The notes beneath the pieces are model-generated. The model was given only the letters and a program-made list of their open reading frames with translations, was not told where the DNA came from and did no database searches. Shown here piece by piece: positions 1 through 64,000 of a stretch of 64,000 bases of DNA (positions are counted from its first letter, which is position 1; every line of letters starts with the position of its first letter). Origin of the DNA: Halarcobacter sp. (lineage in GTDB: Bacteria; Campylobacterota; Campylobacteria; Campylobacterales; Arcobacteraceae); the NCBI RefSeq assembly GCF_963676935.1, contig NZ_OY781470.1:1398680-1462679 (forward strand), read 5' to 3'. Made by a program: the position numbers and the translations under genes.

Positions 1-329
1 TTTTCATAATCATCAATAGTAACTGTAAAAATTCTATCTTCACCATCTTTATTTTCCATTTTAACAACCCTATCAGCTTCAGTTAGTTTTTGAATCTCTA
101 AAATCCAATGACTATCTGTATCAACTATAGCTTTATTAAAAAACCTCTTATCCTCTTTAAACTGACTAACAATTGATTTTTTTGTACTTAAAAAATCTTC
201 ATAAGAGGAAACATTAAAAAACTCTAAAAACTTTTTATTAACTTCAACTATCTTTGAAAAATTTGTTAAAAAGACAATATTATCTTGAGCATCAAGAAGA
301 AGTTTAGTTTGTTTTGTTACTTCTTCCAC
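1..329 (-). CDS. PAS-domain sensor protein, N-terminal part (runs off the window)
   Basis: The reading frame is open from a GTG at 329 down to the window edge, 109 codons. It reads VEEVTKQTKLLLDAQDN and then a PAS-like segment (LTNFSKIVEVNKKFLEFFNV). In this phylum such a segment usually precedes more PAS domains and a histidine kinase or diguanylate cyclase; that output domain would lie outside the window. The frame overlaps the end of the upstream response regulator by 26 bases. The first residues continue that regulator's coiled coil if a single G is ignored, so this may be the second half of a broken receiver-PAS fusion rather than an independent gene. No strong ribosome binding site precedes the GTG. 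Sensor identity is inferred from the PAS resemblance only. Confidence 0.6.
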   Translation of the reverse strand, partial: MEEVTKQTKLLLDAQDNIVFLTNFSKIVEVNKKFLEFFNVSSYEDFLSTKKSIVSQFKEDKRFFNKAIVDTDSHWILEIQKLTEADRVVKMENKDGEDRIFTVTIDDYE

Positions 330-762
330 CTTTATCTTCAAGGTTTTTTGTGATTTTTTCTAATCTTTTTCTTAAAAATATTGGTTCAACTGCTTTTATC
401 ATACTATCAATTAAATGATATAAATCAATTGGTTTCATAGCATAAGAACTAACTTTTACATCAATTGCTTCTTTTAAAAAATTTGGGTCACTATGTGCGC
501 TTGTTATAACAATAGGGATCTCTTTATCTTTTTCCCTAATAATATTACACATCTCAAGTCCACCCATTCTTGGCATATTTATATCTGTTAAAATAAGATT
601 TAATTGACTATTTTCATAATATTTTTCAAGTCCTTCTTTACCGTCTTTAGCAACAACAACCTGATTTACTATACTACTAATTGTTTTACTTGTAAATTCA
701 CGAACTTCATCTTCATCTTCTACATATAAAACATTAATGTCTTTTAAAATCTCTTTATTCAT
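304..762 (-). CDS. Response regulator receiver protein (single receiver domain with coiled tail)
   Basis: This 152-residue protein has one receiver domain: the acidic pair in YVEDED near residues 15-18, the phosphoacceptor Asp in LILTDINMPRMGG near residue 60, the Ser/Thr switch in IVITSAHS, and the Lys of YAMKPID. All canonical residues are present, so phosphorylation is expected. The last 25 residues form a helical linker (RLEKITKNLEDK) ending abruptly in GGRSNKTN. There is no DNA-binding domain. It lies downstream of kdsB and of a PAS histidine kinase on the same strand, which could be its partner. The C-terminus may result from a one-base shift relative to the following PAS frame. Confidence 0.85.
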   Translation of the reverse strand: MNKEILKDINVLYVEDEDEVREFTSKTISSIVNQVVVAKDGKEGLEKYYENSQLNLILTDINMPRMGGLEMCNIIREKDKEIPIVITSAHSDPNFLKEAIDVKVSSYAMKPIDLYHLIDSMIKAVEPIFLRKRLEKITKNLEDKGGRSNKTN

Positions 763-813
763 ACTAATATATACCTTTAAAAAAATATAAGATATTATTG
801 TATCATAAATTAT

Positions 814-1539
814 TTAATTTACAAAAATTTTTAAAGCATTTCTTAAATCTTGTTCAGTATCAATACCAAATGACTTCGATTCAACTTTTACCATTGCTAT
901 ATTTTTACCATTATCCAAGGCTCTTAATTGTTCTAATTTTTCTATTTTTTCTAATTTAGATGTAGATAACTTACAAAAATTATTTAATGATTTTTTAGTA
1001 AAACCATAAATTCCCAAGTGTCCATTATAAGAAGAGTTTTCATAGTGGTCTCTATGATATGGTATTTTTGCTCTTGAAAAATAGATAGCATTTAAGTGTT
1101 CATCTAAAATTACTTTAACATGATTTGGGTCATCTGCTAACTCTGAACTAATTGATTTATAACAACTTACAATCATTATATCTTCTTTATTCTCTTTTAC
1201 ACGCTTAACTCTATTTATAACTTTTTCAATTACACTAGTTTCTATAAATGGCTCATCTGCTTGCACATTTATAATAATATCATCCTCAGCTAAATTCAAA
1301 ATATTTGCTGCTTCATTTATTCTGTCTGTACCACTTTGGTGCTCACTTGAAGTTAATACGGCTTTAAATCCATGTTCTTGTGCTAATTTAATAACTTCTT
1401 GTGAGTCTGTTGCTATAACTACTTCATCTAAATCACTAACTTGCTTTGCAGTTTTTATTACCATTGGTAAACCTAAAATATCTACTAATATTTTATTTTC
1501 AAATCTGCTAGAATTAAGTCGTGCAGGTATAATAATCAT
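814..1539 (-). CDS. kdsB: 3-deoxy-manno-octulosonate cytidylyltransferase (CMP-Kdo synthetase)
   Basis: KdsB activates Kdo with CTP to give CMP-Kdo, which is added to lipid A in the LPS inner core; it acts in the cytoplasm. The 241-residue length is typical. The N-terminal nucleotide-binding motif IIIPARLNSSRFENK, the metal/substrate motif INVQADEPFI and the C-terminal EKLEQLRAL (usually EQLRWL) are all visible. It sits 9 bases downstream of a histidine kinase and 51 bases upstream of a response regulator, all on the minus strand. Function is clear from family motifs; the link to the surrounding signalling genes looks incidental. Confidence 0.95.
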   Translation of the reverse strand: MIIIPARLNSSRFENKILVDILGLPMVIKTAKQVSDLDEVVIATDSQEVIKLAQEHGFKAVLTSSEHQSGTDRINEAANILNLAEDDIIINVQADEPFIETSVIEKVINRVKRVKENKEDIMIVSCYKSISSELADDPNHVKVILDEHLNAIYFSRAKIPYHRDHYENSSYNGHLGIYGFTKKSLNNFCKLSTSKLEKIEKLEQLRALDNGKNIAMVKVESKSFGIDTEQDLRNALKIFVN

Positions 1540-1548
1540 ATAAAATCC

Positions 1549-3036
1549 TTAATTTATTGGTATAGAAATTTTAACTAAAATTCCATCCTTGTCATTTGTT
1601 ACTGTAATAACACCTTGCAATTGTAAATTAACAATTAATTTACTTATGTATAGTCCTAATCCTACACCATGCTTTTTCTCTTTTGTTGAGAAGTATGGTT
1701 CAAAAATTTTATGTAGTATATCTTCTGAAATACCACCCAAATTATCTTTTATTTCAAATATAATTTTATCCTCATTATGGTATTGTAGGATTTCTATTTT
1801 TGCATTATTTTTACTTTTTCTTTTATATTGTTCATTAGAATTTATTAATATATTTGTAAGTACAGTTATTAATTCTTCTTCAAATGTTGAAAATTCAAAA
1901 TCTTTATCAAGTTTTGTATTTATATTAATATTTTTATCTATATCAATTCTTCTTAGAACAGTATTTATTATTTTTTCTGCATTTGTAATAGTTTCTTTTG
2001 AATTATTTTTTATAAAATGTTGAAAGTTCTCAATAGTTTTAGATAACTTGTCTGCTTCATTTTTTATTTTATCTAAAGATTTTATGGCATCATCTTGATT
2101 AGGATTAATTCCCATAGAGTAATCAAGTTCTAATTTTTGTGCTTGTACTGAAATAAGATTTAGAGGTTGTCTCCATTCATGTGATAATTTTTGTAAAGTT
2201 TCTGTAATAATCAATAGTTTTGATTGGTTTTTTAAAATATTATTTTTTTCAATAATCTCTTTTTTTGCATTAAGAATCTCTTGTTCTAAAATTATTGCTT
2301 CATCTTTTAGATCAAGTTGATTTGATATATCAAATATCAAAGAAGTATAACCGGTAACATCTCCATATTTATTGTACATTGGTTTGATTTTTATATTAAT
2401 AAAAAATGAATCATTATTATATTTTAAAGCTTTAATTTTCCCACTAAACTCTTGTTGTGCTTCTAAAGTCTTATCAATGTTTTCAAATATAATCTTATCA
2501 GTATTTTCATCTAAAAGTTTTTTATATGGGGTGTTTATGATATCATCTTTTTTATATCCAAAAAGTTTTAAAAATGCATTACTAACCTTTGTAATGTAAC
2601 CATGTAAATCAATATGCATCGAAACTACATAATCATCTAAAATTTCATCGTCTGAAACTTGTGATGTAATATCTTTTGTATTTATTACAAACAAAGATTT
2701 ATTTAACATTGTTGAGATTGTAATTTTAAGATAAACCTTCTCTTTATCTTTTCTTATACATACTAAATCTATTTCTGCTTTGTATTTTTTACTTTGAGAA
2801 GTATCGACATTTAATAACTCCAAAAAAGGGTTTATAAATTCGCTTTTCATATAATTTATAAGTTTTGTATTTATTAATTCATCTTTATTAAATCCAAGAA
2901 TTGGCATAAAGGCATTATTAACATAGATCAATTTTGTTGATTTATCAATTATACCTATTCCATCCCATGAGTTATTAATAATTTCTTGCAACTCTTTGTT
3001 GTTTCTTTTTAATTTTTCAATATCTTCTAAAGACAA
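1549..3036 (-). CDS. Cytosolic PAS-PAS sensor histidine kinase
   Basis: This 495-residue protein has no transmembrane segment. Two PAS domains are seen (about residues 15-125, beginning IINNSWDGIGIIDKSTKLIY; and about 135-245, with FLKLFGYKKDDI), then a coiled coil, then a HisKA region with the H box LSHEWRQPLNLIS near residue 285. The ATPase domain follows, with N box TNILINSNEQY, G1 box DNLGGISED and G2 box GVGLGLYISKLI. All catalytic motifs are intact. The signal is unknown; the cytosolic location suggests an internal cue such as redox state. It is divergent from polA (72-base gap) and followed by kdsB and then a lone receiver protein that may be its phosphorylation partner. Confidence 0.9.
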   Translation of the reverse strand: MSLEDIEKLKRNNKELQEIINNSWDGIGIIDKSTKLIYVNNAFMPILGFNKDELINTKLINYMKSEFINPFLELLNVDTSQSKKYKAEIDLVCIRKDKEKVYLKITISTMLNKSLFVINTKDITSQVSDDEILDDYVVSMHIDLHGYITKVSNAFLKLFGYKKDDIINTPYKKLLDENTDKIIFENIDKTLEAQQEFSGKIKALKYNNDSFFINIKIKPMYNKYGDVTGYTSLIFDISNQLDLKDEAIILEQEILNAKKEIIEKNNILKNQSKLLIITETLQKLSHEWRQPLNLISVQAQKLELDYSMGINPNQDDAIKSLDKIKNEADKLSKTIENFQHFIKNNSKETITNAEKIINTVLRRIDIDKNININTKLDKDFEFSTFEEELITVLTNILINSNEQYKRKSKNNAKIEILQYHNEDKIIFEIKDNLGGISEDILHKIFEPYFSTKEKKHGVGLGLYISKLIVNLQLQGVITVTNDKDGILVKISIPIN

Positions 3037-3108
3037 TACAAAACCTTGTTTTTAAGTGATATTATTATATTATAAAATCTTTAAACAACCATATGAAAGA
3101 AGATATTA

Positions 3109-5796
3109 ATGAAAAAAACTATTACAATTATTGATACTTTTGGCTTTTTATTTAGAAGTTATTTTGCTTTACCACCATTAAAATCAAAGAGTGGATTTCC
3201 TACAGGTCTTTTAACTGGATTTATGAATTTTGTTTCAAACATAGGAAAAGATTTTCAAACAGATTATTTAGTATTTGCTCTTGATGCAAAAGGTGATACT
3301 TTTAGAAATGAGATTTATGACCAATATAAGGCTCATAGACCTGATGTACCTGAAGATTTATTAAAACAATTACCAATTGCAATTGAGTGGATAGAAAAAA
3401 TGGGATTTCAAACAGCTATGAAAACAGGATTTGAAGCTGATGATATTATTGCTTCAATTGCACATGATGCAAGAGAAAAAGATTTAGAAGTTAGAATTGT
3501 GTCACACGATAAAGATTTATATCAATTAATTGATGATAATAAAATATATCTATTTGATCCAATTAAAAAAAGTATAGTTAATGAAGATAAGTGTTTTGAA
3601 AAATATGGGGTGAGACCTTCACAGTTTATAGATTATCAATCACTTTTAGGTGATAGTGCTGATAATGTGCCTGGAGTAAAGGGTGTAGGTGCAAAAACTG
3701 CAGAAGCATTGATTAAAGAATATGGTTCTTTAGATAAGATTTATGAAAATCTTGAAAATATAGAAAAGACAAGATGGAAAAATCTTTTAACTGAAGGTAA
3801 AGAGATGGCTTATATCTCAAAACAATTAGTAACATTAAATACAGATTGTCATTGTATTGATGAGATAGAAACATATCAATTACCAAAAGAAAATCCAATA
3901 TTAAGGATTGCTGATATTTTATTGGAATATGATTTAAATAGAATCATTGATAGAGTAAATAAAGAGGGTTTAAATTATAAAACTAATATTCCTATAAAAA
4001 TTGAAAAAAAAGTAGAAAATTATGAATATATACTTTTAGATGATGAAAAAAAATTATTAGAAGTTATAAATTCAATTCCTGAAGATACAATTGTTGCTTT
4101 TGATACAGAAACAACAGATATAGATACAAAAAATGCTTCATTGGTAGGTTTTTCATTTTGTTTTGAGAATAACAAAGCATATTATATCCCTATAAATCAC
4201 CAATATTTAGGTGCACCTGCACAAATCTCTTTTGAAATTGTTTCTGAAGCTATAAACAAATTAAATACTAAAAAATTAGTTTTGCAAAACTTCAAATACG
4301 ATTTTTCAATTATTAAAAATGAACTAAATATTGAATTAAAACTTTATGCAGATACAATGATTTTAGCATGGTTATTAAACAGTAGTGAAAGAGTAGGGCT
4401 TGATGCTTTAGCTTCAAAATATTTTGACCACACTATGATAGCTTTTAAAGATGTAGTTAAAAAAGGTGAAAATTTTTCTAATGTAGATATAAATGAAGCT
4501 TGTAATTATGCTGCTGAAGATGCACTATTTACTTATAAAATCTATTTTAAACTTTTAGAAGAATTTAAAGAAATCCAAGCAGAAAACTTGGTAAAAATCG
4601 CTCATGACTATGAATTTGATTTTATTTATGTTTTAGAAAATATGGAAGAAAATGGAATAAAACTTGATATTGAAAAACTAAAAGAATTAAAACAAAAAAG
4701 CAATATATATATTCAAGAATTAACATCAAAAATTTATGAAAAAGCAGGAAGAGAGTTTAATATCAATTCTCCTAAACAATTAGGTACATTACTTTTTGAT
4801 GAATTAAAACTTCCACCATCTAAGAAAACAAAAAGTGGTTATAGTACAAACGAAGTAGTACTTCAAAAACTAAAAGATGCTCATGAGATTGTTCCTTTAT
4901 TATTAGACTACAGAGAATCTTATAAATTACAATCTACATATATTGAACCCTTATTAAATTTAGCAAAAAAAGATGATAAAAATAGAATCTATACATCATT
5001 TTTACAAACCGGAACTGCAACAGGTAGATTAAGTTCAAAAAATCCAAACCTACAAAACATCCCTGTTAGAAGTGAAGCAGGGGGACTAATTAGAAGTGCC
5101 TTTATACCTAAAGATGGATATAAGCTTGTTGGTATTGATTATTCACAAATAGAATTAAGACTTTTAGCACATTTTTCTCAAGATGAAGCTTTAGTTGAAG
5201 CATTTAAAGCAAATAAAGATATTCATAGACAAACAGCTGTAAAAATATTTGGAGAAGAGTTAGCTGATTCTAAAAGATCTATCGCCAAATCAATAAACTT
5301 TGGATTACTTTATGGAATGGGTAGTAGAAAACTTGGAGATACATTAGGAATACCTGCAAAAGAAGCAAAACAATATATTGATGCTTATTTTGAAAACTTT
5401 GTTAGTGTTAAAGAATATTTAAAATCTATTGAAAATAAAGCATTAGAAAATGGTTTTGTAGAGACTTTAATAGGTAGAAGAAGAGTTTTTGATTTTGATT
5501 CTGCAAATGCTATGATGAAAGCTGCTTTTTTAAGAGAATCAGTAAATACACTTTTTCAAGGTAGTGCAGCAGATTTAATAAAACTAGCAATGATTGATAT
5601 ATATAAAAAGTATAAAAACAACGATAAAATCAATATGTTATTGCAAATCCATGATGAATTAATATTTGAAATAGAAGAATCAGAAGTAGATAAAATAACG
5701 AAAGATATTGTAGATATAATGGAAAATATATATAAATTAAATGTACCTCTAAAGGTCTCAAAAAGTATAGGAATGTCTTGGCAAGAACTTAAATAG
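3109..5796 (+). CDS. polA: DNA polymerase I with active-looking proofreading domain
   Basis: DNA polymerase I fills gaps and removes RNA primers during replication and repair. The 895 residues contain an N-terminal 5'-3' nuclease (TGFEADDIIAS, GDSADNVPGVKGVG), a central 3'-5' exonuclease and a C-terminal family A polymerase. All three exonuclease motifs are present: AFDTETTDID (Exo I), LQNFKYDFSI (Exo II) and YAAEDALFTY (Exo III), so proofreading should be intact. Polymerase motif A (VGIDYSQIELRLLAHF), the O helix (RSIAKSINFGLLYG) and motif C (QIHDELIFE) are all seen. It is a single transcription unit with a short AT-rich gap on both sides. Confidence 0.97.
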   Translation: MKKTITIIDTFGFLFRSYFALPPLKSKSGFPTGLLTGFMNFVSNIGKDFQTDYLVFALDAKGDTFRNEIYDQYKAHRPDVPEDLLKQLPIAIEWIEKMGFQTAMKTGFEADDIIASIAHDAREKDLEVRIVSHDKDLYQLIDDNKIYLFDPIKKSIVNEDKCFEKYGVRPSQFIDYQSLLGDSADNVPGVKGVGAKTAEALIKEYGSLDKIYENLENIEKTRWKNLLTEGKEMAYISKQLVTLNTDCHCIDEIETYQLPKENPILRIADILLEYDLNRIIDRVNKEGLNYKTNIPIKIEKKVENYEYILLDDEKKLLEVINSIPEDTIVAFDTETTDIDTKNASLVGFSFCFENNKAYYIPINHQYLGAPAQISFEIVSEAINKLNTKKLVLQNFKYDFSIIKNELNIELKLYADTMILAWLLNSSERVGLDALASKYFDHTMIAFKDVVKKGENFSNVDINEACNYAAEDALFTYKIYFKLLEEFKEIQAENLVKIAHDYEFDFIYVLENMEENGIKLDIEKLKELKQKSNIYIQELTSKIYEKAGREFNINSPKQLGTLLFDELKLPPSKKTKSGYSTNEVVLQKLKDAHEIVPLLLDYRESYKLQSTYIEPLLNLAKKDDKNRIYTSFLQTGTATGRLSSKNPNLQNIPVRSEAGGLIRSAFIPKDGYKLVGIDYSQIELRLLAHFSQDEALVEAFKANKDIHRQTAVKIFGEELADSKRSIAKSINFGLLYGMGSRKLGDTLGIPAKEAKQYIDAYFENFVSVKEYLKSIENKALENGFVETLIGRRRVFDFDSANAMMKAAFLRESVNTLFQGSAADLIKLAMIDIYKKYKNNDKINMLLQIHDELIFEIEESEVDKITKDIVDIMENIYKLNVPLKVSKSIGMSWQELK

Positions 5797-5839
5797 ATTA
5801 AAAATATTTACTTTTTCTTTATTTTTTAATAATTTTCTT

Positions 5840-5868
5840 TTGACATTTGAATTCAATTTTGTTAAAAT
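5840..5868 (+). promoter_or_regulatory. Predicted sigma70-type promoter for the downstream response regulator
   Basis: A perfect -35 hexamer TTGACA (5840-5845) is followed after exactly 17 bases by a near-consensus -10, TAAAAT (5863-5868). The regulator's ATG is 33 bases further on at 5901. The region is AT-rich, so chance matches are possible, but a perfect TTGACA at ideal spacing just upstream of a start is good support. Confidence 0.55.
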
Positions 5869-5900
5869 AAGTTTCTAAAATATTTACAAAAGAGTCAAAC

Positions 5901-6602
5901 ATGATAAAAACATTAAAAAACATTAGAAAATTGTACAATGCAAAATTACTTTTTGTTAGTAATGATAGTTCATTAAGTACAACTATAGAAAATGAATTTG
6001 ATGAATACTTCAAAGAATTATCTTTGGTAGAAAGCTCAGATGAAGCAATAGAAAAACTAGAAGAAACAAATTTTGATATGATTATAATTGATACTGATGT
6101 TTCTGCTAAAGATTTTGAAGAAGCATGCTCTGCTATATCAAATGCTGCACCATCATTACCTAAAATTATTATTTCAAATAATGATAACAATGATGATATT
6201 GTTACAGCTATAAATAGTAGTGCATACACATTTTTAACAAAACCTTTAAAATCAAAAGATATAAAGTTGGCAGTTATAATGTGTTTAAATCAAACAAAAA
6301 GAGGTGACAAAATAGAATTCCAAGATGGTATTTATTTTGATGAATATAGAGATCAATTCTTTAAACCTGGTGGTGTACTTATTGACTTTACAAGACTTGA
6401 AAAAGGTTTTATGAAACTTCTAATTAGTAAAAAAGGTGATATTGTAGATTATGATACAATCAAGAGTGTAGTTTGGAAAGGTAAAAATATGTCTATTTAT
6501 ACAATGAGAAATATTGTAAATAAAATTAGACAAAAAACTTACTATGAAATTATAAAGAATCATTCAAATAAAGGTTATACAATTGATAGTCCGAAAAAAT
6601 AG
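5901..6602 (+). CDS. OmpR-like response regulator with an atypical receiver
   Basis: This 233-residue protein has an N-terminal receiver-like domain and a C-terminal winged helix ending RNIVNKIRQKTYYE and SNKGYTID, as in OmpR-family DNA-binding domains. The receiver is non-standard. The usual acidic pair at the end of strand 1 is reduced (LFVSNDSS instead of a typical VEDD). The phosphoacceptor position Asp (DMIIIDTDV) and the Lys (FLTKPLK) remain. It may work with weak or no phosphorylation, as known for some orphan regulators of this phylum. No kinase is adjacent. It is followed by two short genes and a receiver-PAS protein on the same strand. Confidence 0.82.
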   Translation: MIKTLKNIRKLYNAKLLFVSNDSSLSTTIENEFDEYFKELSLVESSDEAIEKLEETNFDMIIIDTDVSAKDFEEACSAISNAAPSLPKIIISNNDNNDDIVTAINSSAYTFLTKPLKSKDIKLAVIMCLNQTKRGDKIEFQDGIYFDEYRDQFFKPGGVLIDFTRLEKGFMKLLISKKGDIVDYDTIKSVVWKGKNMSIYTMRNIVNKIRQKTYYEIIKNHSNKGYTIDSPKK

Positions 6603-6632
6603 TCAATTGTAAAATTAATATTAATAAATTCA

Positions 6633-6827
6633 ATGGAAGAAAAAATTGTATCTAAAGAGGAACTTATTCAACTTTTCGAGGATCAAAAATTACTTGATAC
6701 TGGGAAAGGTTGGATGATGGGTGATTATGAAGTGGAAATTATCGCACTTCATGAAATAGATCCTAAATTTTTGCAAGATGTAACAAATGCAAAGTTCTAT
6801 AAGTTAAAACCAAAAGAGGGGAAATAA
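6633..6827 (+). CDS. Small conserved-looking protein of unknown function
   Basis: A 64-residue soluble protein (MEEKIVSKEELIQLFEDQKL...) with no recognisable motif, signal peptide or cysteine. It starts 30 bases after the preceding regulator and ends 3 bases before the next gene, so it is probably co-transcribed. No clear Shine-Dalgarno sequence is seen before the ATG, so the start is tentative. Codon use and amino-acid balance look like a real gene. I do not recognise the family. Confidence 0.6.
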   Translation: MEEKIVSKEELIQLFEDQKLLDTGKGWMMGDYEVEIIALHEIDPKFLQDVTNAKFYKLKPKEGK

Positions 6828-6830
6828 ATA

Positions 6831-7091
6831 ATGTCACACTGTCCATACTGTGGAAAAAAAATAGCTATGAGTAAAGCATTTTGCTCGCGTAGTTGTAAAG
6901 AGAACTATTTTCAATTGATTGCAATACAAGTTCCAAAACCATTTTTAAAAAGAATCTTTATATTTAGTACTCCTGAAGAAAGAGAAAAAGAGATAGAAAA
7001 CTTCGCAAATAGACATGGTTGGAGAATTGATTTACTGCAAAAAAAGATAGATGAATTAGCAGTAGAGTATGGATTCATTGAAACAAAATAA
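6831..7091 (+). CDS. Small zinc-ribbon protein of unknown function
   Basis: This 86-residue protein begins MSHCPYCGKKIAMSKAFCSR and has four Cys in a CxxC...CxxxC arrangement (HCPYCGKK and AFCSRSCKENY), a probable treble-clef or TRASH-like zinc site. The remainder is helical and charged, with no membrane segment. It follows the 64-residue gene by 3 bases and overlaps the start of the receiver-PAS gene by 23 bases, so the three are probably co-transcribed and translationally coupled. Zinc binding is inferred from the cysteine pattern; its partner is unknown. Confidence 0.7.
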   Translation: MSHCPYCGKKIAMSKAFCSRSCKENYFQLIAIQVPKPFLKRIFIFSTPEEREKEIENFANRHGWRIDLLQKKIDELAVEYGFIETK

Positions 7092-8361
7092 TACTAATAT
7101 TACACTTGATAATAGTATATTAAATCAATCACAAATTTTATATGTTGAAGATGATGAACTTATTAGAAATGAAACATTTTCAATTTTAGAAAGATTTTTC
7201 AAAAAAGTATTTATTGCAAAAGATGGTAAAGAAGCTCTTGACATTTACCATGAAAACAAATCAGATATTGAATTAATACTTACAGATATAAATATGCCTA
7301 TAATGGATGGTATTGAATTTATCACTGAAGTTAGAAAAGAAGATGATGAAACACCAGTTCTTGTAGTAACTGCATTTAATGATGTTTCATTGCTTATAAA
7401 AGTTATTAAACTTAATGTATCTGATTATATTGTAAAACCTATGCAAATGAATGCTACATTAAAAATATTAAATAAGATACTTATAAATAAACATAATCAA
7501 AAAATGGTTTTGAAGCAGAAAAATGAACTTCAAATCTATAAAGATATTTTAGATAAAGAAAATTTAGTTAGTGAAACAGACTTAAATGGTATTATAACTT
7601 ACGCTAATGATATTTTTTGTGAAGTTTCAGGATACACAAAAGAGGAATTAATTGGTGTAAACCATAATATAGTAAGACACCCTGATGTATCACCTAAAAT
7701 ATATGAAAATATGTGGAATACTATCCAAAATAAACAAGTTTGGAAGGGAAAAATTAAGAATAAAGCAAAAGATGGTTCTGCATATTATGTCAAATCTACA
7801 GTTTTTCCTATTTTAGATGAAGATGGAAATATTGAAAAATATGTTGCAAGTAGATTTCTAATCACTGAAGATGAGGAAGAAAGACATAAATTAAAAAAAT
7901 ACATAATGCATCAAAAAACACAACAAGTAAAACATGAAAAACAGCTTCAAGATGAATTTGATGATGCCTTACATTATGCCAAAATGCAAAAAGACCAACA
8001 AGTAGCAAAATTTATTCATGAATTAAATGAACAAATTAAGATACTAAGAGCAAAAAATGCAGATGAAAAAGGGAGAGTATTAGGTTTAGAAAAAAACTTA
8101 AAAAATGCTCTAGATAAAAATGATGATCTTCAAAAGGGATATCAAACAAGAATAGAGAAACTTCATTCTACTGCAATAACTGCAGCAGAAGAGTATCAGA
8201 AGATTAAAAAAAGAGATGGAATAATAACAGAAAAATTACAAAAATCTCAAGAAGCTATAAAAACCTTACAAGGTTATATTGATGAATATAGAAAGAAAAT
8301 CAGCGATTTAGAAGATGTAATAGCTACATATGAAAAGGAGCATGGTAAAATCACTATTTAG
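7069..8361 (+). CDS. Receiver-PAS protein with long coiled-coil tail, no kinase domain
   Basis: The 430-residue protein has an intact receiver (about residues 20-140: YVEDDE, ILTDINMPIMDG, VVTAFND, YIVKPMQ), an Aer-like PAS domain (about 160-270) with GYTKEELIGVNHNIVRHPD, and then roughly 150 residues of charged coiled coil. There is no HisKA/HATPase, GGDEF or DNA-binding domain, so the output is probably protein-protein contact. The HNIVRHPD signature resembles the FAD-binding PAS of Aer, suggesting redox or energy sensing. The ATG at 7069 lies inside the preceding zinc-ribbon gene; a start slightly downstream cannot be excluded. Its 3' end overlaps the convergent lgt by 8 bases. Confidence 0.85.
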   Translation: MDSLKQNNTNITLDNSILNQSQILYVEDDELIRNETFSILERFFKKVFIAKDGKEALDIYHENKSDIELILTDINMPIMDGIEFITEVRKEDDETPVLVVTAFNDVSLLIKVIKLNVSDYIVKPMQMNATLKILNKILINKHNQKMVLKQKNELQIYKDILDKENLVSETDLNGIITYANDIFCEVSGYTKEELIGVNHNIVRHPDVSPKIYENMWNTIQNKQVWKGKIKNKAKDGSAYYVKSTVFPILDEDGNIEKYVASRFLITEDEEERHKLKKYIMHQKTQQVKHEKQLQDEFDDALHYAKMQKDQQVAKFIHELNEQIKILRAKNADEKGRVLGLEKNLKNALDKNDDLQKGYQTRIEKLHSTAITAAEEYQKIKKRDGIITEKLQKSQEAIKTLQGYIDEYRKKISDLEDVIATYEKEHGKITI

Positions 8362-9172
8362 ACGCTGTTTTTTTTGAAATAAAAAGTAGTAGTAAAATAC
8401 AAAAAAAAGCAAATATTCCTGAGATAAGCATCCCCATAGTTAGCCATCCACCATATAAAAACCCAAGTTGAATATCAGGTTGTCTGTAAAATTCAGCTAT
8501 TATTCTAGTTATTGAATAAAGAATTCCATACATTATTGCTAACTGTCCATCAAAAGTTTTTCTTTTTCTATAAATAAAAAGTATTACAAAAACTAAAATA
8601 CCTTCTAAAGCCCCTTCATATAGTTGAGATGGATGTCTTAAAATACCATCTACATATATGCCCCAAGGAACATCAGTAACTCTACCAACTAATTCTTGAT
8701 TGAAAAAATTACCTATTCTTCCAAATACGTAAGCTCCCGAAATACCTAAAACAGAAATATCGGTAATAAACCAGAAGGATACCTTATGTTTTTTACAAAA
8801 AAGTAAAGAGGCTATTAAAAACCCTATAAATGCACCATGATAACTCATTCCTGATATACCAGTATATACACCATCAATAAATGGATTAAATATTTGCCAA
8901 GGATGAGTCAAATAATACATAGTTTGAGTATCATAAAATAATACATAGCCCAATCTAGCACCTAATATTACACCAATCTCTGCCCACCAAATATATGAAT
9001 CAAAAAGTTCATTTGATATTGGTAACTTATCATGTTTTATAAACCATTTTGCAATAAATATTGCAGAGATTAGTGCTAGGGCATACATTATTCCATACCA
9101 GTGAACAGCAATAGAACCTATATTAAATGCAACTGGATTAAAGTTAGAATAAATATTTTGCCAAAATTCCAT
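8354..9172 (-). CDS. lgt: Prolipoprotein diacylglyceryl transferase
   Basis: Lgt transfers diacylglycerol from phosphatidylglycerol to the lipobox Cys of prolipoproteins in the inner membrane, the first step of lipoprotein maturation. The 272 residues hold several hydrophobic segments and the family signatures SYHGAFIGFL, GRIGNFFNQELVGRVT (the Lgt signature arginine region) and RHPSQLYEGALEG. It is the last gene of the argF-hemN-FeS-lgt run, 7 bases after the iron-sulfur protein. Candidate substrates in this window include the lipoproteins at 25529 and 38628. Confidence 0.96.
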   Translation of the reverse strand: MEFWQNIYSNFNPVAFNIGSIAVHWYGIMYALALISAIFIAKWFIKHDKLPISNELFDSYIWWAEIGVILGARLGYVLFYDTQTMYYLTHPWQIFNPFIDGVYTGISGMSYHGAFIGFLIASLLFCKKHKVSFWFITDISVLGISGAYVFGRIGNFFNQELVGRVTDVPWGIYVDGILRHPSQLYEGALEGILVFVILFIYRKRKTFDGQLAIMYGILYSITRIIAEFYRQPDIQLGFLYGGWLTMGMLISGIFAFFCILLLLFISKKTASK

Positions 9173-9179
9173 ATTTTCC

Positions 9180-10481
9180 CTAATCTAAAGCTTCAGCTAT
9201 TAATTCAATAGGATTTTTAAATTTAACATCAACATTAGCTTGGTGTAAAGAGTTTGTAATCTGCATTCTACAGGCACTACATTCAGCACTTACAATTTGT
9301 GCTTTTGTATCTTTAATCATTGCAGCTTTTGGTACACCAGCAGCTTTCGCAAAATGGTATTTTTCTGTTTGCATAGTTACACCACCAAATCCACAACATC
9401 TATTGGGATCACTCATTTCGTTAATTACATAGTTTTGCTTAAGAAGTTCTCTTGGTTCTTGCCAAACATTTTGCATTTTTCTTGCATGACATGGGTCATG
9501 GTATGTAATAACTTCATTGATTTTTTTGTTTGATGCAGCTAATTTTTCTTTTAATTTTGTAGAATTCTCTAACCATTTTGTTGCTAATAAAACTTTTTTA
9601 GATATTTTTGCTGCTCTTTCTTTCCATTCTGGTTGATTATGTAAATAGTGTTCCCAATCTTGATTAATCATTGCACTACAAGTAGCTTCAGGAATTATTA
9701 TAGCATCTACTTCATCAATCCATGTCTCAAAATATTCAATATTTTTCTTCACAAGATAATCAACTGTATCAAAATCTCCTGTAAAATAAGCAGGAGCACC
9801 ACAACAAAGTTGTTTTTTGGGAATAAATATATTTACATCCAATTTTTTAAGTACATCAACTAAAGCATCACCAATATTTGTATATGAATAATTACCCATA
9901 CAACCTATAAAAATTGCAACTTTATTTTTTCTGCCATCACTTAATTCTACTTGATTTTTTGCAGGTATATTTTCAGGATATTTATTTAAAAATGTTTTCT
10001 TATCAGCAAAAGGTAGAGCTCTATCTTTTTTTACAATTGGTAAAGAAAATCTAGGTAATGCACTCTCTTTGGCTTTATCTATTTTTAAACCACATGTTTG
10101 AAATACCCACCCAAGTTTTGCAAGAAAATCCATAGTTTTTCTATGTCTTAAAAGATAAAAAAATGCTCTTTTATACCAAGCAATACCATATTTTTTTGCA
10201 ATATCAGATCTTACTTGTTCAATAATCATATCAGTAGGTAAATCATTAGGACAAACTTCTACGCAATTTGTACATAAAAAACATGATTCAAAAATATCTT
10301 TTGCATTTTTATCTAATTCTAGTTCATCTCGCTTATAAGCACCAAGAAGATCGATAAAACCTCTTGGACTTGTAGTTTCATCTTGATTTATATTAAAAAT
10401 TGTACAAACTGGTTTACATTTACCACATTTAACACAATCATCACTTATTTTTGTATAATCAAATTTTTGAATTTCACTCAT
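9180..10481 (-). CDS. Iron-sulfur (4Fe-4S plus CCG-domain) oxidoreductase subunit, GlcF/LutA/HdrB-like
   Basis: The 433 residues start with a two-cluster ferredoxin module (CVKCGKCKPVC near residue 16 and CFLCTNCVEVCPNDLP near 67), followed by two cysteine-rich CCG domains (LCCGAPAYF and RCCGFGGVTM, with HDPCHARK between). This layout is that of glycolate oxidase GlcF, lactate utilisation LutA and heterodisulfide reductase subunits, which pass electrons from a flavin dehydrogenase. No FAD subunit lies beside it, so the substrate cannot be assigned. Its ATG overlaps the hemN stop by one base (TAATG), indicating translational coupling and perhaps a role in supplying electrons to heme synthesis; that link is inference. 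Confidence 0.85.
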   Translation of the reverse strand: MSEIQKFDYTKISDDCVKCGKCKPVCTIFNINQDETTSPRGFIDLLGAYKRDELELDKNAKDIFESCFLCTNCVEVCPNDLPTDMIIEQVRSDIAKKYGIAWYKRAFFYLLRHRKTMDFLAKLGWVFQTCGLKIDKAKESALPRFSLPIVKKDRALPFADKKTFLNKYPENIPAKNQVELSDGRKNKVAIFIGCMGNYSYTNIGDALVDVLKKLDVNIFIPKKQLCCGAPAYFTGDFDTVDYLVKKNIEYFETWIDEVDAIIIPEATCSAMINQDWEHYLHNQPEWKERAAKISKKVLLATKWLENSTKLKEKLAASNKKINEVITYHDPCHARKMQNVWQEPRELLKQNYVINEMSDPNRCCGFGGVTMQTEKYHFAKAAGVPKAAMIKDTKAQIVSAECSACRMQITNSLHQANVDVKFKNPIELIAEALD

Positions 10482-11848
10482 TATATCGTTTTACTAAACC
10501 TTCTTTTATTTTCTGGTACTTTTTTTAAATATGCATCAAATGGCATACATATATTTCTAATTAACATTGTTCCTGTTTGAGATACTTGTATTTTATCATC
10601 AACAATAGAAACTAAATCTGCTTCAATAAACTCAGTTAACATTTTTAAGTCTTCATTAAAGTAGTCATAAAAATCTATATTAAACTTCTCTTCTACTCTT
10701 TTTATATTTAAACTAAAATTACTCATTAATTCCATAATTACATATTGTCTTAATATATCATCTTCGCTAAGTTTATAACCTTTAAATGTTGGTAGTTTCC
10801 CTTCATCTAAAGAGGCTTCATATTGTTTTAAATCTTTAAAATTTTGTGCATAATAATCAACACCATTTCCAATAGATGTCACACCAATTCCTATTAAATC
10901 TGCACCACCTTTTGTTGTATATCCTTGGAAGTTTCTATGTAATTCGCCTTTTTCTATTGCTTTGAATAATTCATCTTCAGGCTTTGCAAAGTGATCCATT
11001 CCCACCATTTTATAACCATTTGTAGTAAAAAAATCAATTGTATCTTTTAAAATCTCTAATTTTTCTGTTGGTGGTGCAAAAGTTGATTCATCAAACTTTC
11101 TCATAGTTTTCATTAGCCATGGTACATGGGCATAGTTAAATACAGCTAATCTATCTGGATTTAATTTTATAATTTGTTCAATTGTTTCATGAAAAGTTTT
11201 TTTATTTTGATGAGGAAGTCCATAAATCAAATCTACATTTATAGAGTGAATCCCAGCATCTCTTGCTATATTCATTACATTTTGAGTTGTTTCATAAGGT
11301 TGGATTCTATGAATAGTTTTTTGAACCTCTTCATTTAAGTCTTGTACTCCAAAACTTAATCTGTTACATCCACCTTTTTTTAATACTGCCATATGTTCTT
11401 TAGTAAAATATCTTGGGTCAACTTCACATGAAATTTCAGCATCTTCACTAAAATTAGGAAAAGTTTCTTTTAACATAGTTATAACTTCATCTAATTGTTC
11501 AGGCGAAAAATAAGTTGGTGTTCCTCCGCCAAAGTGCATTTGAGTAACAGTTCTATTTGTATTTAATGCATCTTTTAATAAATCCAATTCTTTTTTTAAA
11601 TACTCTAAGTATTTAACTTTTTTATCTTCTTTTGAAGTAAAAATAACATTGCATCCACAAAAGTAACAGGCACTTCTACAAAAAGGTAAATGTATATAAA
11701 GTGATAAATTTCTATCATCACTTTGATTTTTATAGTACTCTTTTAAATCTTGTTCAGTAAAATCTTCAGAGAACTCTGGTGCTGTAGGATATGAAGTATA
11801 TCTAGGCCCTGGTTTTGAATATTTTTCAAATTTTTTAAAATCAATCAT
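10481..11848 (-). CDS. hemN: Oxygen-independent coproporphyrinogen III oxidase
   Basis: HemN is a radical SAM enzyme that decarboxylates coproporphyrinogen III to protoporphyrinogen IX without oxygen. The 455 residues contain the HemN-specific cluster motif CRSACYFCGC (CxxxCxxCxC), the SAM-binding MHFGGGTPTY and the downstream VDLIYGLPHQ. The CxC ending and the N-terminal YSKPGPRYTSYPTAP are features of true HemN and separate it from the HemW paralogue at 51441. It lies 9 bases after argF and overlaps the next gene by one base. hemB, an earlier step, is about 6 kb away. Confidence 0.96.
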   Translation of the reverse strand: MIDFKKFEKYSKPGPRYTSYPTAPEFSEDFTEQDLKEYYKNQSDDRNLSLYIHLPFCRSACYFCGCNVIFTSKEDKKVKYLEYLKKELDLLKDALNTNRTVTQMHFGGGTPTYFSPEQLDEVITMLKETFPNFSEDAEISCEVDPRYFTKEHMAVLKKGGCNRLSFGVQDLNEEVQKTIHRIQPYETTQNVMNIARDAGIHSINVDLIYGLPHQNKKTFHETIEQIIKLNPDRLAVFNYAHVPWLMKTMRKFDESTFAPPTEKLEILKDTIDFFTTNGYKMVGMDHFAKPEDELFKAIEKGELHRNFQGYTTKGGADLIGIGVTSIGNGVDYYAQNFKDLKQYEASLDEGKLPTFKGYKLSEDDILRQYVIMELMSNFSLNIKRVEEKFNIDFYDYFNEDLKMLTEFIEADLVSIVDDKIQVSQTGTMLIRNICMPFDAYLKKVPENKRRFSKTI

Positions 11849-11857
11849 TATATCTTC

Positions 11858-12784
11858 TTATTTTGTATTTTGTCTATCTAACCAAACCATAACACCTTTT
11901 TGTGCATGTAGTCTATTTTCAGCCTCTTCAAAAATTAAACTTTGGTCACCTTCAATTACACTTTCACTTACCTCATAACCTCTATAAGCTGGTAAACAAT
12001 GTAAGAATATTGCATCTGACGTACCTAATTTCATCATTTCATCATCTACGATATACCCATCAAAGTCTTTTATTCTTTTCTCTTTTTCATCCTCTTGTCC
12101 CATTGAAACCCAAGTATCTGTAGTTATTACATTTGCACCTTTAACTGCTTCTTTAGGATCATTTGTAACAATAATTTTTGCACCTGATTCTTTAGCAAAA
12201 GCGTAAGCATCATCTAAAATATTTTTATCTACTTCATAACCTATTGGAGTAGCTATTCTTAATTCAAAACCAAGTTTTGATGCAAGCATAAGCCAAGAGT
12301 GTGTCATATTATTACCATCACCAACATATGCTGCTACAAGATTTTTATCTAAACCTTTTTCTTGAATAGTTAAATAATCAGCCATAAGTTGTACAGGATG
12401 GTATTCATTTGTTAAACCATTTATCACAGGAACTTTTGAATATTTAGCAAACTCTTCTAATTTACTTTGTTCAAATGTTCTAATCATAACCATATCAACC
12501 ATTCTTGAAATAACTCTAGCTGTATCACTCATAGGTTCGCCACGTCCAAGTTGAATATCATTAGAAGATAAGAAAAGTCCGATTCCACCTAATTGATAAA
12601 TACCTGTTTCAAAACTAACTCTAGTTCTTGTACTACTTTTTTCAAAAATCATACCTAAAGTATATCTTGGTAAATAATCTTTATAAACTCTATTTTTAGT
12701 CTCTTTCTTGATTTTTGCTGCTAAGTCTAAAATTTCTAAAATTTCTTCTTTTGTATAGTCTCTTAATGTTAAAAAGTGTCTCAT
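11858..12784 (-). CDS. argF: Ornithine carbamoyltransferase
   Basis: ArgF makes citrulline from ornithine and carbamoyl phosphate in arginine synthesis. The 308-residue length is standard. The carbamoyl-phosphate motif [10 protein letters not shown], the ornithine-loop HPVQLMADY and the C-terminal HCLPAYRG with its catalytic Cys are all present. It is the first gene of the argF-hemN-FeS-lgt unit, divergent from nrdD across a 203-base gap. In C. jejuni, as I recall, argF is close to hemB and ribA; here nrdD/nrdG and a two-component pair lie in between. Confidence 0.97.
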
Positions 12785-12911
12785 GATTTAACCTTTCATT
12801 TTAAAAAAGAATCAATTTTAACCAAAAACCATTTACTATTAACTTAAAAATTATGAATTCTCTTTTAAAGGTACTCATAAAAATTATTATTTATTCTTTA
12901 AAGCCCATTTC

Positions 12912-12927
12912 GTGACACTTTAGTGAC
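12912..12927. promoter_or_regulatory. Candidate regulator site between argF and nrdD (GTGAC repeated at 11-bp spacing)
   Basis: The 203-base divergent gap between argF and nrdD contains GTGAC at 12912-12916 and again at 12923-12927, one helical turn apart, in an otherwise AT-rich stretch. The first copy also forms the small dyad CACTTTAGTG. Repeats at one-turn spacing are a common layout for response-regulator sites. A weak -10 (TATTAT, 12962-12967) lies before the nrdD start. There is no recognisable FNR or NrdR box. The rest of the gap shows no gene. Confidence 0.3.
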
Positions 12928-12987
12928 TTTTTATATTATTATTTTTTAAGATGAATACTCCTATTATACACTTTTAAAAGGATCAAT

Positions 12988-15099
12988 ATGATAGAAAATA
13001 TACTCAAAAGAGATGGCTCTTATGAAAAATTTCAAGCATACAAAATAAAAGATGTAATAAAAAAAGCTTTTAAAAGCGTACATACAACTTATGATGCTAC
13101 TGTTTATTTAAATGTAATTGAACAATTAAATAAAAAAAGAGTATTTGCAGTAGAAGATGTACAAGATTTAATTGAAAATGAATTATACAAAGCAAGATAT
13201 TTTGAAGTTATGAAATCTTTTATGTTATATAGACATATGCATAAAATGCAAAGAGAACAAATTTTAGGACTTAATGAAGATACAACTTATATAAATTCAA
13301 CACAAACTATAGAAGAGTATATAAATGGTACTGATTGGAGAATTAATGCTAATTCAAATACTGGATATTCCCATGCAGGTCTAATTAATAATAGTGCAGG
13401 GAAGATTATAGCTAATTATTGGCTTGACAAAATTTATACTAAAGAAGAAGGTTATGCACATAGGAATGCTGATTATCATATTCATGATTTAGATTGTTTA
13501 AGTGGATATTGTGCAGGTTGGAGTTTAAGAGTATTACTTGATGAAGGATTTAATGGTGTAAGAGGTAGAGTTGAGAGTTGTGCTCCTAACCATTTTAGAG
13601 AAGCACTAGGTCAGATGGCAAACTTTTTAGGTATATTACAAAGTGAATGGGCCGGAGCTCAAGCTTTTTCTTCATTTGATACATATTTAGCACCATATGT
13701 ATTTAAAGATGCCTTATCTTTTGAAGATGTCAAAAAAAATATTAGAAGTTTTATTTATAATCTAAATGTTCCAGCAAGATGGGGACAAAGTCCTTTTACA
13801 AATATTACTATCGATTGGACAGTACCTAGTGATTTAAAAGATCAAACACCAACAAAAAACCAGAAACATCTATTTACTAATATAAAAGATAAAGATTTAC
13901 TTCAAAAAGCAAAACAAAGAGGTTTTGATACTTTAGAGAATATGACATATAAAGCTTTTCAAGTTGAGATGAATATGATTAATAAAGCTTATTATGAAGT
14001 TATGACTGAAGGGGATAAAACAGGTCAACCTTTTACTTTTCCAATTCCAACAGTAAATATTACTGAAGATTTTGATTGGTATGGAGAAAATACAGATTTA
14101 CTTTTTGAGAATACTGCAAAGATTGGTTCATCTTATTTTCAAAATTTTATAGGTAGTCAATATATAAAAGATAAAAATGGGAAACTTATACCAAATAACG
14201 AAGCTTATAAACCAGGGCATGTAAGATCAATGTGTTGTAGATTACAATTAGATTTAAGAGAATTATTAAAAAGGGGTGGTGGTCTATTTGGAAGTGCGGA
14301 GATGACAGGAAGTATAGGTGTTGTTACAATCAATATGGCAAGACTAGGGTATCTATATAAAGATGATAAAGAAGCCCTTCTTAATAGACTTGAAGAGCTT
14401 ATGGATTTAGCACAATCAACTTTAGAGAAAAAAAGAGTTTTTATAAATGATTTATATGAAAGAGGATTATTCCCATACACAAAAAGATATCTTCCAAGTT
14501 TTAATAACCATTTTTCAACAATAGGTGTAAATGGTATAAATGAGATGATTATTAATTTTACAGAAAAGAAATATGATATATCAAAAGATGAAGGGATATC
14601 TTTTGCAATTGAGATTTTAGATTTCATGAGAAAGAGAATGATTAAATATCAAGAAGAAACAGGAAATCTATATAACCTTGAAGCAACACCTGCTGAAGGG
14701 ACTACATATAGATTTGCAAAAGAAGATAAAAAAAGATATTCAGATATTCATCAAGCAGGATTTGGGAAAAATATTTTTTATACAAATTCATCTCAATTAC
14801 CAGTTGATTTTACAGATGATATATTTGAAGCATTAAATTTGCAAGATGAACTTCAAGGCAAATACACTGGTGGAACTGTATTACATCTTTATATGAGAGA
14901 AAGAATAAGTTCAATAGAAGCTTGTAGAAAATTGATTAAAAATGTTATATCAAATTACACTTTGCCATATATAACAATAAGTCCTGTATTTTCTATTTGC
15001 CCAAAACATGGCTATATAGATGGAGAATATGAATATTGTCCAAAATGTGATGAAGAAATTTTAGATGAGGAGTTAAATAATGAAAAGCTTAGAGCCTAG
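12988..15099 (+). CDS. nrdD: Anaerobic (class III) ribonucleotide reductase large chain lacking its glycyl-radical segment
   Basis: NrdD reduces ribonucleoside triphosphates to deoxynucleotides without oxygen, using a glycyl radical made by NrdG. The 703 residues have an N-terminal ATP-cone (ILKRDGSYEKFQAYKIKDV), catalytic-barrel motifs (SGYCAGWSLRVLLDEGFNG, ARWGQSPFTNITIDW) and the C-terminal zinc site (CPKHGYIDGEYEYCPKCDEE). In the homologues I know, the zinc site is followed in the same chain by RVxGY carrying the radical Gly. Here the chain stops as DEELNNEKLRA, and that segment is encoded by the next, overlapping ORF. The large chain alone should therefore be inactive. Confidence 0.93.
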   Translation: MIENILKRDGSYEKFQAYKIKDVIKKAFKSVHTTYDATVYLNVIEQLNKKRVFAVEDVQDLIENELYKARYFEVMKSFMLYRHMHKMQREQILGLNEDTTYINSTQTIEEYINGTDWRINANSNTGYSHAGLINNSAGKIIANYWLDKIYTKEEGYAHRNADYHIHDLDCLSGYCAGWSLRVLLDEGFNGVRGRVESCAPNHFREALGQMANFLGILQSEWAGAQAFSSFDTYLAPYVFKDALSFEDVKKNIRSFIYNLNVPARWGQSPFTNITIDWTVPSDLKDQTPTKNQKHLFTNIKDKDLLQKAKQRGFDTLENMTYKAFQVEMNMINKAYYEVMTEGDKTGQPFTFPIPTVNITEDFDWYGENTDLLFENTAKIGSSYFQNFIGSQYIKDKNGKLIPNNEAYKPGHVRSMCCRLQLDLRELLKRGGGLFGSAEMTGSIGVVTINMARLGYLYKDDKEALLNRLEELMDLAQSTLEKKRVFINDLYERGLFPYTKRYLPSFNNHFSTIGVNGINEMIINFTEKKYDISKDEGISFAIEILDFMRKRMIKYQEETGNLYNLEATPAEGTTYRFAKEDKKRYSDIHQAGFGKNIFYTNSSQLPVDFTDDIFEALNLQDELQGKYTGGTVLHLYMRERISSIEACRKLIKNVISNYTLPYITISPVFSICPKHGYIDGEYEYCPKCDEEILDEELNNEKLRA
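15067..15072 (+). promoter_or_regulatory. Strong ribosome binding site for the separate glycyl-radical ORF, inside the nrdD 3' end
   Basis: GAGGAG at 15067-15072 lies 7 bases upstream of the ATG at 15080, ideal Shine-Dalgarno spacing. It is embedded in nrdD codons for Asp-Glu-Glu-Leu. The frame of the small ORF has stops at 15062 (TAG) and 15074 (TAA), so it cannot be entered from further upstream in that frame. Together these favour independent initiation over a sequencing error. Confidence 0.7.
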
Positions 15100-15238
15100 T
15101 AAATTAAAAGAAAAGAGAACTAGATGTATTGTATACACTAGAGTTATGGGTTACCATAGACCAGTTGAAAGTTTCAATATCGGTAAAAAGGGTGAACATT
15201 CTCAAAGGGTGAAATTTATTGAAAAAAATTATCTATAA
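15080..15238 (+). CDS. Separate glycyl-radical subunit of class III ribonucleotide reductase (52 residues)
   Basis: The 52-residue protein starts MKSLEPSKLKEKRTRC and contains VYTRVMGYHRPVESFNIGKK, which matches the glycyl-radical loop (RVxGY...RPV..FN.GK) normally at the very C-terminus of NrdD. The radical residue would be Gly24. It starts inside nrdD in the +1 frame (20-base overlap), has its own strong Shine-Dalgarno at 15067, and overlaps the nrdG start by 20 bases. The probable function is to dock onto NrdD and carry the radical made by NrdG, comparable in principle to the GrcA spare part of pyruvate formate-lyase. The alternative is a frameshift within an ancestral fused nrdD. It is too short for many gene callers. 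Confidence 0.82.
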   Translation: MKSLEPSKLKEKRTRCIVYTRVMGYHRPVESFNIGKKGEHSQRVKFIEKNYL

Positions 15239-15890
15239 TATAACACCTTTTACAACTGTTGATTATAAAGATCATTTATCTTGTATTGTATGGTTTATAT
15301 CATGCAATATGAGATGCAGGTATTGCTATAATCCTAATATAGTAAATTCTAAAAATGGTGAATATACTCTTGAGGATTTAATAGATTTTTTAAAAAGAAG
15401 AGTAGGGTTATTAGATTCTGTAGTTTTAAGTGGTGGAGAGGCTACACTTCATGATTTACAAACTATTTGTAATGATATAAAAGATCTTGGCTTTAAGATA
15501 AAATTAGACACCAATGGTTCTAATCCAAAATTATTAAATACACTTATAAAAAATAACTTATTAGATTTTGTTGCGTTGGACTTTAAATCAAATGAAAAAA
15601 ATTTTAATAAAATTACAAAATCATATTTTTACGACAAGTTTATACAAAGTTTAGATGTTTTACTTAATTCAAGTGTAGATTACGAAGTTAGAACAACACT
15701 TCATAAAGATTTATTAAATGAAAATGATATAAATGAAATGCAGGAAACTTTGCATAAAATTGGATACAAAAATGACTATTTTATTCAAAATTTTTTAGAA
15801 GTTGAAAACTTAACAAATATGAAAAAATCAATAAACTTTTTTGATAAAACTAAAGTAAATAATCACTTAAATATTATCTACAGAGATTAA
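15219..15890 (+). CDS. nrdG: Anaerobic ribonucleotide reductase activating protein (radical SAM)
   Basis: NrdG is the radical SAM activase that generates the glycyl radical of NrdD. The 223 residues contain the cluster motif CNMRCRYCYNP (CxxxCxxC) near residue 29 and the SAM-binding VVLSGGEATLH. The best start is a TTG at 15219, preceded by AAAGGGTG at 15204-15211 and overlapping the glycyl-radical ORF by 20 bases, which suggests coupled translation of all three nrd genes. The length fits the longer NrdG2-type activases. Its 3' end overlaps the convergent response regulator by 24 bases. Confidence 0.9.
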   Translation: MKKIIYNITPFTTVDYKDHLSCIVWFISCNMRCRYCYNPNIVNSKNGEYTLEDLIDFLKRRVGLLDSVVLSGGEATLHDLQTICNDIKDLGFKIKLDTNGSNPKLLNTLIKNNLLDFVALDFKSNEKNFNKITKSYFYDKFIQSLDVLLNSSVDYEVRTTLHKDLLNENDINEMQETLHKIGYKNDYFIQNFLEVENLTNMKKSINFFDKTKVNNHLNIIYRD

Positions 15891-16556
15891 ATAACCTTGT
15901 CCTGAAATATTTTTTATTAATTCTTTTGAAGTTTTTTTTCTAAATCTTTTTATAAAAGTTCTAACTCTTTCATCAGTTACTGTCTCATTTTCCCAAAGTT
16001 TTTGTTTTAATTCATCTGTACTTGTAATAGTATTTTTATTTTGTATTAATAGATATATAAAATTTTTTTCTCTTTTTGTAATATTAATCAGCTGTTCATC
16101 TTCAAAAAGATTATTTGTATTATTATCAAAAGTAAAATGTTTATTTAAGCATATAATTCTACTTTTATCTAATTTTGAAGCAATAGTAATTATATATTCT
16201 AATAATTCATCTGGATCAAAAGGCTTTATAAAATATTTAGTTATACCAATATCTATTGCTTTTAATAGTTTTTCTTTGTCAGAAAAAGCACTAAGTACAA
16301 TGATAGGAATATTTTCGTTTTCTTTTCTTATCTCTTTTGTCATATCTAAACCATCTAATTTTGGCATCATAATATCAGTAATGATTAAATCTGGATTAAT
16401 CTTTTTATATTTTTCTAAGCCCTCTTCACCATTATTTGCAATTGTAAAAGAAAAAAAATAGTCAGAAATTGCATCTTTTAATAATTTGGAGATATTTACC
16501 TCATCTTCAACAAATAAAACTTTTAATTCTTTTAATATATTTTCATTATTTCTCAA
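15867..16556 (-). CDS. OmpR-family response regulator
   Basis: The 229 residues comprise a canonical receiver (FVEDEV, DLIITDIMMPKLDG, IVLSAFSD, YFIKPFD) and a C-terminal winged helix (DERVRTFIKRFRKKT... GQGYLISV). It overlaps the upstream PAS histidine kinase gene by 4 bases (ATGA), so the two form a coupled two-component pair. The target genes are unknown; the convergent nrd genes are neighbours but not obviously controlled by it. In phosphorylation residues it is the better conserved of the window's two OmpR-type regulators. Confidence 0.92.
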   Translation of the reverse strand: MRNNENILKELKVLFVEDEVNISKLLKDAISDYFFSFTIANNGEEGLEKYKKINPDLIITDIMMPKLDGLDMTKEIRKENENIPIIVLSAFSDKEKLLKAIDIGITKYFIKPFDPDELLEYIITIASKLDKSRIICLNKHFTFDNNTNNLFEDEQLINITKREKNFIYLLIQNKNTITSTDELKQKLWENETVTDERVRTFIKRFRKKTSKELIKNISGQGYLISVDNI

Positions 16557-17761
16557 ACTACACTTCCTATAGGAATTTTTATTATAAATAGTAATCCATT
16601 ATCTTTATTTTTAGCTTCTATTGTTCCATCTAAACTTTTTTCAATAATCATTTTTGACATAAACAAACCTAAACCAGTACCATTGCTTTGGTGTTTTGTT
16701 GTAAAATAGGGTTCAAATACTTTTTCCAAGTTTTTATTACTTACTCCACCAGCATTATCCTTAAATATTAGTGTTACACCATTTTTATCTTTAATGCTTT
16801 TTATTAAAATTTTTCTTTTTTCAATATTATTAATATTAAAAGCTTCACTTGAATTTTGAATTAGATTAATTAAAACTTGTGATAATTCATTTAATACTCC
16901 AAAAAGTTCTATTTTTTCAAACTCTTTTTCTACAAGAATATTTTCTTTTTGCAAAAGTTTTTTAGTGATTAATAATGCTTCTTCAATTGAATCACATAAT
17001 AAAAATTTTTCTTTAGGTTTATTAGGATTAAAAAAGTTTGAAAAGTCTTCGATAGTTTGTGACATATTATCAATAATTTCCATTGAATCTTTATAATATT
17101 CATTTAATTTTTCTAAATTTGAAGTTTTAGCACTCTTCTTAATATTGAACATTGTTAAACTCAATTCAGTTAGTGGTTGTCTCCATTGGTGTGCTATGTT
17201 TGCTAACATTTGTCCTAAACTTGCCATACGCGACTGCCAAAACAACATCTTTTGTTTCTCTTCATTTTTAGCAATCTCTTCTTCTACTCTTTGTTCTAAA
17301 GTTTGATTTAGTTCTATTAGCTGGGTGGTTTGTTCCAAAACTCTTTGTTCCAAAGTTTTATTTAAAACTTCTAATTCTTCCTCTTTCTTTTGAAGAGTCT
17401 TTTTCAATTCTACTTCTTTAGTAACATCATATCTAATTGCAATAAACTCTTTAATATTGTCATTTTTATCTAGTATGGGGGTAATTGTTGTATTTAAATA
17501 AACAGTTGAACCATCTTTACAAATATTTTTTACGGTTGCTTTGTATGGTTTCTTACTAAGTATAGTTTCCCAAAGTATTGTAAAGTTTTCCTTTGGAACA
17601 TCAGGGTGTCTTACTATATTATGGTCACTACCAAGAAGCTCATCTTTACTATATCCAGATATTTTACAAAATTCATCATTAACAAAAGTAATAATACCAT
17701 CTGTATCTGTTTTTGAAACTATATTTGAGTTTTCAATAGCTTCTTGATAGGTTTGTCCCAT
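16553..17761 (-). CDS. Cytosolic PAS sensor histidine kinase, partner of the downstream regulator
   Basis: The 402 residues start with an Aer-like PAS domain (SKTDTDGIITFVND, GSDHNIVRHPDVPKENF), followed by a long coiled coil rich in LEQRV repeats, an H box NIAHQWRQPLTELS near residue 190, N box LINLIQNSSEAF, G1 DNAGGVSNK and G2 GTGLGLFMSKMI. There is no transmembrane segment. The PAS signature is shared with the receiver-PAS protein at 7069 and suggests a flavin or redox input. It starts 6 bases after hemB and is coupled to the regulator at 15867. Confidence 0.92.
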   Translation of the reverse strand: MGQTYQEAIENSNIVSKTDTDGIITFVNDEFCKISGYSKDELLGSDHNIVRHPDVPKENFTILWETILSKKPYKATVKNICKDGSTVYLNTTITPILDKNDNIKEFIAIRYDVTKEVELKKTLQKKEEELEVLNKTLEQRVLEQTTQLIELNQTLEQRVEEEIAKNEEKQKMLFWQSRMASLGQMLANIAHQWRQPLTELSLTMFNIKKSAKTSNLEKLNEYYKDSMEIIDNMSQTIEDFSNFFNPNKPKEKFLLCDSIEEALLITKKLLQKENILVEKEFEKIELFGVLNELSQVLINLIQNSSEAFNINNIEKRKILIKSIKDKNGVTLIFKDNAGGVSNKNLEKVFEPYFTTKHQSNGTGLGLFMSKMIIEKSLDGTIEAKNKDNGLLFIIKIPIGSVV

Positions 17762-17767
17762 AAATAA

Positions 17768-18742
17768 TTACTTTTTATCTAATAATTCACAAGCCTCTTT
17801 TGCATGATAAGTAATTATTAAATCAGCACCAGCTCTTTTAAATCCAATTAAAGTTTCCATCATAACTCTTTCATAATCTATAAGTCCTGCTGCACCTGCA
17901 TTTTTTATCATTGCATACTCACCACTAACATTATAAGCACATACTGGAAGATTTGTATTATTTCTTAAATCCCTAATAATATCCATAAATGCTAATGCAG
18001 GTTTTACCATAAGTATATCTGCACCTTGTCTTTCATCCTCTAAAGATTCTTCTAAAGCTTCTAATCTATTTGAAGGATCCATTTGATAAGTTCTTCTGTC
18101 TCCAAAAGATGGAGTTGATTCTGCAACATCTCTAAAAGGCCCATAGTAAGCACTTGCAAATTTAGTTGAATAAGCCATAATAGGTAAGTCTTTATAACCA
18201 TTTGCATCTAATGCAGTTCTTAATGTTTCTATAATTCCATCCATCATTCCACTAGGAGCAATCATATCTACACCAGCTTTTGCATGAACTATCGCTTGTT
18301 GTGCTGAAATTTCTAATGTTTTATCATTATCAACTGTTTGTGTTTTTGGATCTAATATTCCACAATGACCATGGTCTGTGTATTCACAAAAACATAAATC
18401 TGTAACAATAAACATATCTGGAAATTTTGCTTTTATAGCTTTTATTGTTCTTGCAATAATACTCTCTTCACACAAACATTCGCTACCAACTGAATCTTTT
18501 ACATCCGGAATACCAAATAAAATAATAGATTTTAATCCAATTGTTCTAATATATTCACACTCTTTTAATATCTCATCAATACTCATTTGAAATACACCTG
18601 GCATAGATTCTACTTCAATCTTAATATTTTCTCCCTCTTTTACAAAAAGTGGATAAATAAAATCATTTTTTGTTAATGTAGTTTCTTGTACTAAATTTCT
18701 TAGAGTCTCATTAATTCTTAATCTTCTAAATCTTTTAAACAT
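17768..18742 (-). CDS. hemB: Delta-aminolevulinic acid dehydratase (porphobilinogen synthase)
   Basis: HemB condenses two 5-aminolevulinate molecules to porphobilinogen, an early step of heme synthesis. The 324 residues are standard length. The catalytic Schiff-base lysines lie in IMAYSTKFASAYYGP and ILMVKPALAFMD. The cysteine-rich segment LCFCEYTDHGHCG marks a zinc-using enzyme rather than the Asp-rich magnesium type. It is divergent from ribA with only 59 bases between starts, as recalled for C. jejuni, and is followed by the two-component pair. Confidence 0.97.
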   Translation of the reverse strand: MFKRFRRLRINETLRNLVQETTLTKNDFIYPLFVKEGENIKIEVESMPGVFQMSIDEILKECEYIRTIGLKSIILFGIPDVKDSVGSECLCEESIIARTIKAIKAKFPDMFIVTDLCFCEYTDHGHCGILDPKTQTVDNDKTLEISAQQAIVHAKAGVDMIAPSGMMDGIIETLRTALDANGYKDLPIMAYSTKFASAYYGPFRDVAESTPSFGDRRTYQMDPSNRLEALEESLEDERQGADILMVKPALAFMDIIRDLRNNTNLPVCAYNVSGEYAMIKNAGAAGLIDYERVMMETLIGFKRAGADLIITYHAKEACELLDKK

Positions 18743-18758
18743 AAAATTTACCTTTGTT

Positions 18759-18767
18759 TGCTATAAT
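18759..18767 (+). promoter_or_regulatory. Extended -10 promoter element for ribA
   Basis: TGC followed by a perfect TATAAT (18762-18767) forms an extended -10 box, 34 bases before the ribA ATG, with no good -35. AT-rich species of this phylum often rely on extended -10 promoters without a -35. The short hemB-ribA gap makes this the most likely ribA promoter. Confidence 0.5.
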
Positions 18768-18801
18768 CTCGACATTTTAACAATTTAAGGTTTAAAAGGA
18801 T

Positions 18802-19377
18802 ATGAATATAGAAAAATCAAATATTGCTAACTTACCTACAAAATATGGAAAATTTAAAATAAGAGCTTATAAACAAAATAATCAAGAACATTTAGCAATC
18901 ATGAGTCAAAATTTTGAGGAATTAGATGCTCCATTTGTAAGAGTACATTCAGAGTGTCTAACTGGAGATACATTAGGCAGTTTAAAATGTGATTGTCAAA
19001 ACCAATTAGATTTAGCACTAAAGTTTATAGCCCAACATGGTGGATTAGTAATTTATCACAGACAAGAAGGAAGAAATATAGGCCTTCTAAATAAAGTAAA
19101 TGCATATGCATTGCAAGACAAAGGTAGAAATACAATTGAAGCTAATTTAGAACTTGGTTTTGGAGAAGATGATAGAGATTATAGTATAGTTGAAGAGATA
19201 TTAAAAGATTTAAATATTAAAAAATTAAAATTAATCACAAATAATCCTAAAAAAATAGAATATATAAAATCACTTGGTGTAGATATTGTAGAAAGAATAC
19301 CAGCTATTACAAAATCAAATAAATTTAATGAACATTATATTAATACAAAAAAAGAACAGATGGGACATATGTTTTAA
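18802..19377 (+). CDS. ribA: GTP cyclohydrolase II
   Basis: RibA opens the imidazole ring of GTP, the first committed step of riboflavin synthesis. The 191 residues carry the zinc site CLTGDTLGSLKCDC (C-x10-CxC), the catalytic YHRQEGRNIGL and the GTP-binding KLITNNPKKIE. This is the stand-alone functional enzyme: the cyclohydrolase-like half of the ribB product at 26400 lacks the zinc cysteines. The stop overlaps the rsmG start (TAATG), so the two are coupled. Confidence 0.96.
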   Translation: MNIEKSNIANLPTKYGKFKIRAYKQNNQEHLAIMSQNFEELDAPFVRVHSECLTGDTLGSLKCDCQNQLDLALKFIAQHGGLVIYHRQEGRNIGLLNKVNAYALQDKGRNTIEANLELGFGEDDRDYSIVEEILKDLNIKKLKLITNNPKKIEYIKSLGVDIVERIPAITKSNKFNEHYINTKKEQMGHMF

Positions 19378-19967
19378 TGGCATTAAAAGAACTTTTAAAA
19401 GAGATAAATATTGATAAAGAGTTTGAGCATAGATGCCAAACCTTTATTACATTGTTACAACAATGGGGGAAAGTTCACAATCTTAGTGGAAGATTAGATA
19501 AAGAAGATATTATTGAAAATATTGAAGATTCAATTTATCCATTAAAATTTATTGAAAAATATGAAAGCTTTGCTGATATTGGAACTGGGGCAGGTTATCC
19601 TGGACTTATATTAGCTATGGCTAATGCAAATGCAAAAGCATATTTAATTGAACCACGTTTAAAAAGAGTTTCTTTTTTAAATTTTGTAAAAAACACTTTA
19701 GAGCTTAAAAATGTAGAAGTAATTGCAAATAGAGTAGAAAAAATTAATGATATAAAAGTTGACTTAATAACTTCAAGAGCAGTAACTAATACAAAACTTC
19801 TTTTAGATTTAACTACAAATATTAAAAAAGATGATACTGCATATCTTTTTTATAAAGGAACTTTACTAGAAGATGAGATTCAACAAGTAAAAATAAATAA
19901 TTATGATGTGGTAAATAGAAAAGATAGAAATTATCTTTATATAAAAAAGGAAAATAATGATTTTTAA
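19377..19967 (+). CDS. rsmG: 16S rRNA (guanine-N7) methyltransferase RsmG (GidB)
   Basis: RsmG methylates G527 (E. coli numbering) of 16S rRNA using SAM. The 196 residues show the SAM-binding FADIGTGAGYPGLIL, LIEPRLKRVSFL and VDLITSRAVTN. The N-terminal segment WGKVHNLSGRLD matches the family, which usually reads W...NLT. It is coupled to ribA upstream and overlaps the next small gene by 11 bases. ribA-rsmG adjacency is recalled from C. jejuni. Confidence 0.95.
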   Translation: MALKELLKEINIDKEFEHRCQTFITLLQQWGKVHNLSGRLDKEDIIENIEDSIYPLKFIEKYESFADIGTGAGYPGLILAMANANAKAYLIEPRLKRVSFLNFVKNTLELKNVEVIANRVEKINDIKVDLITSRAVTNTKLLLDLTTNIKKDDTAYLFYKGTLLEDEIQQVKINNYDVVNRKDRNYLYIKKENNDF

Positions 19968-20172
19968 AATACTTGCAGTTGCAGTTGTTTTATTTCTTGT
20001 CTACTTAGTTTTTTTTAAAAAAAATAGAGAAAAAGAGGTTAAAGTAAAAAAAGAGAAAATTGAAGATGAAATGGTAGAATGTCCAACTTGTGGAACTTTT
20101 GTTTCTAAAAAAGAGGGTATTTTAAGTAATGGACACTATTTTTGTTCAAAAGAATGTCTTCAAAATAAATAG
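19957..20172 (+). CDS. Small membrane-anchored zinc-ribbon (TRASH-like) protein
   Basis: The 71-residue protein has one N-terminal membrane helix (IFKILAVAVVLFLVYLVFF), a charged linker, and a four-Cys module: VECPTCGTFVS followed by HYFCSKECLQNK. This CxxC...CxxxC arrangement is typical of PP0621/TRASH-like small proteins that bind a metal at the membrane face. It overlaps rsmG by 11 bases and probably belongs to the ribA-rsmG unit. Function unknown; topology and metal site are inferred from the sequence. Confidence 0.75.
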   Translation: MIFKILAVAVVLFLVYLVFFKKNREKEVKVKKEKIEDEMVECPTCGTFVSKKEGILSNGHYFCSKECLQNK

Positions 20173-20183
20173 TGGAGTCTAAT

Positions 20184-20558
20184 ATGATTTTAATCGGAGA
20201 TAATTTAATACCGCATAAAGCTTGTTTCTTTATAGATTCAATAATGGATATTGAACATACAGAACCTAACTCTACACTTATATTTAATTATGATGAAAAT
20301 CTACTTTTATATTGTAGAAAAAATCATATAAGTTGCGCTGTAGTTATATCAAGTATCAAAGAAGCAATATATTGCAATGCATTAAATTCTAAATATATTA
20401 TTTGTGATAGAAAAATTGCAAAAAATATACAAAAAATAGCTGAAAACTATATGTTTGATTCAAAAATTTTAGCAATAATTGAATCAGATGACGAAATTGA
20501 AAAAATTGCACTTAGTGAAATTGATGGTGCAATATATTCCTACTTACTTAATAAATAG
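20184..20558 (+). CDS. Conserved-looking protein of unknown function (124 residues)
   Basis: The best start is ATG 20184, with GGAG at 20174-20177 six bases upstream; a GTG at 20172 would add four residues but would overlap the Shine-Dalgarno. The product (MILIGDNLIPHKACFFIDSI...) is soluble, with alternating beta/alpha hydrophobicity suggesting a small Rossmann-like fold (YIICDRKIAKNIQKIA). I do not recognise the family. It is the last gene of the ribA unit, ahead of a hairpin at 20554. Confidence 0.7.
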   Translation: MILIGDNLIPHKACFFIDSIMDIEHTEPNSTLIFNYDENLLLYCRKNHISCAVVISSIKEAIYCNALNSKYIICDRKIAKNIQKIAENYMFDSKILAIIESDDEIEKIALSEIDGAIYSYLLNK

Positions 20559-20582
20559 TAAACATTTTATTTGTTTACTATT
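20554..20582 (+). terminator. AT-rich hairpin at the end of the ribA-rsmG unit
   Basis: AATAGTAAACA (20554-20564) and TGTTTACTATT (20572-20582) form an 11-bp perfect stem with a 7-base loop, overlapping the stop codon of the previous gene. No long T run follows, so it could be a weak terminator or an RNA-stability hairpin. It separates the ribA unit from the bd-like oxidase genes. Confidence 0.45.
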
Positions 20583-20669
20583 TACTTAAAAATAATTTAA
20601 AAAAATAAACTAACATAATATTAACATATAACTTTTATAATTTCTTCTAATTTTTATTAAGGAGGCTTT

Positions 20670-22007
20670 ATGGACATAATAGGGCAATTTCCATTGTTTT
20701 ATTTTCCTGAGTACGGAAGTGCTTGGATGATGGGTGTTACAGGTACGATACATATACTTGCTTCACACACTTCTGTTGGTGCTGCAATGCTTTTTGCATT
20801 TTTAGCTTTTAAAGCATATAAAGAAAATAGATCAGATTTATATCCGTATATGAAAAAATACGGAATGTTTCTACTTATTTTCTCTTATGTAGTAGGTTCA
20901 ATTACGGGACCTGGAATTTGGTATACAGCAACCGCTGCAAGTCCAAGAGGTATAAGTGCCCTCATACATAACTTTGTTTGGGTTTGGGCTACAGAATGGG
21001 TATTTTTTGTATATGAAGTTATAGGTGTATTTGTTTTAGTCTATTTTATTGATAGGATAGATAGAAAATCACACTTAAAATTAACATATACTTTTGCACT
21101 AGCATCTGTTGGTACTTTGGCGTTAATTATTGGTATTATTAGTTTTATGATGTGGCCTGGAACAAATGCTTATTATGAAACAGGTAGTGCAAGTGATGCA
21201 TTCTTTGGTATCAATACTTTCCCTCACATGTTTTTAAGAATCGGATTTATGATTATGATGTCTGGTGTGATTGGTTTAGTTATATCTAGTGCAATGAAAA
21301 AAGAGAATCCTGAAGTTTCAGCTGAATTAACCAAAAAAATGGGGCTTGTAAGTTTAGGTGGTGGTTTTATTACCATGTTCTTCTTTATGTGGTATATGGG
21401 TACATTACCAGACAATGCTCATGCTGTTTTCCAAGTAAGTAAGGATTCTGTAATTCAAAATAGAATTATACTTTCAATTCTTTTCTCAGCTTATTTCTTA
21501 GTTGCAATTTTTAAACCAAAAATTATTAATACTCCAATTGCATCAATTATGATAGCAGTTGTATTATTAGCTGGGTTATGGCCAGGTGAAAAGCTTAGAG
21601 AATCTATGAGAAAACCTTATGTTGCAGGACAATATATTTACTCAAATCAGATTATTAGTAGGGATGTTCCTGGGAAAAATATAAAAAGTGAATTACCTAT
21701 TATTGCCGAAAAAGGTTTATTAAAAGTAAACCCTTTTATACCTGAGAACTTAAGAGAAATAACAAGTGAGAATAAACTTCAAGTGGGTGAACTACTTACA
21801 AAGATGTCATGTTCAAATTGTCATTCATTGGAAAAAACAGGTGTATTTAGACCTTTAAGAGATAGATTAACAGGAATGGATAAAGAGGGTGTAAAAGCTA
21901 TACTTTATGCCATAGGTGATGGAGGCTTTCCTTATATGCCAAAACTTAAGCTTCCAGACGAAGAATACGATGCAATTGCAGAATATATTGCATCTTTGAA
22001 ATATTAA
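20670..22007 (+). CDS. CydA-superfamily-like membrane protein with C-terminal heme c domain
   Basis: The 445 residues hold about nine membrane helices and a C-terminal cytochrome c domain. Early helices resemble the CydA core: a His in TGTIHILASHTSVG, a GIxxxFxxG-like segment (GSITGPGIWYTATAASPRG), Glu residues in ATEWVFFVYEVIG and a His in NTFPHMFLRIGFM, plausible heme ligands. The GRQPW quinol-site motif of classical CydA is absent. The tail has one CxxCH (CSNCH, from residue 381) with a likely Met423 ligand in GGFPYMPKL. It may be an oxygen or other reductase fed by cytochrome c. A very strong ribosome site (AAGGAGG) precedes it, and the partner gene starts 9 bases downstream. Similarity to bd-type enzymes is my judgement from motifs. 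Confidence 0.65.
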   Translation: MDIIGQFPLFYFPEYGSAWMMGVTGTIHILASHTSVGAAMLFAFLAFKAYKENRSDLYPYMKKYGMFLLIFSYVVGSITGPGIWYTATAASPRGISALIHNFVWVWATEWVFFVYEVIGVFVLVYFIDRIDRKSHLKLTYTFALASVGTLALIIGIISFMMWPGTNAYYETGSASDAFFGINTFPHMFLRIGFMIMMSGVIGLVISSAMKKENPEVSAELTKKMGLVSLGGGFITMFFFMWYMGTLPDNAHAVFQVSKDSVIQNRIILSILFSAYFLVAIFKPKIINTPIASIMIAVVLLAGLWPGEKLRESMRKPYVAGQYIYSNQIISRDVPGKNIKSELPIIAEKGLLKVNPFIPENLREITSENKLQVGELLTKMSCSNCHSLEKTGVFRPLRDRLTGMDKEGVKAILYAIGDGGFPYMPKLKLPDEEYDAIAEYIASLKY

Positions 22008-22016
22008 GGAGGTTTT

Positions 22017-23210
22017 ATGGACGCATCTGTATTATTAGCTCTTAGAGATCCTGCAGGTATACCTTTTTATCCTGTTGTATTTCAAGCGCTTTATGTTTTA
22101 ACTTGGGCATTACATGCCGCTTTTGTTTTATTAGCTTTAGGTTCAATGGGATTGTCACTATATGGTACTTTTAATCAAAAAAGTGATTCTTCATGGAAAA
22201 TATTAACACCACATTTAATTCAAACAGGTAAAATAAGTGTTTCTATACTTATAGTATTAGGTGTTGCACCATTACTATTTACACAAGTTATTTATGACCC
22301 AAATTGGTATGTAGCAAATACACTTTCTGGTATGTGGGTATTTATTTTTATTTATACTTTACTTATAGGTTATACATTCTATTATTGGTATTATTATGCA
22401 AATAAAGCAAAAGAGGGTGGAGGTAAACTAATAGGTACACTTTCATTTTTAATTTTAGTTTTTGCAGGTGTTTTAATGCATAACTTTGCAGTAACTTCTA
22501 TTATGCCAAATGACTGGATGAATATGTATGCTCCAAATGGTATTGTAGATAATAGTGGATGGACATTTAATATGGATATAGCAAGATTAGTATTTCTAGT
22601 TAGTTTAGCTATTCCAGTAGTTGGTATTTTTCTTCAAAATTATAGTAGATTTTTAAGTACTAGAGAGGATTTCAGTAAAGAGTTTATCTCTTATACATCA
22701 ACTTTAGGTACAAAATTAGCAGTAGTTGGTTTAATTATAAGTGCTATAACATTTGTAATTTGGATGACAAAAGCTGATTATTTATTACATCCTTTAACAT
22801 TAACAACAATTTTAGGTGTTTTAATATTATTATTCTTTTCTTATAAAAATAGTAATAGTTATATTACAACGGGTATATTAGTTGTTGTAGCACTTTTAAT
22901 ATCTGCAATAAGAGAATTAATTAGATTCGATTTGATGACAGGATTAGGATACAACATTTATGATTATCCAGTAAATTTAGAATTACCATCAATTGTAATG
23001 TTTTTACTTACATTTGTAATTATGGGATTTATTGGAGTTGCTTATTTATTAACTATGGCTTGGAAAGTTGGAAAAATCCAAGGTGTATTTGATGGAACAA
23101 AAGATAAAGCAGTTACAAGACTTGGTAACTACACACTTTATATTATGATTGTTTGGATGGCAATATATTTTGGATGGGGTATGGTTACTTTATTCAAAAA
23201 TATTCTTTAA
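22017..23210 (+). CDS. Second CydA-like multi-helix membrane protein, partner of the heme c protein
   Basis: The 397 residues have about nine to ten membrane helices and no soluble domain. The first helix reads LTWALHAAFVLLALGSMGL, with a His placed like the CydA heme ligand, and a later His occurs in GVLMHNFAVTSIMPN. It starts 9 bases after the heme c protein with AAGGAGG as ribosome site and is followed directly by a terminator, so the pair is a dedicated two-gene operon. The likely role is the second subunit of a two-subunit membrane complex. It is not recognisably CydB, nor a NrfD or NrfH protein. Confidence 0.6.
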   Translation: MDASVLLALRDPAGIPFYPVVFQALYVLTWALHAAFVLLALGSMGLSLYGTFNQKSDSSWKILTPHLIQTGKISVSILIVLGVAPLLFTQVIYDPNWYVANTLSGMWVFIFIYTLLIGYTFYYWYYYANKAKEGGGKLIGTLSFLILVFAGVLMHNFAVTSIMPNDWMNMYAPNGIVDNSGWTFNMDIARLVFLVSLAIPVVGIFLQNYSRFLSTREDFSKEFISYTSTLGTKLAVVGLIISAITFVIWMTKADYLLHPLTLTTILGVLILLFFSYKNSNSYITTGILVVVALLISAIRELIRFDLMTGLGYNIYDYPVNLELPSIVMFLLTFVIMGFIGVAYLLTMAWKVGKIQGVFDGTKDKAVTRLGNYTLYIMIVWMAIYFGWGMVTLFKNIL

Positions 23211-23231
23211 TACTATCATTTTAAACTTTTT

Positions 23232-23263
23232 AAAAGCCTCAAAGTGTTTACTTTGGGGCTTTT
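23232..23263 (+). terminator. Rho-independent terminator after the bd-like operon
   Basis: AAAAGCCTCAAAGT (23232-23245) pairs with ACTTTGGGGCTTTT (23250-23263) over 14 bp with one T-G wobble and a GTTT loop, followed by a T run. This is a textbook intrinsic terminator, 22 bases after the stop of the second membrane protein. Confidence 0.9.
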
Positions 23264-23352
23264 TTAATCTATTTATCCAAAAATCACTAATCTAGAAATA
23301 AGCAAAAATTCGATAACATATTTACCTTTTATAATAAATAATTAGGATAAAT

Positions 23353-23511
23353 GTGAAAGAAATTTTAGATGTAATTGTACTCGTTTTATTTGTTTTTATG
23401 ATATTTATGTTTATTAAAGGCTTTAATAAACAACAAATAGAAAAACATACAAAAAAACTTGATGAAATTGAAGAAAAGAAGAACTCTGATAAGGATAAAA
23501 TTAATGAATAA
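23353..23511 (+). CDS. Small single-helix membrane protein upstream of glyS
   Basis: This 52-residue ORF starts at GTG 23353, with AGGA at 23344-23347 five bases before it. It encodes VKEILDVIVLVLFVFMIFMF (one membrane helix) followed by a highly charged coil (KHTKKLDEIEEKKNSDKDK). Its last codons overlap the glyS start (ATG 23504) by 8 bases, consistent with translational coupling. It is short and unrecognised, but the combination of ribosome site, helix and coupling makes it credible. Confidence 0.6.
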   Translation: MKEILDVIVLVLFVFMIFMFIKGFNKQQIEKHTKKLDEIEEKKNSDKDKINE

Positions 23512-25519
23512 ACCACTATTAATAGAGATTGGTGTTGAAGAACTACCAGCTATACCATTTTTAAAAGAACTTCCAAATATTGAAAAAAAATGGGCTGAAA
23601 TATTAGAAAAAAATAGATTATTGTGTGAATTTGACTTTTTTTATACACCAAGAAGATTAGTATTATGGCATAGAGAGTTCCAAATTAAACAAGAAGATTC
23701 TGTTCAAGAGATGTTTGGTGCACCTGTTAAAATAGCTTTTAAAGATGGTGAACCAACAGGTGCTGCAATAGGTTTTGCTAAGAAATGTGGTGTTAGTGTT
23801 GAAGAACTTGAAAAAATTGACCAAGGAAGAGGGGAAGTTTTATACTTCAAAAGAGAGGTTGTAGGAACACAATCTAATCTTTTATTAAATGAAATGCTTA
23901 ATGAATTTATCAACTCTTTAAATTTTGGTAAATCAATGAGATGGGCAAACAGAAGTGATAGCTTTATTAGACCAATCAGAAACCTTGCAATATTATTAGG
24001 TGAAGAAAAAGTTGAAGCAGAGCTTTTTGGTGTAACGTCATCAAACAATTCATACCCTCATAGAATGGTATCTTATGAGCCATTTAGTTTTGACTTTGCA
24101 GGAGATTATTTTTGTAAATTAGATAAAAATGGTGTTATTCTTTACCCAGATGAGAGAAGAAAAACAATTCTTTCTCAAATGAAAGAGATAGAAGTTTCAA
24201 ACAATGTTAAAATTGAGATTGATGAAGATTTATTAGAAGAGGTAGTTGCTATTACTGAATTTCCTACTGCATTAATTGGAACTTTTGATAAAGAATTTTT
24301 AGAATTACCAGAAGAGGTAATAGTAACATCAATGAAAGAACACCAAAGATATTTTGCTGTATATAAAGATGGAAAATTATCAAATAATTTTATTGTTGTA
24401 TCTAATTCAAAAACTGATGATTTCTCCCATATTATATCTGGTAATGAAAAAGTATTAAGACCAAGACTTGCAGATGCAATGTTCTTCTGGAAAAATGATA
24501 TAAATAATGGTTTGTCAAATGAAGGGCTTAAAAAACTTGTATTTGTTGAAGGTTTAGGTTCTATGTATGATAAATGTGAAAGGGAAGCTGTTATTGCAAA
24601 CTATTTAGCAGATATTTTTAATGTTGAAGATAAAGAGCTTGTAAAAAGAGCGGTAATGTTAAGTAAAGCAGACTTAATGTCTGAAATGGTTTATGAATTC
24701 ACAGAGCTTCAAGGTCTTATGGGATACTATTATGCAAATATTGCAAAAGAAAACACTTTAGTTTGCACTGCCTTAAAAGAGCAATATCTTCCTGATGGAG
24801 AAGATTCTGAATTACCTTCAAATATATTCTCATCTATTATCGCCTTATCATATAAACTTGATAATCTAATGGGATTATTTAGCGTAGGTAAAATTCCTAG
24901 TGGTTCAAAAGATCCATTTGGTCTTAGACGTGCAGCAGCAGGTATTGTTAAAATAGCAATTGAACATAAACTACCTTTAAATCTTGAGAAAATTATTGAT
25001 TCTTTATCTAATAATTATAAAGGCTTAAAAAAAGAACAATTACTAGAATTCTTTAATGAAAGATTATTTAAAATTTTTGATGTTAATCCATCTGTTTTAA
25101 AAGCAGTATTAGGTAGTAAAGAGGGTGATATATATAAAGTCTCTCAAAAACTTTGTGCTTTAAACCCTATTGTTCTTAGTGACAACTTTAAAGAATATTC
25201 TGCAACCTTTAAAAGAGTTGCTAATATAATAAAAGATATTGATGTAGAACAAGAATTAGAGATTGATACTAATTTACTTGAAGATAAAGAAGAGAAAGAG
25301 TTAGTTGAAAGCTTTAATATTATTATTTCAAAAGATTATCCAACTTATGATGAAGAATTAGAAGCATTATTTGGATTAAAACAAAATCTTGATGCATTTT
25401 TTGATAATGTATTTGTAAATCATGAAGATATTAAAATAAAAACTAATAGAAAGAATATTATTGGTAAAGTTTATCAAGCATTTAAAAAAATTGCTGATAT
25501 TAAAGAGATTACAATATAA
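23504..25519 (+). CDS. glyS: Glycyl-tRNA synthetase beta subunit
   Basis: GlyS is the beta chain of the alpha2-beta2 glycyl-tRNA synthetase; the alpha chain (glyQ) is not in this window. The start is set at ATG 23504 because AAGGA at 23491-23495 precedes it and the product then begins MNKPLLIEIGVEELPA as in the family; a longer upstream reading is not needed. The 671 residues include the family segments EMFGAPVKIAFKDGEPT, NRSDSFIRPIRN and GSKDPFGLRRAAAG, and the C-terminal tRNA-binding domain. It is followed after 9 bases by a small lipoprotein gene. Confidence 0.96.
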   Translation: MNKPLLIEIGVEELPAIPFLKELPNIEKKWAEILEKNRLLCEFDFFYTPRRLVLWHREFQIKQEDSVQEMFGAPVKIAFKDGEPTGAAIGFAKKCGVSVEELEKIDQGRGEVLYFKREVVGTQSNLLLNEMLNEFINSLNFGKSMRWANRSDSFIRPIRNLAILLGEEKVEAELFGVTSSNNSYPHRMVSYEPFSFDFAGDYFCKLDKNGVILYPDERRKTILSQMKEIEVSNNVKIEIDEDLLEEVVAITEFPTALIGTFDKEFLELPEEVIVTSMKEHQRYFAVYKDGKLSNNFIVVSNSKTDDFSHIISGNEKVLRPRLADAMFFWKNDINNGLSNEGLKKLVFVEGLGSMYDKCEREAVIANYLADIFNVEDKELVKRAVMLSKADLMSEMVYEFTELQGLMGYYYANIAKENTLVCTALKEQYLPDGEDSELPSNIFSSIIALSYKLDNLMGLFSVGKIPSGSKDPFGLRRAAAGIVKIAIEHKLPLNLEKIIDSLSNNYKGLKKEQLLEFFNERLFKIFDVNPSVLKAVLGSKEGDIYKVSQKLCALNPIVLSDNFKEYSATFKRVANIIKDIDVEQELEIDTNLLEDKEEKELVESFNIIISKDYPTYDEELEALFGLKQNLDAFFDNVFVNHEDIKIKTNRKNIIGKVYQAFKKIADIKEITI

Positions 25520-25528
25520 GGATATAAG

Positions 25529-25729
25529 ATGAAGTTTTTATTTTCTTTTGCAATTATAATTTTTATTTTTAATGGATGTGCTACTTGGAAGGGTGCTAAA
25601 AAGGACTCTTCTGATGCATGGAAAGCAACTAAAAAAACTAGCAAAAAAGTTTGGAAAAAAACAAAAGAGACTTCTGTAGAAGTATATGAAGATACTAAAG
25701 AAGCAATAAACGAAGCGACAAGTGATTAA
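25529..25729 (+). CDS. Small lipoprotein
   Basis: The 66-residue precursor has a short signal peptide ending in the lipobox IFNGC (Cys16), so it is a probable Lgt/LspA substrate. The mature part is a lysine-rich amphipathic helix with W/K repeats (TWKGAKKDSSDAWKATKK), resembling small YtxH-like or Lpp-like proteins. It starts 9 bases after glyS, probably co-transcribed. Function unknown. Confidence 0.75.
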   Translation: MKFLFSFAIIIFIFNGCATWKGAKKDSSDAWKATKKTSKKVWKKTKETSVEVYEDTKEAINEATSD

Positions 25730-25845
25730 GAGAGTTATTACAAAGAAGAAACAGAATATAAAGCATTGGAATTTTTCAATTATATAAAAGTTTATTTTTA
25801 TTCAGTTTTCTGTTTCAACTTTGGTTCTCGCAAATGAGCCTAAAA

Positions 25846-25922
25846 TGGAGCTGGTGAAGGGAGTCGAACCCCCGACCTGCTGATTACAAATCAGCTGCTC
25901 TAGCCAACTGAGCTACACCAGC
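25846..25922 (-). tRNA. tRNA-Thr (anticodon TGT)
   Basis: Read on the minus strand, the 77-base gene has a 7-bp acceptor (GCTGGTG/CACCAGC), D arm GCTCAGTTGGCTAGAGC, anticodon stem CTGAT/ATCAG around TTTGTAA (anticodon TGT), T loop GGTTCGACTCC, and an encoded CCA. It is the last of four minus-strand tRNA genes between two plus-strand protein genes. Confidence 0.95.
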
Positions 25923-26019
25923 ATTTTATTCTCTTCATTTAAGTAGATTAATTATTATCAAACAATAAAAAGAGAATGGAAAAATGATGTCTATCCATCT
26001 GACGATTTCAGATTTTTTA

Positions 26020-26096
26020 TGGTGTCAAGAGAGAGACTTGAACTCTCGACCTCCGGCTTATGAGACCAGCGCTCTAGCCAGCTGAGCTACCTTGAC
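26020..26096 (-). tRNA. tRNA-Met (elongator; anticodon CAT)
   Basis: On the minus strand the 77-base gene has acceptor GTCAAGG/TCTTGAC with a G1-C72 pair, anticodon loop CTCATAA (anticodon CAT) and an encoded CCA. The G1-C72 pair rules out the initiator. It is most likely the elongator tRNA-Met; a tRNA-Ile read through lysidine at C34 is the alternative and cannot be excluded by eye. Confidence 0.85.
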
Positions 26097-26118
26097 ATAA
26101 GACATCATATATAATAAT

Positions 26119-26195
<77 letters not shown>

Positions 26196-26212
26196 ACTTG
26201 AACTTAAAAAAG

Positions 26213-26287
26213 TGGATGGGGTAGCAGGACTCGAACCTGCGAATAACGATACCAAAAACCGTTGCCTTACCACTTGGCGATACCCCA
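26213..26287 (-). tRNA. tRNA-Gln (anticodon TTG)
   Basis: On the minus strand the 75-base gene has acceptor TGGGGTA/TACCCCA, D arm GCCAAGTGGTAAGGC, anticodon loop with TTG, T loop GGTTCGAGTCC and encoded CCA with discriminator T. It is the first gene of the cluster in transcription order (Gln, fMet, Met, Thr). Confidence 0.93.
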
Positions 26288-26361
26288 ACTTTTTAAGTGC
26301 CGAAATTATAGTAAAAATCTATTCTTTTGTCAAGAGTTTTTAGATTAAATTTTGAAATTTT

Positions 26362-26370
26362 TGATATAAT
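26362..26370 (+). promoter_or_regulatory. Extended -10 promoter for ribB
   Basis: TGA followed by a perfect TATAAT (26365-26370) forms an extended -10, 29 bases before the ribB ATG at 26400. No convincing -35 is present. The leader is too short and unstructured for an FMN riboswitch. Confidence 0.5.
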
Positions 26371-26399
26371 TTTTAAAATAAAATATAAAAGAAGAATTT

Positions 26400-27431
26400 A
26401 TGAATGCAATACAAAGAGTAAAAGAAGCAATTGAAGAGATTCAAAAAGGTAATATGGTTATTATGCTTGATGATGAAGATAGAGAAAACGAGGGGGACTT
26501 AGTTTACGCTGCACCACTAAGCTCTCCTGAGAAAGTTAATTTCATGGCTACACATGCAAAAGGTTTAATTTGTGTATCTGTTACAAAAGAAACTGCAAAT
26601 AGATTAGAATTAAACCCTATGGTAGCATCTAATACATCATCTTATGAAACAGCATTTACTGTATCAGTAGATGCAGTAGATGCTGCAACAGGTATTAGTG
26701 CAGGGGAGAGAGATGATACAATTAAGATATTAGCTAATCCAATCTCACAGGCTGAAAAACTTGTAAGACCTGGACATATCTTTCCTCTTATAGCAAAAGA
26801 TGGTGGAGTTTTAGTAAGAACGGGTCATACTGAAGGCTCAGTAGACTTATGTAAATTAGCAGGTCTTAATGGGGAAGCAGTTATCTGCGAAATCATGAAA
26901 GAAGATGGTACAATGGCAAGACGTGATGACTTAGATATATTTGCACAAAAACACAATTTAAAACAAATCTATATATCAGATTTAGTTGAATATAGACTAT
27001 CTCATGAAAAGCTTGTTGAAGAAATATCTTCAGAAGAAATAAAGTTTTTTAATACAGATGTGATTAAAAAAGAATTTAAAGACCATATTGGGCAAATTCA
27101 TACAGCAATTCAATTTGGAGAATTAAATGACTTAACACATGTTAAGTTTCATACTATAATTCCAGATATTGAACTTTTCTTAAATGATGAAAAATTACAT
27201 TCTATGTTAAAAACAATTAACTTTTTACAAGCAAAAAATGGACTACTAGTATTTTTAAATGATGATACAGCCCATAAAGAATCTCAAAAGGATTATGGAA
27301 TAGGGGCTCAAATATTAAACTGTTTAGATGTAAAGAAAATCAAACTTATGACCAGTGGAGGTAAACACTCTTTTGTTGGTTTAAATGGATTTGGTTTAGA
27401 AATAGTTGAAGAGATACAAATAGAGTGTTAA
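26400..27431 (+). CDS. ribB: 3,4-dihydroxy-2-butanone 4-phosphate synthase with degenerate GTP cyclohydrolase II domain
   Basis: The N-terminal 200 residues are a complete RibB, converting ribulose 5-phosphate to the four-carbon riboflavin precursor: the acidic loop LDDEDRENEGDLV and GHIFPLIAKDGGVLVRTGHT with EICEIMKEDGTMAR-like residues are present. The C-terminal 140 residues are laid out like RibA (FKDHIGQIHTAIQFGEL) but lack the three zinc cysteines and the catalytic HRQEGRG loop. The second half is therefore not expected to be a cyclohydrolase; the stand-alone ribA at 18802 supplies that activity. This RibB-degenerate-RibA form is known in related genera. Confidence 0.92.
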   Translation: MNAIQRVKEAIEEIQKGNMVIMLDDEDRENEGDLVYAAPLSSPEKVNFMATHAKGLICVSVTKETANRLELNPMVASNTSSYETAFTVSVDAVDAATGISAGERDDTIKILANPISQAEKLVRPGHIFPLIAKDGGVLVRTGHTEGSVDLCKLAGLNGEAVICEIMKEDGTMARRDDLDIFAQKHNLKQIYISDLVEYRLSHEKLVEEISSEEIKFFNTDVIKKEFKDHIGQIHTAIQFGELNDLTHVKFHTIIPDIELFLNDEKLHSMLKTINFLQAKNGLLVFLNDDTAHKESQKDYGIGAQILNCLDVKKIKLMTSGGKHSFVGLNGFGLEIVEEIQIEC

Positions 27432-27443
27432 AAGTGTAGTAGG

Positions 27444-27938
27444 TTAAAGACCTACTGCTCGTTTAACTAAAACAATATCTTTTTTTAAATCATCAATTTT
27501 ACTTTTATCTAAAGTCTCTAAATTACTTTTATAATATTCTGACTCTTCAATAACTTTAATTTTATCCTCAACTCTAAAAATTGCATTGTTTCTCATTTCA
27601 GAATCTTCAATAGTTAAATATTTTTTTGGATCTTGATTGATAACTCTTTTTAATCTATATTTATAAAGGTATTTATTATCAGGATTTTCATTAAAATAGT
27701 TACATAAAGATTCAAAAACCTCATTATTAGATGATTCATATTTATTATAAATAACATTTGCATAATCATTTAAATATTTATCATAATTGTTATAATCAAT
27801 AAAAAAATTAATTATCTCCAAACTCTTTAATTCATCTGATTCAATATCAAATTGTTTATTTAACATATGAAAAGCACATAAATAAACAATTTCATCTGAA
27901 TTGTCTTTTAAATCATTTAAAAAATTTGAAATAAGCAT
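27444..27938 (-). CDS. Hypothetical protein (164 residues)
   Basis: A soluble, acidic, Asn/Tyr/Lys-rich helical protein (MLISNFLNDLKDNSDEIVYL...) with no motif I recognise. It is convergent with ribB and sits downstream of pckA on the same strand, separated from it by a strong terminator, so it is probably transcribed from its own promoter. Low-complexity Asn/Tyr content is similar to that of other unknown proteins in this genome. Confidence 0.65.
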   Translation of the reverse strand: MLISNFLNDLKDNSDEIVYLCAFHMLNKQFDIESDELKSLEIINFFIDYNNYDKYLNDYANVIYNKYESSNNEVFESLCNYFNENPDNKYLYKYRLKRVINQDPKKYLTIEDSEMRNNAIFRVEDKIKVIEESEYYKSNLETLDKSKIDDLKKDIVLVKRAVGL

Positions 27939-27960
27939 AATAACACCCTTTATAAAATAA

Positions 27961-27992
27961 AAAAAGGAGTGGAATTAATTCCACTCCTTTTT
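27961..27992 (-). terminator. Perfectly palindromic terminator after pckA
   Basis: AAAAAGGAGTGGAATT (27961-27976) is followed immediately by its exact reverse complement (27977-27992), giving a long stem flanked by A and T runs. It is 24 bases past the pckA stop and can terminate transcription in either direction. It also isolates the hypothetical gene at 27444. Confidence 0.88.
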
Positions 27993-28016
27993 GAAAATAA
28001 ATAAATAAAAAATTTA

Positions 28017-29597
28017 TTAGATTTTAGGACCTGCTGCTGTAAAATCATAATCACTTTCTAAAGTTAAATACTTTTTAGAATAGTTTTCAATATACATACT
28101 AGCAAGTTTTATTGCAGTTTCATCATATGATTCTTTGTCTTCCCAAGTATTTCTTGGATTTAAAACTTTTGTTTCTACTCCATTTAAAGTTTTTGGGATT
28201 TCTAAATTAAAAATAGGTAATGTCTCAAATTCTGAATTATTAATAGAACCATCTAAAATTCCATTAATACAAGCTCTTGTGTTTTTTATACTCATTCTTG
28301 AACCAATACCATATGGACCACCAGTCCATCCAGTATTTACTAAATAAACATTAACGTTATGTTTATCTATTTTTTCTCCAAGAAGTTCAGCATATACAGT
28401 TGGATTAAGAGGTAAAAATGCTTCCCCAAAACAAGAACTAAATGTAGCTACAGGTTCAGTAATTCCTCTTTCTGTTCCTGCAACTTTTGCAGTATATCCA
28501 CTCAGGAAGTAATACATTGCTTGTCTTTTATCAAGTTTTGCTACAGGAGGTAATACTCCAAATGCATCTGCACATAAGAAAATAATATTTTTAGGATGTC
28601 CACCCCTCATATCTTTTTTATGATTAGGAATATGATTGATTGGATATGAAACTCTTGTATTTTCAGTTTTTGAACCATCAGTATAGTCTACAACACCATT
28701 TTCATCAGCAACAACATTCTCTAGAATTGCACCTTTTTTAATAGCATTGTAAATATCTGGCTCAGATTCAGCATCAAGGTTAATAACTTTTGCGTAACAA
28801 CCACCTTCAAAGTTAAATACACCTTCATCATCCCATCCATGTTCATCATCACCAATTAGTGCTCTGTGAGGATCAGTTGATAAAGTAGTTTTACCAGTAC
28901 CACTTAATCCAAAGAATAGGGCAGTATCACCATCTTTTCCAACATTGGCAGAGCAATGCATTGATAATTTACCTTCCAATGGTAACCAGTAATTCATCAT
29001 AGAGAAAACACCTTTTTTCATCTCTCCAGCATACCAAGTTCCACCGATTAATGCAGTATTTTCTTCAACATTAAATACTACAAAAACTTCTGAATTTAAA
29101 CCATGACTAGCATATGCCATATCCATAGTTTTGCATGAATTATAGATTGTAAACTCTGGCTCAAAATTTTCTAAATCCTCTTTTGGAGGAACAATAAACA
29201 TATTTTGAATAAAATGTGCTTGCCAAGCTACTTCAGTAATAAATCTTACAGACTTTCTACTATCTAAAGAAGATCCACAATATACATCAGTAACATATAA
29301 ATCTTTATTACTTAATTGTTTTTTAGAAATTACTTCTAACGCTTCATAAACATCTTTTGATACTTTAAAATTAATATCACCCCAAGCTATATACTTATTT
29401 GATGGATCTTGATTAACAAAAAATTTATCTCTTGGACTTCTACCGGTAAATATACCAGTATCTATCATTAAAGCACCAGTTGAAGAAACCTTTGCTCCTT
29501 CATTCTCAACAGCATGTTGAATTAATGTATCAACATCAAGATTTCTATACACTGTCCCTACGTTTTCTAGTCCAAGTGTATCTTTGATTTCTGACAT
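28017..29597 (-). CDS. pckA: Phosphoenolpyruvate carboxykinase (ATP)
   Basis: PckA interconverts oxaloacetate and PEP with ATP, the entry to gluconeogenesis. The 526 residues show the P-loop [13 protein letters not shown], the metal site [12 protein letters not shown], the N-terminal TGRSPRDKF and the [10 protein letters not shown] segment. It is the last gene of oadG-oadA-oadB-pckA, 21 bases after oadB, and is followed by a strong terminator. Grouping with a decarboxylase acting on the same substrate indicates control of the PEP-pyruvate-oxaloacetate node. Confidence 0.97.
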
Positions 29598-29618
29598 TTT
29601 TTTCCCTATTTTTCTTTT

Positions 29619-30950
29619 TTATTTAAAAATTGATAAAAGTACACCAGCAGCTACGGCAGAACCGATAACTCCTGCTACATTAGGACCCATAGCATGCATT
29701 AATAATACATTTGATCTATCATACTCTTGTCCAACTTTACTTACAACTCTAGCCGCCATTGGAACAGCTGAAACACCTGCAGCACCAATAAGTGGATTAA
29801 CTTTTGATTCTTCAGATGAAAATTTATTCATTACTTTTGCCATAAGAACACCAGCTGCAGTACCTGCAGCGAATGCAATAAGACCAATAACCATAATTCC
29901 TAAAGTTTCTAAAACTAAAAACTTATCCGCCGCAAGTTTAGAACCAACTCCAAGACCTAAGAATATTGTAACAATATTTATCAATGAATTTTGCATTGTA
30001 TCAGAAAGTCTCTCAACAACTCCTGATTGTTTTAAGAAATTTCCAAATGCAAATGCTCCAATAAGTGGTGTAGACTCCGGTAAAAACATAATTGCAAGGA
30101 ATAAAATTAAAATTGGTAAGAAAAGGTTTTCTAACTTATGCACTTTTCTTAATTTAGGCATTTTAATTTTTCTTTCCGCTTCTGTTGTTAATGCTTTCAT
30201 AATTGGTGGTTGAATTACAGGAACTAATGCCATGTATGAATATGCTGCAACAGCAATTGCACCAAGCATTTCAGGGGCTAATCTATTTGCAATAAAAATA
30301 GATGTTGGCCCATCAGCTCCACCAATAATAGATATTGCTGATGCAGTTTGTAAATCAAATCCCAATGCAACTGCACCAACTAGTGAACCAAAAATACCAA
30401 ATTGAGCTGCACCACCTAAAATAGCTGCTTTTGGATTTGCTAATAATGGACTAAAATCTGTCATAGCTCCAACACCCATAAATATGAGAAGAGGGAAGAA
30501 TTCATTAGCAATACCCATATTATAAATAATTCCTAGCATTCCATGAGGCCCACCCATATTTGCTAATGGGATATTCGCAAGTAAGCCACCAAATGCGATA
30601 GGTAATAATAATAATGGTTCAAATCCTTTTGCAATTGCAAGATAAAATAACACTATTACAATACCAAACATGATAATTCTTCCCCATGTTTGTTCAAAGG
30701 TAGTCATAATTCTAGCATCAGCAGGATTTGGCTCAGAAGTCATAACATCATCACTAGGGTTTAAAATTGCATTTATACCTGTAGTTTCATAAAATGATGC
30801 CATTAAATCTGTAATTGATTTTGGCTTATATTCATGCTTAACTTCTGTAGCACTATCTTCTGCAACAACATGTGCTTCACTAGCAAAAAGACTAGTTGAG
30901 AAAATAGTAAAAAGAATCAAAAACATTGACGCCATAATTTTTTTATTCAT
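29619..30950 (-). CDS. oadB: Sodium-pumping oxaloacetate decarboxylase beta subunit
   Basis: OadB is the membrane carboxybiotin decarboxylase that couples CO2 release to Na+ export. The start is placed at ATG 30950, preceded by GGAG; a TTG 33 bases upstream would extend the frame but lacks a good ribosome site. The 443 residues begin with an N-terminal hydrophobic segment and a signal-like [10 protein letters not shown], then many helices with the hallmark [13 protein letters not shown], which carries the Asp for Na+ coupling. The N-terminal extension before the first family helix is longer than in enteric OadB. Confidence 0.94.
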
Positions 30951-30983
30951 TAAAATACTCCAATTTAATAGTTGTTCAAACAA

Positions 30984-32795
30984 TTAGCTAATAGTAGCTA
31001 TTGCTTGACCTTCTTCTACTGGATCACTAGGATTTGCTAAAATAGCAGATATAGTTCCATCACAAGGAGCTTCTACATCAATTTCCATTTTCATTGCCTC
31101 AAGAATTGCTACAACATCACCTTTTTTAACTGCATCACCAACTTTGATATTCATTTTCCAAACATTTCCAGCTACAGTTGCAGGAATCTCTGTTCCTCCT
31201 GCTGGTGCAGGTGCACTAGATGCTGCTGGTGCCTCAGTTGCAGGTGTTACTTGAATATCAGCATTCCCCTCTGCTACAGTTACATTAAATTTTTGTCCAT
31301 CTACTACTACAGTATAATTTCCAGTTGCGTTACTCATACCTTTATTTTCTCCTACTACACATTCTTTATCGTTTTCACATGTTGAATCATCATTTTTTCT
31401 TACACTTAAAGGACCATCACCTTTTAAGAAAGCAATACCTTTTTCATCACAAGCAGCAGCAATAAATATATTTTCTTCTGTTGCTTCAATATTCTCTTCT
31501 TTTAATCTATTTTCCCAATAAACAAAAGTTTTTTTCTCATCTCTATCTGCAATATCTAAAGGATTTTCAGATGTTGGTTCAAGTTTTAATTTTTCTGATG
31601 CTAGTTTTATAATCTCAGAATCAGGTTCTACTGGAGTTTTACCAAAGTAACCTAATACCATTTTCCCATAACCTGGAGCAATTTGTTTCCATGGTCCAAA
31701 CATTACATTTGCATAAGCTTGTTGCCAATAAAATTGTGACACTGGTGTTACAGATGTTCCGTAACCACCTTTTTCAACAACTTCTCTCATAGCTTTAATA
31801 ACTTCAGGAAATCTATCTAAAGTTCCATTATCTCTCATCATTTGAGTATTTGCAGTTAAAGCACCACCTGGCATTGGTGAAAATGGAATCAATGGTGAAA
31901 CTTGAGTTGCCTCTGGTGGCATAAAATAATCTTTAAGACAATTATTTAAAACTTCTTGATATTTTAATACTTTTTCAAGTTCTAAACCACCTAAGTCATA
32001 ACCTTTATCTTTAACAGCATGCATCATAGTTAATATATCTGGTTGTGAAGTACCACCTGATACTGGCGATGCAGCTAAATCAATACCATCTGCACCCGCT
32101 TCTAATGCTGCTAAATAACAAGCAACAGATACACCAGCAGTTTCATGAGTATGAAGTCTAATATGTGTATCTTCACCAACTAATTTTCTTGCCATCTTAA
32201 TAGTTTCAAAAACTTTTTGTGGAGATGAAGTACCTGAAGCATCTTTAAAACAGATTGAATCATAAGGAACACCTGCGTCAAGAATATTTCTTAATGTTTT
32301 TTCATAAAAAGGTACATCATGTGCACCTTCACACCCTGGAGGTAAATCCATTAAAGTTACTACAACTTCATGATTTAAGCCATACTTTTTAATACATTCA
32401 GCAGAATATTCTAAATTTTGAACATCATTTAATGCATCAAAATTTCTAATAGTTGATACACCATGCTTTGCAAACATTTTTGCATGCATCTCAACCAATT
32501 CTCTTGAACCTGTATCTAACATAACAGTATTGATACCTCTTGCAAGAGTTTGTAAGTTAGCTTCTGGACCAACAATTTCTCTAAACTTATCCATCATTTC
32601 GAATGCATTCTCTTGTAAATAAAAGAATAACGATTGAAATCTAGCTCCCCCACCAAATTCGAAATGTGTTATACCAGCTTCCTTTGCAGCTTCTACAGCT
32701 GGAAAGAAATCATTCATTAAAACTCTACCTCCAAAGACAGATTGAAATCCATCTCTAAATGTAGTATCCATGACGTCAATATATTTTTTAGCCAT
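30984..32795 (-). CDS. oadA: Oxaloacetate decarboxylase alpha subunit (biotin-carrying carboxyltransferase)
   Basis: OadA transfers the carboxyl group of oxaloacetate to biotin. The 603 residues contain a TIM-barrel carboxyltransferase (TTFRDGFQSVFGG, catalytic Lys in CFKDASGTSSP, metal ligands in IRLHTHETAG) and a PYC/OADA conserved region. An Ala/Pro-rich hinge (residues about 520-535) and a biotinyl domain with EAMKMEIDVEAP follow. The order oadG-oadA-oadB supports the Na+ pump rather than a pyruvate carboxylase subunit, because OadB is encoded next to it. Confidence 0.95.
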   Translation of the reverse strand: MAKKYIDVMDTTFRDGFQSVFGGRVLMNDFFPAVEAAKEAGITHFEFGGGARFQSLFFYLQENAFEMMDKFREIVGPEANLQTLARGINTVMLDTGSRELVEMHAKMFAKHGVSTIRNFDALNDVQNLEYSAECIKKYGLNHEVVVTLMDLPPGCEGAHDVPFYEKTLRNILDAGVPYDSICFKDASGTSSPQKVFETIKMARKLVGEDTHIRLHTHETAGVSVACYLAALEAGADGIDLAASPVSGGTSQPDILTMMHAVKDKGYDLGGLELEKVLKYQEVLNNCLKDYFMPPEATQVSPLIPFSPMPGGALTANTQMMRDNGTLDRFPEVIKAMREVVEKGGYGTSVTPVSQFYWQQAYANVMFGPWKQIAPGYGKMVLGYFGKTPVEPDSEIIKLASEKLKLEPTSENPLDIADRDEKKTFVYWENRLKEENIEATEENIFIAAACDEKGIAFLKGDGPLSVRKNDDSTCENDKECVVGENKGMSNATGNYTVVVDGQKFNVTVAEGNADIQVTPATEAPAASSAPAPAGGTEIPATVAGNVWKMNIKVGDAVKKGDVVAILEAMKMEIDVEAPCDGTISAILANPSDPVEEGQAIATIS

Positions 32796-32800
32796 ATAAA

Positions 32801-33046
32801 TTAACCTTTTAGATTTTTGTGATGTTGTACAGCAGCTACGATAGCGGCCATTTTTGCAGTGTTGTTGTTAGTTGAAGTTGTTGTAGTTTGTGGTTTTTTT
32901 GGTTCTACTTTCTTTTCAGGAAAATACTTTCCTATTATCTTAGCTTGTAATTTAAGAGCGTAGACCATGACTATAAGAAAAGTAAATACAATTCCCATAC
33001 CTAAGACCATAAACTTTAATGCTTCAGCAATTAAGTTTGTTTCCAT
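32801..33046 (-). CDS. oadG: Oxaloacetate decarboxylase gamma subunit
   Basis: OadG is the small membrane subunit that helps assemble OadA with OadB. The start is set at ATG 33046, preceded by GGGGAG; an upstream start at 33067 would add seven residues without a ribosome site. The 81 residues have one N-terminal helix (EALKFMVLGMGIVFTFLIVM), a Thr/Asn linker and a short helical tail (AAIVAAVQHH). It is the first gene of the oad-pck operon. Confidence 0.88.
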   Translation of the reverse strand: METNLIAEALKFMVLGMGIVFTFLIVMVYALKLQAKIIGKYFPEKKVEPKKPQTTTTSTNNNTAKMAAIVAAVQHHKNLKG

Positions 33047-33140
33047 ATTACTCCCCGTGGTTACCACCGTGAATTTGTAATGGTATTGTATATTAAATAA
33101 GCTTTAGTAAAATTTATATGTTAATTAATTTTTAGTAAAT

Positions 33141-33169
33141 TTAATAATTTAATGTCAAAATAATGTCAA
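33141..33169 (-). promoter_or_regulatory. Predicted promoter of the oad-pckA operon with duplicated TTGACA
   Basis: On the minus strand TTGACA (33164-33169) is followed after 17 bases by TATTAA (33141-33146), about 95 bases before the oadG start. The -35 lies in a perfect 11-base tandem repeat, AATGTCAAAAT at 33151-33161 and 33162-33172, giving two TTGACA copies in a row. The duplication could set up alternative RNA polymerase positions or a repressor site. Confidence 0.55.
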
Positions 33170-33177
33170 AATAATAA

Positions 33178-33273
33178 TTATAATATTTTGTTACCACATA
33201 ATAGTAAAAAGTTATCTAGTTTATATAAAATTTTAATTAAACCATTTGCTGCTTTTTCAATTTTTTGTGACAT
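33178..33273 (-). CDS. Possible 31-residue peptide between oadG and the S24 repressor
   Basis: An ATG at 33273, preceded by AAAAGGAA at good spacing, opens MSQKIEKAANGLIKILYKLD and ends at TAA 33178. It has an amphipathic helix with one Cys. It lies in the 306-base gap (33068-33373) that otherwise holds only regulatory sequence. Short AT-rich ORFs arise by chance, so support is limited to the ribosome site and composition. Confidence 0.3.
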   Translation of the reverse strand: MSQKIEKAANGLIKILYKLDNFLLLCGNKIL

Positions 33274-33327
33274 TTTTAGTTCCTTTTAACTAATTTTTCA
33301 AAATTTTATACTTTTTTTAAAAAACTA

Positions 33328-33360
33328 TTGAAAAATATTGCAAAATGTAATATAATTACA
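33328..33360 (+). promoter_or_regulatory. Promoter and probable operator of the S24 repressor gene
   Basis: TTGAAA (33328-33333) and a perfect TATAAT (33351-33356) are separated by 17 bases. The -10 lies within the dyad TGTAATATAATTACA (33346-33360; arms TGTAAT/ATTACA). A tandem near-repeat ATTGAAAAAT/ATTGCAAAAT (33327-33346) covers the -35 and spacer. A dyad centred on the -10 of a repressor gene is the classical layout for autoregulation. AAAGGAG then precedes the ATG at 33374. Confidence 0.6.
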
Positions 33361-33373
33361 AAAAGGAGAAAAT

Positions 33374-34030
33374 ATGCTTGTTGTAAATGAAATTATTGAA
33401 AAATTAAAAGATATATTAAGTAAAGATGGAAAACTAGGAAAAATTTTTGATAAAGATGTTGCTACTGCATTAGATTTAAGTCAAGTAAATTTCGCGACTA
33501 TGAAAAATAGAGGTAAAATTCCTTACTCAAATATTTTAGATTTTTGTGCAAAAAAGAAAATCTCTATTAATTGGCTTTTATATAATCAAAATCCAGGTTC
33601 TCTTGTAGATTCTACTGATAAGTATTGGATTAGATATTATCCAGAAGTTAATGTTAGTGCAGGTGGGGGTGCTTATGAAGCTGAAGATTCATATGAAAGT
33701 TTGGAAGTGCCACCTTATTTTATTAATATGTTAGGTGGAGAAGAGAACTTAAAAAATATTGATGCTATTAATGTAGTTGGAGATTCTATGGAACCAACTT
33801 TAAATAGTGATAATATAATATTTATTGATAAAACAAAAAATGATTTAAGCAGAGATGGAATTTATGCATTTACAACTACGCATGGATTATTTGTAAAAAG
33901 AATTCAAAGAAGAATAGATGGTAAGTTTGATGTAATTTCAGATAATAAGGATTACCCAATACAAATTTTAGACAAAGATGAAATATTCGTAGTGGGAAAA
34001 GTTGTTAGCACTTTTGGAATGATATATTAA
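33374..34030 (+). CDS. CI/LexA-type S24 repressor (self-cleaving, helix-turn-helix)
   Basis: The 218 residues have an N-terminal CI-type helix-turn-helix (about 20-70: KDVATALDLSQVNFATMKNR) and a C-terminal S24 peptidase domain. The candidate cleavage bond is Ala96-Gly97 (NVSAGGGAY), the nucleophile Ser138 lies in VVGDSMEPT, and the general base Lys175 lies in LFVKRIQRR. The 37-residue Ser-Lys spacing equals that of LexA and UmuD. Campylobacterota generally lack LexA, so this could be a stress-cleaved regulator, or a domesticated phage repressor; no other phage gene is nearby. Its promoter carries a dyad at the -10. Confidence 0.88.
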   Translation: MLVVNEIIEKLKDILSKDGKLGKIFDKDVATALDLSQVNFATMKNRGKIPYSNILDFCAKKKISINWLLYNQNPGSLVDSTDKYWIRYYPEVNVSAGGGAYEAEDSYESLEVPPYFINMLGGEENLKNIDAINVVGDSMEPTLNSDNIIFIDKTKNDLSRDGIYAFTTTHGLFVKRIQRRIDGKFDVISDNKDYPIQILDKDEIFVVGKVVSTFGMIY

Positions 34031-34036
34031 AAAAGT

Positions 34037-35032
34037 TTATATTAAAGAGGGTTCAATATTTTGTTTAGATACTTGGTCATTTAGTTCATCATAACTAACA
34101 CCGATAAAATATACAGCATTAAATGAAACCTTCTTTAAAAACTCTTTAATCTCATCTAATGAGTTTATAAAAGTATAATCTATATCTTTATTGTCGTCAA
34201 TTTCATTTGTTGTAAGATATAAAATTTTTGCATATTTATATTTGTTTTTTAAATACTTAACTTCTTTTTCAATTAAATCTTCATTGTCCTGAGCAATTAA
34301 AAATTTATCTGTTCGTCCATAATCTGTATGATTAATCAATTTATCAACAAATATGGGTTTTAAACAATTAAATTTTTTTAATTTGTTTAAGTCCCCATCA
34401 AAACCTAAGAAACTATATACATCTAAAAATTCTTTTATATATAAACTTGAAAGCTTTACTTTAGAAAAATATCTTTCTTTATAACTAAAAGTAGTTTCAA
34501 AAATTGAATGTTCTATTAAGTTGTTTATCTCATAATCTTTTGTATTAAATTTAAAATTTACAGGATAGATATCTTCTAATACACTTTGATTTGAACAAAT
34601 TATTGTATCATTTTCTTCTAAATCATCTAATATTTTAAAAAATTTTGATAAATTTTTTGGAACAAGTTTTATATTTGTATGAACAGTAGGTTTCTTAAGG
34701 ATATTAAACAAATCATAAGATACATCATTGCAATAAAATGCTGTAAGTCTTTTTGTAGAAAGAAGATATCTTATTAGTTTTTTTATAGTTTCTTCTATAG
34801 ATTTTACTTGAATCCAAGCTATTTCATTATCTATAATCTCATATTTTTCATCAACTATTAATGCAAATGCACCATTTTTTACAGCAAAAGTGATATCTTC
34901 GTCATTTTGTACAATAAAAAGATCTCCCTCTTTCACTTTTTTTGCATTAGTTTTAATTGAATAGATAAAAGAGATTGATGGTCGATTTAATAATCTCCCA
35001 TCAATAATATCAATAATAGATGAAATTTGCAC
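34037..35032 (-). CDS. Mur-ligase-like protein without the ATP-binding loop
   Basis: The 331 residues begin like the N-terminal domain of MurE/MurF (SIKTNAKKVKEGDLFIVQND ... VKNGAFALIVDE). Where Mur ligases have the P-loop TGTNGKT, this protein has AFYCNDVSYDLFN, with no Gly-Lys-Thr. The C-terminal part (KYAKILYLTTNEIDDNK, NAVYFIGVSYDEL) looks like a degenerate ligase C domain. It is coupled to metG by a one-base overlap. I recall a similar gene at the same place in C. jejuni. It is probably a non-catalytic relative; function unknown. Confidence 0.6.
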   Translation of the reverse strand: MQISSIIDIIDGRLLNRPSISFIYSIKTNAKKVKEGDLFIVQNDEDITFAVKNGAFALIVDEKYEIIDNEIAWIQVKSIEETIKKLIRYLLSTKRLTAFYCNDVSYDLFNILKKPTVHTNIKLVPKNLSKFFKILDDLEENDTIICSNQSVLEDIYPVNFKFNTKDYEINNLIEHSIFETTFSYKERYFSKVKLSSLYIKEFLDVYSFLGFDGDLNKLKKFNCLKPIFVDKLINHTDYGRTDKFLIAQDNEDLIEKEVKYLKNKYKYAKILYLTTNEIDDNKDIDYTFINSLDEIKEFLKKVSFNAVYFIGVSYDELNDQVSKQNIEPSLI

Positions 35033-36987
35033 TAGCTTATTTTTGTTCCAGATTTTTTCGATTTTTCTGGTCTAATTAAACATAAACCATCTTCATCTTT
35101 AGCTGCCATTAACATACCCTCACTAAGCATACCCATTAATTTTGCAGGTTTTAAGTTAGCTACAACACATGCTTGTGTCCCAACTAAGTCTTCAGCAGAA
35201 TAGAACTCTTTAATTCCTGCTAATATTTGTCTATTTCTACCTTCACCTAAATCAACTTGTAATTTAAGAAGTTTTTTTGATTTTGGTACCTCTTCTGCCT
35301 CAATTATAGTTCCTACTTTTAAAGTTGTTTCAAAAAATTGATCAATTGTAATTAAATTGTCAGGTTCTTCATCATTTTCTACTTTTTTAGAAGATTTAGT
35401 TTCAACTTCAGTTTTTGAAACATCAGTAGGTTTAGCTTGCTCTAACAATATATCTTCAATTCTTGGGAATAATTGCTCAACTTTTGTAATAACTGTTTCA
35501 GAGATTAACTCTTTGTTTAAAATAAGCTTATTATATGTTTGAGTGTTAATTGTAATTCCAAGAGAATTTGCAATTTTTCCTATTTTTTCTGGCATTACAG
35601 AATCTAAAAGTAGGGCAACTTTAGCCATTATATTAGTAATTAAAGCAACTAAAGCCATAGCTTCATCTTCTTTACCTTCTTTCATTTTTGCCCAAGGTTC
35701 ATAATCTCCAATAGCTTTATTTGCTATTGTTAATACTTTCCATATATCTTCTAAATATCTATTTATTTGCATATTATAAATATATTTTTCAACATCAGCT
35801 AATATTTCATTAACTTCATCAAGCTCTTTTTTATGGAATTTTTCAACATCTTTAGAATCTATTTTAAAATCAAAATATTTCCCACTCATTCCAGAAATTC
35901 TATTAAGTAGGTTACCTAAATCATTTCCAAGGTCTGAGTTTATTCTATCAATAAGTGCTTTTTGTGAGAAATCACCATCTTGACCAAAAGGTACTTCTCT
36001 TAACATAAAATATCTAAATGCATCTAAACCATAAGCATCAGCAACCTCTTTAGGGTTTACCACATTACCTTTTGATTTAGACATTTTTTCACCATCTCTA
36101 GTCCACCAACCATGAGCTGCAATATGTTGTGGTAAAGGTAGATCTAGTGACATTAAAAAAGCTGGCCAATAAATAGAGTGAAATCTTAGAATATCTTTAC
36201 CTACAAGTTGAATTTTCGCTGGCCAAAACTCCATATTCTCTTCGTCTTTACCATAACCAAGTGCAGTAATATAGTTTAATAATGCATCAAGCCAAACATA
36301 CATTACATGGTTTGGTTCATTAATTGAATCTGGTAATTTAACACCCCAATCAAATGATGTTCTAGATATAGATAAATCTCTTAATCCACCTTTTACAAAA
36401 TTAACTATTTCATTTTTCTTTGATCTAGGTAATATACAATCTTCGTTTTCTTCATACCATTTTAAAAGTTTATCTTCATAAGCTGATAATTTAAAAAAGA
36501 AGCTCTCTTCTTTTACAATATTAGTTGGTTTACCACAATCTGGACAAAACTCTTCATCAACTAATTGTTTTTCAGTAAAAAAAGTTTCGCAAGATACACA
36601 ATAATACCCTTCGTATTCACCTTTATAAATATCACCTTTGTTATACATAGTCTCAAATGCTTTTTGAACACCTAATTTATGCTCTTCATCTGTAGTTCTA
36701 ATAAATTTATCATAAGTAATGTCAAAATCATCCCAAAGTTTTCTAAATTTACCTGAAACTTCATCTGCATACTCTTTTGCAGTTTTTCCTCTAGCTTCAG
36801 CACTTTGTGCAATCTTTTGACCATGTTCATCAGTACCTGTTAAAAAAAATGTTTTTTCTCCTGTTAACCTTGAATATCTAGCTAACATATCAGCAATAAT
36901 TGTTGTATAAGCATGCCCAATATGTGCAACATCATTTACATAATAAATTGGAGTTGTGATATAAACATTTTTAGAACTATTTTCCAT
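35032..36987 (-). CDS. metG: Methionyl-tRNA synthetase
   Basis: MetG charges tRNA-Met. The 651 residues contain the HIGH region (VAHIGHAYTTI), a zinc knuckle (CVSCETFF and FCPDCGKP), KMSKSKGNVV, the anticodon-binding helical domain, and a C-terminal Trbp111-like tRNA-binding domain (TTLKVGTIIEAEEVPKSKK). It is followed, with a one-base overlap, by the Mur-ligase-like gene and preceded by a small Cys-containing gene and fbp, an order recalled from C. jejuni. Confidence 0.97.
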   Translation of the reverse strand: MENSSKNVYITTPIYYVNDVAHIGHAYTTIIADMLARYSRLTGEKTFFLTGTDEHGQKIAQSAEARGKTAKEYADEVSGKFRKLWDDFDITYDKFIRTTDEEHKLGVQKAFETMYNKGDIYKGEYEGYYCVSCETFFTEKQLVDEEFCPDCGKPTNIVKEESFFFKLSAYEDKLLKWYEENEDCILPRSKKNEIVNFVKGGLRDLSISRTSFDWGVKLPDSINEPNHVMYVWLDALLNYITALGYGKDEENMEFWPAKIQLVGKDILRFHSIYWPAFLMSLDLPLPQHIAAHGWWTRDGEKMSKSKGNVVNPKEVADAYGLDAFRYFMLREVPFGQDGDFSQKALIDRINSDLGNDLGNLLNRISGMSGKYFDFKIDSKDVEKFHKKELDEVNEILADVEKYIYNMQINRYLEDIWKVLTIANKAIGDYEPWAKMKEGKEDEAMALVALITNIMAKVALLLDSVMPEKIGKIANSLGITINTQTYNKLILNKELISETVITKVEQLFPRIEDILLEQAKPTDVSKTEVETKSSKKVENDEEPDNLITIDQFFETTLKVGTIIEAEEVPKSKKLLKLQVDLGEGRNRQILAGIKEFYSAEDLVGTQACVVANLKPAKLMGMLSEGMLMAAKDEDGLCLIRPEKSKKSGTKIS

Positions 36988-37007
36988 ATAATTACCTTTT
37001 TATTTAA

Positions 37008-37208
37008 TTAAAATTCAAATCCACCGCCAGAACCTTTGTTCATAGATTCGTAAACGGCTAAAATATATTTTTTTCTAAGTTCACATTCAAAAAACTTTTC
37101 GCATGGAGTGCATGAACTTAAACTATTTGATTTTTGACACTCTTTTAATTCTTCAAGAACTACTTCAAGCTTTTGTTCCCATTCATCTAATTCTTGGCTA
37201 GTTTGCAT
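37008..37208 (-). CDS. Small cysteine-containing protein between fbp and metG
   Basis: A 66-residue soluble protein ([20 protein letters not shown]...) with four Cys ([20 protein letters not shown]) and a C-terminal Gly-rich tail. It starts 11 bases inside fbp (37198-37208) and ends 20 bases before metG, so it is probably translated with them. I recall a gene of similar size at this place in C. jejuni. The cysteines could bind a metal. No function known. Confidence 0.65.
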
Positions 37209-38046
37209 ATTCTTTATATACTTCTTCTACTTTTAAAATCTCTTCTTGTGAACCAAAAAAACATGGAGTTGTATCATGAATGTGTGAAGTTTTAACTTCT
37301 AAAACTCTTTTAAATCCATCTGTAGCTGCACCACCTGCAAATTCATAAGTTAATGCAAAAGGGAAAACTTCAAAAAGTTGTCTTAATTTTCCATTTGGTT
37401 TATCTGTAGTACCAGGATAAGAAAAAAGTCCACCACCTTTTAATAAAATCTGATGTAAATCAGGAACCATCCCTCCTGAATATCTTAAATAATATCCATC
37501 ATCAAACATATCATTTAGTAGTTTTCTATGATGACTAGGCCAACACATTTGTGTAGAACCTGTTGCATTTAAAGTACCTTTCTTATTTAACTTTATATCT
37601 TGAATATATTTAAATTCACCATTATGAAGTCTATGCATTTTAACACAATTTTCAGCTGCAACAACCATTTCAATTCTAGGGCCAAATACTACATAAACTG
37701 CTGCAATAATATTTTCTGCATTGAACTCATTTTTATAAATACCATAAATAGAACCTACAGAAAGGTTAACATCTACTAAAGAAGAACCATCTAAAGGATC
37801 ATATGCAATTAAATATTCTCCATCTTCATGTAAAGGAACAATAGCCTCTTGCTCTTCACTTACAATCTCTTTGATTGACGAAATTTTAGAAAATATTTTT
37901 TCAATAATTACATCACTTGCTATATCAAGTTTTAGTTGGGTATCTCCTGTAGAGTTTTCATTTTCACTTTTACTTGTGTCACCTTTATCGATAACTTTTT
38001 TAATTTCTATACTAGCAGTCTTAATTGCTTCTAAAATCTCTTTCAT
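37198..38046 (-). CDS. fbp: Fructose-1,6-bisphosphatase, class I
   Basis: Fbp hydrolyses fructose 1,6-bisphosphate, an irreversible gluconeogenic step; PckA in this window supplies the entry. The 282 residues have the metal/substrate signature [30 protein letters not shown], and [13 protein letters not shown] near the end. It is slightly shorter than the E. coli enzyme, typical for this phylum. Its start overlaps the mobB stop by one base. Confidence 0.95.
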
Positions 38047-38549
38047 TATACTCTCTTTGCATTATTTTCAATCCAAGTAATTATCTCTTCTGGATTATTT
38101 AAATTTAATTTATCTATATCTGATGGTATTTGATTTTCATCAATTGTTTCATCAAACGCTATAGCATTTGTAACAGAAAAATAGTTTTCATCTAATTTAT
38201 TTCTAAATACTGAAATTCGAGGAAGAGGTAAGTTTTTTAACCCTTCAACAAGTAAATAATCAAATTCATCAAAAAGTTCAATTATTTCATCAATAGAAGA
38301 ACTGCTTTGCCTAAATAATGTAGTTCTCGTGGGACTTACTACCGCAACATCTGCACCTGTTTTAGAAAATTTATCACTATCTTTTCCTGGTACGTCAAAA
38401 TTTGCTTTGTCTTTTGGATCATGTTTAACTATACAAACCTTAAAACCACTTTTTTGTAATAGTTCAGATACTTTTACAACTAAAGTTGTTTTTCCACTGT
38501 TAGATGGTCCACTAAATGCAATTGCTAACTTTTTATATTCCTTGTTCAT
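38046..38549 (-). CDS. mobB: Molybdopterin-guanine dinucleotide biosynthesis protein B
   Basis: MobB is a GTPase that assists MobA in attaching GMP to molybdopterin. The 167 residues from ATG 38549 begin [22 protein letters not shown], a clear P-loop, followed by [20 protein letters not shown] and [14 protein letters not shown], all family-typical. A TTG 18 bases upstream could add six residues; neither start has a clear ribosome site. It is the first gene of mobB-fbp-small-metG and is divergent from a lipoprotein gene. Confidence 0.9.
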
Positions 38550-38627
38550 AAGGGTGATTTTATCCAAATCATGGTTAAAGTAACTTTAGTGTAGAATTTC
38601 ATTTATCAATTATTTGGAGATAATTAA

Positions 38628-39116
38628 ATGAATAAATATTATTCACTTTTACCTATATTTTTAATTATGGTTTTATCAGGTTGCAGTAGCAAAACATCTA
38701 TGGAATATTTTACAAAAAATCCTGAAAGTGCCTTATCCGTTCAATACACAAAAAAAAGAGATATATTACATAATAACGAAGTAAAAGCAATGATATTTGC
38801 CACATATTTAAATAAAATTTCTACAAAATATGAAAATGAAAAATTAAATAGTTTTATTGTGGGAATACACTATGCAAATGTTGATAATAATGATTTAATA
38901 GAAAATCGTTTCTTATTAACTCTTAATGAAGAAGCTCCTCTAAGTTTAGTTAAATTAAAAGAAGACTCAGATTTTTTAAAAAATATTTCATTAAAAAATA
39001 AATGGGCTTCTTATTATCTTGTACACTTTAAAAATATTGATGATCAAGTAAAAAATTTAAATTTAAAATTAACTCATCCAGTGTGGGGTCAAACTATTAT
39101 AAAGTTTCTAAAATAG
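38628..39116 (+). CDS. Lipoprotein of unknown function
   Basis: The 162-residue precursor has a signal peptide with lipobox VLSGC (Cys19), so it is lipid-modified. The mature part is mixed alpha/beta with no recognised domain (KTSMEYFTKNPESALSVQYT...). It is convergent with slt and overlaps its 3' end by 20 bases. A lipoprotein at this place, between mobB and slt, is recalled from C. jejuni. Confidence 0.75.
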   Translation: MNKYYSLLPIFLIMVLSGCSSKTSMEYFTKNPESALSVQYTKKRDILHNNEVKAMIFATYLNKISTKYENEKLNSFIVGIHYANVDNNDLIENRFLLTLNEEAPLSLVKLKEDSDFLKNISLKNKWASYYLVHFKNIDDQVKNLNLKLTHPVWGQTIIKFLK

Positions 39117-40551
39117 CCTTAATAGTAGTAAAATCTTTTTTATTTTCTGATAATTTATTATAATATAAGACGTACCAAAGAACAAAGTTTTGTTTGTTAT
39201 CTATGTTAAGTAATTCAAAATTTAAGTATTTACTTAAAGAGTGTTCTAATTTATAAGTTTTTATTTTATTCAATTCTTTATTAGCATTATAAAAAGAGAT
39301 AAAAGTCTTTAAGACATCATTATTATTTTGATTTGCTAAACTATCTAAATATTTATTCATATATTTAATATTATTTTCTATTGTAAAAAAGTTGTTGATA
39401 TTATAAGATAAGTTATTTTGTAATGTAATCTTTTTTATAACATTAGAGTCTAATTGAAATATGCCTACATTAAAATCTTTAGAAATCTTATTTCTATCAA
39501 AATTTGATTCTATTTTTGCAAAAGAGTAAAGTAGTGCTACTCTTTTAAGATTATAATCATTTTTAATACTATTAATCTCATCTATTTGTAAAATATTAAT
39601 ATTAGAATCATCTAATTTATTCCCTAATAGCTCATTTGCATAATATGAATAAAAATTAAAATTGTTACTTATTGATAATTTTTCTAGTATATTATTATCT
39701 TTTGTAATCAGATATAACCAAAAGTCTATTTTATCAATTTGGAATTGCTTTTTTTCATTTTTTTTAGCATCTAATAAATATTTGTATGCCTTATTGTAAT
39801 CTTTTAAAATAATAGAGTTTATAGCAAAATAAAATAAAGATTCACTATCTAATTTTGAAGTATCTTCGAAATCTTTAAATGTTTTTTGAAGAAGATTCAA
39901 AGTAGGGTTTGTTAATGAAACTTTTAAGAATTCTTTAAATTTACTATTATTATGAATTTTTTTTAATGTTCTTTTTGGAATTTTATAATTAAAATAATTT
40001 TCTCTAAATCTTTCATCTACCCCTAAAAATATATCATAAAAAATATCTTCATTTTGCACAATTAATTTTGTAAAAGGGATAGGGGAAGCTAGCACCTTAA
40101 GTTTATTACTAAATAAAGGGTATTTGTTTTTAATCTTTTGAATAATAGTATTAAGCTCTAGAGATGATAGTTTTGAAGCTTTTTTTAGTGTTAAGCCATT
40201 TACTATACAATCAGAGTAGCTATGGATTAATTGTTTGTAATCCATTTGCATGCATTGTGCAACTGCTTTTGTTTCATCATGATCATATTTTCTAGAAAAA
40301 TTAAAAAATAATTTATTATTAATATTATCAATTAAATTCAGTATATTAAAAGCTTCATTACTAGAGATGTCAGTTTTTAAGTATTCATTAATATAAAAAT
40401 CTCTTGTTAATCCTTTTTTCATATTAGAAATATAGTCATAATTTAATTCATTATTAGTATTAATAATATTTTCTTGTAAAGGTGAAGTTTCAATTATATC
40501 ATTAGCACATAATAAATGTGCTAAGAATAATGATAATAAAATTTTTCTCAT
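39097..40551 (-). CDS. slt: Soluble lytic murein transglycosylase (Slt-type)
   Basis: Slt cleaves peptidoglycan glycan strands, forming 1,6-anhydro ends. The 484-residue precursor begins with a signal peptide (RKILLSLFLAHLLCAND). A long helical superhelix follows, then a C-terminal SLT domain with the catalytic Glu in LLYSFAKIESNFDRN (family ES motif) and DFNVGIFQLDSN, which usually reads G.MQ.M/L. The region after the catalytic Glu matches the family, and the substrate Glu is intact. It is downstream of yggT and gltX-like. Confidence 0.9.
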   Translation of the reverse strand: MRKILLSLFLAHLLCANDIIETSPLQENIINTNNELNYDYISNMKKGLTRDFYINEYLKTDISSNEAFNILNLIDNINNKLFFNFSRKYDHDETKAVAQCMQMDYKQLIHSYSDCIVNGLTLKKASKLSSLELNTIIQKIKNKYPLFSNKLKVLASPIPFTKLIVQNEDIFYDIFLGVDERFRENYFNYKIPKRTLKKIHNNSKFKEFLKVSLTNPTLNLLQKTFKDFEDTSKLDSESLFYFAINSIILKDYNKAYKYLLDAKKNEKKQFQIDKIDFWLYLITKDNNILEKLSISNNFNFYSYYANELLGNKLDDSNINILQIDEINSIKNDYNLKRVALLYSFAKIESNFDRNKISKDFNVGIFQLDSNVIKKITLQNNLSYNINNFFTIENNIKYMNKYLDSLANQNNNDVLKTFISFYNANKELNKIKTYKLEHSLSKYLNFELLNIDNKQNFVLWYVLYYNKLSENKKDFTTIKAILETL

Positions 40552-40562
40552 TTTAAACTAAA

Positions 40563-40841
40563 TTACATTCCCATAAATAGTCGTCCTAAAAAAGTTTCTA
40601 GGAAAATTAATGCAAAAATAACGATTAAAGGAGCTAAGTCCATACCACCAACAACTGTAGGGATAAATCTCCTTACAAAAGCATATGCTGGTTCTGTTAA
40701 TCTATATAACATTTGAACAATAGGATTATATGGATCAGGTCTAACCCAAGATAATAATGCTGAGATAATAATTACCCATTTATAAAGTGAAATAACAGCT
40801 AAAATAACTGTAAAAACTGAACCTAAAAATGCATCTATCAT
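40563..40841 (-). CDS. YggT-family membrane protein
   Basis: A 92-residue protein with two membrane helices ([20 protein letters not shown] and a C-terminal hydrophobic helix) and the family hallmark [18 protein letters not shown]. It has the usual length for the YggT family, which is linked to cell shape/division and osmotic response. Its start overlaps the gltX-like stop by 4 bases, indicating coupling. Confidence 0.9.
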
Positions 40842-42103
40842 TTTACAATTTCTCCTAAATAGTTTTTAATTAATGGATAAATATCAGAAATATCTGGTCC
40901 ATTTTCTTTTCCTGTTAAAATATATTTTAAGGGTTTAATATATTTATCTTTTGATAAATTAATTTCTTTAGATATATAATCTTGAAGAGAATCTAATCTT
41001 TCGAAATAAGGAGCTTTTTTAATACAATTTTTTAATTTATCAAAAGTTTCTTGATTTTCATCATATATAGTTTTAGATGAAAATACTTTTTCTATATTTG
41101 TTTTAATTTCTTTTATTGTACTTACTTCAGTTAAAAAAAGCTTAGCAAGCTTTCCAATATCGGTATCTGCAAACCCTAATATTTTTGAAAGTCTTAACTC
41201 ATCAATAAGTTCAAGATGTTTTTTATTTAAATTTTTTAATTCTTCTATATTAAATTTGACACTTTTCTTTGGAAACTTTTCTATATCAAACCATTCTAAA
41301 GCTTCTTCCAATTCAAATACTTCTTTTGGTGTCTTATTTCCAAGAGATAATAGATAGTTTGCAATTGCACTAGGTAAAAAACCTTCATCAATTAAATCTT
41401 TTACTAAAACATCATTTTCTAATTTTGCTAAATGTATATATTTAATCTCTTTATCATAATTTAAAGATTCTCTTAAATATATTTGTCTAGGTGTATCAGA
41501 AATGAAATCTTCATCTCTAATTACAGTAGAAATATTATAAAGCATATCATCGATGGCACATGCATAGTTATATGTAGGTAACTTATCATGTGTTAAAATT
41601 CTAAAATAATCTACTTCAAAAGGTTTAAAACTAAGTTTACCTCTTAATTCATCATTAAAACTTATACTTTCTTTTGGCTTTTTAATTCTTACAGTAAAAG
41701 GTGCATTACAATTTAATACAGTTTCGTCAGATAAAGTCTCACAAAAACCATCATAACTGTATTTCTTACCTTTTTCCTCTGCTTTTTGTTTTAATTCTTC
41801 TAATTTTTCATCAGAACAAAAACATGCAAAAGCCTTTTTTTGAGCCATTAATTGCATTGCTAACTTTTGATAATATTTTAAATTCTCGCTTTGATAAATT
41901 ATACTTGAGTATTCAATTGAAAAAAGATTGATTAAATCAATAATCTCTTTATCTTTTCCCTCTATATTATTCTTTTTATCAATATCTTCTATTCTAATAA
42001 TCAATTCTTCATCAGTTTTTTTTGACAACATATAATTAAATAGAGCCACTCTTAAACTAGATACACTTAAATCTTTTGTTGTATTTACAGCAAATCTTAA
42101 CAA
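40838..42103 (-). CDS. Glutamyl-tRNA synthetase paralogue lacking HIGH and KMSKS motifs
   Basis: The 421 residues align along their full length with Glu[42 protein letters not shown] and [12 protein letters not shown] are recognisable. The HIGH signature is SVSS (residues 13-16), the KMSKS segment reads KLENDVLVK (residues 228-236), and the GEDH-type loop is RDEDF (196-200). It sits where I recall H. pylori gltX2 and C. jejuni gltX, beside yggT and slt. Loss of both class I ATP motifs argues against aminoacylation. It may bind tRNA or act in another process, and another GluRS must exist elsewhere in the genome. The ORF is intact with no stop, so it is under selection. Confidence 0.85.
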
Positions 42104-42104
42104 T

Positions 42105-43400
42105 CTATTTCCTTACTATTGAGAATGATAAATTATTTATCTCTTTATGAGATTTAATATATTTATTTAAAGCTTCTAATTTAAGATTTTCTATTTTTTC
42201 TAACTCTTTTTTATTATAATCTTGACTTAAGCCTTTGTAGAAAAGTGTAAAAGCTCTATTTAGTCTTTGAGAAAGTGTTTCAGTTCTTAAAGGTTCACTT
42301 CCTAATAAAAACTTTTTAGCTGAATCCAGTTCATCTTTGCTTACACCATTTTTAACAAACTCATTTACTAAAGATTGAACTAAATTTTTAGCTTCATCTG
42401 CACTTTCCAGTTTTGTTTGAAGATAACCAGTAAAATAAGAATAAGACTTATTAATAGAAACATAACCATACGCAGAGTAAGCTAATCCTCTTTTTACTCT
42501 AATCTCTTCCATTAATCTAGATCCAAAACCACTTCCACCTAATATAAAAGAAGCCACTTTTGCCATATATGTGTCTTCATCTTTTACATTAACATTAAAA
42601 GGACTACCAAAATAGATATATGCTTGTTGAGTATCTTTTATAGTCTCTTTAGTTATAGGTTTTGAAGATGGGCTTATTTTTATCTCTTTATTCTTATTTT
42701 GTGCGTTTAAAACCTTTATACTATTTTTTATTTTTGAAATAATCTCTTCATATTTAAAGTCTCCACCAACTACAATTATTAAATTATTTAAATCTAAATT
42801 GTTTTTTAGCTGTTTTTCAACATCTTCAAGTTTTATTTTAGAAATAGTTTTAATTGTTCCAGAAGAAGGGTTTTCTAAAGGAGTGTCTTTAAATATTAAT
42901 TTTTTTAAATTATTTGATGCAACATAATCAAAATCATTTTCTTTTCTTTTTAAAGAACCAGTTTGAATAGTTTTGATTTTTTCTAAAACATCATTACTAT
43001 AGTTTGGATCTTTTAATAAATCACTTAATAGTTTTAAACCTTTTTCATGAACATCTTTTAAAGATGATAACTCAATAACAAATGTTTCAAAACCATTACT
43101 TGTATGTAGTGAAATTGCAGAATTTTCTAGCTTTTCAGCAAATTTAATACTTCCCAGTTTTTTTGTACCTTCATTAAGTAATTTTGCACTAATTGAAGTA
43201 AGTCCACTATGCTTTTTATCTTGCATATATCCAGAATTTGTAAAAACTAATTGTAAATTTAATATAGGTAATGATTTTTCTTGTTCAAAAACAACAGGAA
43301 TATCTACACCTTTTATATTTATATGCTTTATTATAGCACCCATCATAATTCCTTGTAAAAATAAAAGTATTAATATTAATTTAGAGATTCTATTTTTCAT
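42105..43400 (-). CDS. M16-family peptidase-like protein without the zinc motif
   Basis: The 431-residue precursor has a signal peptide ([15 protein letters not shown]) and two M16 (insulinase/processing-peptidase) domains. The inverted zinc motif HxxEH is replaced: the canonical GLAHFLEH is GLTSISAK here, so no zinc site is expected. The C-terminal domain keeps the R/Y pair region ([11 protein letters not shown]). It is likely an inactive, periplasmic M16 subunit such as the non-catalytic partner in heterodimeric M16 enzymes. It lies next to mqnC and bamA. Confidence 0.8.
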
Positions 43401-43407
43401 GGGAAAA

Positions 43408-44478
43408 TTAGAACCTCTCTAAGATTTCGTAAGCAGTATTTCTTTTTGCAGGGTTTTCACCCACATCTTTTATTAGTTGTATCATTTCATCTTGATTCAT
43501 ACAATTAGTTGCACCAGCCGCTGCTACAACATTTTCTTCCATCATTGTACTTCCTAAATCATTTGCTCCAAATTTTAGTGCCATTTGACCTATATAACTT
43601 CCTTGAGTAACCCAAGAACTTTGTATATTTGGAAAATTATCTAAATATAATCTTGAAACAGCAAGTAATCTTAAATATCTATTTGAAGATTGTGGTTTTA
43701 AATCAGGAATCTCTTCTTTTAATTTTGTATTTGCACTTTGAAATGACCACATAATAAAAGCTCTAAATCCACTTGTTTCATCTTGTAATTTTCTTATCAT
43801 TTCCCAATGTTCAATTATCTCTTCATCAGTTTCAACTGTACCAAACATCATAGTTGCTGTTGTTTTCATACCAATTGAATGTGCCAATTTATGAACCTCT
43901 ATCCACTCATCACTATCAATTTTTCTAGGAGCGATTATATCTCTTACTCTATCAGAAAGTATTTCTGCTCCTGCTCCAGGGATAGAACTTAAACCTTTAG
44001 CTTGTAATCTTTTTAGAACCTCAAGTTTAGAAATTTTTGAAACCTTAGCAATATAACAAATTTCAATAGCTGAGAAAGAATGAAGAGTAATTTGAGGAAA
44101 TTTTGTATGAATATGTTCCACTAAATCCTCATAATAATCAATTTTAAGTTTTGGATGAACTCCACCTTGCATAAGTATTTGTGTTCCACCAATAGCAAGT
44201 AATTCTTCTATTTTTTTATCTATCTCTTCATATGATAATACATAAGCATCATCATCTTTTCCATGTCTATAAAATGCACAGAATTTACAATCTACCCAAC
44301 ATACATTTGTATAATTAATATTTCTATCTACTACAAATGTTGTTACACCTTTTGGATGCAACTGTTTTTTCTTTTCAGTTGCAAGTTTACCTAAATCTAC
44401 TAAAGAAGCATTTTTTATTAAATCCAATGCTTCTTCGTTTGTAATTCTTCTATTTTTAATATCTATTTTTTTAACCAT
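43408..44478 (-). CDS. mqnC: Cyclic dehypoxanthinyl futalosine synthase
   Basis: MqnC is the radical SAM enzyme of the futalosine menaquinone pathway that cyclises dehypoxanthinyl futalosine. The 356 residues carry CWVDCKFCAF (CxxxCxxC) near residue 60, the SAM segment LMQGGVHPKLKI, and the C-terminal GSTMMEENVVAAAG region. This pathway is characteristic of Campylobacterota. It is 7 bases from the M16 gene and overlaps the bamA stop by one base, an order also recalled from H. pylori. Confidence 0.95.
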   Translation of the reverse strand: MVKKIDIKNRRITNEEALDLIKNASLVDLGKLATEKKKQLHPKGVTTFVVDRNINYTNVCWVDCKFCAFYRHGKDDDAYVLSYEEIDKKIEELLAIGGTQILMQGGVHPKLKIDYYEDLVEHIHTKFPQITLHSFSAIEICYIAKVSKISKLEVLKRLQAKGLSSIPGAGAEILSDRVRDIIAPRKIDSDEWIEVHKLAHSIGMKTTATMMFGTVETDEEIIEHWEMIRKLQDETSGFRAFIMWSFQSANTKLKEEIPDLKPQSSNRYLRLLAVSRLYLDNFPNIQSSWVTQGSYIGQMALKFGANDLGSTMMEENVVAAAGATNCMNQDEMIQLIKDVGENPAKRNTAYEILERF

Positions 44479-46712
44479 TAGAAAGATGACCCCAGTGCAA
44501 ATTCAAATGATGATGTATCATCAGTAGGTTCATCATCAATAGGTTGAGCAAAAATCAATTGTAATGGACCAAATGGTGATTTCCATTCAAAAACAGCACC
44601 AACACTTGATCTTTTAATATCTGTAAATGAATTTTGACCAATCATCCCATAATCATAAAAAACTCCCCATCTCATATCTGTTAAATCAGCAAATGGGAAA
44701 CTTAACTCCAATGAGTTTGCAAACATTTTCTTGTATGGTTCTTCAATTAATGGATCTTGAGGACCAAATGCACTAGATTTAAATCCTCTTAAAGTTTTTG
44801 TTCCACCTAAATATAAAGAATCCCCTTGATTAATTCTTCCTCTATCAAGAAGGACATTTATTTGACTTCTATATCTAAAAATCCAATCTAAATCATATAA
44901 ATCAGTTAAAGAATAAAAATATTTAAAGTATGTTTTACTTTTAATATATTTAGAATCACCACCAACTCCTGCATATTGTAATGATGTACCAGCTTTCATA
45001 CCATACCTTGGTAAATAATAATCATCTGTATTGTTAAATGATAAATATGGAATTATAGAACTTGATGTATAATCTTGATCCACAGCTTGTGTACCTGTAT
45101 AATTTAAAGAATATTCATAATCCTCTTTAATAAAATCTAATTGGTATTTAACTCCAGCATAAAGATTTCTCATAATAGCTCGTCCAACACCAATAGACAT
45201 ACCTTTTGTTTTCTTGGTTAAATCATAGTATGATTTATCATACTCATCTTCAACATTGTATAAGTTAAAACTACCTGAAAACTTACTATCACGAATTGAA
45301 GGGTTATCAAAAGACAAATTAAATTTTGTTTCAACAGCTGACAAATCTGCTGTTAAAGTTGCTGCAATTCCTGAACCAAAAAGATTCTTTTCTTTAATTG
45401 AAGCATTAAACATTAATTTATCATAAGAACCATAACCTCCACCTAAAATAATATTCCCAGTTGGCGCTTCTTTTACTTTAACTACTAAATCCATTTTATC
45501 TTTAGTAATTCTTTTTTGTTCAATTCTTACATCATCAAAATAACCTGTTCTAGCTAATTTATTTCTTGACTCTTTAAAATCTGTCATAGAAAATAAATCA
45601 CCAGGTGCTAAATAGATATTTCTTCTAATAACTCTATCTAAAGTTCTACTATTTCCTGTGATTTTAACATCTCTAATATATACTTTTTCTCCAGGTACCG
45701 CTCTATATACAATATCTACTGTGCCATTTTTTTCATCTTTTTTAATATCATAAGTTACATTTGCAAAAGCATATCCTAAATCTGCAATTTTAGTTTTTAT
45801 AAATTCAGCATCTTTTCTAAGCTTTTTAATATTAAATACTCTATCTTCTTTTAATTTTAATTCATTATAAAAGAACTTAGGTTTAACAAGTTCAGATTGT
45901 ATATAAATTTTAATTTTATTTGTATAGTATTGTTTACCTTCTTCAATATAAAAATCTAAGTCAGCTTGATTTGATGCAAAATCAACTTCTAAGAAAGGAT
46001 TTTCAACTTTTGCATCAATATAACCATTTTCAAAATATAATTCTTGAATTCTTTTTCCATCATATTTTAACTGGTCAGCTTTTAACTCTCCATCATTTTG
46101 TGTTATAAACCAAGAGGCAAACTCTTCTTCTTTATTTGCAGTTACTCTTTCAAAATCTCCATTATCTAAATCTTCGGCACCAAAATAGTTAACTTTTTTA
46201 ATAACAATTTCATCACCTTTATTTATATTAAAAGTGATAGAAACAGCATTTTCATTTAAATTCTCAACTTCAACTTCAACTACTGAATTAATGTATCCTT
46301 CTTTTTCTAACTCTCTTAGTAATTCTTCTTTTGCTTTTTTTACCTTTTCAGTTGAATACATTGTACCCTTACTAAGACCAATTTGTTTTTTTAAACCTTC
46401 TAAATCTTTATCCCTAGTTTTATATCCAAGAATATCTACATTAGCAACTGAAGGTTTTTCTTTAAAGAAAAACTTTAATACTCCATTATCATTTTGTACT
46501 GAAATATCTTCAAAATATCCATATTTATAAAAATCTTTTACAGCTTGATTTATTTTCACTAAACTTAATTCCTCGTCTTCATTAAGACTAAAAGTTTCTT
46601 TTGCAACAGTAGGAGAGATCTTTGTTAAATTAATATACTCTACAGACTTAATTCCTTCAGCATTTAAAAGTGATGCGAAGGCTATTGATAATAAGATACT
46701 CTTTTTTTTCAC
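44478..46712 (-). CDS. bamA: Outer-membrane protein assembly factor BamA
   Basis: BamA inserts beta-barrel proteins into the outer membrane. The 744-residue precursor has a signal peptide (KKKSILLSIAFASLLNAEGI), five POTRA domains (about residues 20-410), and a C-terminal barrel with GSYDKLMFNASIKEKNLFGS, GGTKTLRGFKSSAFG (the VRGF/LRGF motif) and the C-terminal Phe of FEFALGSSF. It is the first gene of the bamA-mqnC-M16-gltX-like-yggT-slt run and is divergent from tyrA. Confidence 0.96.
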   Translation of the reverse strand: MKKKSILLSIAFASLLNAEGIKSVEYINLTKISPTVAKETFSLNEDEELSLVKINQAVKDFYKYGYFEDISVQNDNGVLKFFFKEKPSVANVDILGYKTRDKDLEGLKKQIGLSKGTMYSTEKVKKAKEELLRELEKEGYINSVVEVEVENLNENAVSITFNINKGDEIVIKKVNYFGAEDLDNGDFERVTANKEEEFASWFITQNDGELKADQLKYDGKRIQELYFENGYIDAKVENPFLEVDFASNQADLDFYIEEGKQYYTNKIKIYIQSELVKPKFFYNELKLKEDRVFNIKKLRKDAEFIKTKIADLGYAFANVTYDIKKDEKNGTVDIVYRAVPGEKVYIRDVKITGNSRTLDRVIRRNIYLAPGDLFSMTDFKESRNKLARTGYFDDVRIEQKRITKDKMDLVVKVKEAPTGNIILGGGYGSYDKLMFNASIKEKNLFGSGIAATLTADLSAVETKFNLSFDNPSIRDSKFSGSFNLYNVEDEYDKSYYDLTKKTKGMSIGVGRAIMRNLYAGVKYQLDFIKEDYEYSLNYTGTQAVDQDYTSSSIIPYLSFNNTDDYYLPRYGMKAGTSLQYAGVGGDSKYIKSKTYFKYFYSLTDLYDLDWIFRYRSQINVLLDRGRINQGDSLYLGGTKTLRGFKSSAFGPQDPLIEEPYKKMFANSLELSFPFADLTDMRWGVFYDYGMIGQNSFTDIKRSSVGAVFEWKSPFGPLQLIFAQPIDDEPTDDTSSFEFALGSSF

Positions 46713-46819
46713 AGTAATCCTTAAACTTATTATTTCAAACGTAGAATATATCTAAATAAACTTTATAGGATGGTTAAGATATAATCACCTTTTAAAACAA
46801 AATTGTAAAGGTTATAAAA

Positions 46820-47650
46820 TTGAATATAGGTATTATTGGATTAGGTCTAATGGGAGGTTCATTAGCAAAAGCATTGAAAAAATATTTTATTGCAAAAAAA
46901 ATATATGGCTATGCAAGAAGTGATAAATCAAAAAAAGAGATTGAAGAATTAAATTTAGTTGATGAATTAGTTGATATTGAAACTTTAAAAAAAGAGTGTG
47001 ATTTAATCATACTAGCAATCCCTGTTGATAATATTATCTCTTTTCTTCCTGAGTTAGAAGATATTAATAAAAATACTACAATAATGGACTTAGGTTCAAC
47101 TAAAGAGTTTATTATTGAAAATATTCCGTCATCTATAAGAAAAAATTTTATTGCTGCACACCCTATGACAGGAACTGAAAAATCAGGACCTAAAGCAGCT
47201 ATTGATGACTTATATGAGGGAAAAACTGTTGTACTTTGTAATCTAGAAGATAATGACAATCTTCACGTAAATAGGGCATTTAGACTTTTTCAAGAAATAG
47301 GAATGAGAATTGTAGTTATGGATGCAAATGAACATGATGTTCATGCTTGTTATATGTCTCATCTTCCCCATGCAATATCTTTTTCATTGGCTAATACAGT
47401 TATGGATTGTGAAGATCCAAAATCTATTATTGCATTAGCTGCAGGTGGATTTAAAGATATGAGTAGGGTTGCAAAATCAAGTCCAGATATGTGGACAGAT
47501 ATTTTTAAACAAAATAAAAAAAATCTTTTAAACTCAATGGAAAAATTTGAAAACCATATGAAAGAAGTAAGAATTATGATTGAAAATGAAAGATATGAAG
47601 ATTTAAAAAAATGGATGAAAAAAGCTAATTCTTTACATGAGATACTTTAA
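46820..47650 (+). CDS. tyrA: Prephenate dehydrogenase
   Basis: TyrA oxidatively decarboxylates prephenate to 4-hydroxyphenylpyruvate for tyrosine. The 276 residues start at a TTG (AAAGG upstream) with the NAD-binding IGIIGLGLMGGSLAKAL; AAHPMTGTEKSGP and SHLPHAISFSLAN follow. It is a stand-alone monofunctional dehydrogenase without a chorismate mutase domain. It is convergent with folP with no gap. Confidence 0.94.
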   Translation: MNIGIIGLGLMGGSLAKALKKYFIAKKIYGYARSDKSKKEIEELNLVDELVDIETLKKECDLIILAIPVDNIISFLPELEDINKNTTIMDLGSTKEFIIENIPSSIRKNFIAAHPMTGTEKSGPKAAIDDLYEGKTVVLCNLEDNDNLHVNRAFRLFQEIGMRIVVMDANEHDVHACYMSHLPHAISFSLANTVMDCEDPKSIIALAAGGFKDMSRVAKSSPDMWTDIFKQNKKNLLNSMEKFENHMKEVRIMIENERYEDLKKWMKKANSLHEIL

Positions 47651-48460
47651 CTAAAGTATCTCAGTACTATTTATTGCTTCTTGTAGTTTTATTGCTTGAT
47701 AATGTTCTTTTACATCATGACATCTAATAATTGAAGCCCCATTATTTATAGATTCTAAATGAATTGCTAATGTTCCAGGCAATCTCTCTTCTACAGAAGA
47801 AGAAACAACCATATCAATCATAGATTTTCTACTTGCTCCAATAAGTAACTCATACCCAAAATGTTTAAAATATTCTAAATTTTTTAATAATAAAAGATTA
47901 TGGTGTAAGTTTTTACCAAAACCAATCCCTACATCTAAAACTATATCATCAATACCAAAACTTTTTGCTTTTGATACTCTTTGCTCAAAAAATTCATCAA
48001 CTTCTTTAACTACATTTTCATAAGTAGGGTTTTCTTGCATCTGTTTTGGATTACTTTGCATATGCATAATAATAACTTGCGCATTATATTGAGCACTTAT
48101 TCTACAAACTTCATCATTTTCAAGTCCAGTAATATCATTAACTATTTTAAATCCACAATCAAGTGCATACTTTAAAACTTCTGGTTCATAAGAATCAAGT
48201 GAAAATATAGCTTTTTCAAAAAGTTTTTGTTTATATATTAAATCTAAAATTGGTTTTAATCTTCTTAATTCTTCTTCTTTACTAACAACTTCACTTCCAG
48301 GACGACTAGATACTCCACCTAAGTCAATAATATCTGCACCTTCAGATATTAATTTTTCTATATGTTTTATTGCATTTTCATTTTGAAATCTACTTTTATA
48401 AAAAAATGAGTCTTCATTTGCATTTACAACACCCATAATTTTTGTTTTAAATGTTTGCAT
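47651..48460 (-). CDS. folP: Dihydropteroate synthase
   Basis: FolP joins pABA to the pterin pyrophosphate in folate synthesis, the sulfonamide target. The 269 residues begin QTFKTKIMGVVNANEDSFF (the family N-P-D-S-F motif appears as NANEDSF), with IDLGGVSSRPGS, IVNDITGLEN and LDVGIGFGKNLHHN. The Asn-Ala-Asn variant of the first signature is slightly unusual. It is followed by holB, hobA, lysC and rppH upstream in transcription order, matching H. pylori order as I recall it. Confidence 0.93.
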   Translation of the reverse strand: MQTFKTKIMGVVNANEDSFFYKSRFQNENAIKHIEKLISEGADIIDLGGVSSRPGSEVVSKEEELRRLKPILDLIYKQKLFEKAIFSLDSYEPEVLKYALDCGFKIVNDITGLENDEVCRISAQYNAQVIIMHMQSNPKQMQENPTYENVVKEVDEFFEQRVSKAKSFGIDDIVLDVGIGFGKNLHHNLLLLKNLEYFKHFGYELLIGASRKSMIDMVVSSSVEERLPGTLAIHLESINNGASIIRCHDVKEHYQAIKLQEAINSTEIL

Positions 48461-49093
48461 CTATAACCTTTTTTTTCTATTTAACAACATTAGTAAAACT
48501 GAAGTAAGTATATTAATTGGCCTAGAGTTTAACTCTAGAAGTTTTATTGATTTAGAAAAGAGTTCAAGCTCTTTTTGATTTAAGTCAATCTTTTTTGAAT
48601 TTATCTTGAACATTATTGATTCAATTAAGATTTTCGCATCATTTTTAGTGATTCTTTGATTCTCTTTTAAAAAGGTATACACATCTTTTAAATCAAAATT
48701 AACAATATCTAAATCTATTTCATTTCTAATAGATGTTGATTTATAAAACTTGTGAGGAATTCTTGAAAAAATTGTAGGAAGAATTGAAGATTTAGAATTT
48801 GTAATAATAATAAATACAATATTTCTAGGAGGCTCTTCTAAAACTTTTAATAGTGAATTTTGAGCTTCACTTCTAAAAGATTTACCAACTAAAAATATAT
48901 ATTTTTTTTCATTTGATGAAATATAGGCTTCTTTTACTGCTGCATGAGCTTGTGCTAAAAGGAATTCATCTTTTTGTTCATTTCTAATTATTCTAATATT
49001 ATGTTTTGAATAATGAGGTAAAAGAGAATTTAAAGTTTCATCTAAATCACTAACTATTAAAATATGTGATGAATCAATCTTTCTATCTATCAT
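48461..49093 (-). CDS. holB: DNA polymerase III delta' subunit
   Basis: Delta' is the stator of the clamp loader. The 210-residue protein is short, typical of Campylobacterota, with the AAA+ core motifs KKYIFLVGKSFRSEAQNSLL, LEEPPRNIVFIIITNSKSS and ILPTIFSRIPHKFYK. The Walker A P-loop is absent, as expected for delta'. It lies between hobA (replication initiation) and folP; the cluster mixes replication with folate and lysine genes as in H. pylori. Confidence 0.88.
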   Translation of the reverse strand: MIDRKIDSSHILIVSDLDETLNSLLPHYSKHNIRIIRNEQKDEFLLAQAHAAVKEAYISSNEKKYIFLVGKSFRSEAQNSLLKVLEEPPRNIVFIIITNSKSSILPTIFSRIPHKFYKSTSIRNEIDLDIVNFDLKDVYTFLKENQRITKNDAKILIESIMFKINSKKIDLNQKELELFSKSIKLLELNSRPINILTSVLLMLLNRKKRL

Positions 49094-49113
49094 AAAATAG
49101 TTCTTTTTGCTTT

Positions 49114-49665
49114 TTAATTTTCAACATTAATTTCTGCAAATAATGCTGCACTTAAAGTTTTATCATATAGCCTATACATTTGTAAAAGTTTCATATCTAG
49201 TGCTTCATCTTTAGTTCTTAAATTAAATGCATCTTGAATCTCTTCATCAAACATCCAAAGAAAAGAGTTTTTAGTAAATTTTGGTAAAGTTGCTCTAACA
49301 TCATTACTTTTACCAATATACCAAAAACAATATCCATTTGGAAAAGAGATATTTAACATATCTTTTATAAAACTAATATCATCTTCTGTTTTTAAATCAT
49401 CTAAATCTTTATAGAATGATTTAAAATTATAGAAAGGTAAAAAAGGTCTATTTTGCTTATGCGAATTTAAATTCGTTAATATATATTTTAAAAACCAATC
49501 TCTTTCACTATCTGTAATAATTAAAACAGAACAACCTTTTTCAAAAATGTTAATTATTGATTTTGAAACTAAAGGTACCCATTCATATTTTTTTTCTTCA
49601 AGCCAAGGGGAGATAAGTCTATCTTCCCTTATAGTATCAACAGTCCAGTTTAAAAACTCTTGCAC
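49114..49665 (-). CDS. hobA: DnaA-binding replication initiation factor HobA
   Basis: HobA, known from H. pylori, organises DnaA at the origin and is specific to Campylobacterota. The 183 residues match it in length, fold-like pattern and key segments (EFLNWTVDTIREDRLISPWL, SVLIITDSERDWFLKYIL, LPFYNFKSF). It is flanked by lysC and holB in the same order as H. pylori. The next gene upstream, lysC, ends 9 bases before its start. Confidence 0.9.
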   Translation of the reverse strand: MQEFLNWTVDTIREDRLISPWLEEKKYEWVPLVSKSIINIFEKGCSVLIITDSERDWFLKYILTNLNSHKQNRPFLPFYNFKSFYKDLDDLKTEDDISFIKDMLNISFPNGYCFWYIGKSNDVRATLPKFTKNSFLWMFDEEIQDAFNLRTKDEALDMKLLQMYRLYDKTLSAALFAEINVEN

Positions 49666-49674
49666 TAGAAATAC

Positions 49675-50886
49675 CTACTTATCTAAGTTATATGCATCGT
49701 GAAGTGATCTAACAGCTAACTCTGCATATTTTTCTTCAATAATCATTGAAATCTTTATCTCACTTGTAGAAATTATTCTTATATTAATATTTTCTTTAGC
49801 TAAAGCACTAAATGCTTTTGAAGCTACACCGGTATGAGACTTCATACCAACCCCAACAATAGATACTTTACAAATAGTATCATTATAATCTATTTTGGCA
49901 GCTTCTTCTTTAAATGTAGCCATCACATTTTTACAAATTTCCCAATCAGTTCTTGGAATTGTAAAATCTAAATCCGTTTTACCATCAGCACCTCTTGTTT
50001 GTACAATCATATCTACATTTATATTTGCATCTGCAAGCGCTGTAAAAATTGATGAAGCGATTCCTGGTCTATCGATAACTCCATACATTCCAACTCTAAT
50101 TTGATTCCTATCTAATGCAATACCACTTACAACAGGTTTTTCCATAATATTTTCTTCCTTAGTTATTAGCGTACCTTCAACTTCTGGCGTAAAGCTGCTT
50201 CTTGATACTAAATTTACATTTAATTTTTTCGCCATTTCTACAGATCTATTTTGTAAAACTTTTGCTCCTAAACTAGCAAGCTCTAACATCTCATCATAAG
50301 AAATTTTATCAAGCTTTTTAGCTTTAGGCTCAATTCTTGGATCTGTAGTATATATACCATCAACATCTGTATAAATTTCACAAACATCAGCTTCTATTGC
50401 ACCTGCAATAGCAACTGCAGTCAAATCTGAACCACCTCTACCTAAAGTAGAAACTCTATTTGTATTTTCTGTTACACCTTGAAAACCAGCAACGATGATA
50501 ATTTTACCCTCGCTAATAGCATTTTTCATATTTGTTGTATCTATTGATTCTATTCTAGCTTTTGTATGTGCATTATCTGTTACAATTCCAGCTTCTCGTC
50601 CACTCATTGAAGTAGTTTTATAACCCTGTTCATTTAAAGCAATAGAAAGTAGGGCAGATGTAACTCTCTCACCTGAGCTTAATAACATATCAATTTCAGA
50701 TGGATTAGGATTTTTTGAAAAACTCTCTGCATACTCTATAAGTTTATTTGTCTCACCACTCATAGCAGACACAACTGCAATTACATCATGTCCTTCATTT
50801 TTTATTTGTTTAATAATTTCAGCAACATTTTGTATTCTTTCAAGTGTGCCGACACTTGTTCCACCAAATTTTAAAACTTTTAACAT
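49675..50886 (-). CDS. lysC: Aspartate kinase
   Basis: LysC phosphorylates aspartate, the start of lysine, methionine and threonine synthesis. The 403 residues have the catalytic KFGGTSVGTLER, STLGRGGSDLTAVAIA and two C-terminal ACT domains (VGMYGVIDRPGIAS, GVGMKSHTGVASKAF) that bind feedback inhibitors. Regulation by lysine or threonine is expected from the ACT pair. It ends 9 bases before hobA and starts 4 bases after rppH. Confidence 0.96.
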   Translation of the reverse strand: MLKVLKFGGTSVGTLERIQNVAEIIKQIKNEGHDVIAVVSAMSGETNKLIEYAESFSKNPNPSEIDMLLSSGERVTSALLSIALNEQGYKTTSMSGREAGIVTDNAHTKARIESIDTTNMKNAISEGKIIIVAGFQGVTENTNRVSTLGRGGSDLTAVAIAGAIEADVCEIYTDVDGIYTTDPRIEPKAKKLDKISYDEMLELASLGAKVLQNRSVEMAKKLNVNLVSRSSFTPEVEGTLITKEENIMEKPVVSGIALDRNQIRVGMYGVIDRPGIASSIFTALADANINVDMIVQTRGADGKTDLDFTIPRTDWEICKNVMATFKEEAAKIDYNDTICKVSIVGVGMKSHTGVASKAFSALAKENINIRIISTSEIKISMIIEEKYAELAVRSLHDAYNLDK

Positions 50887-50890
50887 CTTT

Positions 50891-51385
50891 TTAAATATAA
50901 CCTTCTTTTTTAAAATATTTCAATACTTGCTTATATACTGTTCTTTTAAAAAAAGTAATATAATCATATATTTTATTTGTTGGTACAAATTTATATTCAC
51001 TAAATTCTGGAATTTCAGTGTTAATATTTATTTTTGCACCTTTTTTTAATTTAACCAAATAATACTTTTGTATCTGTCCATCAAATGGATACATTTTTTT
51101 TGCAATAGATGGGGGGAAGTCGTAACTAACCCATTTAGGATACTCAGCAATAATCTCTATCTCTCTAGTACCAATCTCTTCTTCTAACTCTCTAAAAAGT
51201 GCTTGTCTAGAGTTTTCTCCTTCATCAATTCCACCTTGTGGAAATTGCCAAGCATTCTCCACATCTGTTCTTGATGCAATAAAAACTTCACATTTTTCAG
51301 GATATTTAGCTGATAATACAATTGCTGCGACATTTGGTCGATAATTCTTATCTTTTTCTAGTTCTTCGTTTTTTTTATCAGTCAT
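50891..51385 (-). CDS. rppH: RNA pyrophosphohydrolase
   Basis: RppH removes pyrophosphate from the 5' end of mRNA and so triggers decay. The 164 residues contain a complete Nudix box (from GGIDEGENSRQALFREL to the EEEIG that follows it) and WQFPQGGID. It is the first gene of rppH-lysC-hobA-holB-folP. It is divergent from hemW with a 55-base gap. Confidence 0.93.
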   Translation of the reverse strand: MTDKKNEELEKDKNYRPNVAAIVLSAKYPEKCEVFIASRTDVENAWQFPQGGIDEGENSRQALFRELEEEIGTREIEIIAEYPKWVSYDFPPSIAKKMYPFDGQIQKYYLVKLKKGAKININTEIPEFSEYKFVPTNKIYDYITFFKRTVYKQVLKYFKKEGYI

Positions 51386-51440
51386 AAATAATAATTCCCT
51401 TATAATTAGCCAAAAATTATAATAAAATTAGGATTAAAAA

Positions 51441-52508
51441 TTGCTTTTATATATACATATTCCATTTTGTGACAGTAAATGTCATTATTGCGCTTTTAAC
51501 TCATATACAGATAGATTTCATCTAAAAAATGAGTATATGAAAGCTTTGAAAAAACAACTAAAAATGGAATTAGAAAGAAATCTAAAAACTTCAGATAAAC
51601 TTGAAACAGTCTTTATTGGTGGAGGAACTCCAAGTACAATAAAAGTTGAAGAGTATATTGAAGTATTTGAAATATTAGAAAATTTTATAGATAAAAACAC
51701 TGAAATAACTACAGAGTGCAATCCAAATTCTGCAACAATAAAATGGCTTCAAGGGATGAAAGGTTTAGGAGTAAACAGAATAAGTTTCGGAATACAAAGT
51801 TTTGATGATAAAAAACTAAATTTTCTTAATCGTGCACACAATAGTAAAGGGGCTATAAAAGCTATACAAAATGCAAAATGTATAGGTTTTAATAGTATTA
51901 ATTGTGATATAATTTACGGAGTTGAGGGAGATAGCTTTGAATCAATAAAAAATGATTTTGATACACTAAAAAGCTTAGAAATACAACATATAAGTGCTTA
52001 CTCATTAACACTTGAAGAGGGTACTAAATTTTTCAATAAAAGTGAAGTTAAAATTGATGATGAAGAGTTATCTTATAAGTTTTTCAAATATTTAAAAGAA
52101 CTTGGATTTAATCAATATGAAATATCAAACTTTGCATTAAATGATAAATATGAATCAAAACATAACTATGGATATTGGCAACATAAAAATTATTTGGGTG
52201 TAGGTGCAGGTGCAGTTGGTTTTATAAAAAATAAAAGGTTTTATACAAAAAAGGGCTTAGAAGAGTATATACAAAATCCAATTGAATATGAAGATATAGA
52301 AGAATTAAATGAAGAAGATATAATAGTAGAAAAAGTTTTGCTGGGCTTGAGGTGTAAAAATGGCTTTGATTCTACAATTATAAATAAAATACAAAATACT
52401 AAAGTTGATGAGTTAGTATCACTTAAAAAACTAACAAAAAAAGAGAACAAAATATATAACAACAACTATCTATTAGCAGATGAACTTGCTCTTTATATAT
52501 TAGAGTAA
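51441..52508 (+). CDS. hemW: Radical SAM heme chaperone HemW
   Basis: HemW is a HemN-like radical SAM protein that inserts heme into respiratory enzymes and has no coproporphyrinogen oxidase activity. The 355 residues begin LLYIHIPFCDSKCHYCAF with the CxxxCxxC motif ending in AF rather than the CxC of HemN. ETVFIGGGTPSTI and the HNYGYWQHKNYLGVGAGAV segment mark HemW. The start is TTG 51441, preceded by AGGA. It is followed by prmC after 46 bases. Confidence 0.93.
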   Translation: MLLYIHIPFCDSKCHYCAFNSYTDRFHLKNEYMKALKKQLKMELERNLKTSDKLETVFIGGGTPSTIKVEEYIEVFEILENFIDKNTEITTECNPNSATIKWLQGMKGLGVNRISFGIQSFDDKKLNFLNRAHNSKGAIKAIQNAKCIGFNSINCDIIYGVEGDSFESIKNDFDTLKSLEIQHISAYSLTLEEGTKFFNKSEVKIDDEELSYKFFKYLKELGFNQYEISNFALNDKYESKHNYGYWQHKNYLGVGAGAVGFIKNKRFYTKKGLEEYIQNPIEYEDIEELNEEDIIVEKVLLGLRCKNGFDSTIINKIQNTKVDELVSLKKLTKKENKIYNNNYLLADELALYILE

Positions 52509-52554
52509 AGATAGTTTTAAATATAATATATACTATTAAAAGGTAAAATCATTC

Positions 52555-53379
52555 ATGACAATAAAAGAAACTGTTAGAAAATATTCACAAAAATTAAAAT
52601 ATGTTACACATATTCCTGCAAAAGAAATTGAAATTTTAATCTGCCATTTATTAGATAAAAATAATATCTGGTTACATATAAATTATAATTCAACATTTGA
52701 AAAAGAAAAAGAATTAGAGAAGCTTGTTAATAAGAGAGCTACAAATTATCCTCTTGAATATATCATTAACAAAGCATCATTTTATGGTGAGTCTTTTATA
52801 ACAAAAGAGGGTGTTTTAATCCCTAGACCAGAAACAGAACTTTTAGTTGATAACGCAATAGAGATTTTAAAAAATAGAAATTGTAAAACAAAAGTTCTTG
52901 AAATTGGTACAGGATCAGGAATAATCTCAGTTATGTTAGCTTTATTAATTGAAGATATTGAGATAATTGCAGTTGATATCAATCAAAAAGCATTAGATTT
53001 AGCAAAACAAAATGCTATAAAACATAAAGTTAGTAATAAAATAGATTTTAGGTATAGTAATTTATATGAAAATGTAAACGAAGATGATATATTTATGACT
53101 ATTTCAAATCCACCCTATATTGCAAATGACTACAAACTTCCAGAAAATGTAAAGTTTGAACCATCAAATGCATTATTCGGAGGGAATATTGGTGATGAAC
53201 TTTTAAAAGATATAATTGATTCTACATATAAAAGAGATATTAAATATCTCTTATGTGAAATGGGTTATGATCAAAAACAACCTTTAGAAAACTATTTTAA
53301 ATCTTTTGATATAAAAAACTATGAGTTTTATAAAGATTATGAAAAGTTTGATAGAGGATTTACAATACAATTTAATTAA
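52555..53379 (+). CDS. prmC: Peptide chain release factor glutamine methyltransferase
   Basis: PrmC methylates the GGQ glutamine of release factors RF1 and RF2. The 274 residues contain an N-terminal helical domain, the SAM motif VLEIGTGSGIISVMLAL and the substrate-binding MTISNPPYIANDY. It starts with ATG 52555 and ends 9 bases before the peptidase gene, probably in one unit with it. Confidence 0.95.
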   Translation: MTIKETVRKYSQKLKYVTHIPAKEIEILICHLLDKNNIWLHINYNSTFEKEKELEKLVNKRATNYPLEYIINKASFYGESFITKEGVLIPRPETELLVDNAIEILKNRNCKTKVLEIGTGSGIISVMLALLIEDIEIIAVDINQKALDLAKQNAIKHKVSNKIDFRYSNLYENVNEDDIFMTISNPPYIANDYKLPENVKFEPSNALFGGNIGDELLKDIIDSTYKRDIKYLLCEMGYDQKQPLENYFKSFDIKNYEFYKDYEKFDRGFTIQFN

Positions 53380-53388
53380 GGAGTAAAA

Positions 53389-55356
53389 ATGTTTAATGAA
53401 TTTAATTTAGAAAATTTAGAAAATAGTAAAGTTGAATTAGAGCAACTTTTAAATGATAGTAAAAAGAAAATTGATGAACTATTAAATATAGAAAATAAAA
53501 CATATGAAAATTTTGTAAAACCATATGAGATGATAGGGGAGGGGATTAATGATTACTTAACTCCAATCTTTCATATTGATTCAGTAAAAAATTCAGAAAT
53601 AACGCAAAAAGTTTATGAAGATTGTCTTCCTTTAATCTCAGATTACGAAACTGAGATAAGTCAAAATGATAATATTTATAGATCTTTAAAAGATATACAA
53701 GATAAGGATTATATATCATTAAATGATATACAAAAAAAAGTTTTAGAAAATGAAATTAGAGACTTCAAATTAAGTGGTTGTCATCTTGATGAAAAAAATA
53801 AGAAAAAATTAAAAGAACTAAATTTAAAACTTAGCGAGCTTTCTCATAAGTTTTCACAGAATCTTTTAAATGCTACAAATTCATTTGAAATGATTATTGA
53901 TGATTATGAGGATGTAAAAGAGATTCCAAAATCAGATTTAGAATTAGCAAAATTTGAAGAAAATGGAAAAATAAAATATAAGTTTACATTACAAATGCCA
54001 TCTTATATTGCATACATTACATATGGAACTAATAGAGAAAAAAGAGAAGAGATCTATAAAGCGTATTGTACTAGAGCTCCTGAAAACGGAAAAATTATTG
54101 AAAAAATACTATCTTTAAAAGATGAAAAAGTAAAAATTTTAGGTTTTAAAAACTATGCTTCTTATTCTTTAGCGACTAAAATGGCAAAAAATGAAACTGA
54201 AGTAGTTACCTTTTTAGAAGAGTTAGCTAAAAAAGGTAAAAATAGGGCAGTTGAAGAGCTTGATGAGATAAAAGAATTTGCTAAAAAGGATGGCATAGAA
54301 GACTTAAAAAGTTATGATTTATCTTATTACAGTGAAAAACTTAAAAAAGAAAAATATGATTTAGATGAAGAGTACTATAGACCATTTTTTGAGCAAAACT
54401 CTGTTTTAAACGGTTTTTTCAACTTTTTATATGAAGTATTTAACATCAAATTTACTAAAACTGATGCAAAAGCTTGGGATGAAAAGGTGCAAGTTTATAA
54501 TATCAGTGAAAATGATAAGGTAATTGCAAGAATTTTTATCGATTTGGAAGCTAGAAAAGATAAAAGAGGTGGAGCTTGGATGAACAACTGGCACTCTTAT
54601 TATATAAATGATAAAGGGGAAGAACAGTTACCCACAGCCTATATTGTATGCAATTTCCCTCCTTCAAGTGAAAACACTGTATCACTTCTAAGACACTCTG
54701 ATGTTGTTACACTATTTCATGAAATGGGGCATGCATTACACCACTTATTAAGTAAAGTTCCAGAAGCAATGGTTAGTGGTATTTCAGGTGTTGCTTGGGA
54801 TGTTGTAGAGTTTCCATCTCAGTTTTTAGAATACTTTTCTTATGACAAAGAAGTATTAAAACTATTTGCAAAACACTATGAAACAGGTGAAATATTAAGT
54901 GATGAAGCTATTGATAGAATTATTAAAGCTAAAAATTTTCAGTCATCTCTTGCAATGTTAAGACAAGTGGAATTTGCACTGTTTGATTTTGAATTGCATC
55001 AAAAATTATACAAATCTGAAGACGAAGTACAAGCACTTTTGGATTCTATTAGAGAAAAATACGCAGTTATAAAACCGCCGGTATATAATAAATTCCAAAA
55101 TGGTTTCTCACATATTTTTGCAGGAGGATATGCAGCCGGGTATTACTCATATAAATGGGCCGAAGTGTTAAGTGCAGATGCATTTTATATGTTTATTGAC
55201 TCAGGAAAAGTGTTAAATAAAGAGATTGCAGTAAGATATAAAGATATAGTCTTAAAGAATGGTGGTTCTAAAAATATGGATGAATTATTCTTTGAATTTG
55301 CAAATAGAGAGCCAAGTGTTGATTCTTTATTAAAAATTGATGGAATTATTAGCTAA
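53389..55356 (+). CDS. prlC: M3-family oligopeptidase (oligopeptidase A / PrlC)
   Basis: A zinc metallopeptidase that degrades short peptides, including signal peptide fragments. The 655 residues show the zinc motif TLFHEMGHALHHLL (HExxH) near residue 445 with the third ligand in the following VEFPSQFLEYF, and the C-terminal FSHIFAGGYAAGYYSYKWAE. The upstream helical half matches the M3 family. It is cytoplasmic (no signal peptide). Confidence 0.94.
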   Translation: MFNEFNLENLENSKVELEQLLNDSKKKIDELLNIENKTYENFVKPYEMIGEGINDYLTPIFHIDSVKNSEITQKVYEDCLPLISDYETEISQNDNIYRSLKDIQDKDYISLNDIQKKVLENEIRDFKLSGCHLDEKNKKKLKELNLKLSELSHKFSQNLLNATNSFEMIIDDYEDVKEIPKSDLELAKFEENGKIKYKFTLQMPSYIAYITYGTNREKREEIYKAYCTRAPENGKIIEKILSLKDEKVKILGFKNYASYSLATKMAKNETEVVTFLEELAKKGKNRAVEELDEIKEFAKKDGIEDLKSYDLSYYSEKLKKEKYDLDEEYYRPFFEQNSVLNGFFNFLYEVFNIKFTKTDAKAWDEKVQVYNISENDKVIARIFIDLEARKDKRGGAWMNNWHSYYINDKGEEQLPTAYIVCNFPPSSENTVSLLRHSDVVTLFHEMGHALHHLLSKVPEAMVSGISGVAWDVVEFPSQFLEYFSYDKEVLKLFAKHYETGEILSDEAIDRIIKAKNFQSSLAMLRQVEFALFDFELHQKLYKSEDEVQALLDSIREKYAVIKPPVYNKFQNGFSHIFAGGYAAGYYSYKWAEVLSADAFYMFIDSGKVLNKEIAVRYKDIVLKNGGSKNMDELFFEFANREPSVDSLLKIDGIIS

Positions 55357-55410
55357 TTTTTGTAATAATATTGTCTTTAATAAATATGATAAAATATAAG
55401 GATTAGATTC

Positions 55411-55911
55411 ATGACAAATGCTGAAACTATCGCAAAATTGAACGAAGCACTAGAAAAATTAATAAAAGGTTATGAGGAGCTTCAAAACTCTTATGATGCT
55501 TTAGAAAATGAAAATGATAAATTAAATAACGAAATTTCAAACTTAAAAGAAAAAATATCAGTATTAGAAAGTGATAAAAGAGAACTTGAAGATAATGTAA
55601 ATGTTTTACAAGATAGTACAGAAAAAGATTCAAGTAACATCAACTCAATGCTTAGTAAAATTGAAGGCTTATTAAGTAAAAAAACACATCCAGCTGCACC
55701 AACTTATCCAAAAAAAGATAATACAGATAGTGTAAATAAAAAGAATAATAATACCTTTACAAAAGATGAAGAAGATGAGATAAAAGATGTGAGGCAAAGT
55801 TTGGAAGAGATAGTCGTCGAAAGTAAAGAGGAGAATACGACATCTTCCTCCTCTGAAAATAAAATTGATTTAAATAGAATGGCATCTTTATTAAATGGAT
55901 TTAATAATTAA
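55411..55911 (+). CDS. Coiled-coil protein of unknown function
   Basis: The 166 residues form a long coiled coil (residues 1-90, with heptads such as ALEKLIKGYEELQNSYDALE), then a Lys/Asn/Pro-rich linker (KTHPAAPTYPKKDNTDS) and an acidic Ser-rich tail ending IDLNRMASLLNGFNN. It is 54 bases after prlC and 3 bases before another acidic small protein. No known domain is recognised; a scaffold or ZapB-like role is possible but unproven. Confidence 0.7.
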   Translation: MTNAETIAKLNEALEKLIKGYEELQNSYDALENENDKLNNEISNLKEKISVLESDKRELEDNVNVLQDSTEKDSSNINSMLSKIEGLLSKKTHPAAPTYPKKDNTDSVNKKNNNTFTKDEEDEIKDVRQSLEEIVVESKEENTTSSSSENKIDLNRMASLLNGFNN

Positions 55912-55914
55912 TAT

Positions 55915-56196
55915 ATGGTATTACATTTAAATTCTAACTCCTTATACTCAACTTTTGGAGTAGATTCATTTCATACTTTAGATGATGCTATAAATAATAT
56001 GGCACCATCTATGGTAGAATATTACCTATCTGACTTATCGGATGGAAATGATGACGCTTATTTAAACAAAAGAAATATACAAAATAGTATAAATATTGGA
56101 GAATACTCTATATATTTAGACTATGATGATGAAGTATACTTAGAGATTGAAGATACAAAAAATGAAGATGAATATGAAACAGGTTCACTTTGGTAA
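55915..56196 (+). CDS. Small acidic protein of unknown function
   Basis: A 93-residue, very acidic protein (MVLHLNSNSLYSTFGVDSFH ... ending ETGSLW) with no cysteine, signal or membrane segment. The strongly negative C-terminal half (YLDYDDEVYLEIEDTKNEDE) suggests protein binding. It directly follows the coiled-coil gene and is convergent with xerH with a 3-base gap. I do not recognise it. Confidence 0.6.
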   Translation: MVLHLNSNSLYSTFGVDSFHTLDDAINNMAPSMVEYYLSDLSDGNDDAYLNKRNIQNSINIGEYSIYLDYDDEVYLEIEDTKNEDEYETGSLW

Positions 56197-56199
56197 ATT

Positions 56200-57252
56200 T
56201 TAATCTAAAAGGTTTGTTGTAGCTTTCAATCGTTCTCTATCAAAATGAGTATAAATTCTTGATGTATTAATATCTGCATGACCTAATGCTTCTTGAACAA
56301 GAATTAAATCATGGTGTTTTTGATAAAGCAGGGTAGCAAAACTATGTCTTAACATATGTGCTCCATTTTTCTCTTTTCTAATCCCAGCACTAATTAATAT
56401 ATTTTCAACAATTCTACTAACATAAGCTTGTGTTAGCCTATTTCCTTTTTTATTACAAACCAATAGATCCTCACAAGTTCTAATACTAAGCCAATTTTGT
56501 AAATCATTTTCTATAATTTTAGCTTTTATCATAACAACTCTAGGTTTATTTCCTTTTCCTCTTACTTGTAAAATATATACATCATCTTCTCTAAAAATAT
56601 CTTTTGTCCTTAAATTCAACATTTCAGAAACCCTAATACCAGTATAAATTATAATTTTTAATATTAAACGGTTTCTATATGCAGTTTCTATAGAAAATTC
56701 ATAGTTATCAATAGCTTCTAAAAATCTGTTAATTTCATCTTTATTCATATGTGATGGCAACTTCATTCCTGATTTTCCACCTAATCCTGCCCAATTCTTT
56801 AATTCTATTTTAAACTGATAGGAACTGCCATCGACGTTTTCATTTTGTTTATCTATATAAGAAAAGAAATTGAGTAGGGCAATTCTATGATTTTTTTTTG
56901 AGGCATCAGATAATCCAGCAGTATAAGATGCTAAAAAATCAATAAGTAACTCTTCATCTATTTCTTTCATTGACGCTGGACCAAAAGTTTTTAAAAAATC
57001 ATATAGTTTTACTAAAGGATTAAAATAAGTATTAATTCCAGATAAGCCGATATTTCTAGCTTTTTTTACAAGTACTTTTAATTCATCAATATTTTTTTCT
57101 CCACGAATCAAAACTTGTAATATATCTGCAAAAGTATCTTTGTCCAATACTTGAGTATTAGATAATGTAGTTAATTTATTTCTTACAAATAATGCAAGCC
57201 AAAAACAATATGTTTTATCAAATGTATCGCAGAAGTCTAAATTATATCTCAT
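56200..57252 (-). CDS. xerH: XerH-type tyrosine recombinase
   Basis: The single Xer recombinase of Campylobacterota resolves chromosome dimers at dif. The 350 residues have an N-terminal core-binding domain and the C-terminal catalytic domain with Arg in IIYTGIRVSEML, a central Lys region (QVRGKGNKPRVVMIK), HMLRHSFATLLYQ, the LGHADINTSRIYTHFDRE box and its nucleophilic Tyr. All catalytic residues are present. A dif-like site lies about 50 bases upstream of its start. It is chromosomal, with no sign of an integron or integrative element. Confidence 0.93.
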   Translation of the reverse strand: MRYNLDFCDTFDKTYCFWLALFVRNKLTTLSNTQVLDKDTFADILQVLIRGEKNIDELKVLVKKARNIGLSGINTYFNPLVKLYDFLKTFGPASMKEIDEELLIDFLASYTAGLSDASKKNHRIALLNFFSYIDKQNENVDGSSYQFKIELKNWAGLGGKSGMKLPSHMNKDEINRFLEAIDNYEFSIETAYRNRLILKIIIYTGIRVSEMLNLRTKDIFREDDVYILQVRGKGNKPRVVMIKAKIIENDLQNWLSIRTCEDLLVCNKKGNRLTQAYVSRIVENILISAGIRKEKNGAHMLRHSFATLLYQKHHDLILVQEALGHADINTSRIYTHFDRERLKATTNLLD

Positions 57253-57301
57253 AAAATCCCTTTAATTAAAAAATGTGATTATAGCATAATTTTATTATAT
57301 T

Positions 57302-57329
57302 AGTATTGAAAACTATAATTTTCAAACTA
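57302..57329. other. Candidate dif site (difH) upstream of xerH
   Basis: The 28-base layout is 11-6-11: AGTATTGAAAA (57302-57312), CTATAA (57313-57318) and TTTTCAAACTA (57319-57329). The inner 7 bases of each arm are exact inverted repeats (TTGAAAA/TTTTCAA). Dif sites of this phylum have similar TTGAAAA-type arms and are known to lie next to xerH. This places the replication terminus near 57 kb of the window. It lies in the 105-base gap between xerH and cheB. Confidence 0.7.
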
Positions 57330-57357
57330 TTTTAGATAGAAGATAACAACACTACTA

Positions 57358-58437
57358 TTATCTCTTCTTACCTTTAGAATAATCTATAATGTATTCTGCA
57401 ATATCGTCTAAGTGGACAATATCTTTGACTGCCCCTTTTTGTATTGCTTTAGCTGGCATCCCAAAAACAACACAACTCTCTTCATTTTGCGCCACAGTAT
57501 ATGCTCCATTATCAAAAAGTTCTTTCATTGCAATACTACCATCATCCCCCATACCTGTCATCATCACAGCCATAGCACTACTACCAACAACATTATTTAC
57601 TGATCTAAACAATACATCAACACTTGGTCTATGATGACTCACTTTTATTGTATCTAATAGTTTTGTTTTATAAGAGCCTGAAGTGCCTTTTTCTATAGTT
57701 AAATGCATATTACCTGGTGCTAAATAAGCATGACCTTTCTGTAATGTCATACCATCTGTAGCTTCATGAACAGTAAGTTTTGAGTTTGAATTTAATCTTT
57801 CAGCAAAAGACTTTGAAAAACCATATGGGATATGTTGTGTTATAACTATTGGAGGTAAGTTACTTGTTAAATTCTTAAAGACCCTTAATAGTGATTCAAC
57901 TCCACCTGTTGAAGAGCCTATTGCAATTAATTTTGTACCACCCAATCTTGCAGGCATAGATTTTATTACTTCATCAGGGTGAACTTTTCTATCTACTTCT
58001 TTTGCTTTGGTACTAGCAACTTTTTTTATAGGTTTTGGTTTTTTTAATGTATATCTTTTTAAAAGGAATGTTAAATTTAATAAATTATCTTTAATTCTTG
58101 ATGCAAAATTAAGCATTGATTCACCATTTTCTGGCTTACTAATAAAACCTACAGCTCCATCATCAAAAATATCATTTCCTCTAACACCCTCACCTGAAAT
58201 TACAACAGCAGGCATTGGGTGTAAACGCATAAGATTTCTTAAAAATGTTACACCATTCATTTTGGGCATATTTATATCTATAGTAACTAAGTCGGGTTCG
58301 TATTCTTTTATCTTTTCTCTTGCATCATATGCATCTATTGCTTCGGCAATGACTTCAAATTCATCAATTCCATTTATCATATCTTTAATAATTCTTCTCA
58401 TTGATGCTGAGTCATCTATAACTAAAACTGTATACAT
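57358..58437 (-). CDS. cheB: Chemotaxis protein-glutamate methylesterase CheB
   Basis: CheB removes methyl groups from, and deamidates, chemoreceptors in adaptation. The 359 residues have a receiver domain (VLVIDDSASMRR, DLVTIDINMPKMNG, FISKPEN), a basic linker, and the methylesterase domain with catalytic Ser in IAIGSSTGGVESL, His in VITQHIPYG and Asp in VMMTGMGDDG. It is the last gene of cheY-cheA-cheR-cheD-cheB, 12 bases after cheD. Confidence 0.96.
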   Translation of the reverse strand: MYTVLVIDDSASMRRIIKDMINGIDEFEVIAEAIDAYDAREKIKEYEPDLVTIDINMPKMNGVTFLRNLMRLHPMPAVVISGEGVRGNDIFDDGAVGFISKPENGESMLNFASRIKDNLLNLTFLLKRYTLKKPKPIKKVASTKAKEVDRKVHPDEVIKSMPARLGGTKLIAIGSSTGGVESLLRVFKNLTSNLPPIVITQHIPYGFSKSFAERLNSNSKLTVHEATDGMTLQKGHAYLAPGNMHLTIEKGTSGSYKTKLLDTIKVSHHRPSVDVLFRSVNNVVGSSAMAVMMTGMGDDGSIAMKELFDNGAYTVAQNEESCVVFGMPAKAIQKGAVKDIVHLDDIAEYIIDYSKGKKR

Positions 58438-58449
58438 ACTAATACCCTA

Positions 58450-59130
58450 TTAAAATAATTCGATTTCCATTTCTTGTTCTGTTTCAACTTTTTCCACACC
58501 AAATAAGTCAACACCACCAACATACTCTTTGATAACTGGTGCTTTTGTAATTTCTGTTTGTAATGCTTTTTCTTCATTAAGAATTTTATTGTCAGTTTCA
58601 GATTTTTGAGTAACTTTAATAAAAGTTTGAAAATCATCAGCAAGTAATATTAATCTACCATGCTCACCTCTAGTATGTTCACTCACTAGTTTAAATCCTT
58701 CAGATTTACAAAAATCTTTTGCAAATTCAACATTTCTATGCCCTATTGAATCTATTTTAGTGATATTTAATTGCATAATATCTGCACCCCCAGAGATTTT
58801 TGCTGTCATATTCTTTTTATTACACCCTAGTTTGTACATCTCATTTAACATTGCTTCAACTGAATAAAGTCCATATTTCATATCATCATTAGTACTATTA
58901 GTTGTTGGTAATAAAAAATGATTCATTGCTTTTATTTTTGTAACAGAATCATAAAACATAATAGCTACACAAGAACCAAGAAGTGTTTTAAAAGCAACTT
59001 GTTCTATATCTTTTCCAACAGCAAATTCACCACCAATAATAGTATGAGTATTATAGCCTTTAGTTTTTTGTGTAAATCTTGATATAGATGCTTTTTCTAT
59101 ACTTCCATCTTTATGTCCAATAATAATCAA
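58450..59130 (-). CDS. cheD: Chemoreceptor glutamine deamidase CheD
   Basis: CheD deamidates specific glutamines of chemoreceptors. The 226 residues carry the catalytic Cys in LLGSCVAIMFYD, His in KAMNHFLLP and the AKISGGADIM segment. The C-terminal tail (GGVDLFGVEKVETE) extends beyond the core and is acidic; the core is of normal length. Its start overlaps the cheR stop by 4 bases. Confidence 0.92.
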   Translation of the reverse strand: MIIIGHKDGSIEKASISRFTQKTKGYNTHTIIGGEFAVGKDIEQVAFKTLLGSCVAIMFYDSVTKIKAMNHFLLPTTNSTNDDMKYGLYSVEAMLNEMYKLGCNKKNMTAKISGGADIMQLNITKIDSIGHRNVEFAKDFCKSEGFKLVSEHTRGEHGRLILLADDFQTFIKVTQKSETDNKILNEEKALQTEITKAPVIKEYVGGVDLFGVEKVETEQEMEIELF

Positions 59131-59969
59131 TAAAAATCCTTTGTTTTTATGAAAATATTTTGCCCTATTCTATCCACATAACTTATTAAATCTTGTGGAT
59201 TTTCTGAATGCCCAAGATATAATGTTCCACCTATTTTAAGATGTGAAAATAGTTTTTTAAGTATTTTATTTTGATCTTCATTTGAAAAATAAATAAGTAC
59301 ATTTCTACAAAATATTACATCAAAATAGTTTTTATTATAAGGATAAGATTTGTCATTTAGATTCATAACTTTAAAAGTCACCATTTTTTGTAGTTCAGGT
59401 TTAACTTTTATAAGTATCTCTTCACTTGCTAAAGTTTTTTGAACTCTTTTTTTAAAATATTTTTGGGGTTTAATCCAAGAAGGAAACTCTTTTGAAGATT
59501 TAGAATATCTATAAACACCATTTGCTGCATATTGCAAAACATTAGTATCTATATCTGTAGCTAAAATTGTAGCATTAATATTTCTTCCATACTCTTCAGA
59601 TGCTTCAAGTATAGTCATTGCCATTGAATATGGTTCTTCCCCTGTAGATGAAGCAGAACAGTACATTTTAATTTGATTACCACTTTTAGCAAAATCTGGA
59701 AGAACTCTATTTTTTAAATCTGTAAAATGGAAGTCTTCTCTAAAAGAATGTGTTTTATTTGTAGTAAAAGAGTTAATAAATTCAATATTATGCTGACCCT
59801 CTTCTACAGCATCAAGTAATTCTTCAATATCACCAGCATATTTTGTATCTCTTTTTAGTTTATGCAACCTATTTGCTATCATAATGTCTTTATTCTCTGA
59901 TAGCGTAATTCCAGTTAAAGAGTAAAGTATAGACTTTACTCTATTATGTAAATGTTTATTATCGCTCAT
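59127..59969 (-). CDS. cheR: Chemotaxis methyltransferase CheR
   Basis: CheR methylates chemoreceptor glutamates using SAM. The 280 residues have the N-terminal CheR domain (RVKSILYSLTGITLSENKDI, NSFTTNKTHSFRE) and the SAM-binding MYCSASSTGEEPYSMAM, DVIFCRNVLIYF and LYLGHSENPQDL. All motifs are intact. It is coupled to cheD and 6 bases after cheA. Confidence 0.95.
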   Translation of the reverse strand: MSDNKHLHNRVKSILYSLTGITLSENKDIMIANRLHKLKRDTKYAGDIEELLDAVEEGQHNIEFINSFTTNKTHSFREDFHFTDLKNRVLPDFAKSGNQIKMYCSASSTGEEPYSMAMTILEASEEYGRNINATILATDIDTNVLQYAANGVYRYSKSSKEFPSWIKPQKYFKKRVQKTLASEEILIKVKPELQKMVTFKVMNLNDKSYPYNKNYFDVIFCRNVLIYFSNEDQNKILKKLFSHLKIGGTLYLGHSENPQDLISYVDRIGQNIFIKTKDFY

Positions 59970-59975
59970 TCAGCC

Positions 59976-62072
59976 TCAAGATGCTCTTTGTTGCATCATA
60001 TTTATATCTTTTTCTATTTTTGTTTGTGCATTTATAATACCTAAAACATCTAGAATCAGACCAATACTACCATCACCTCTAACTGTAGCAGCACCAATTC
60101 CTTCAACACTTCTAAAGTTTTTGTCAAGTGGTTTTACAACTACTTGGTGTTGATTTAAGAACTCATCGATAGAGATTGCAACTTTTTGAGTACCAGATTT
60201 AACAACAATTAACATACCATCTTCTAAATTTTCAAATGTTGGTTCAACTCCAAATAGTTGATGTAATCTAACTACAGGAATAAACTCTTCTCTTAACATT
60301 AATAAGTCTTGTGAACCATCACCAATCTTTTTAATCATATCTGGCGTTGGTTGTAAAGATTCTACAATTGAACTTAATGGTAAAATATACTTTTGGTCTC
60401 CAACTGCAATATCTAAACCATCAAGAATTGCAAGTGTTAAAGGAAGCATAATTGTTATAATAGTACCTTTACCTAGTTCTGTATCAAGTTTAATTGCTCC
60501 ACCTAGTTTTTGAATATTTGTTTTAACAACATCCATACCAACACCTCTTCCTGAGATATCAGTTATTTGATCAGCTGTTGAAACTCCTGCTCCAAATACA
60601 AGCATAGCTTTTTCATTTGTACTCATTGTATTATATTGGTTTTCATCAATTTGACCTTGATCTAAAGCTTTTTGAGCAACTCTTTCTGCATCAATACCTT
60701 TACCATCATCCTCAATAGTAATTATCATTTGACCATTAGCTTGTTCTGCTGATATAATTATTGAACCAACTTCTTCTTTACCACTAGCTTTTCTAACATC
60801 AGGAGTTTCTAAACCATGATCTAAAGAATTTCTGATAATATGCATTAATGGGTCTGTTAAACCTTCAATCATTGCTTTATCAATCTCAACACCATCACCA
60901 TAATGTTTAAATTCAACTTTTTTACTAAGTTTTTTAGAAATATCTCTAACAACCTTAGGGAATTTTGAATAGATTGATTCCATTGGTACCATTCTAATAC
61001 TCATAATAGAATCTTGCATATCTCTAATATGTCTTTCTAATAATTCTAATCTTTCAAGAACTGCATTTCTTGTTTTTGTTTCTTCAATTGTAGATGAAAA
61101 TTGTGTAAGCATTGCATTTGTAATAACTAAATCACCCACATTATTCATTAATAAATCAATTTTATCTAGATTTACCCTAATATTATTAGAGGCAGAAGTT
61201 TTTTTCTCTTCTTTTGGAGGTCTTTTTGAAGTAGCTGCTTTTTTTGCTGGTCCAGAAGCCGGTTTTACAGGTGTAGCAGCTTTAGGAGTTTCAACTTTTT
61301 TAGGCTCTTCTTTTTTTACATCTTTGTTTATTTCTTGTTTTTGATCAGCATTATTAGCTTTTAACTCTGCATCAGGTGTAATACTTGGAACATCATCAAA
61401 AAATCCAAAATCATCACTTTCATCATGTGTAATAACAGGAGTATCCTCTGTTTCAATCAATTTGTCTAACTCCTCATCAAAGAAGCCATAATTACTATTT
61501 TCTGATTCATTTCCAATCTCATCATCTTTAAAGAATCCATACGAGATATTAAAGTTACTATCATTTATATCTGAATCGTATAAACCAATACTATCATCAG
61601 ATGAACTATTATTCTCAGATACAGGAGTTTCTTCTTGAACTAATGTTTCTTCAGAGCTAGTTGGTGTTTCACCATTAATATATGCTTTAATAATAGTTAA
61701 TAATTCAGCTGTCATCTCATCAAAAGTTTCTCTTGTAAGTTCTTCAGCAACTTCCATTTCAAGAAGTTCTTTCATAACATCTAAACCATCAATTAATGTA
61801 CCTGCCATCTCTGGTATAAATTCAATTTCATGATTTCTAAGTTTGTCCATCATATTTTCAACACTATGTGTAAACTCAGCAAAAAGTGCCAATTCAACAG
61901 ATGCTCCACTACCTTTTAAAGTATGTACATCTCTAAATAATTGACCCATTTCTTCATCGGTTAATGTTCCATTTGTTTCAGCTTCAAGAAGAACATTATC
62001 TGCAGATTCAAATAATTCTTCAGCTTCCTCTAAGAACATCTCTCTATATTTAGATATATCAAAACCAGACAT
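59976..62072 (-). CDS. cheA: Chemotaxis histidine kinase CheA
   Basis: CheA is the central chemotaxis kinase that phosphorylates CheY and CheB. The 698 residues have the P1 HPt domain with the phosphoacceptor His in LFRDVHTLKGSGAS (near residue 50). A long acidic and then Pro/Lys-rich linker (residues about 140-295) follows, then the dimerisation helix pair (LDKIDLLMNNVGDLV), the ATPase domain (IIRNSLDHGLETP, DDGKGID, GRGVGMDVVKTN) and a C-terminal CheW-like domain. No receiver is fused, so CheY acts as a separate protein. It is 16 bases after cheY. Confidence 0.96.
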   Translation of the reverse strand: MSGFDISKYREMFLEEAEELFESADNVLLEAETNGTLTDEEMGQLFRDVHTLKGSGASVELALFAEFTHSVENMMDKLRNHEIEFIPEMAGTLIDGLDVMKELLEMEVAEELTRETFDEMTAELLTIIKAYINGETPTSSEETLVQEETPVSENNSSSDDSIGLYDSDINDSNFNISYGFFKDDEIGNESENSNYGFFDEELDKLIETEDTPVITHDESDDFGFFDDVPSITPDAELKANNADQKQEINKDVKKEEPKKVETPKAATPVKPASGPAKKAATSKRPPKEEKKTSASNNIRVNLDKIDLLMNNVGDLVITNAMLTQFSSTIEETKTRNAVLERLELLERHIRDMQDSIMSIRMVPMESIYSKFPKVVRDISKKLSKKVEFKHYGDGVEIDKAMIEGLTDPLMHIIRNSLDHGLETPDVRKASGKEEVGSIIISAEQANGQMIITIEDDGKGIDAERVAQKALDQGQIDENQYNTMSTNEKAMLVFGAGVSTADQITDISGRGVGMDVVKTNIQKLGGAIKLDTELGKGTIITIMLPLTLAILDGLDIAVGDQKYILPLSSIVESLQPTPDMIKKIGDGSQDLLMLREEFIPVVRLHQLFGVEPTFENLEDGMLIVVKSGTQKVAISIDEFLNQHQVVVKPLDKNFRSVEGIGAATVRGDGSIGLILDVLGIINAQTKIEKDINMMQQRAS

Positions 62073-62088
62073 GATAACAACCTTTTCT

Positions 62089-62457
62089 TTATCTACTTAA
62101 TACTATGTTTACTGCTTTTAATAATTGTTCTGGAACAAATGGTTTTACAATCCAACCAGTTGCACCCGCAGCTTTACCTTTTGCTTTCATCTCATCACTT
62201 CTCTCAGTAGTTAATACTAGAATAGGTCTACTCGCATATGTTGGTAATTTTCTCAACTCTCCAATAAGAGTTAGCCCATCCATATTTGGCATATTTACAT
62301 CTGTTATAATTAAATCAAATGTAGTAGACTTAGCCTTTTCTAAACCATCAACTCCATCAATAGCTTCAGTTACATCGTTATAACCACCTTCGTTTAATGC
62401 ATAATTCAACATATCTCTTAACATTGTTGAATCATCCACGATTAAAAGCTTAGCCAT
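62089..62457 (-). CDS. cheY: Chemotaxis response regulator CheY
   Basis: CheY carries the phosphate from CheA to the flagellar motor. The 122-residue single receiver has VDDSTMLRD, DLIITDVNMPNMDG, LVLTTERSD and GWIVKPFVPE; all phosphorylation residues are present. It is the first gene of the che operon, 77 bases downstream of pnp on the same strand. Confidence 0.95.
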   Translation of the reverse strand: MAKLLIVDDSTMLRDMLNYALNEGGYNDVTEAIDGVDGLEKAKSTTFDLIITDVNMPNMDGLTLIGELRKLPTYASRPILVLTTERSDEMKAKGKAAGATGWIVKPFVPEQLLKAVNIVLSR

Positions 62458-62534
62458 AAAAAACCCCTTGTTTTTAATAAAAAAATATTATTTTAACTAT
62501 ATTAACCAAACAAATATTAAATTAACTTTAATAT

Positions 62535-64000
62535 TTAAATCCCATTTGAAGCCAATTCTATACGATCTTTTTTAACTTTAAGTACTTTAACTTCAATATT
62601 ATCATCTACCTTTAAAACATCTTCAACTCTTTTTACTCTTTCTTTAGAAATTTTAGAGATATGTAATAAACCTTCCCCACCTTTTGGTAACTCTATAAAA
62701 GCACCAAAATCAGCAATTCTTACAACTTTCCCAGTTAATACTTCATCTATTTCATATAATTTTTCAAAATCTATATTCTTTTTATTGTCTCTTCTTGAGT
62801 TTGCATTATTTGAAATTGATTTAATATGTTCACAAGCATCTAATACATTTTGCTTATTTTCCCCACTAACTTTTACATTACCACTATCTCTATCTAAATC
62901 GATAGAAACTGAGAATTTTTCAATAATTTCTTTAATAGTTGAACCAGCTTTTCCAATAACAACCATAATCTTACTTGGATCAATAGCAAATTGCTCAACC
63001 AATGGTAAAGCCTCACTTGGAACAATTTCAGCCGCAGCTTCTTCCATAATTCCTAATATATGCTCTCTTCCCTCTTTTGCTTGATATAAAGCTTCTTTTA
63101 AAACTGATAATTCAATTCCACCTAATTTTATATCCATTTGTAGAGCAGTAATCCCCTCTGTTGTTCCTGCAACTTTAAAATCCATATCACCATCATGATC
63201 TTCTAATCCCATAATATCAGTTAATACAGAATAATTATCACCTTCTACAACCATACCCATAGCTACACCAGCTACTAAATTAGAAATAGGAACACCAGCT
63301 GCTTTTAAAGCTAATGAACCTCCACAAACTGTTGCCATAGATGATGAACCATTTGATTCTAAAATCTCTGAAACTAATCTTACTGTTTCATCAAAATCTT
63401 TATCAATTGTTGATTCTAAAGCTTTTTTAGCTAAATTTCCATGTCCTAATTCTCTTCTTCCAACACCAAACATAGGTTTTGCTTCTCCAACAGAAAAACC
63501 AGGGAAATTATAATGAACCATAAAGTTTTCAGTTCTTGTAGATTTTTCAGTTAAAACCTCATACATCTGTCCATCTTTTGAACCAGCTAATGTACCAACA
63601 ACTAAAGCTTGTGTTTCACCTCTAGTAAATAAACAAGATGAGTGAGTAGAAGGTAAAATATTAGTATCTATTGTAATAGGTCTAACATCTTTTAAACCTC
63701 TTCCATCAGCTCTAACTTTATCATTTACAATCATAGCTCTTACTACATCTCTTTTTACTATAGAAACAGCTTCGTAGATAGTAGCAAACTCAATCTCATT
63801 TTCTGTACAAAATTCATCTTTAAATATTTTTTTGGCTAAATCTTTTAATTCTGTAGCTCTTTCACTTTTTGCTAATTTTTGTAAAGCAAATTTAATATCT
63901 TCAAAATATTTTTCTCTTACATAATCAATTACTTTTGTATCAATAGTAAATTCTACTAATTCTACATCTTTAATCTCTTTTGAAATTGATTCAAATCCAA
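62535..64000 (-). CDS. pnp: Polynucleotide phosphorylase (3' part; 5' end outside the window)
   Basis: PNPase degrades mRNA 3'-5' phosphorolytically. The frame is open to the window edge; about 488 residues are seen. They contain the end of the first RNase PH domain (partial), the second RNase PH domain ([40 protein letters not shown]), the KH domain ([18 protein letters not shown]) and a C-terminal S1 domain ([18 protein letters not shown]). It is on the same strand as, and upstream of, the che operon, with an AT-rich gap of 77 bases between. Confidence 0.95.

Follow-up and report, generated by a model that had tools for sequence, protein, structure and literature searches.

Anaerobic ribonucleotide reductase genes split between zinc motif and glycyl-radical loop are conserved among Halarcobacter relatives, and orphan copies of the small part occur on predicted viral contigs and plasmids

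Class III (anaerobic) ribonucleotide reductase (RNR) is described, in the accessible text of two reports, as a single polypeptide containing both the active site and the radical (PMC11226230, PMC9531940). In the NrdD protein of P. copri, according to the accessible part of one of them, the zinc motif and the glycine loop, with Gly711, are both located in residues 676–739 (PMC11226230). Separate glycyl-radical spare parts are known for a different enzyme: the accessible part of PMC8683613 gives only YfiD and Y06I as validated, both for pyruvate formate-lyase (PFL), and names other enzymes as a possibility. A separate NrdD radical subunit, or a phage copy of one, was nowhere described in the literature searched, which did not extend to subscription papers and thus leaves absence in print unproven; the same literature gave no functional description of the small ORF considered here, in agreement with an earlier note on this DNA.

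The locus was found in a 64,000-nucleotide stretch of a Halarcobacter genome (the window), and its features are collected in Table 1. The nrdD frame ends in CPKHGYIDGEYEYCPKCDEEILDEELNNEKLRA followed by a stop codon. As the earlier note had claimed, it terminates after the zinc motif, and the glycyl-radical loop is encoded by a complete 52-residue ORF in the +1 frame relative to nrdD, which starts 20 bases before the nrdD end, is preceded by a GAGGAG sequence and overlaps nrdG by 20 bases; the two stops that it had placed in the small-ORF frame upstream of the ATG are also present (TAG at 15062 and TAA at 15074). The note named a zinc-binding CPKC pair, but the first pair is Cys-Pro-Lys-His and not CxxC, which makes the putative zinc ligands three cysteines and one histidine instead of two CxxC pairs. 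The small ORF contains CIVYTRVMGYHRPVESFNIGKKGEH, in which Gly24 is the predicted radical residue.

Table 1. Features of the split nrdD locus in the Halarcobacter window
Feature	Position	Strand	Remarks
nrdD large chain	12988..15099	+	703 aa, 81.4 kDa; ATP-cone, barrel, finger loop, zinc motif; glycyl-radical loop absent
Finger-loop motif MCCR (double-cysteine type)	14230..14241	+	read from sequence, context RSMCCR
Zinc motif CPKH...CPKC	14998..15048	+	stays on large chain; metal binding predicted from sequence
GAGGAG ribosome-binding site of small ORF	15067..15072	+	7 bases upstream of ATG
Small glycyl-radical subunit (predicted)	15080..15238	+	52 aa, 6.2 kDa, pI 10.1; Gly24 codon 15149-15151
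nrdG activase	15219..15890	+	radical SAM, CNMRCRYC (CxxxCxxC) by eye; TTG start; 20-base overlap with small ORF

The comparison with protein families showed that the Pfam NRDD family (PF13597) is divided between the two ORFs, with positions 2–529 matched by the large chain and positions 532–562 by the small ORF (5.7e-7, above the curated cut-off). At E 0.01, all Pfam and NCBIfam matches of the small protein are to families of the NrdD type, and homology to the C-terminal domain of PFL was not seen among them. The large chain has a Pfam ATP-cone match at residues 4–86, is homologous to solved NrdD chains, and its finger loop belongs to the MCCR motif class named in the accessible part of PMC9669993. 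Family matches and structure superposition place this chain in class III, and its barrel is not of the class II (NrdJab) type. The NRDD domain, the finger-loop cysteines and zinc ligands (read from sequence), and the adjoining NrdG are as in class III enzymes, but the radical glycine and the barrel are on different polypeptides in all 60 loci where both parts were found. Because the glycine sits on a separate polypeptide, the enzyme was classed as a two-chain variant and not as an ordinary NrdD. Class I NrdA and NrdB are also encoded in the same genome.

When the two parts were modelled as one read-through fusion chain (pLDDT 78, pTM 0.78), the model superposed on T. maritima NrdD with a Z score of 29.4 and an rmsd of 2.9 Å over 515 residues, in the model range 134–748. 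The aligned range up to residue 748 extends into the small protein. This supports the place of the small protein in the NrdD fold, although the model is of a single artificial chain and is uninformative on docking. The small protein alone gave no match to a solved structure at E 0.1.

To see how widely the split occurs, 100 genomes were compared, which were the window's own and 99 relatives, taken as Campylobacterota because the nearest named large chain (70.7% identical, same tree clade) is that of Sulfuricurvum. An NRDD domain was present in 66 of them. Four of these genomes (G019, G050, G072 and G087) encode a fused NrdD, which is only 21–24% identical to the window chain and by sequence is a different subfamily. 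In the remaining 62, nrdD is of the window type, and the radical loop is missing from the large chain in every one; the large gene is in two frames in G024 and is broken by a contig end in G026. A small-ORF homologue was found in 61 of the 100 genomes, own included, and all 61 are among the 62 with a window-type nrdD. In the exception, G044, the contig ends just past nrdD, and the small ORF was not found in the genome. Both genes are on the same contig in 60 genomes, whereas G060 has them on different contigs. A homologue of nrdG is located downstream of the small ORF in these 60 loci. These comparisons firmly establish the split and its wide conservation at the sequence level. The earlier note had named two refuting cases, a missing base or close relatives whose nrdD is of this kind but uninterrupted, and neither was found when looked for. 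The pooled pN/pS in the genus was 0.205 for the small-ORF core (120 pairs, with one row, G011, off by one codon, which inflates pN) and 0.145 for nrdD (37 of the 120 pairs, which were of equal length), with high pS values of 0.61 and 0.52, respectively. Judged by these ratios, the small ORF is under purifying selection.

The same layout is present in RefSeq on the Sulfuricurvum plasmid pSULKU01 and on plasmid pHG1 of Cupriavidus necator H16, where the small ORF is named nrdD. In H16 the small ORF has 66 aa (E6A55_RS33455). The split is therefore not new to databases, where the earlier note had thought short NrdD-like entries possible. In a 1999 study the H16 enzyme was reportedly a 76.2-kDa NrdD required for anaerobic growth. 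The H16 large chain without the small ORF computes to 76.19 kDa, so the protein described at 76.2 kDa would be without the glycine. The conserved lineage that keeps the radical loop on a tiny separate protein includes the H16 operon, and for enzymes of this lineage activity tests of the large chain alone would miss the loop. To extend the comparison, a scan with four small proteins as the query was used, and the best 80 loci of a longer list comprised 75 split operons, one fused gene, one small gene with nrdG at a contig edge, and three orphans. Besides beta-, gamma- and alphaproteobacteria, their titles name a few MAGs bearing the labels Omnitrophica, Verrucomicrobiota, Actinobacteria and Geobacteraceae. 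Because the small proteins were the query, the 80 loci are biased toward split forms. In an evenly drawn set of Pseudomonadota, NrdD was present in nine of 100 genomes, which were four split (one of them the centre genome) and five fused.

The history of the split was examined in a quick tree (LG+G4, SH-aLRT support, no bootstrap), which was computed after removing the C-terminal columns and gave long-branch warnings. The tree included 86 of 126 collected large chains, leaving 37 of 60 Campylobacterota-type chains unsampled, and its rows from outside the Campylobacterota were mostly retrieved with the small ORF as the query. Chains of 55 of the 80 named loci passed the length filter, and 53 were used (L229 and L245 were omitted). 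The fused chains of G019, G050 and G072 were left out as distant, while G024, G026 and G087 were not among the 126, as none of them gave a single match of sufficient length; two rows (L298 and L300), missed by the motif search, were labelled fused by hand. Of the 86 rows, 83 form one clade (SH-aLRT 100), and the other three, which are distant fused chains, are placed outside it. The clade consists of 79 split and four nested fused rows, the latter from Actinomyces oris, Acidiphilium/Acidithiobacillus, and a Verrucomicrobiota MAG. At least four changes between split and fused are needed on this tree, and the joins of the nested fused rows are mostly supported at 81–91, which is modest. The simplest reading is that a single split occurred and was later reversed by re-fusion three times, and such re-fusion argues that both parts form one enzyme.

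To find copies of the small gene outside the operon, IMG/VR contigs, which are predicted viruses and often fragments, were scanned twice, with 80 of 131 relatives kept in one scan. The 109 listed loci are on 103 contigs, six of which are shared by both scans. No nrdD or nrdG match accompanies the small ORF in 108 of the 109 loci, and one (L206) has all three genes. When the count was limited to distinct contigs with flanks of 2.5 kb or more upstream and 1 kb or more downstream (39 of the 103 fall short of one of these lengths), 63 of 64 were without nrdD and nrdG. An NRDD match was present in 49 of 50 whole viral contigs, the longest of 212 kb, and in 48 it covers the C-terminal end only; the sole one with a large chain is G142, the contig of L206, and another (G128) has an additional weak match (6.5e-4) to NRDD positions 503–529. 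Phage genes found nearby encode a major head protein (L189), a tail sheath (L190), a terminase (L192) and a tape measure protein (L157). Nine small proteins tested, including that of the window, all match phrog_4132, a phage family of unknown function. The window small protein gave no match at E 0.01 in 50,697 INPHARED phage records. Orphan small genes were also found on plasmids of Allochromatium vinosum and A. tepidum, for which plasmid sequences only were compared. The occurrence of the small ORF without nrdD and nrdG on predicted viral contigs and on Allochromatium plasmids is new here.

In three cellular genomes, G028, A. palmeri and BMS3Bbin13, one nrdD is accompanied by two small genes. 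The core of the orphan is identical to that of the operon copy at 36 of 37 positions in G028, 27 of 37 in A. palmeri, and 36 of 37 in BMS3Bbin13. When the phage-side copy of G028 was compared with the 60 operon copies, the best match was tied between its own host and G034, while the BMS3Bbin13 orphan was closest, of 76 copies, to its own operon copy, with the next at 32 of 37. In the Succinivibrio MAG G151 the orphan is on a prophage-like contig beside lysozyme and spanin genes (L281), and nrdD was not found in the contigs of this MAG. Similarly, G155 has a small gene with nrdG at a contig edge, and nrdD was not found.

These orphans could mean that the radical subunit is exchangeable, and that phages and some plasmids supply a host-matched part, which would rescue the anaerobic synthesis of deoxynucleotides, or increase it, when oxygen has caused damage or while an infection proceeds. 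We consider the case for this proposal to be evenly balanced. That nearly all viral copies are without nrdD and nrdG beside them, that three genomes have one nrdD but two small genes, and that the G028 and BMS3Bbin13 orphans nearly match their own operon copies, supports it, and the orphans lend indirect support to the suggestion of the earlier note that the small ORF is a detachable, replaceable subunit. On the other hand, the proposal is weakened by the lack of an INPHARED match, by the finding that only 61 of 107 viral copies have a 5-base Shine–Dalgarno (SD) sequence ahead of a start in frame, by G151 and G155, in which nrdD was not found, and by the lower identity in A. palmeri. It is also not evident how a late, lysis-side position would help to raise the supply of DNA precursors. 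It is possible, if on balance doubtful, that the phage and plasmid orphans are instead decoy inhibitors of the host RNR, have a lysis or other role, or are neutral passengers. A lysis-type gene, in some cases called from a weak match, adjoins the small ORF in seven of 14 phage-like loci examined (L056, L147, L190, L193, L208, L212 and L281), and none was seen at L114, L140, L189, L192, L195, L202 and L210, with one neighbour each viewed at L140, L202 and L210. Roles of this kind would also fit the Cys-rich N-terminal extension on some viral copies and the orphan-bearing Succinivibrio MAG. They are harder to reconcile with the two orphans almost identical to an operon copy in the same genome, and with the R-x-M-G-Y radical motif, which is kept in 109 of 109 listed viral copies; this is a direct count, partly by construction, since a search pattern contained the motif (in the separate motif table, restricted to MGY/MGF rows, glycine is at 100% by construction). 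If the exchangeable-subunit proposal is true, glycyl-radical spare parts would, for the first time in the literature searched, extend beyond PFL, and phrog_4132 would gain a likely role.

For the operon copies, the separate starts of the two genes and the homology of their products to adjacent pieces of one domain are seen directly in the loci compared, and together with the conserved split they indicate that this class III RNR is very probably built of two catalytic polypeptides, NrdD and a small radical chain. It could be argued that a programmed +1 frameshift or stop readthrough gives one fused NrdD, of which the small ORF is the 3′ part. In the window and in 13 of 15 other genomes of the genus, the small ORF is in the +1 frame and the overlap has the same length, exactly 20 nt, and in G063 and G091 the parts are separated by a single in-frame stop. 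However, among the 60 loci the small ORF is in the +1 frame in 32, in the +2 frame in 20, and in frame 0 behind at least one stop in eight. In 57 loci its start lies between −35 and +111 nt relative to the nrdD stop, and in G028, G034 and G054, where two further ORFs lie between the genes, at +803 to +852 nt. Additionally, an SD-like motif precedes the small-ORF ATG in 60 of 60 loci, as compared with 9.9% of 2888 ATGs inside nrdD for the identical loose motif, a contrast somewhat flattered because the small-ORF starts were picked among candidate ATGs. The varying frame and spacing, the own SD-like starts and the intervening ORFs exclude sequencing error, and they exclude frameshifting or readthrough as a general explanation; orphan copies without an adjoining nrdD also speak against a fused product, which we regard as very unlikely. 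By eye, one of the two intervening ORFs in G028, G034 and G054 encodes a NifU/IscU-like product and the other a small protein of unknown type. Fusions in the same open frame, initially called in G047, G063, G091 and G152, were rejected, since the alignments read through at least one stop between the parts.

GrcA/YfiD has a repair role for PFL (accessible part of PMC8683613). It is scarcely credible that the small protein likewise serves PFL or some other glycyl radical enzyme instead of completing NrdD, because it matches only NrdD-type families and is encoded in the nrdD–nrdG operon, and without it NrdD would have no radical loop. A sequencing error or a decayed pseudogene in the Halarcobacter genome has virtually no likelihood, given the 62 of 62 large chains without the loop, the 61 small ORFs, and the signs of purifying selection.

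In the two-chain enzyme, the operon would yield NrdD, the small subunit and NrdG by coupled translation, and the small chain would dock on NrdD next to the zinc motif. NrdG would then remove a hydrogen from Gly24 of the small chain, and the radical would be transferred to a finger-loop cysteine of the large chain. If oxygen cleaves the protein at the radical glycine, a 6-kDa protein would have to be replaced instead of an 81-kDa one. Since class I NrdA and NrdB are present as well, the class III enzyme is presumably used for growth where oxygen is scarce, in an organism that encounters oxygen too, and there a cheap replaceable radical part would pay. Because the radical domain of P. copri NrdD turns disordered upon dATP binding, as described in the accessible part of PMC11226230, it is plausible by analogy that dATP could release the small subunit. 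In the least certain step, a phage or plasmid small chain would feed the host NrdD and be charged by the host NrdG, as T4 Y06I does for PFL.

Several known systems are close to this enzyme. It resembles the fused NrdD proteins of T. maritima, P. copri, T4 and E. coli in the barrel, ATP-cone, zinc motif, glycine-loop sequence and NrdG partner, but these are one chain, while here two genes share the coding sequence, with the boundary between zinc motif and glycine loop. GrcA/YfiD and T4 Y06I are likewise small free-standing glycyl-radical proteins, also phage-encoded. However, GrcA duplicates a loop that intact PFL has, according to the accessible part of PMC8683613, whereas the host NrdD here is without the loop, and the GrcA-like trait of being encoded apart from the served enzyme holds for the phage and plasmid copies only, not for the window copy. 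The C-terminal part is also on its own gene in the class II RNR NrdJa/NrdJb of Pseudomonas aeruginosa, but NrdJb, in the accessible part of PMC5704485 (see also PMC4520616), is a domain rich in cysteines that serves oligomerisation and re-reduction, and not a radical carrier. Finally, phage RNR genes with introns, inteins and homing endonucleases are in pieces as well; those interruptions are sporadic, as far as the accessible part of PMC3653736 describes them, in contrast to the conserved split at one domain joint found here.

Two large chains of the class III reductase departed from a continuous match to the NRDD family (Pfam PF13597). In Allochromatium palmeri (G150) the match was interrupted by about 930 nt near profile position 157, and the gap fell inside a single reported open frame, where the sequence could possibly encode an intein. 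In a relative (G024, locus L051) the large nrdD chain was distributed over two open frames, covering NRDD positions 2-270 and 274-529, which could reflect either a disrupted gene or a misassembly.

At three loci (L055, L059 and L076, in genomes G028, G034 and G054, respectively) nrdD and the radical ORF were separated by two ORFs, one of which resembled by eye a NifU/IscU scaffold. Neighbours of the second radical ORF of G028 included a holin-like gene and a reverse transcriptase of phage type. The viral radical-loop ORFs at L153, L157, L144, L161, L177, L172 and L185 lay in an extended open frame with a cysteine-rich stretch upstream, and phrog_4132, at 179 positions, also exceeds the radical loop in length.

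Coordinates of the features described
Feature	Record	Position
Neighbourhood of the second radical ORF of G028	L056	1179-4198
Interrupted NRDD match of G150	C163	43991-46525
Reading frame of fused phage NrdD	L298 (MT835493)	from 1501

Fused NrdD relatives were encoded on Oceanotoga phage vB_OteS-UFV02 (L300) and the Geoalkalibacter plasmid pGSUB1 (L299), and no nrdG was annotated within the stretch displayed around either gene. In the fused NrdD of phage record MT835493, by-eye reading of the translation placed a glutaredoxin-like domain C-terminal to the radical loop, and this single chain would combine the reductase with a possible reductant.
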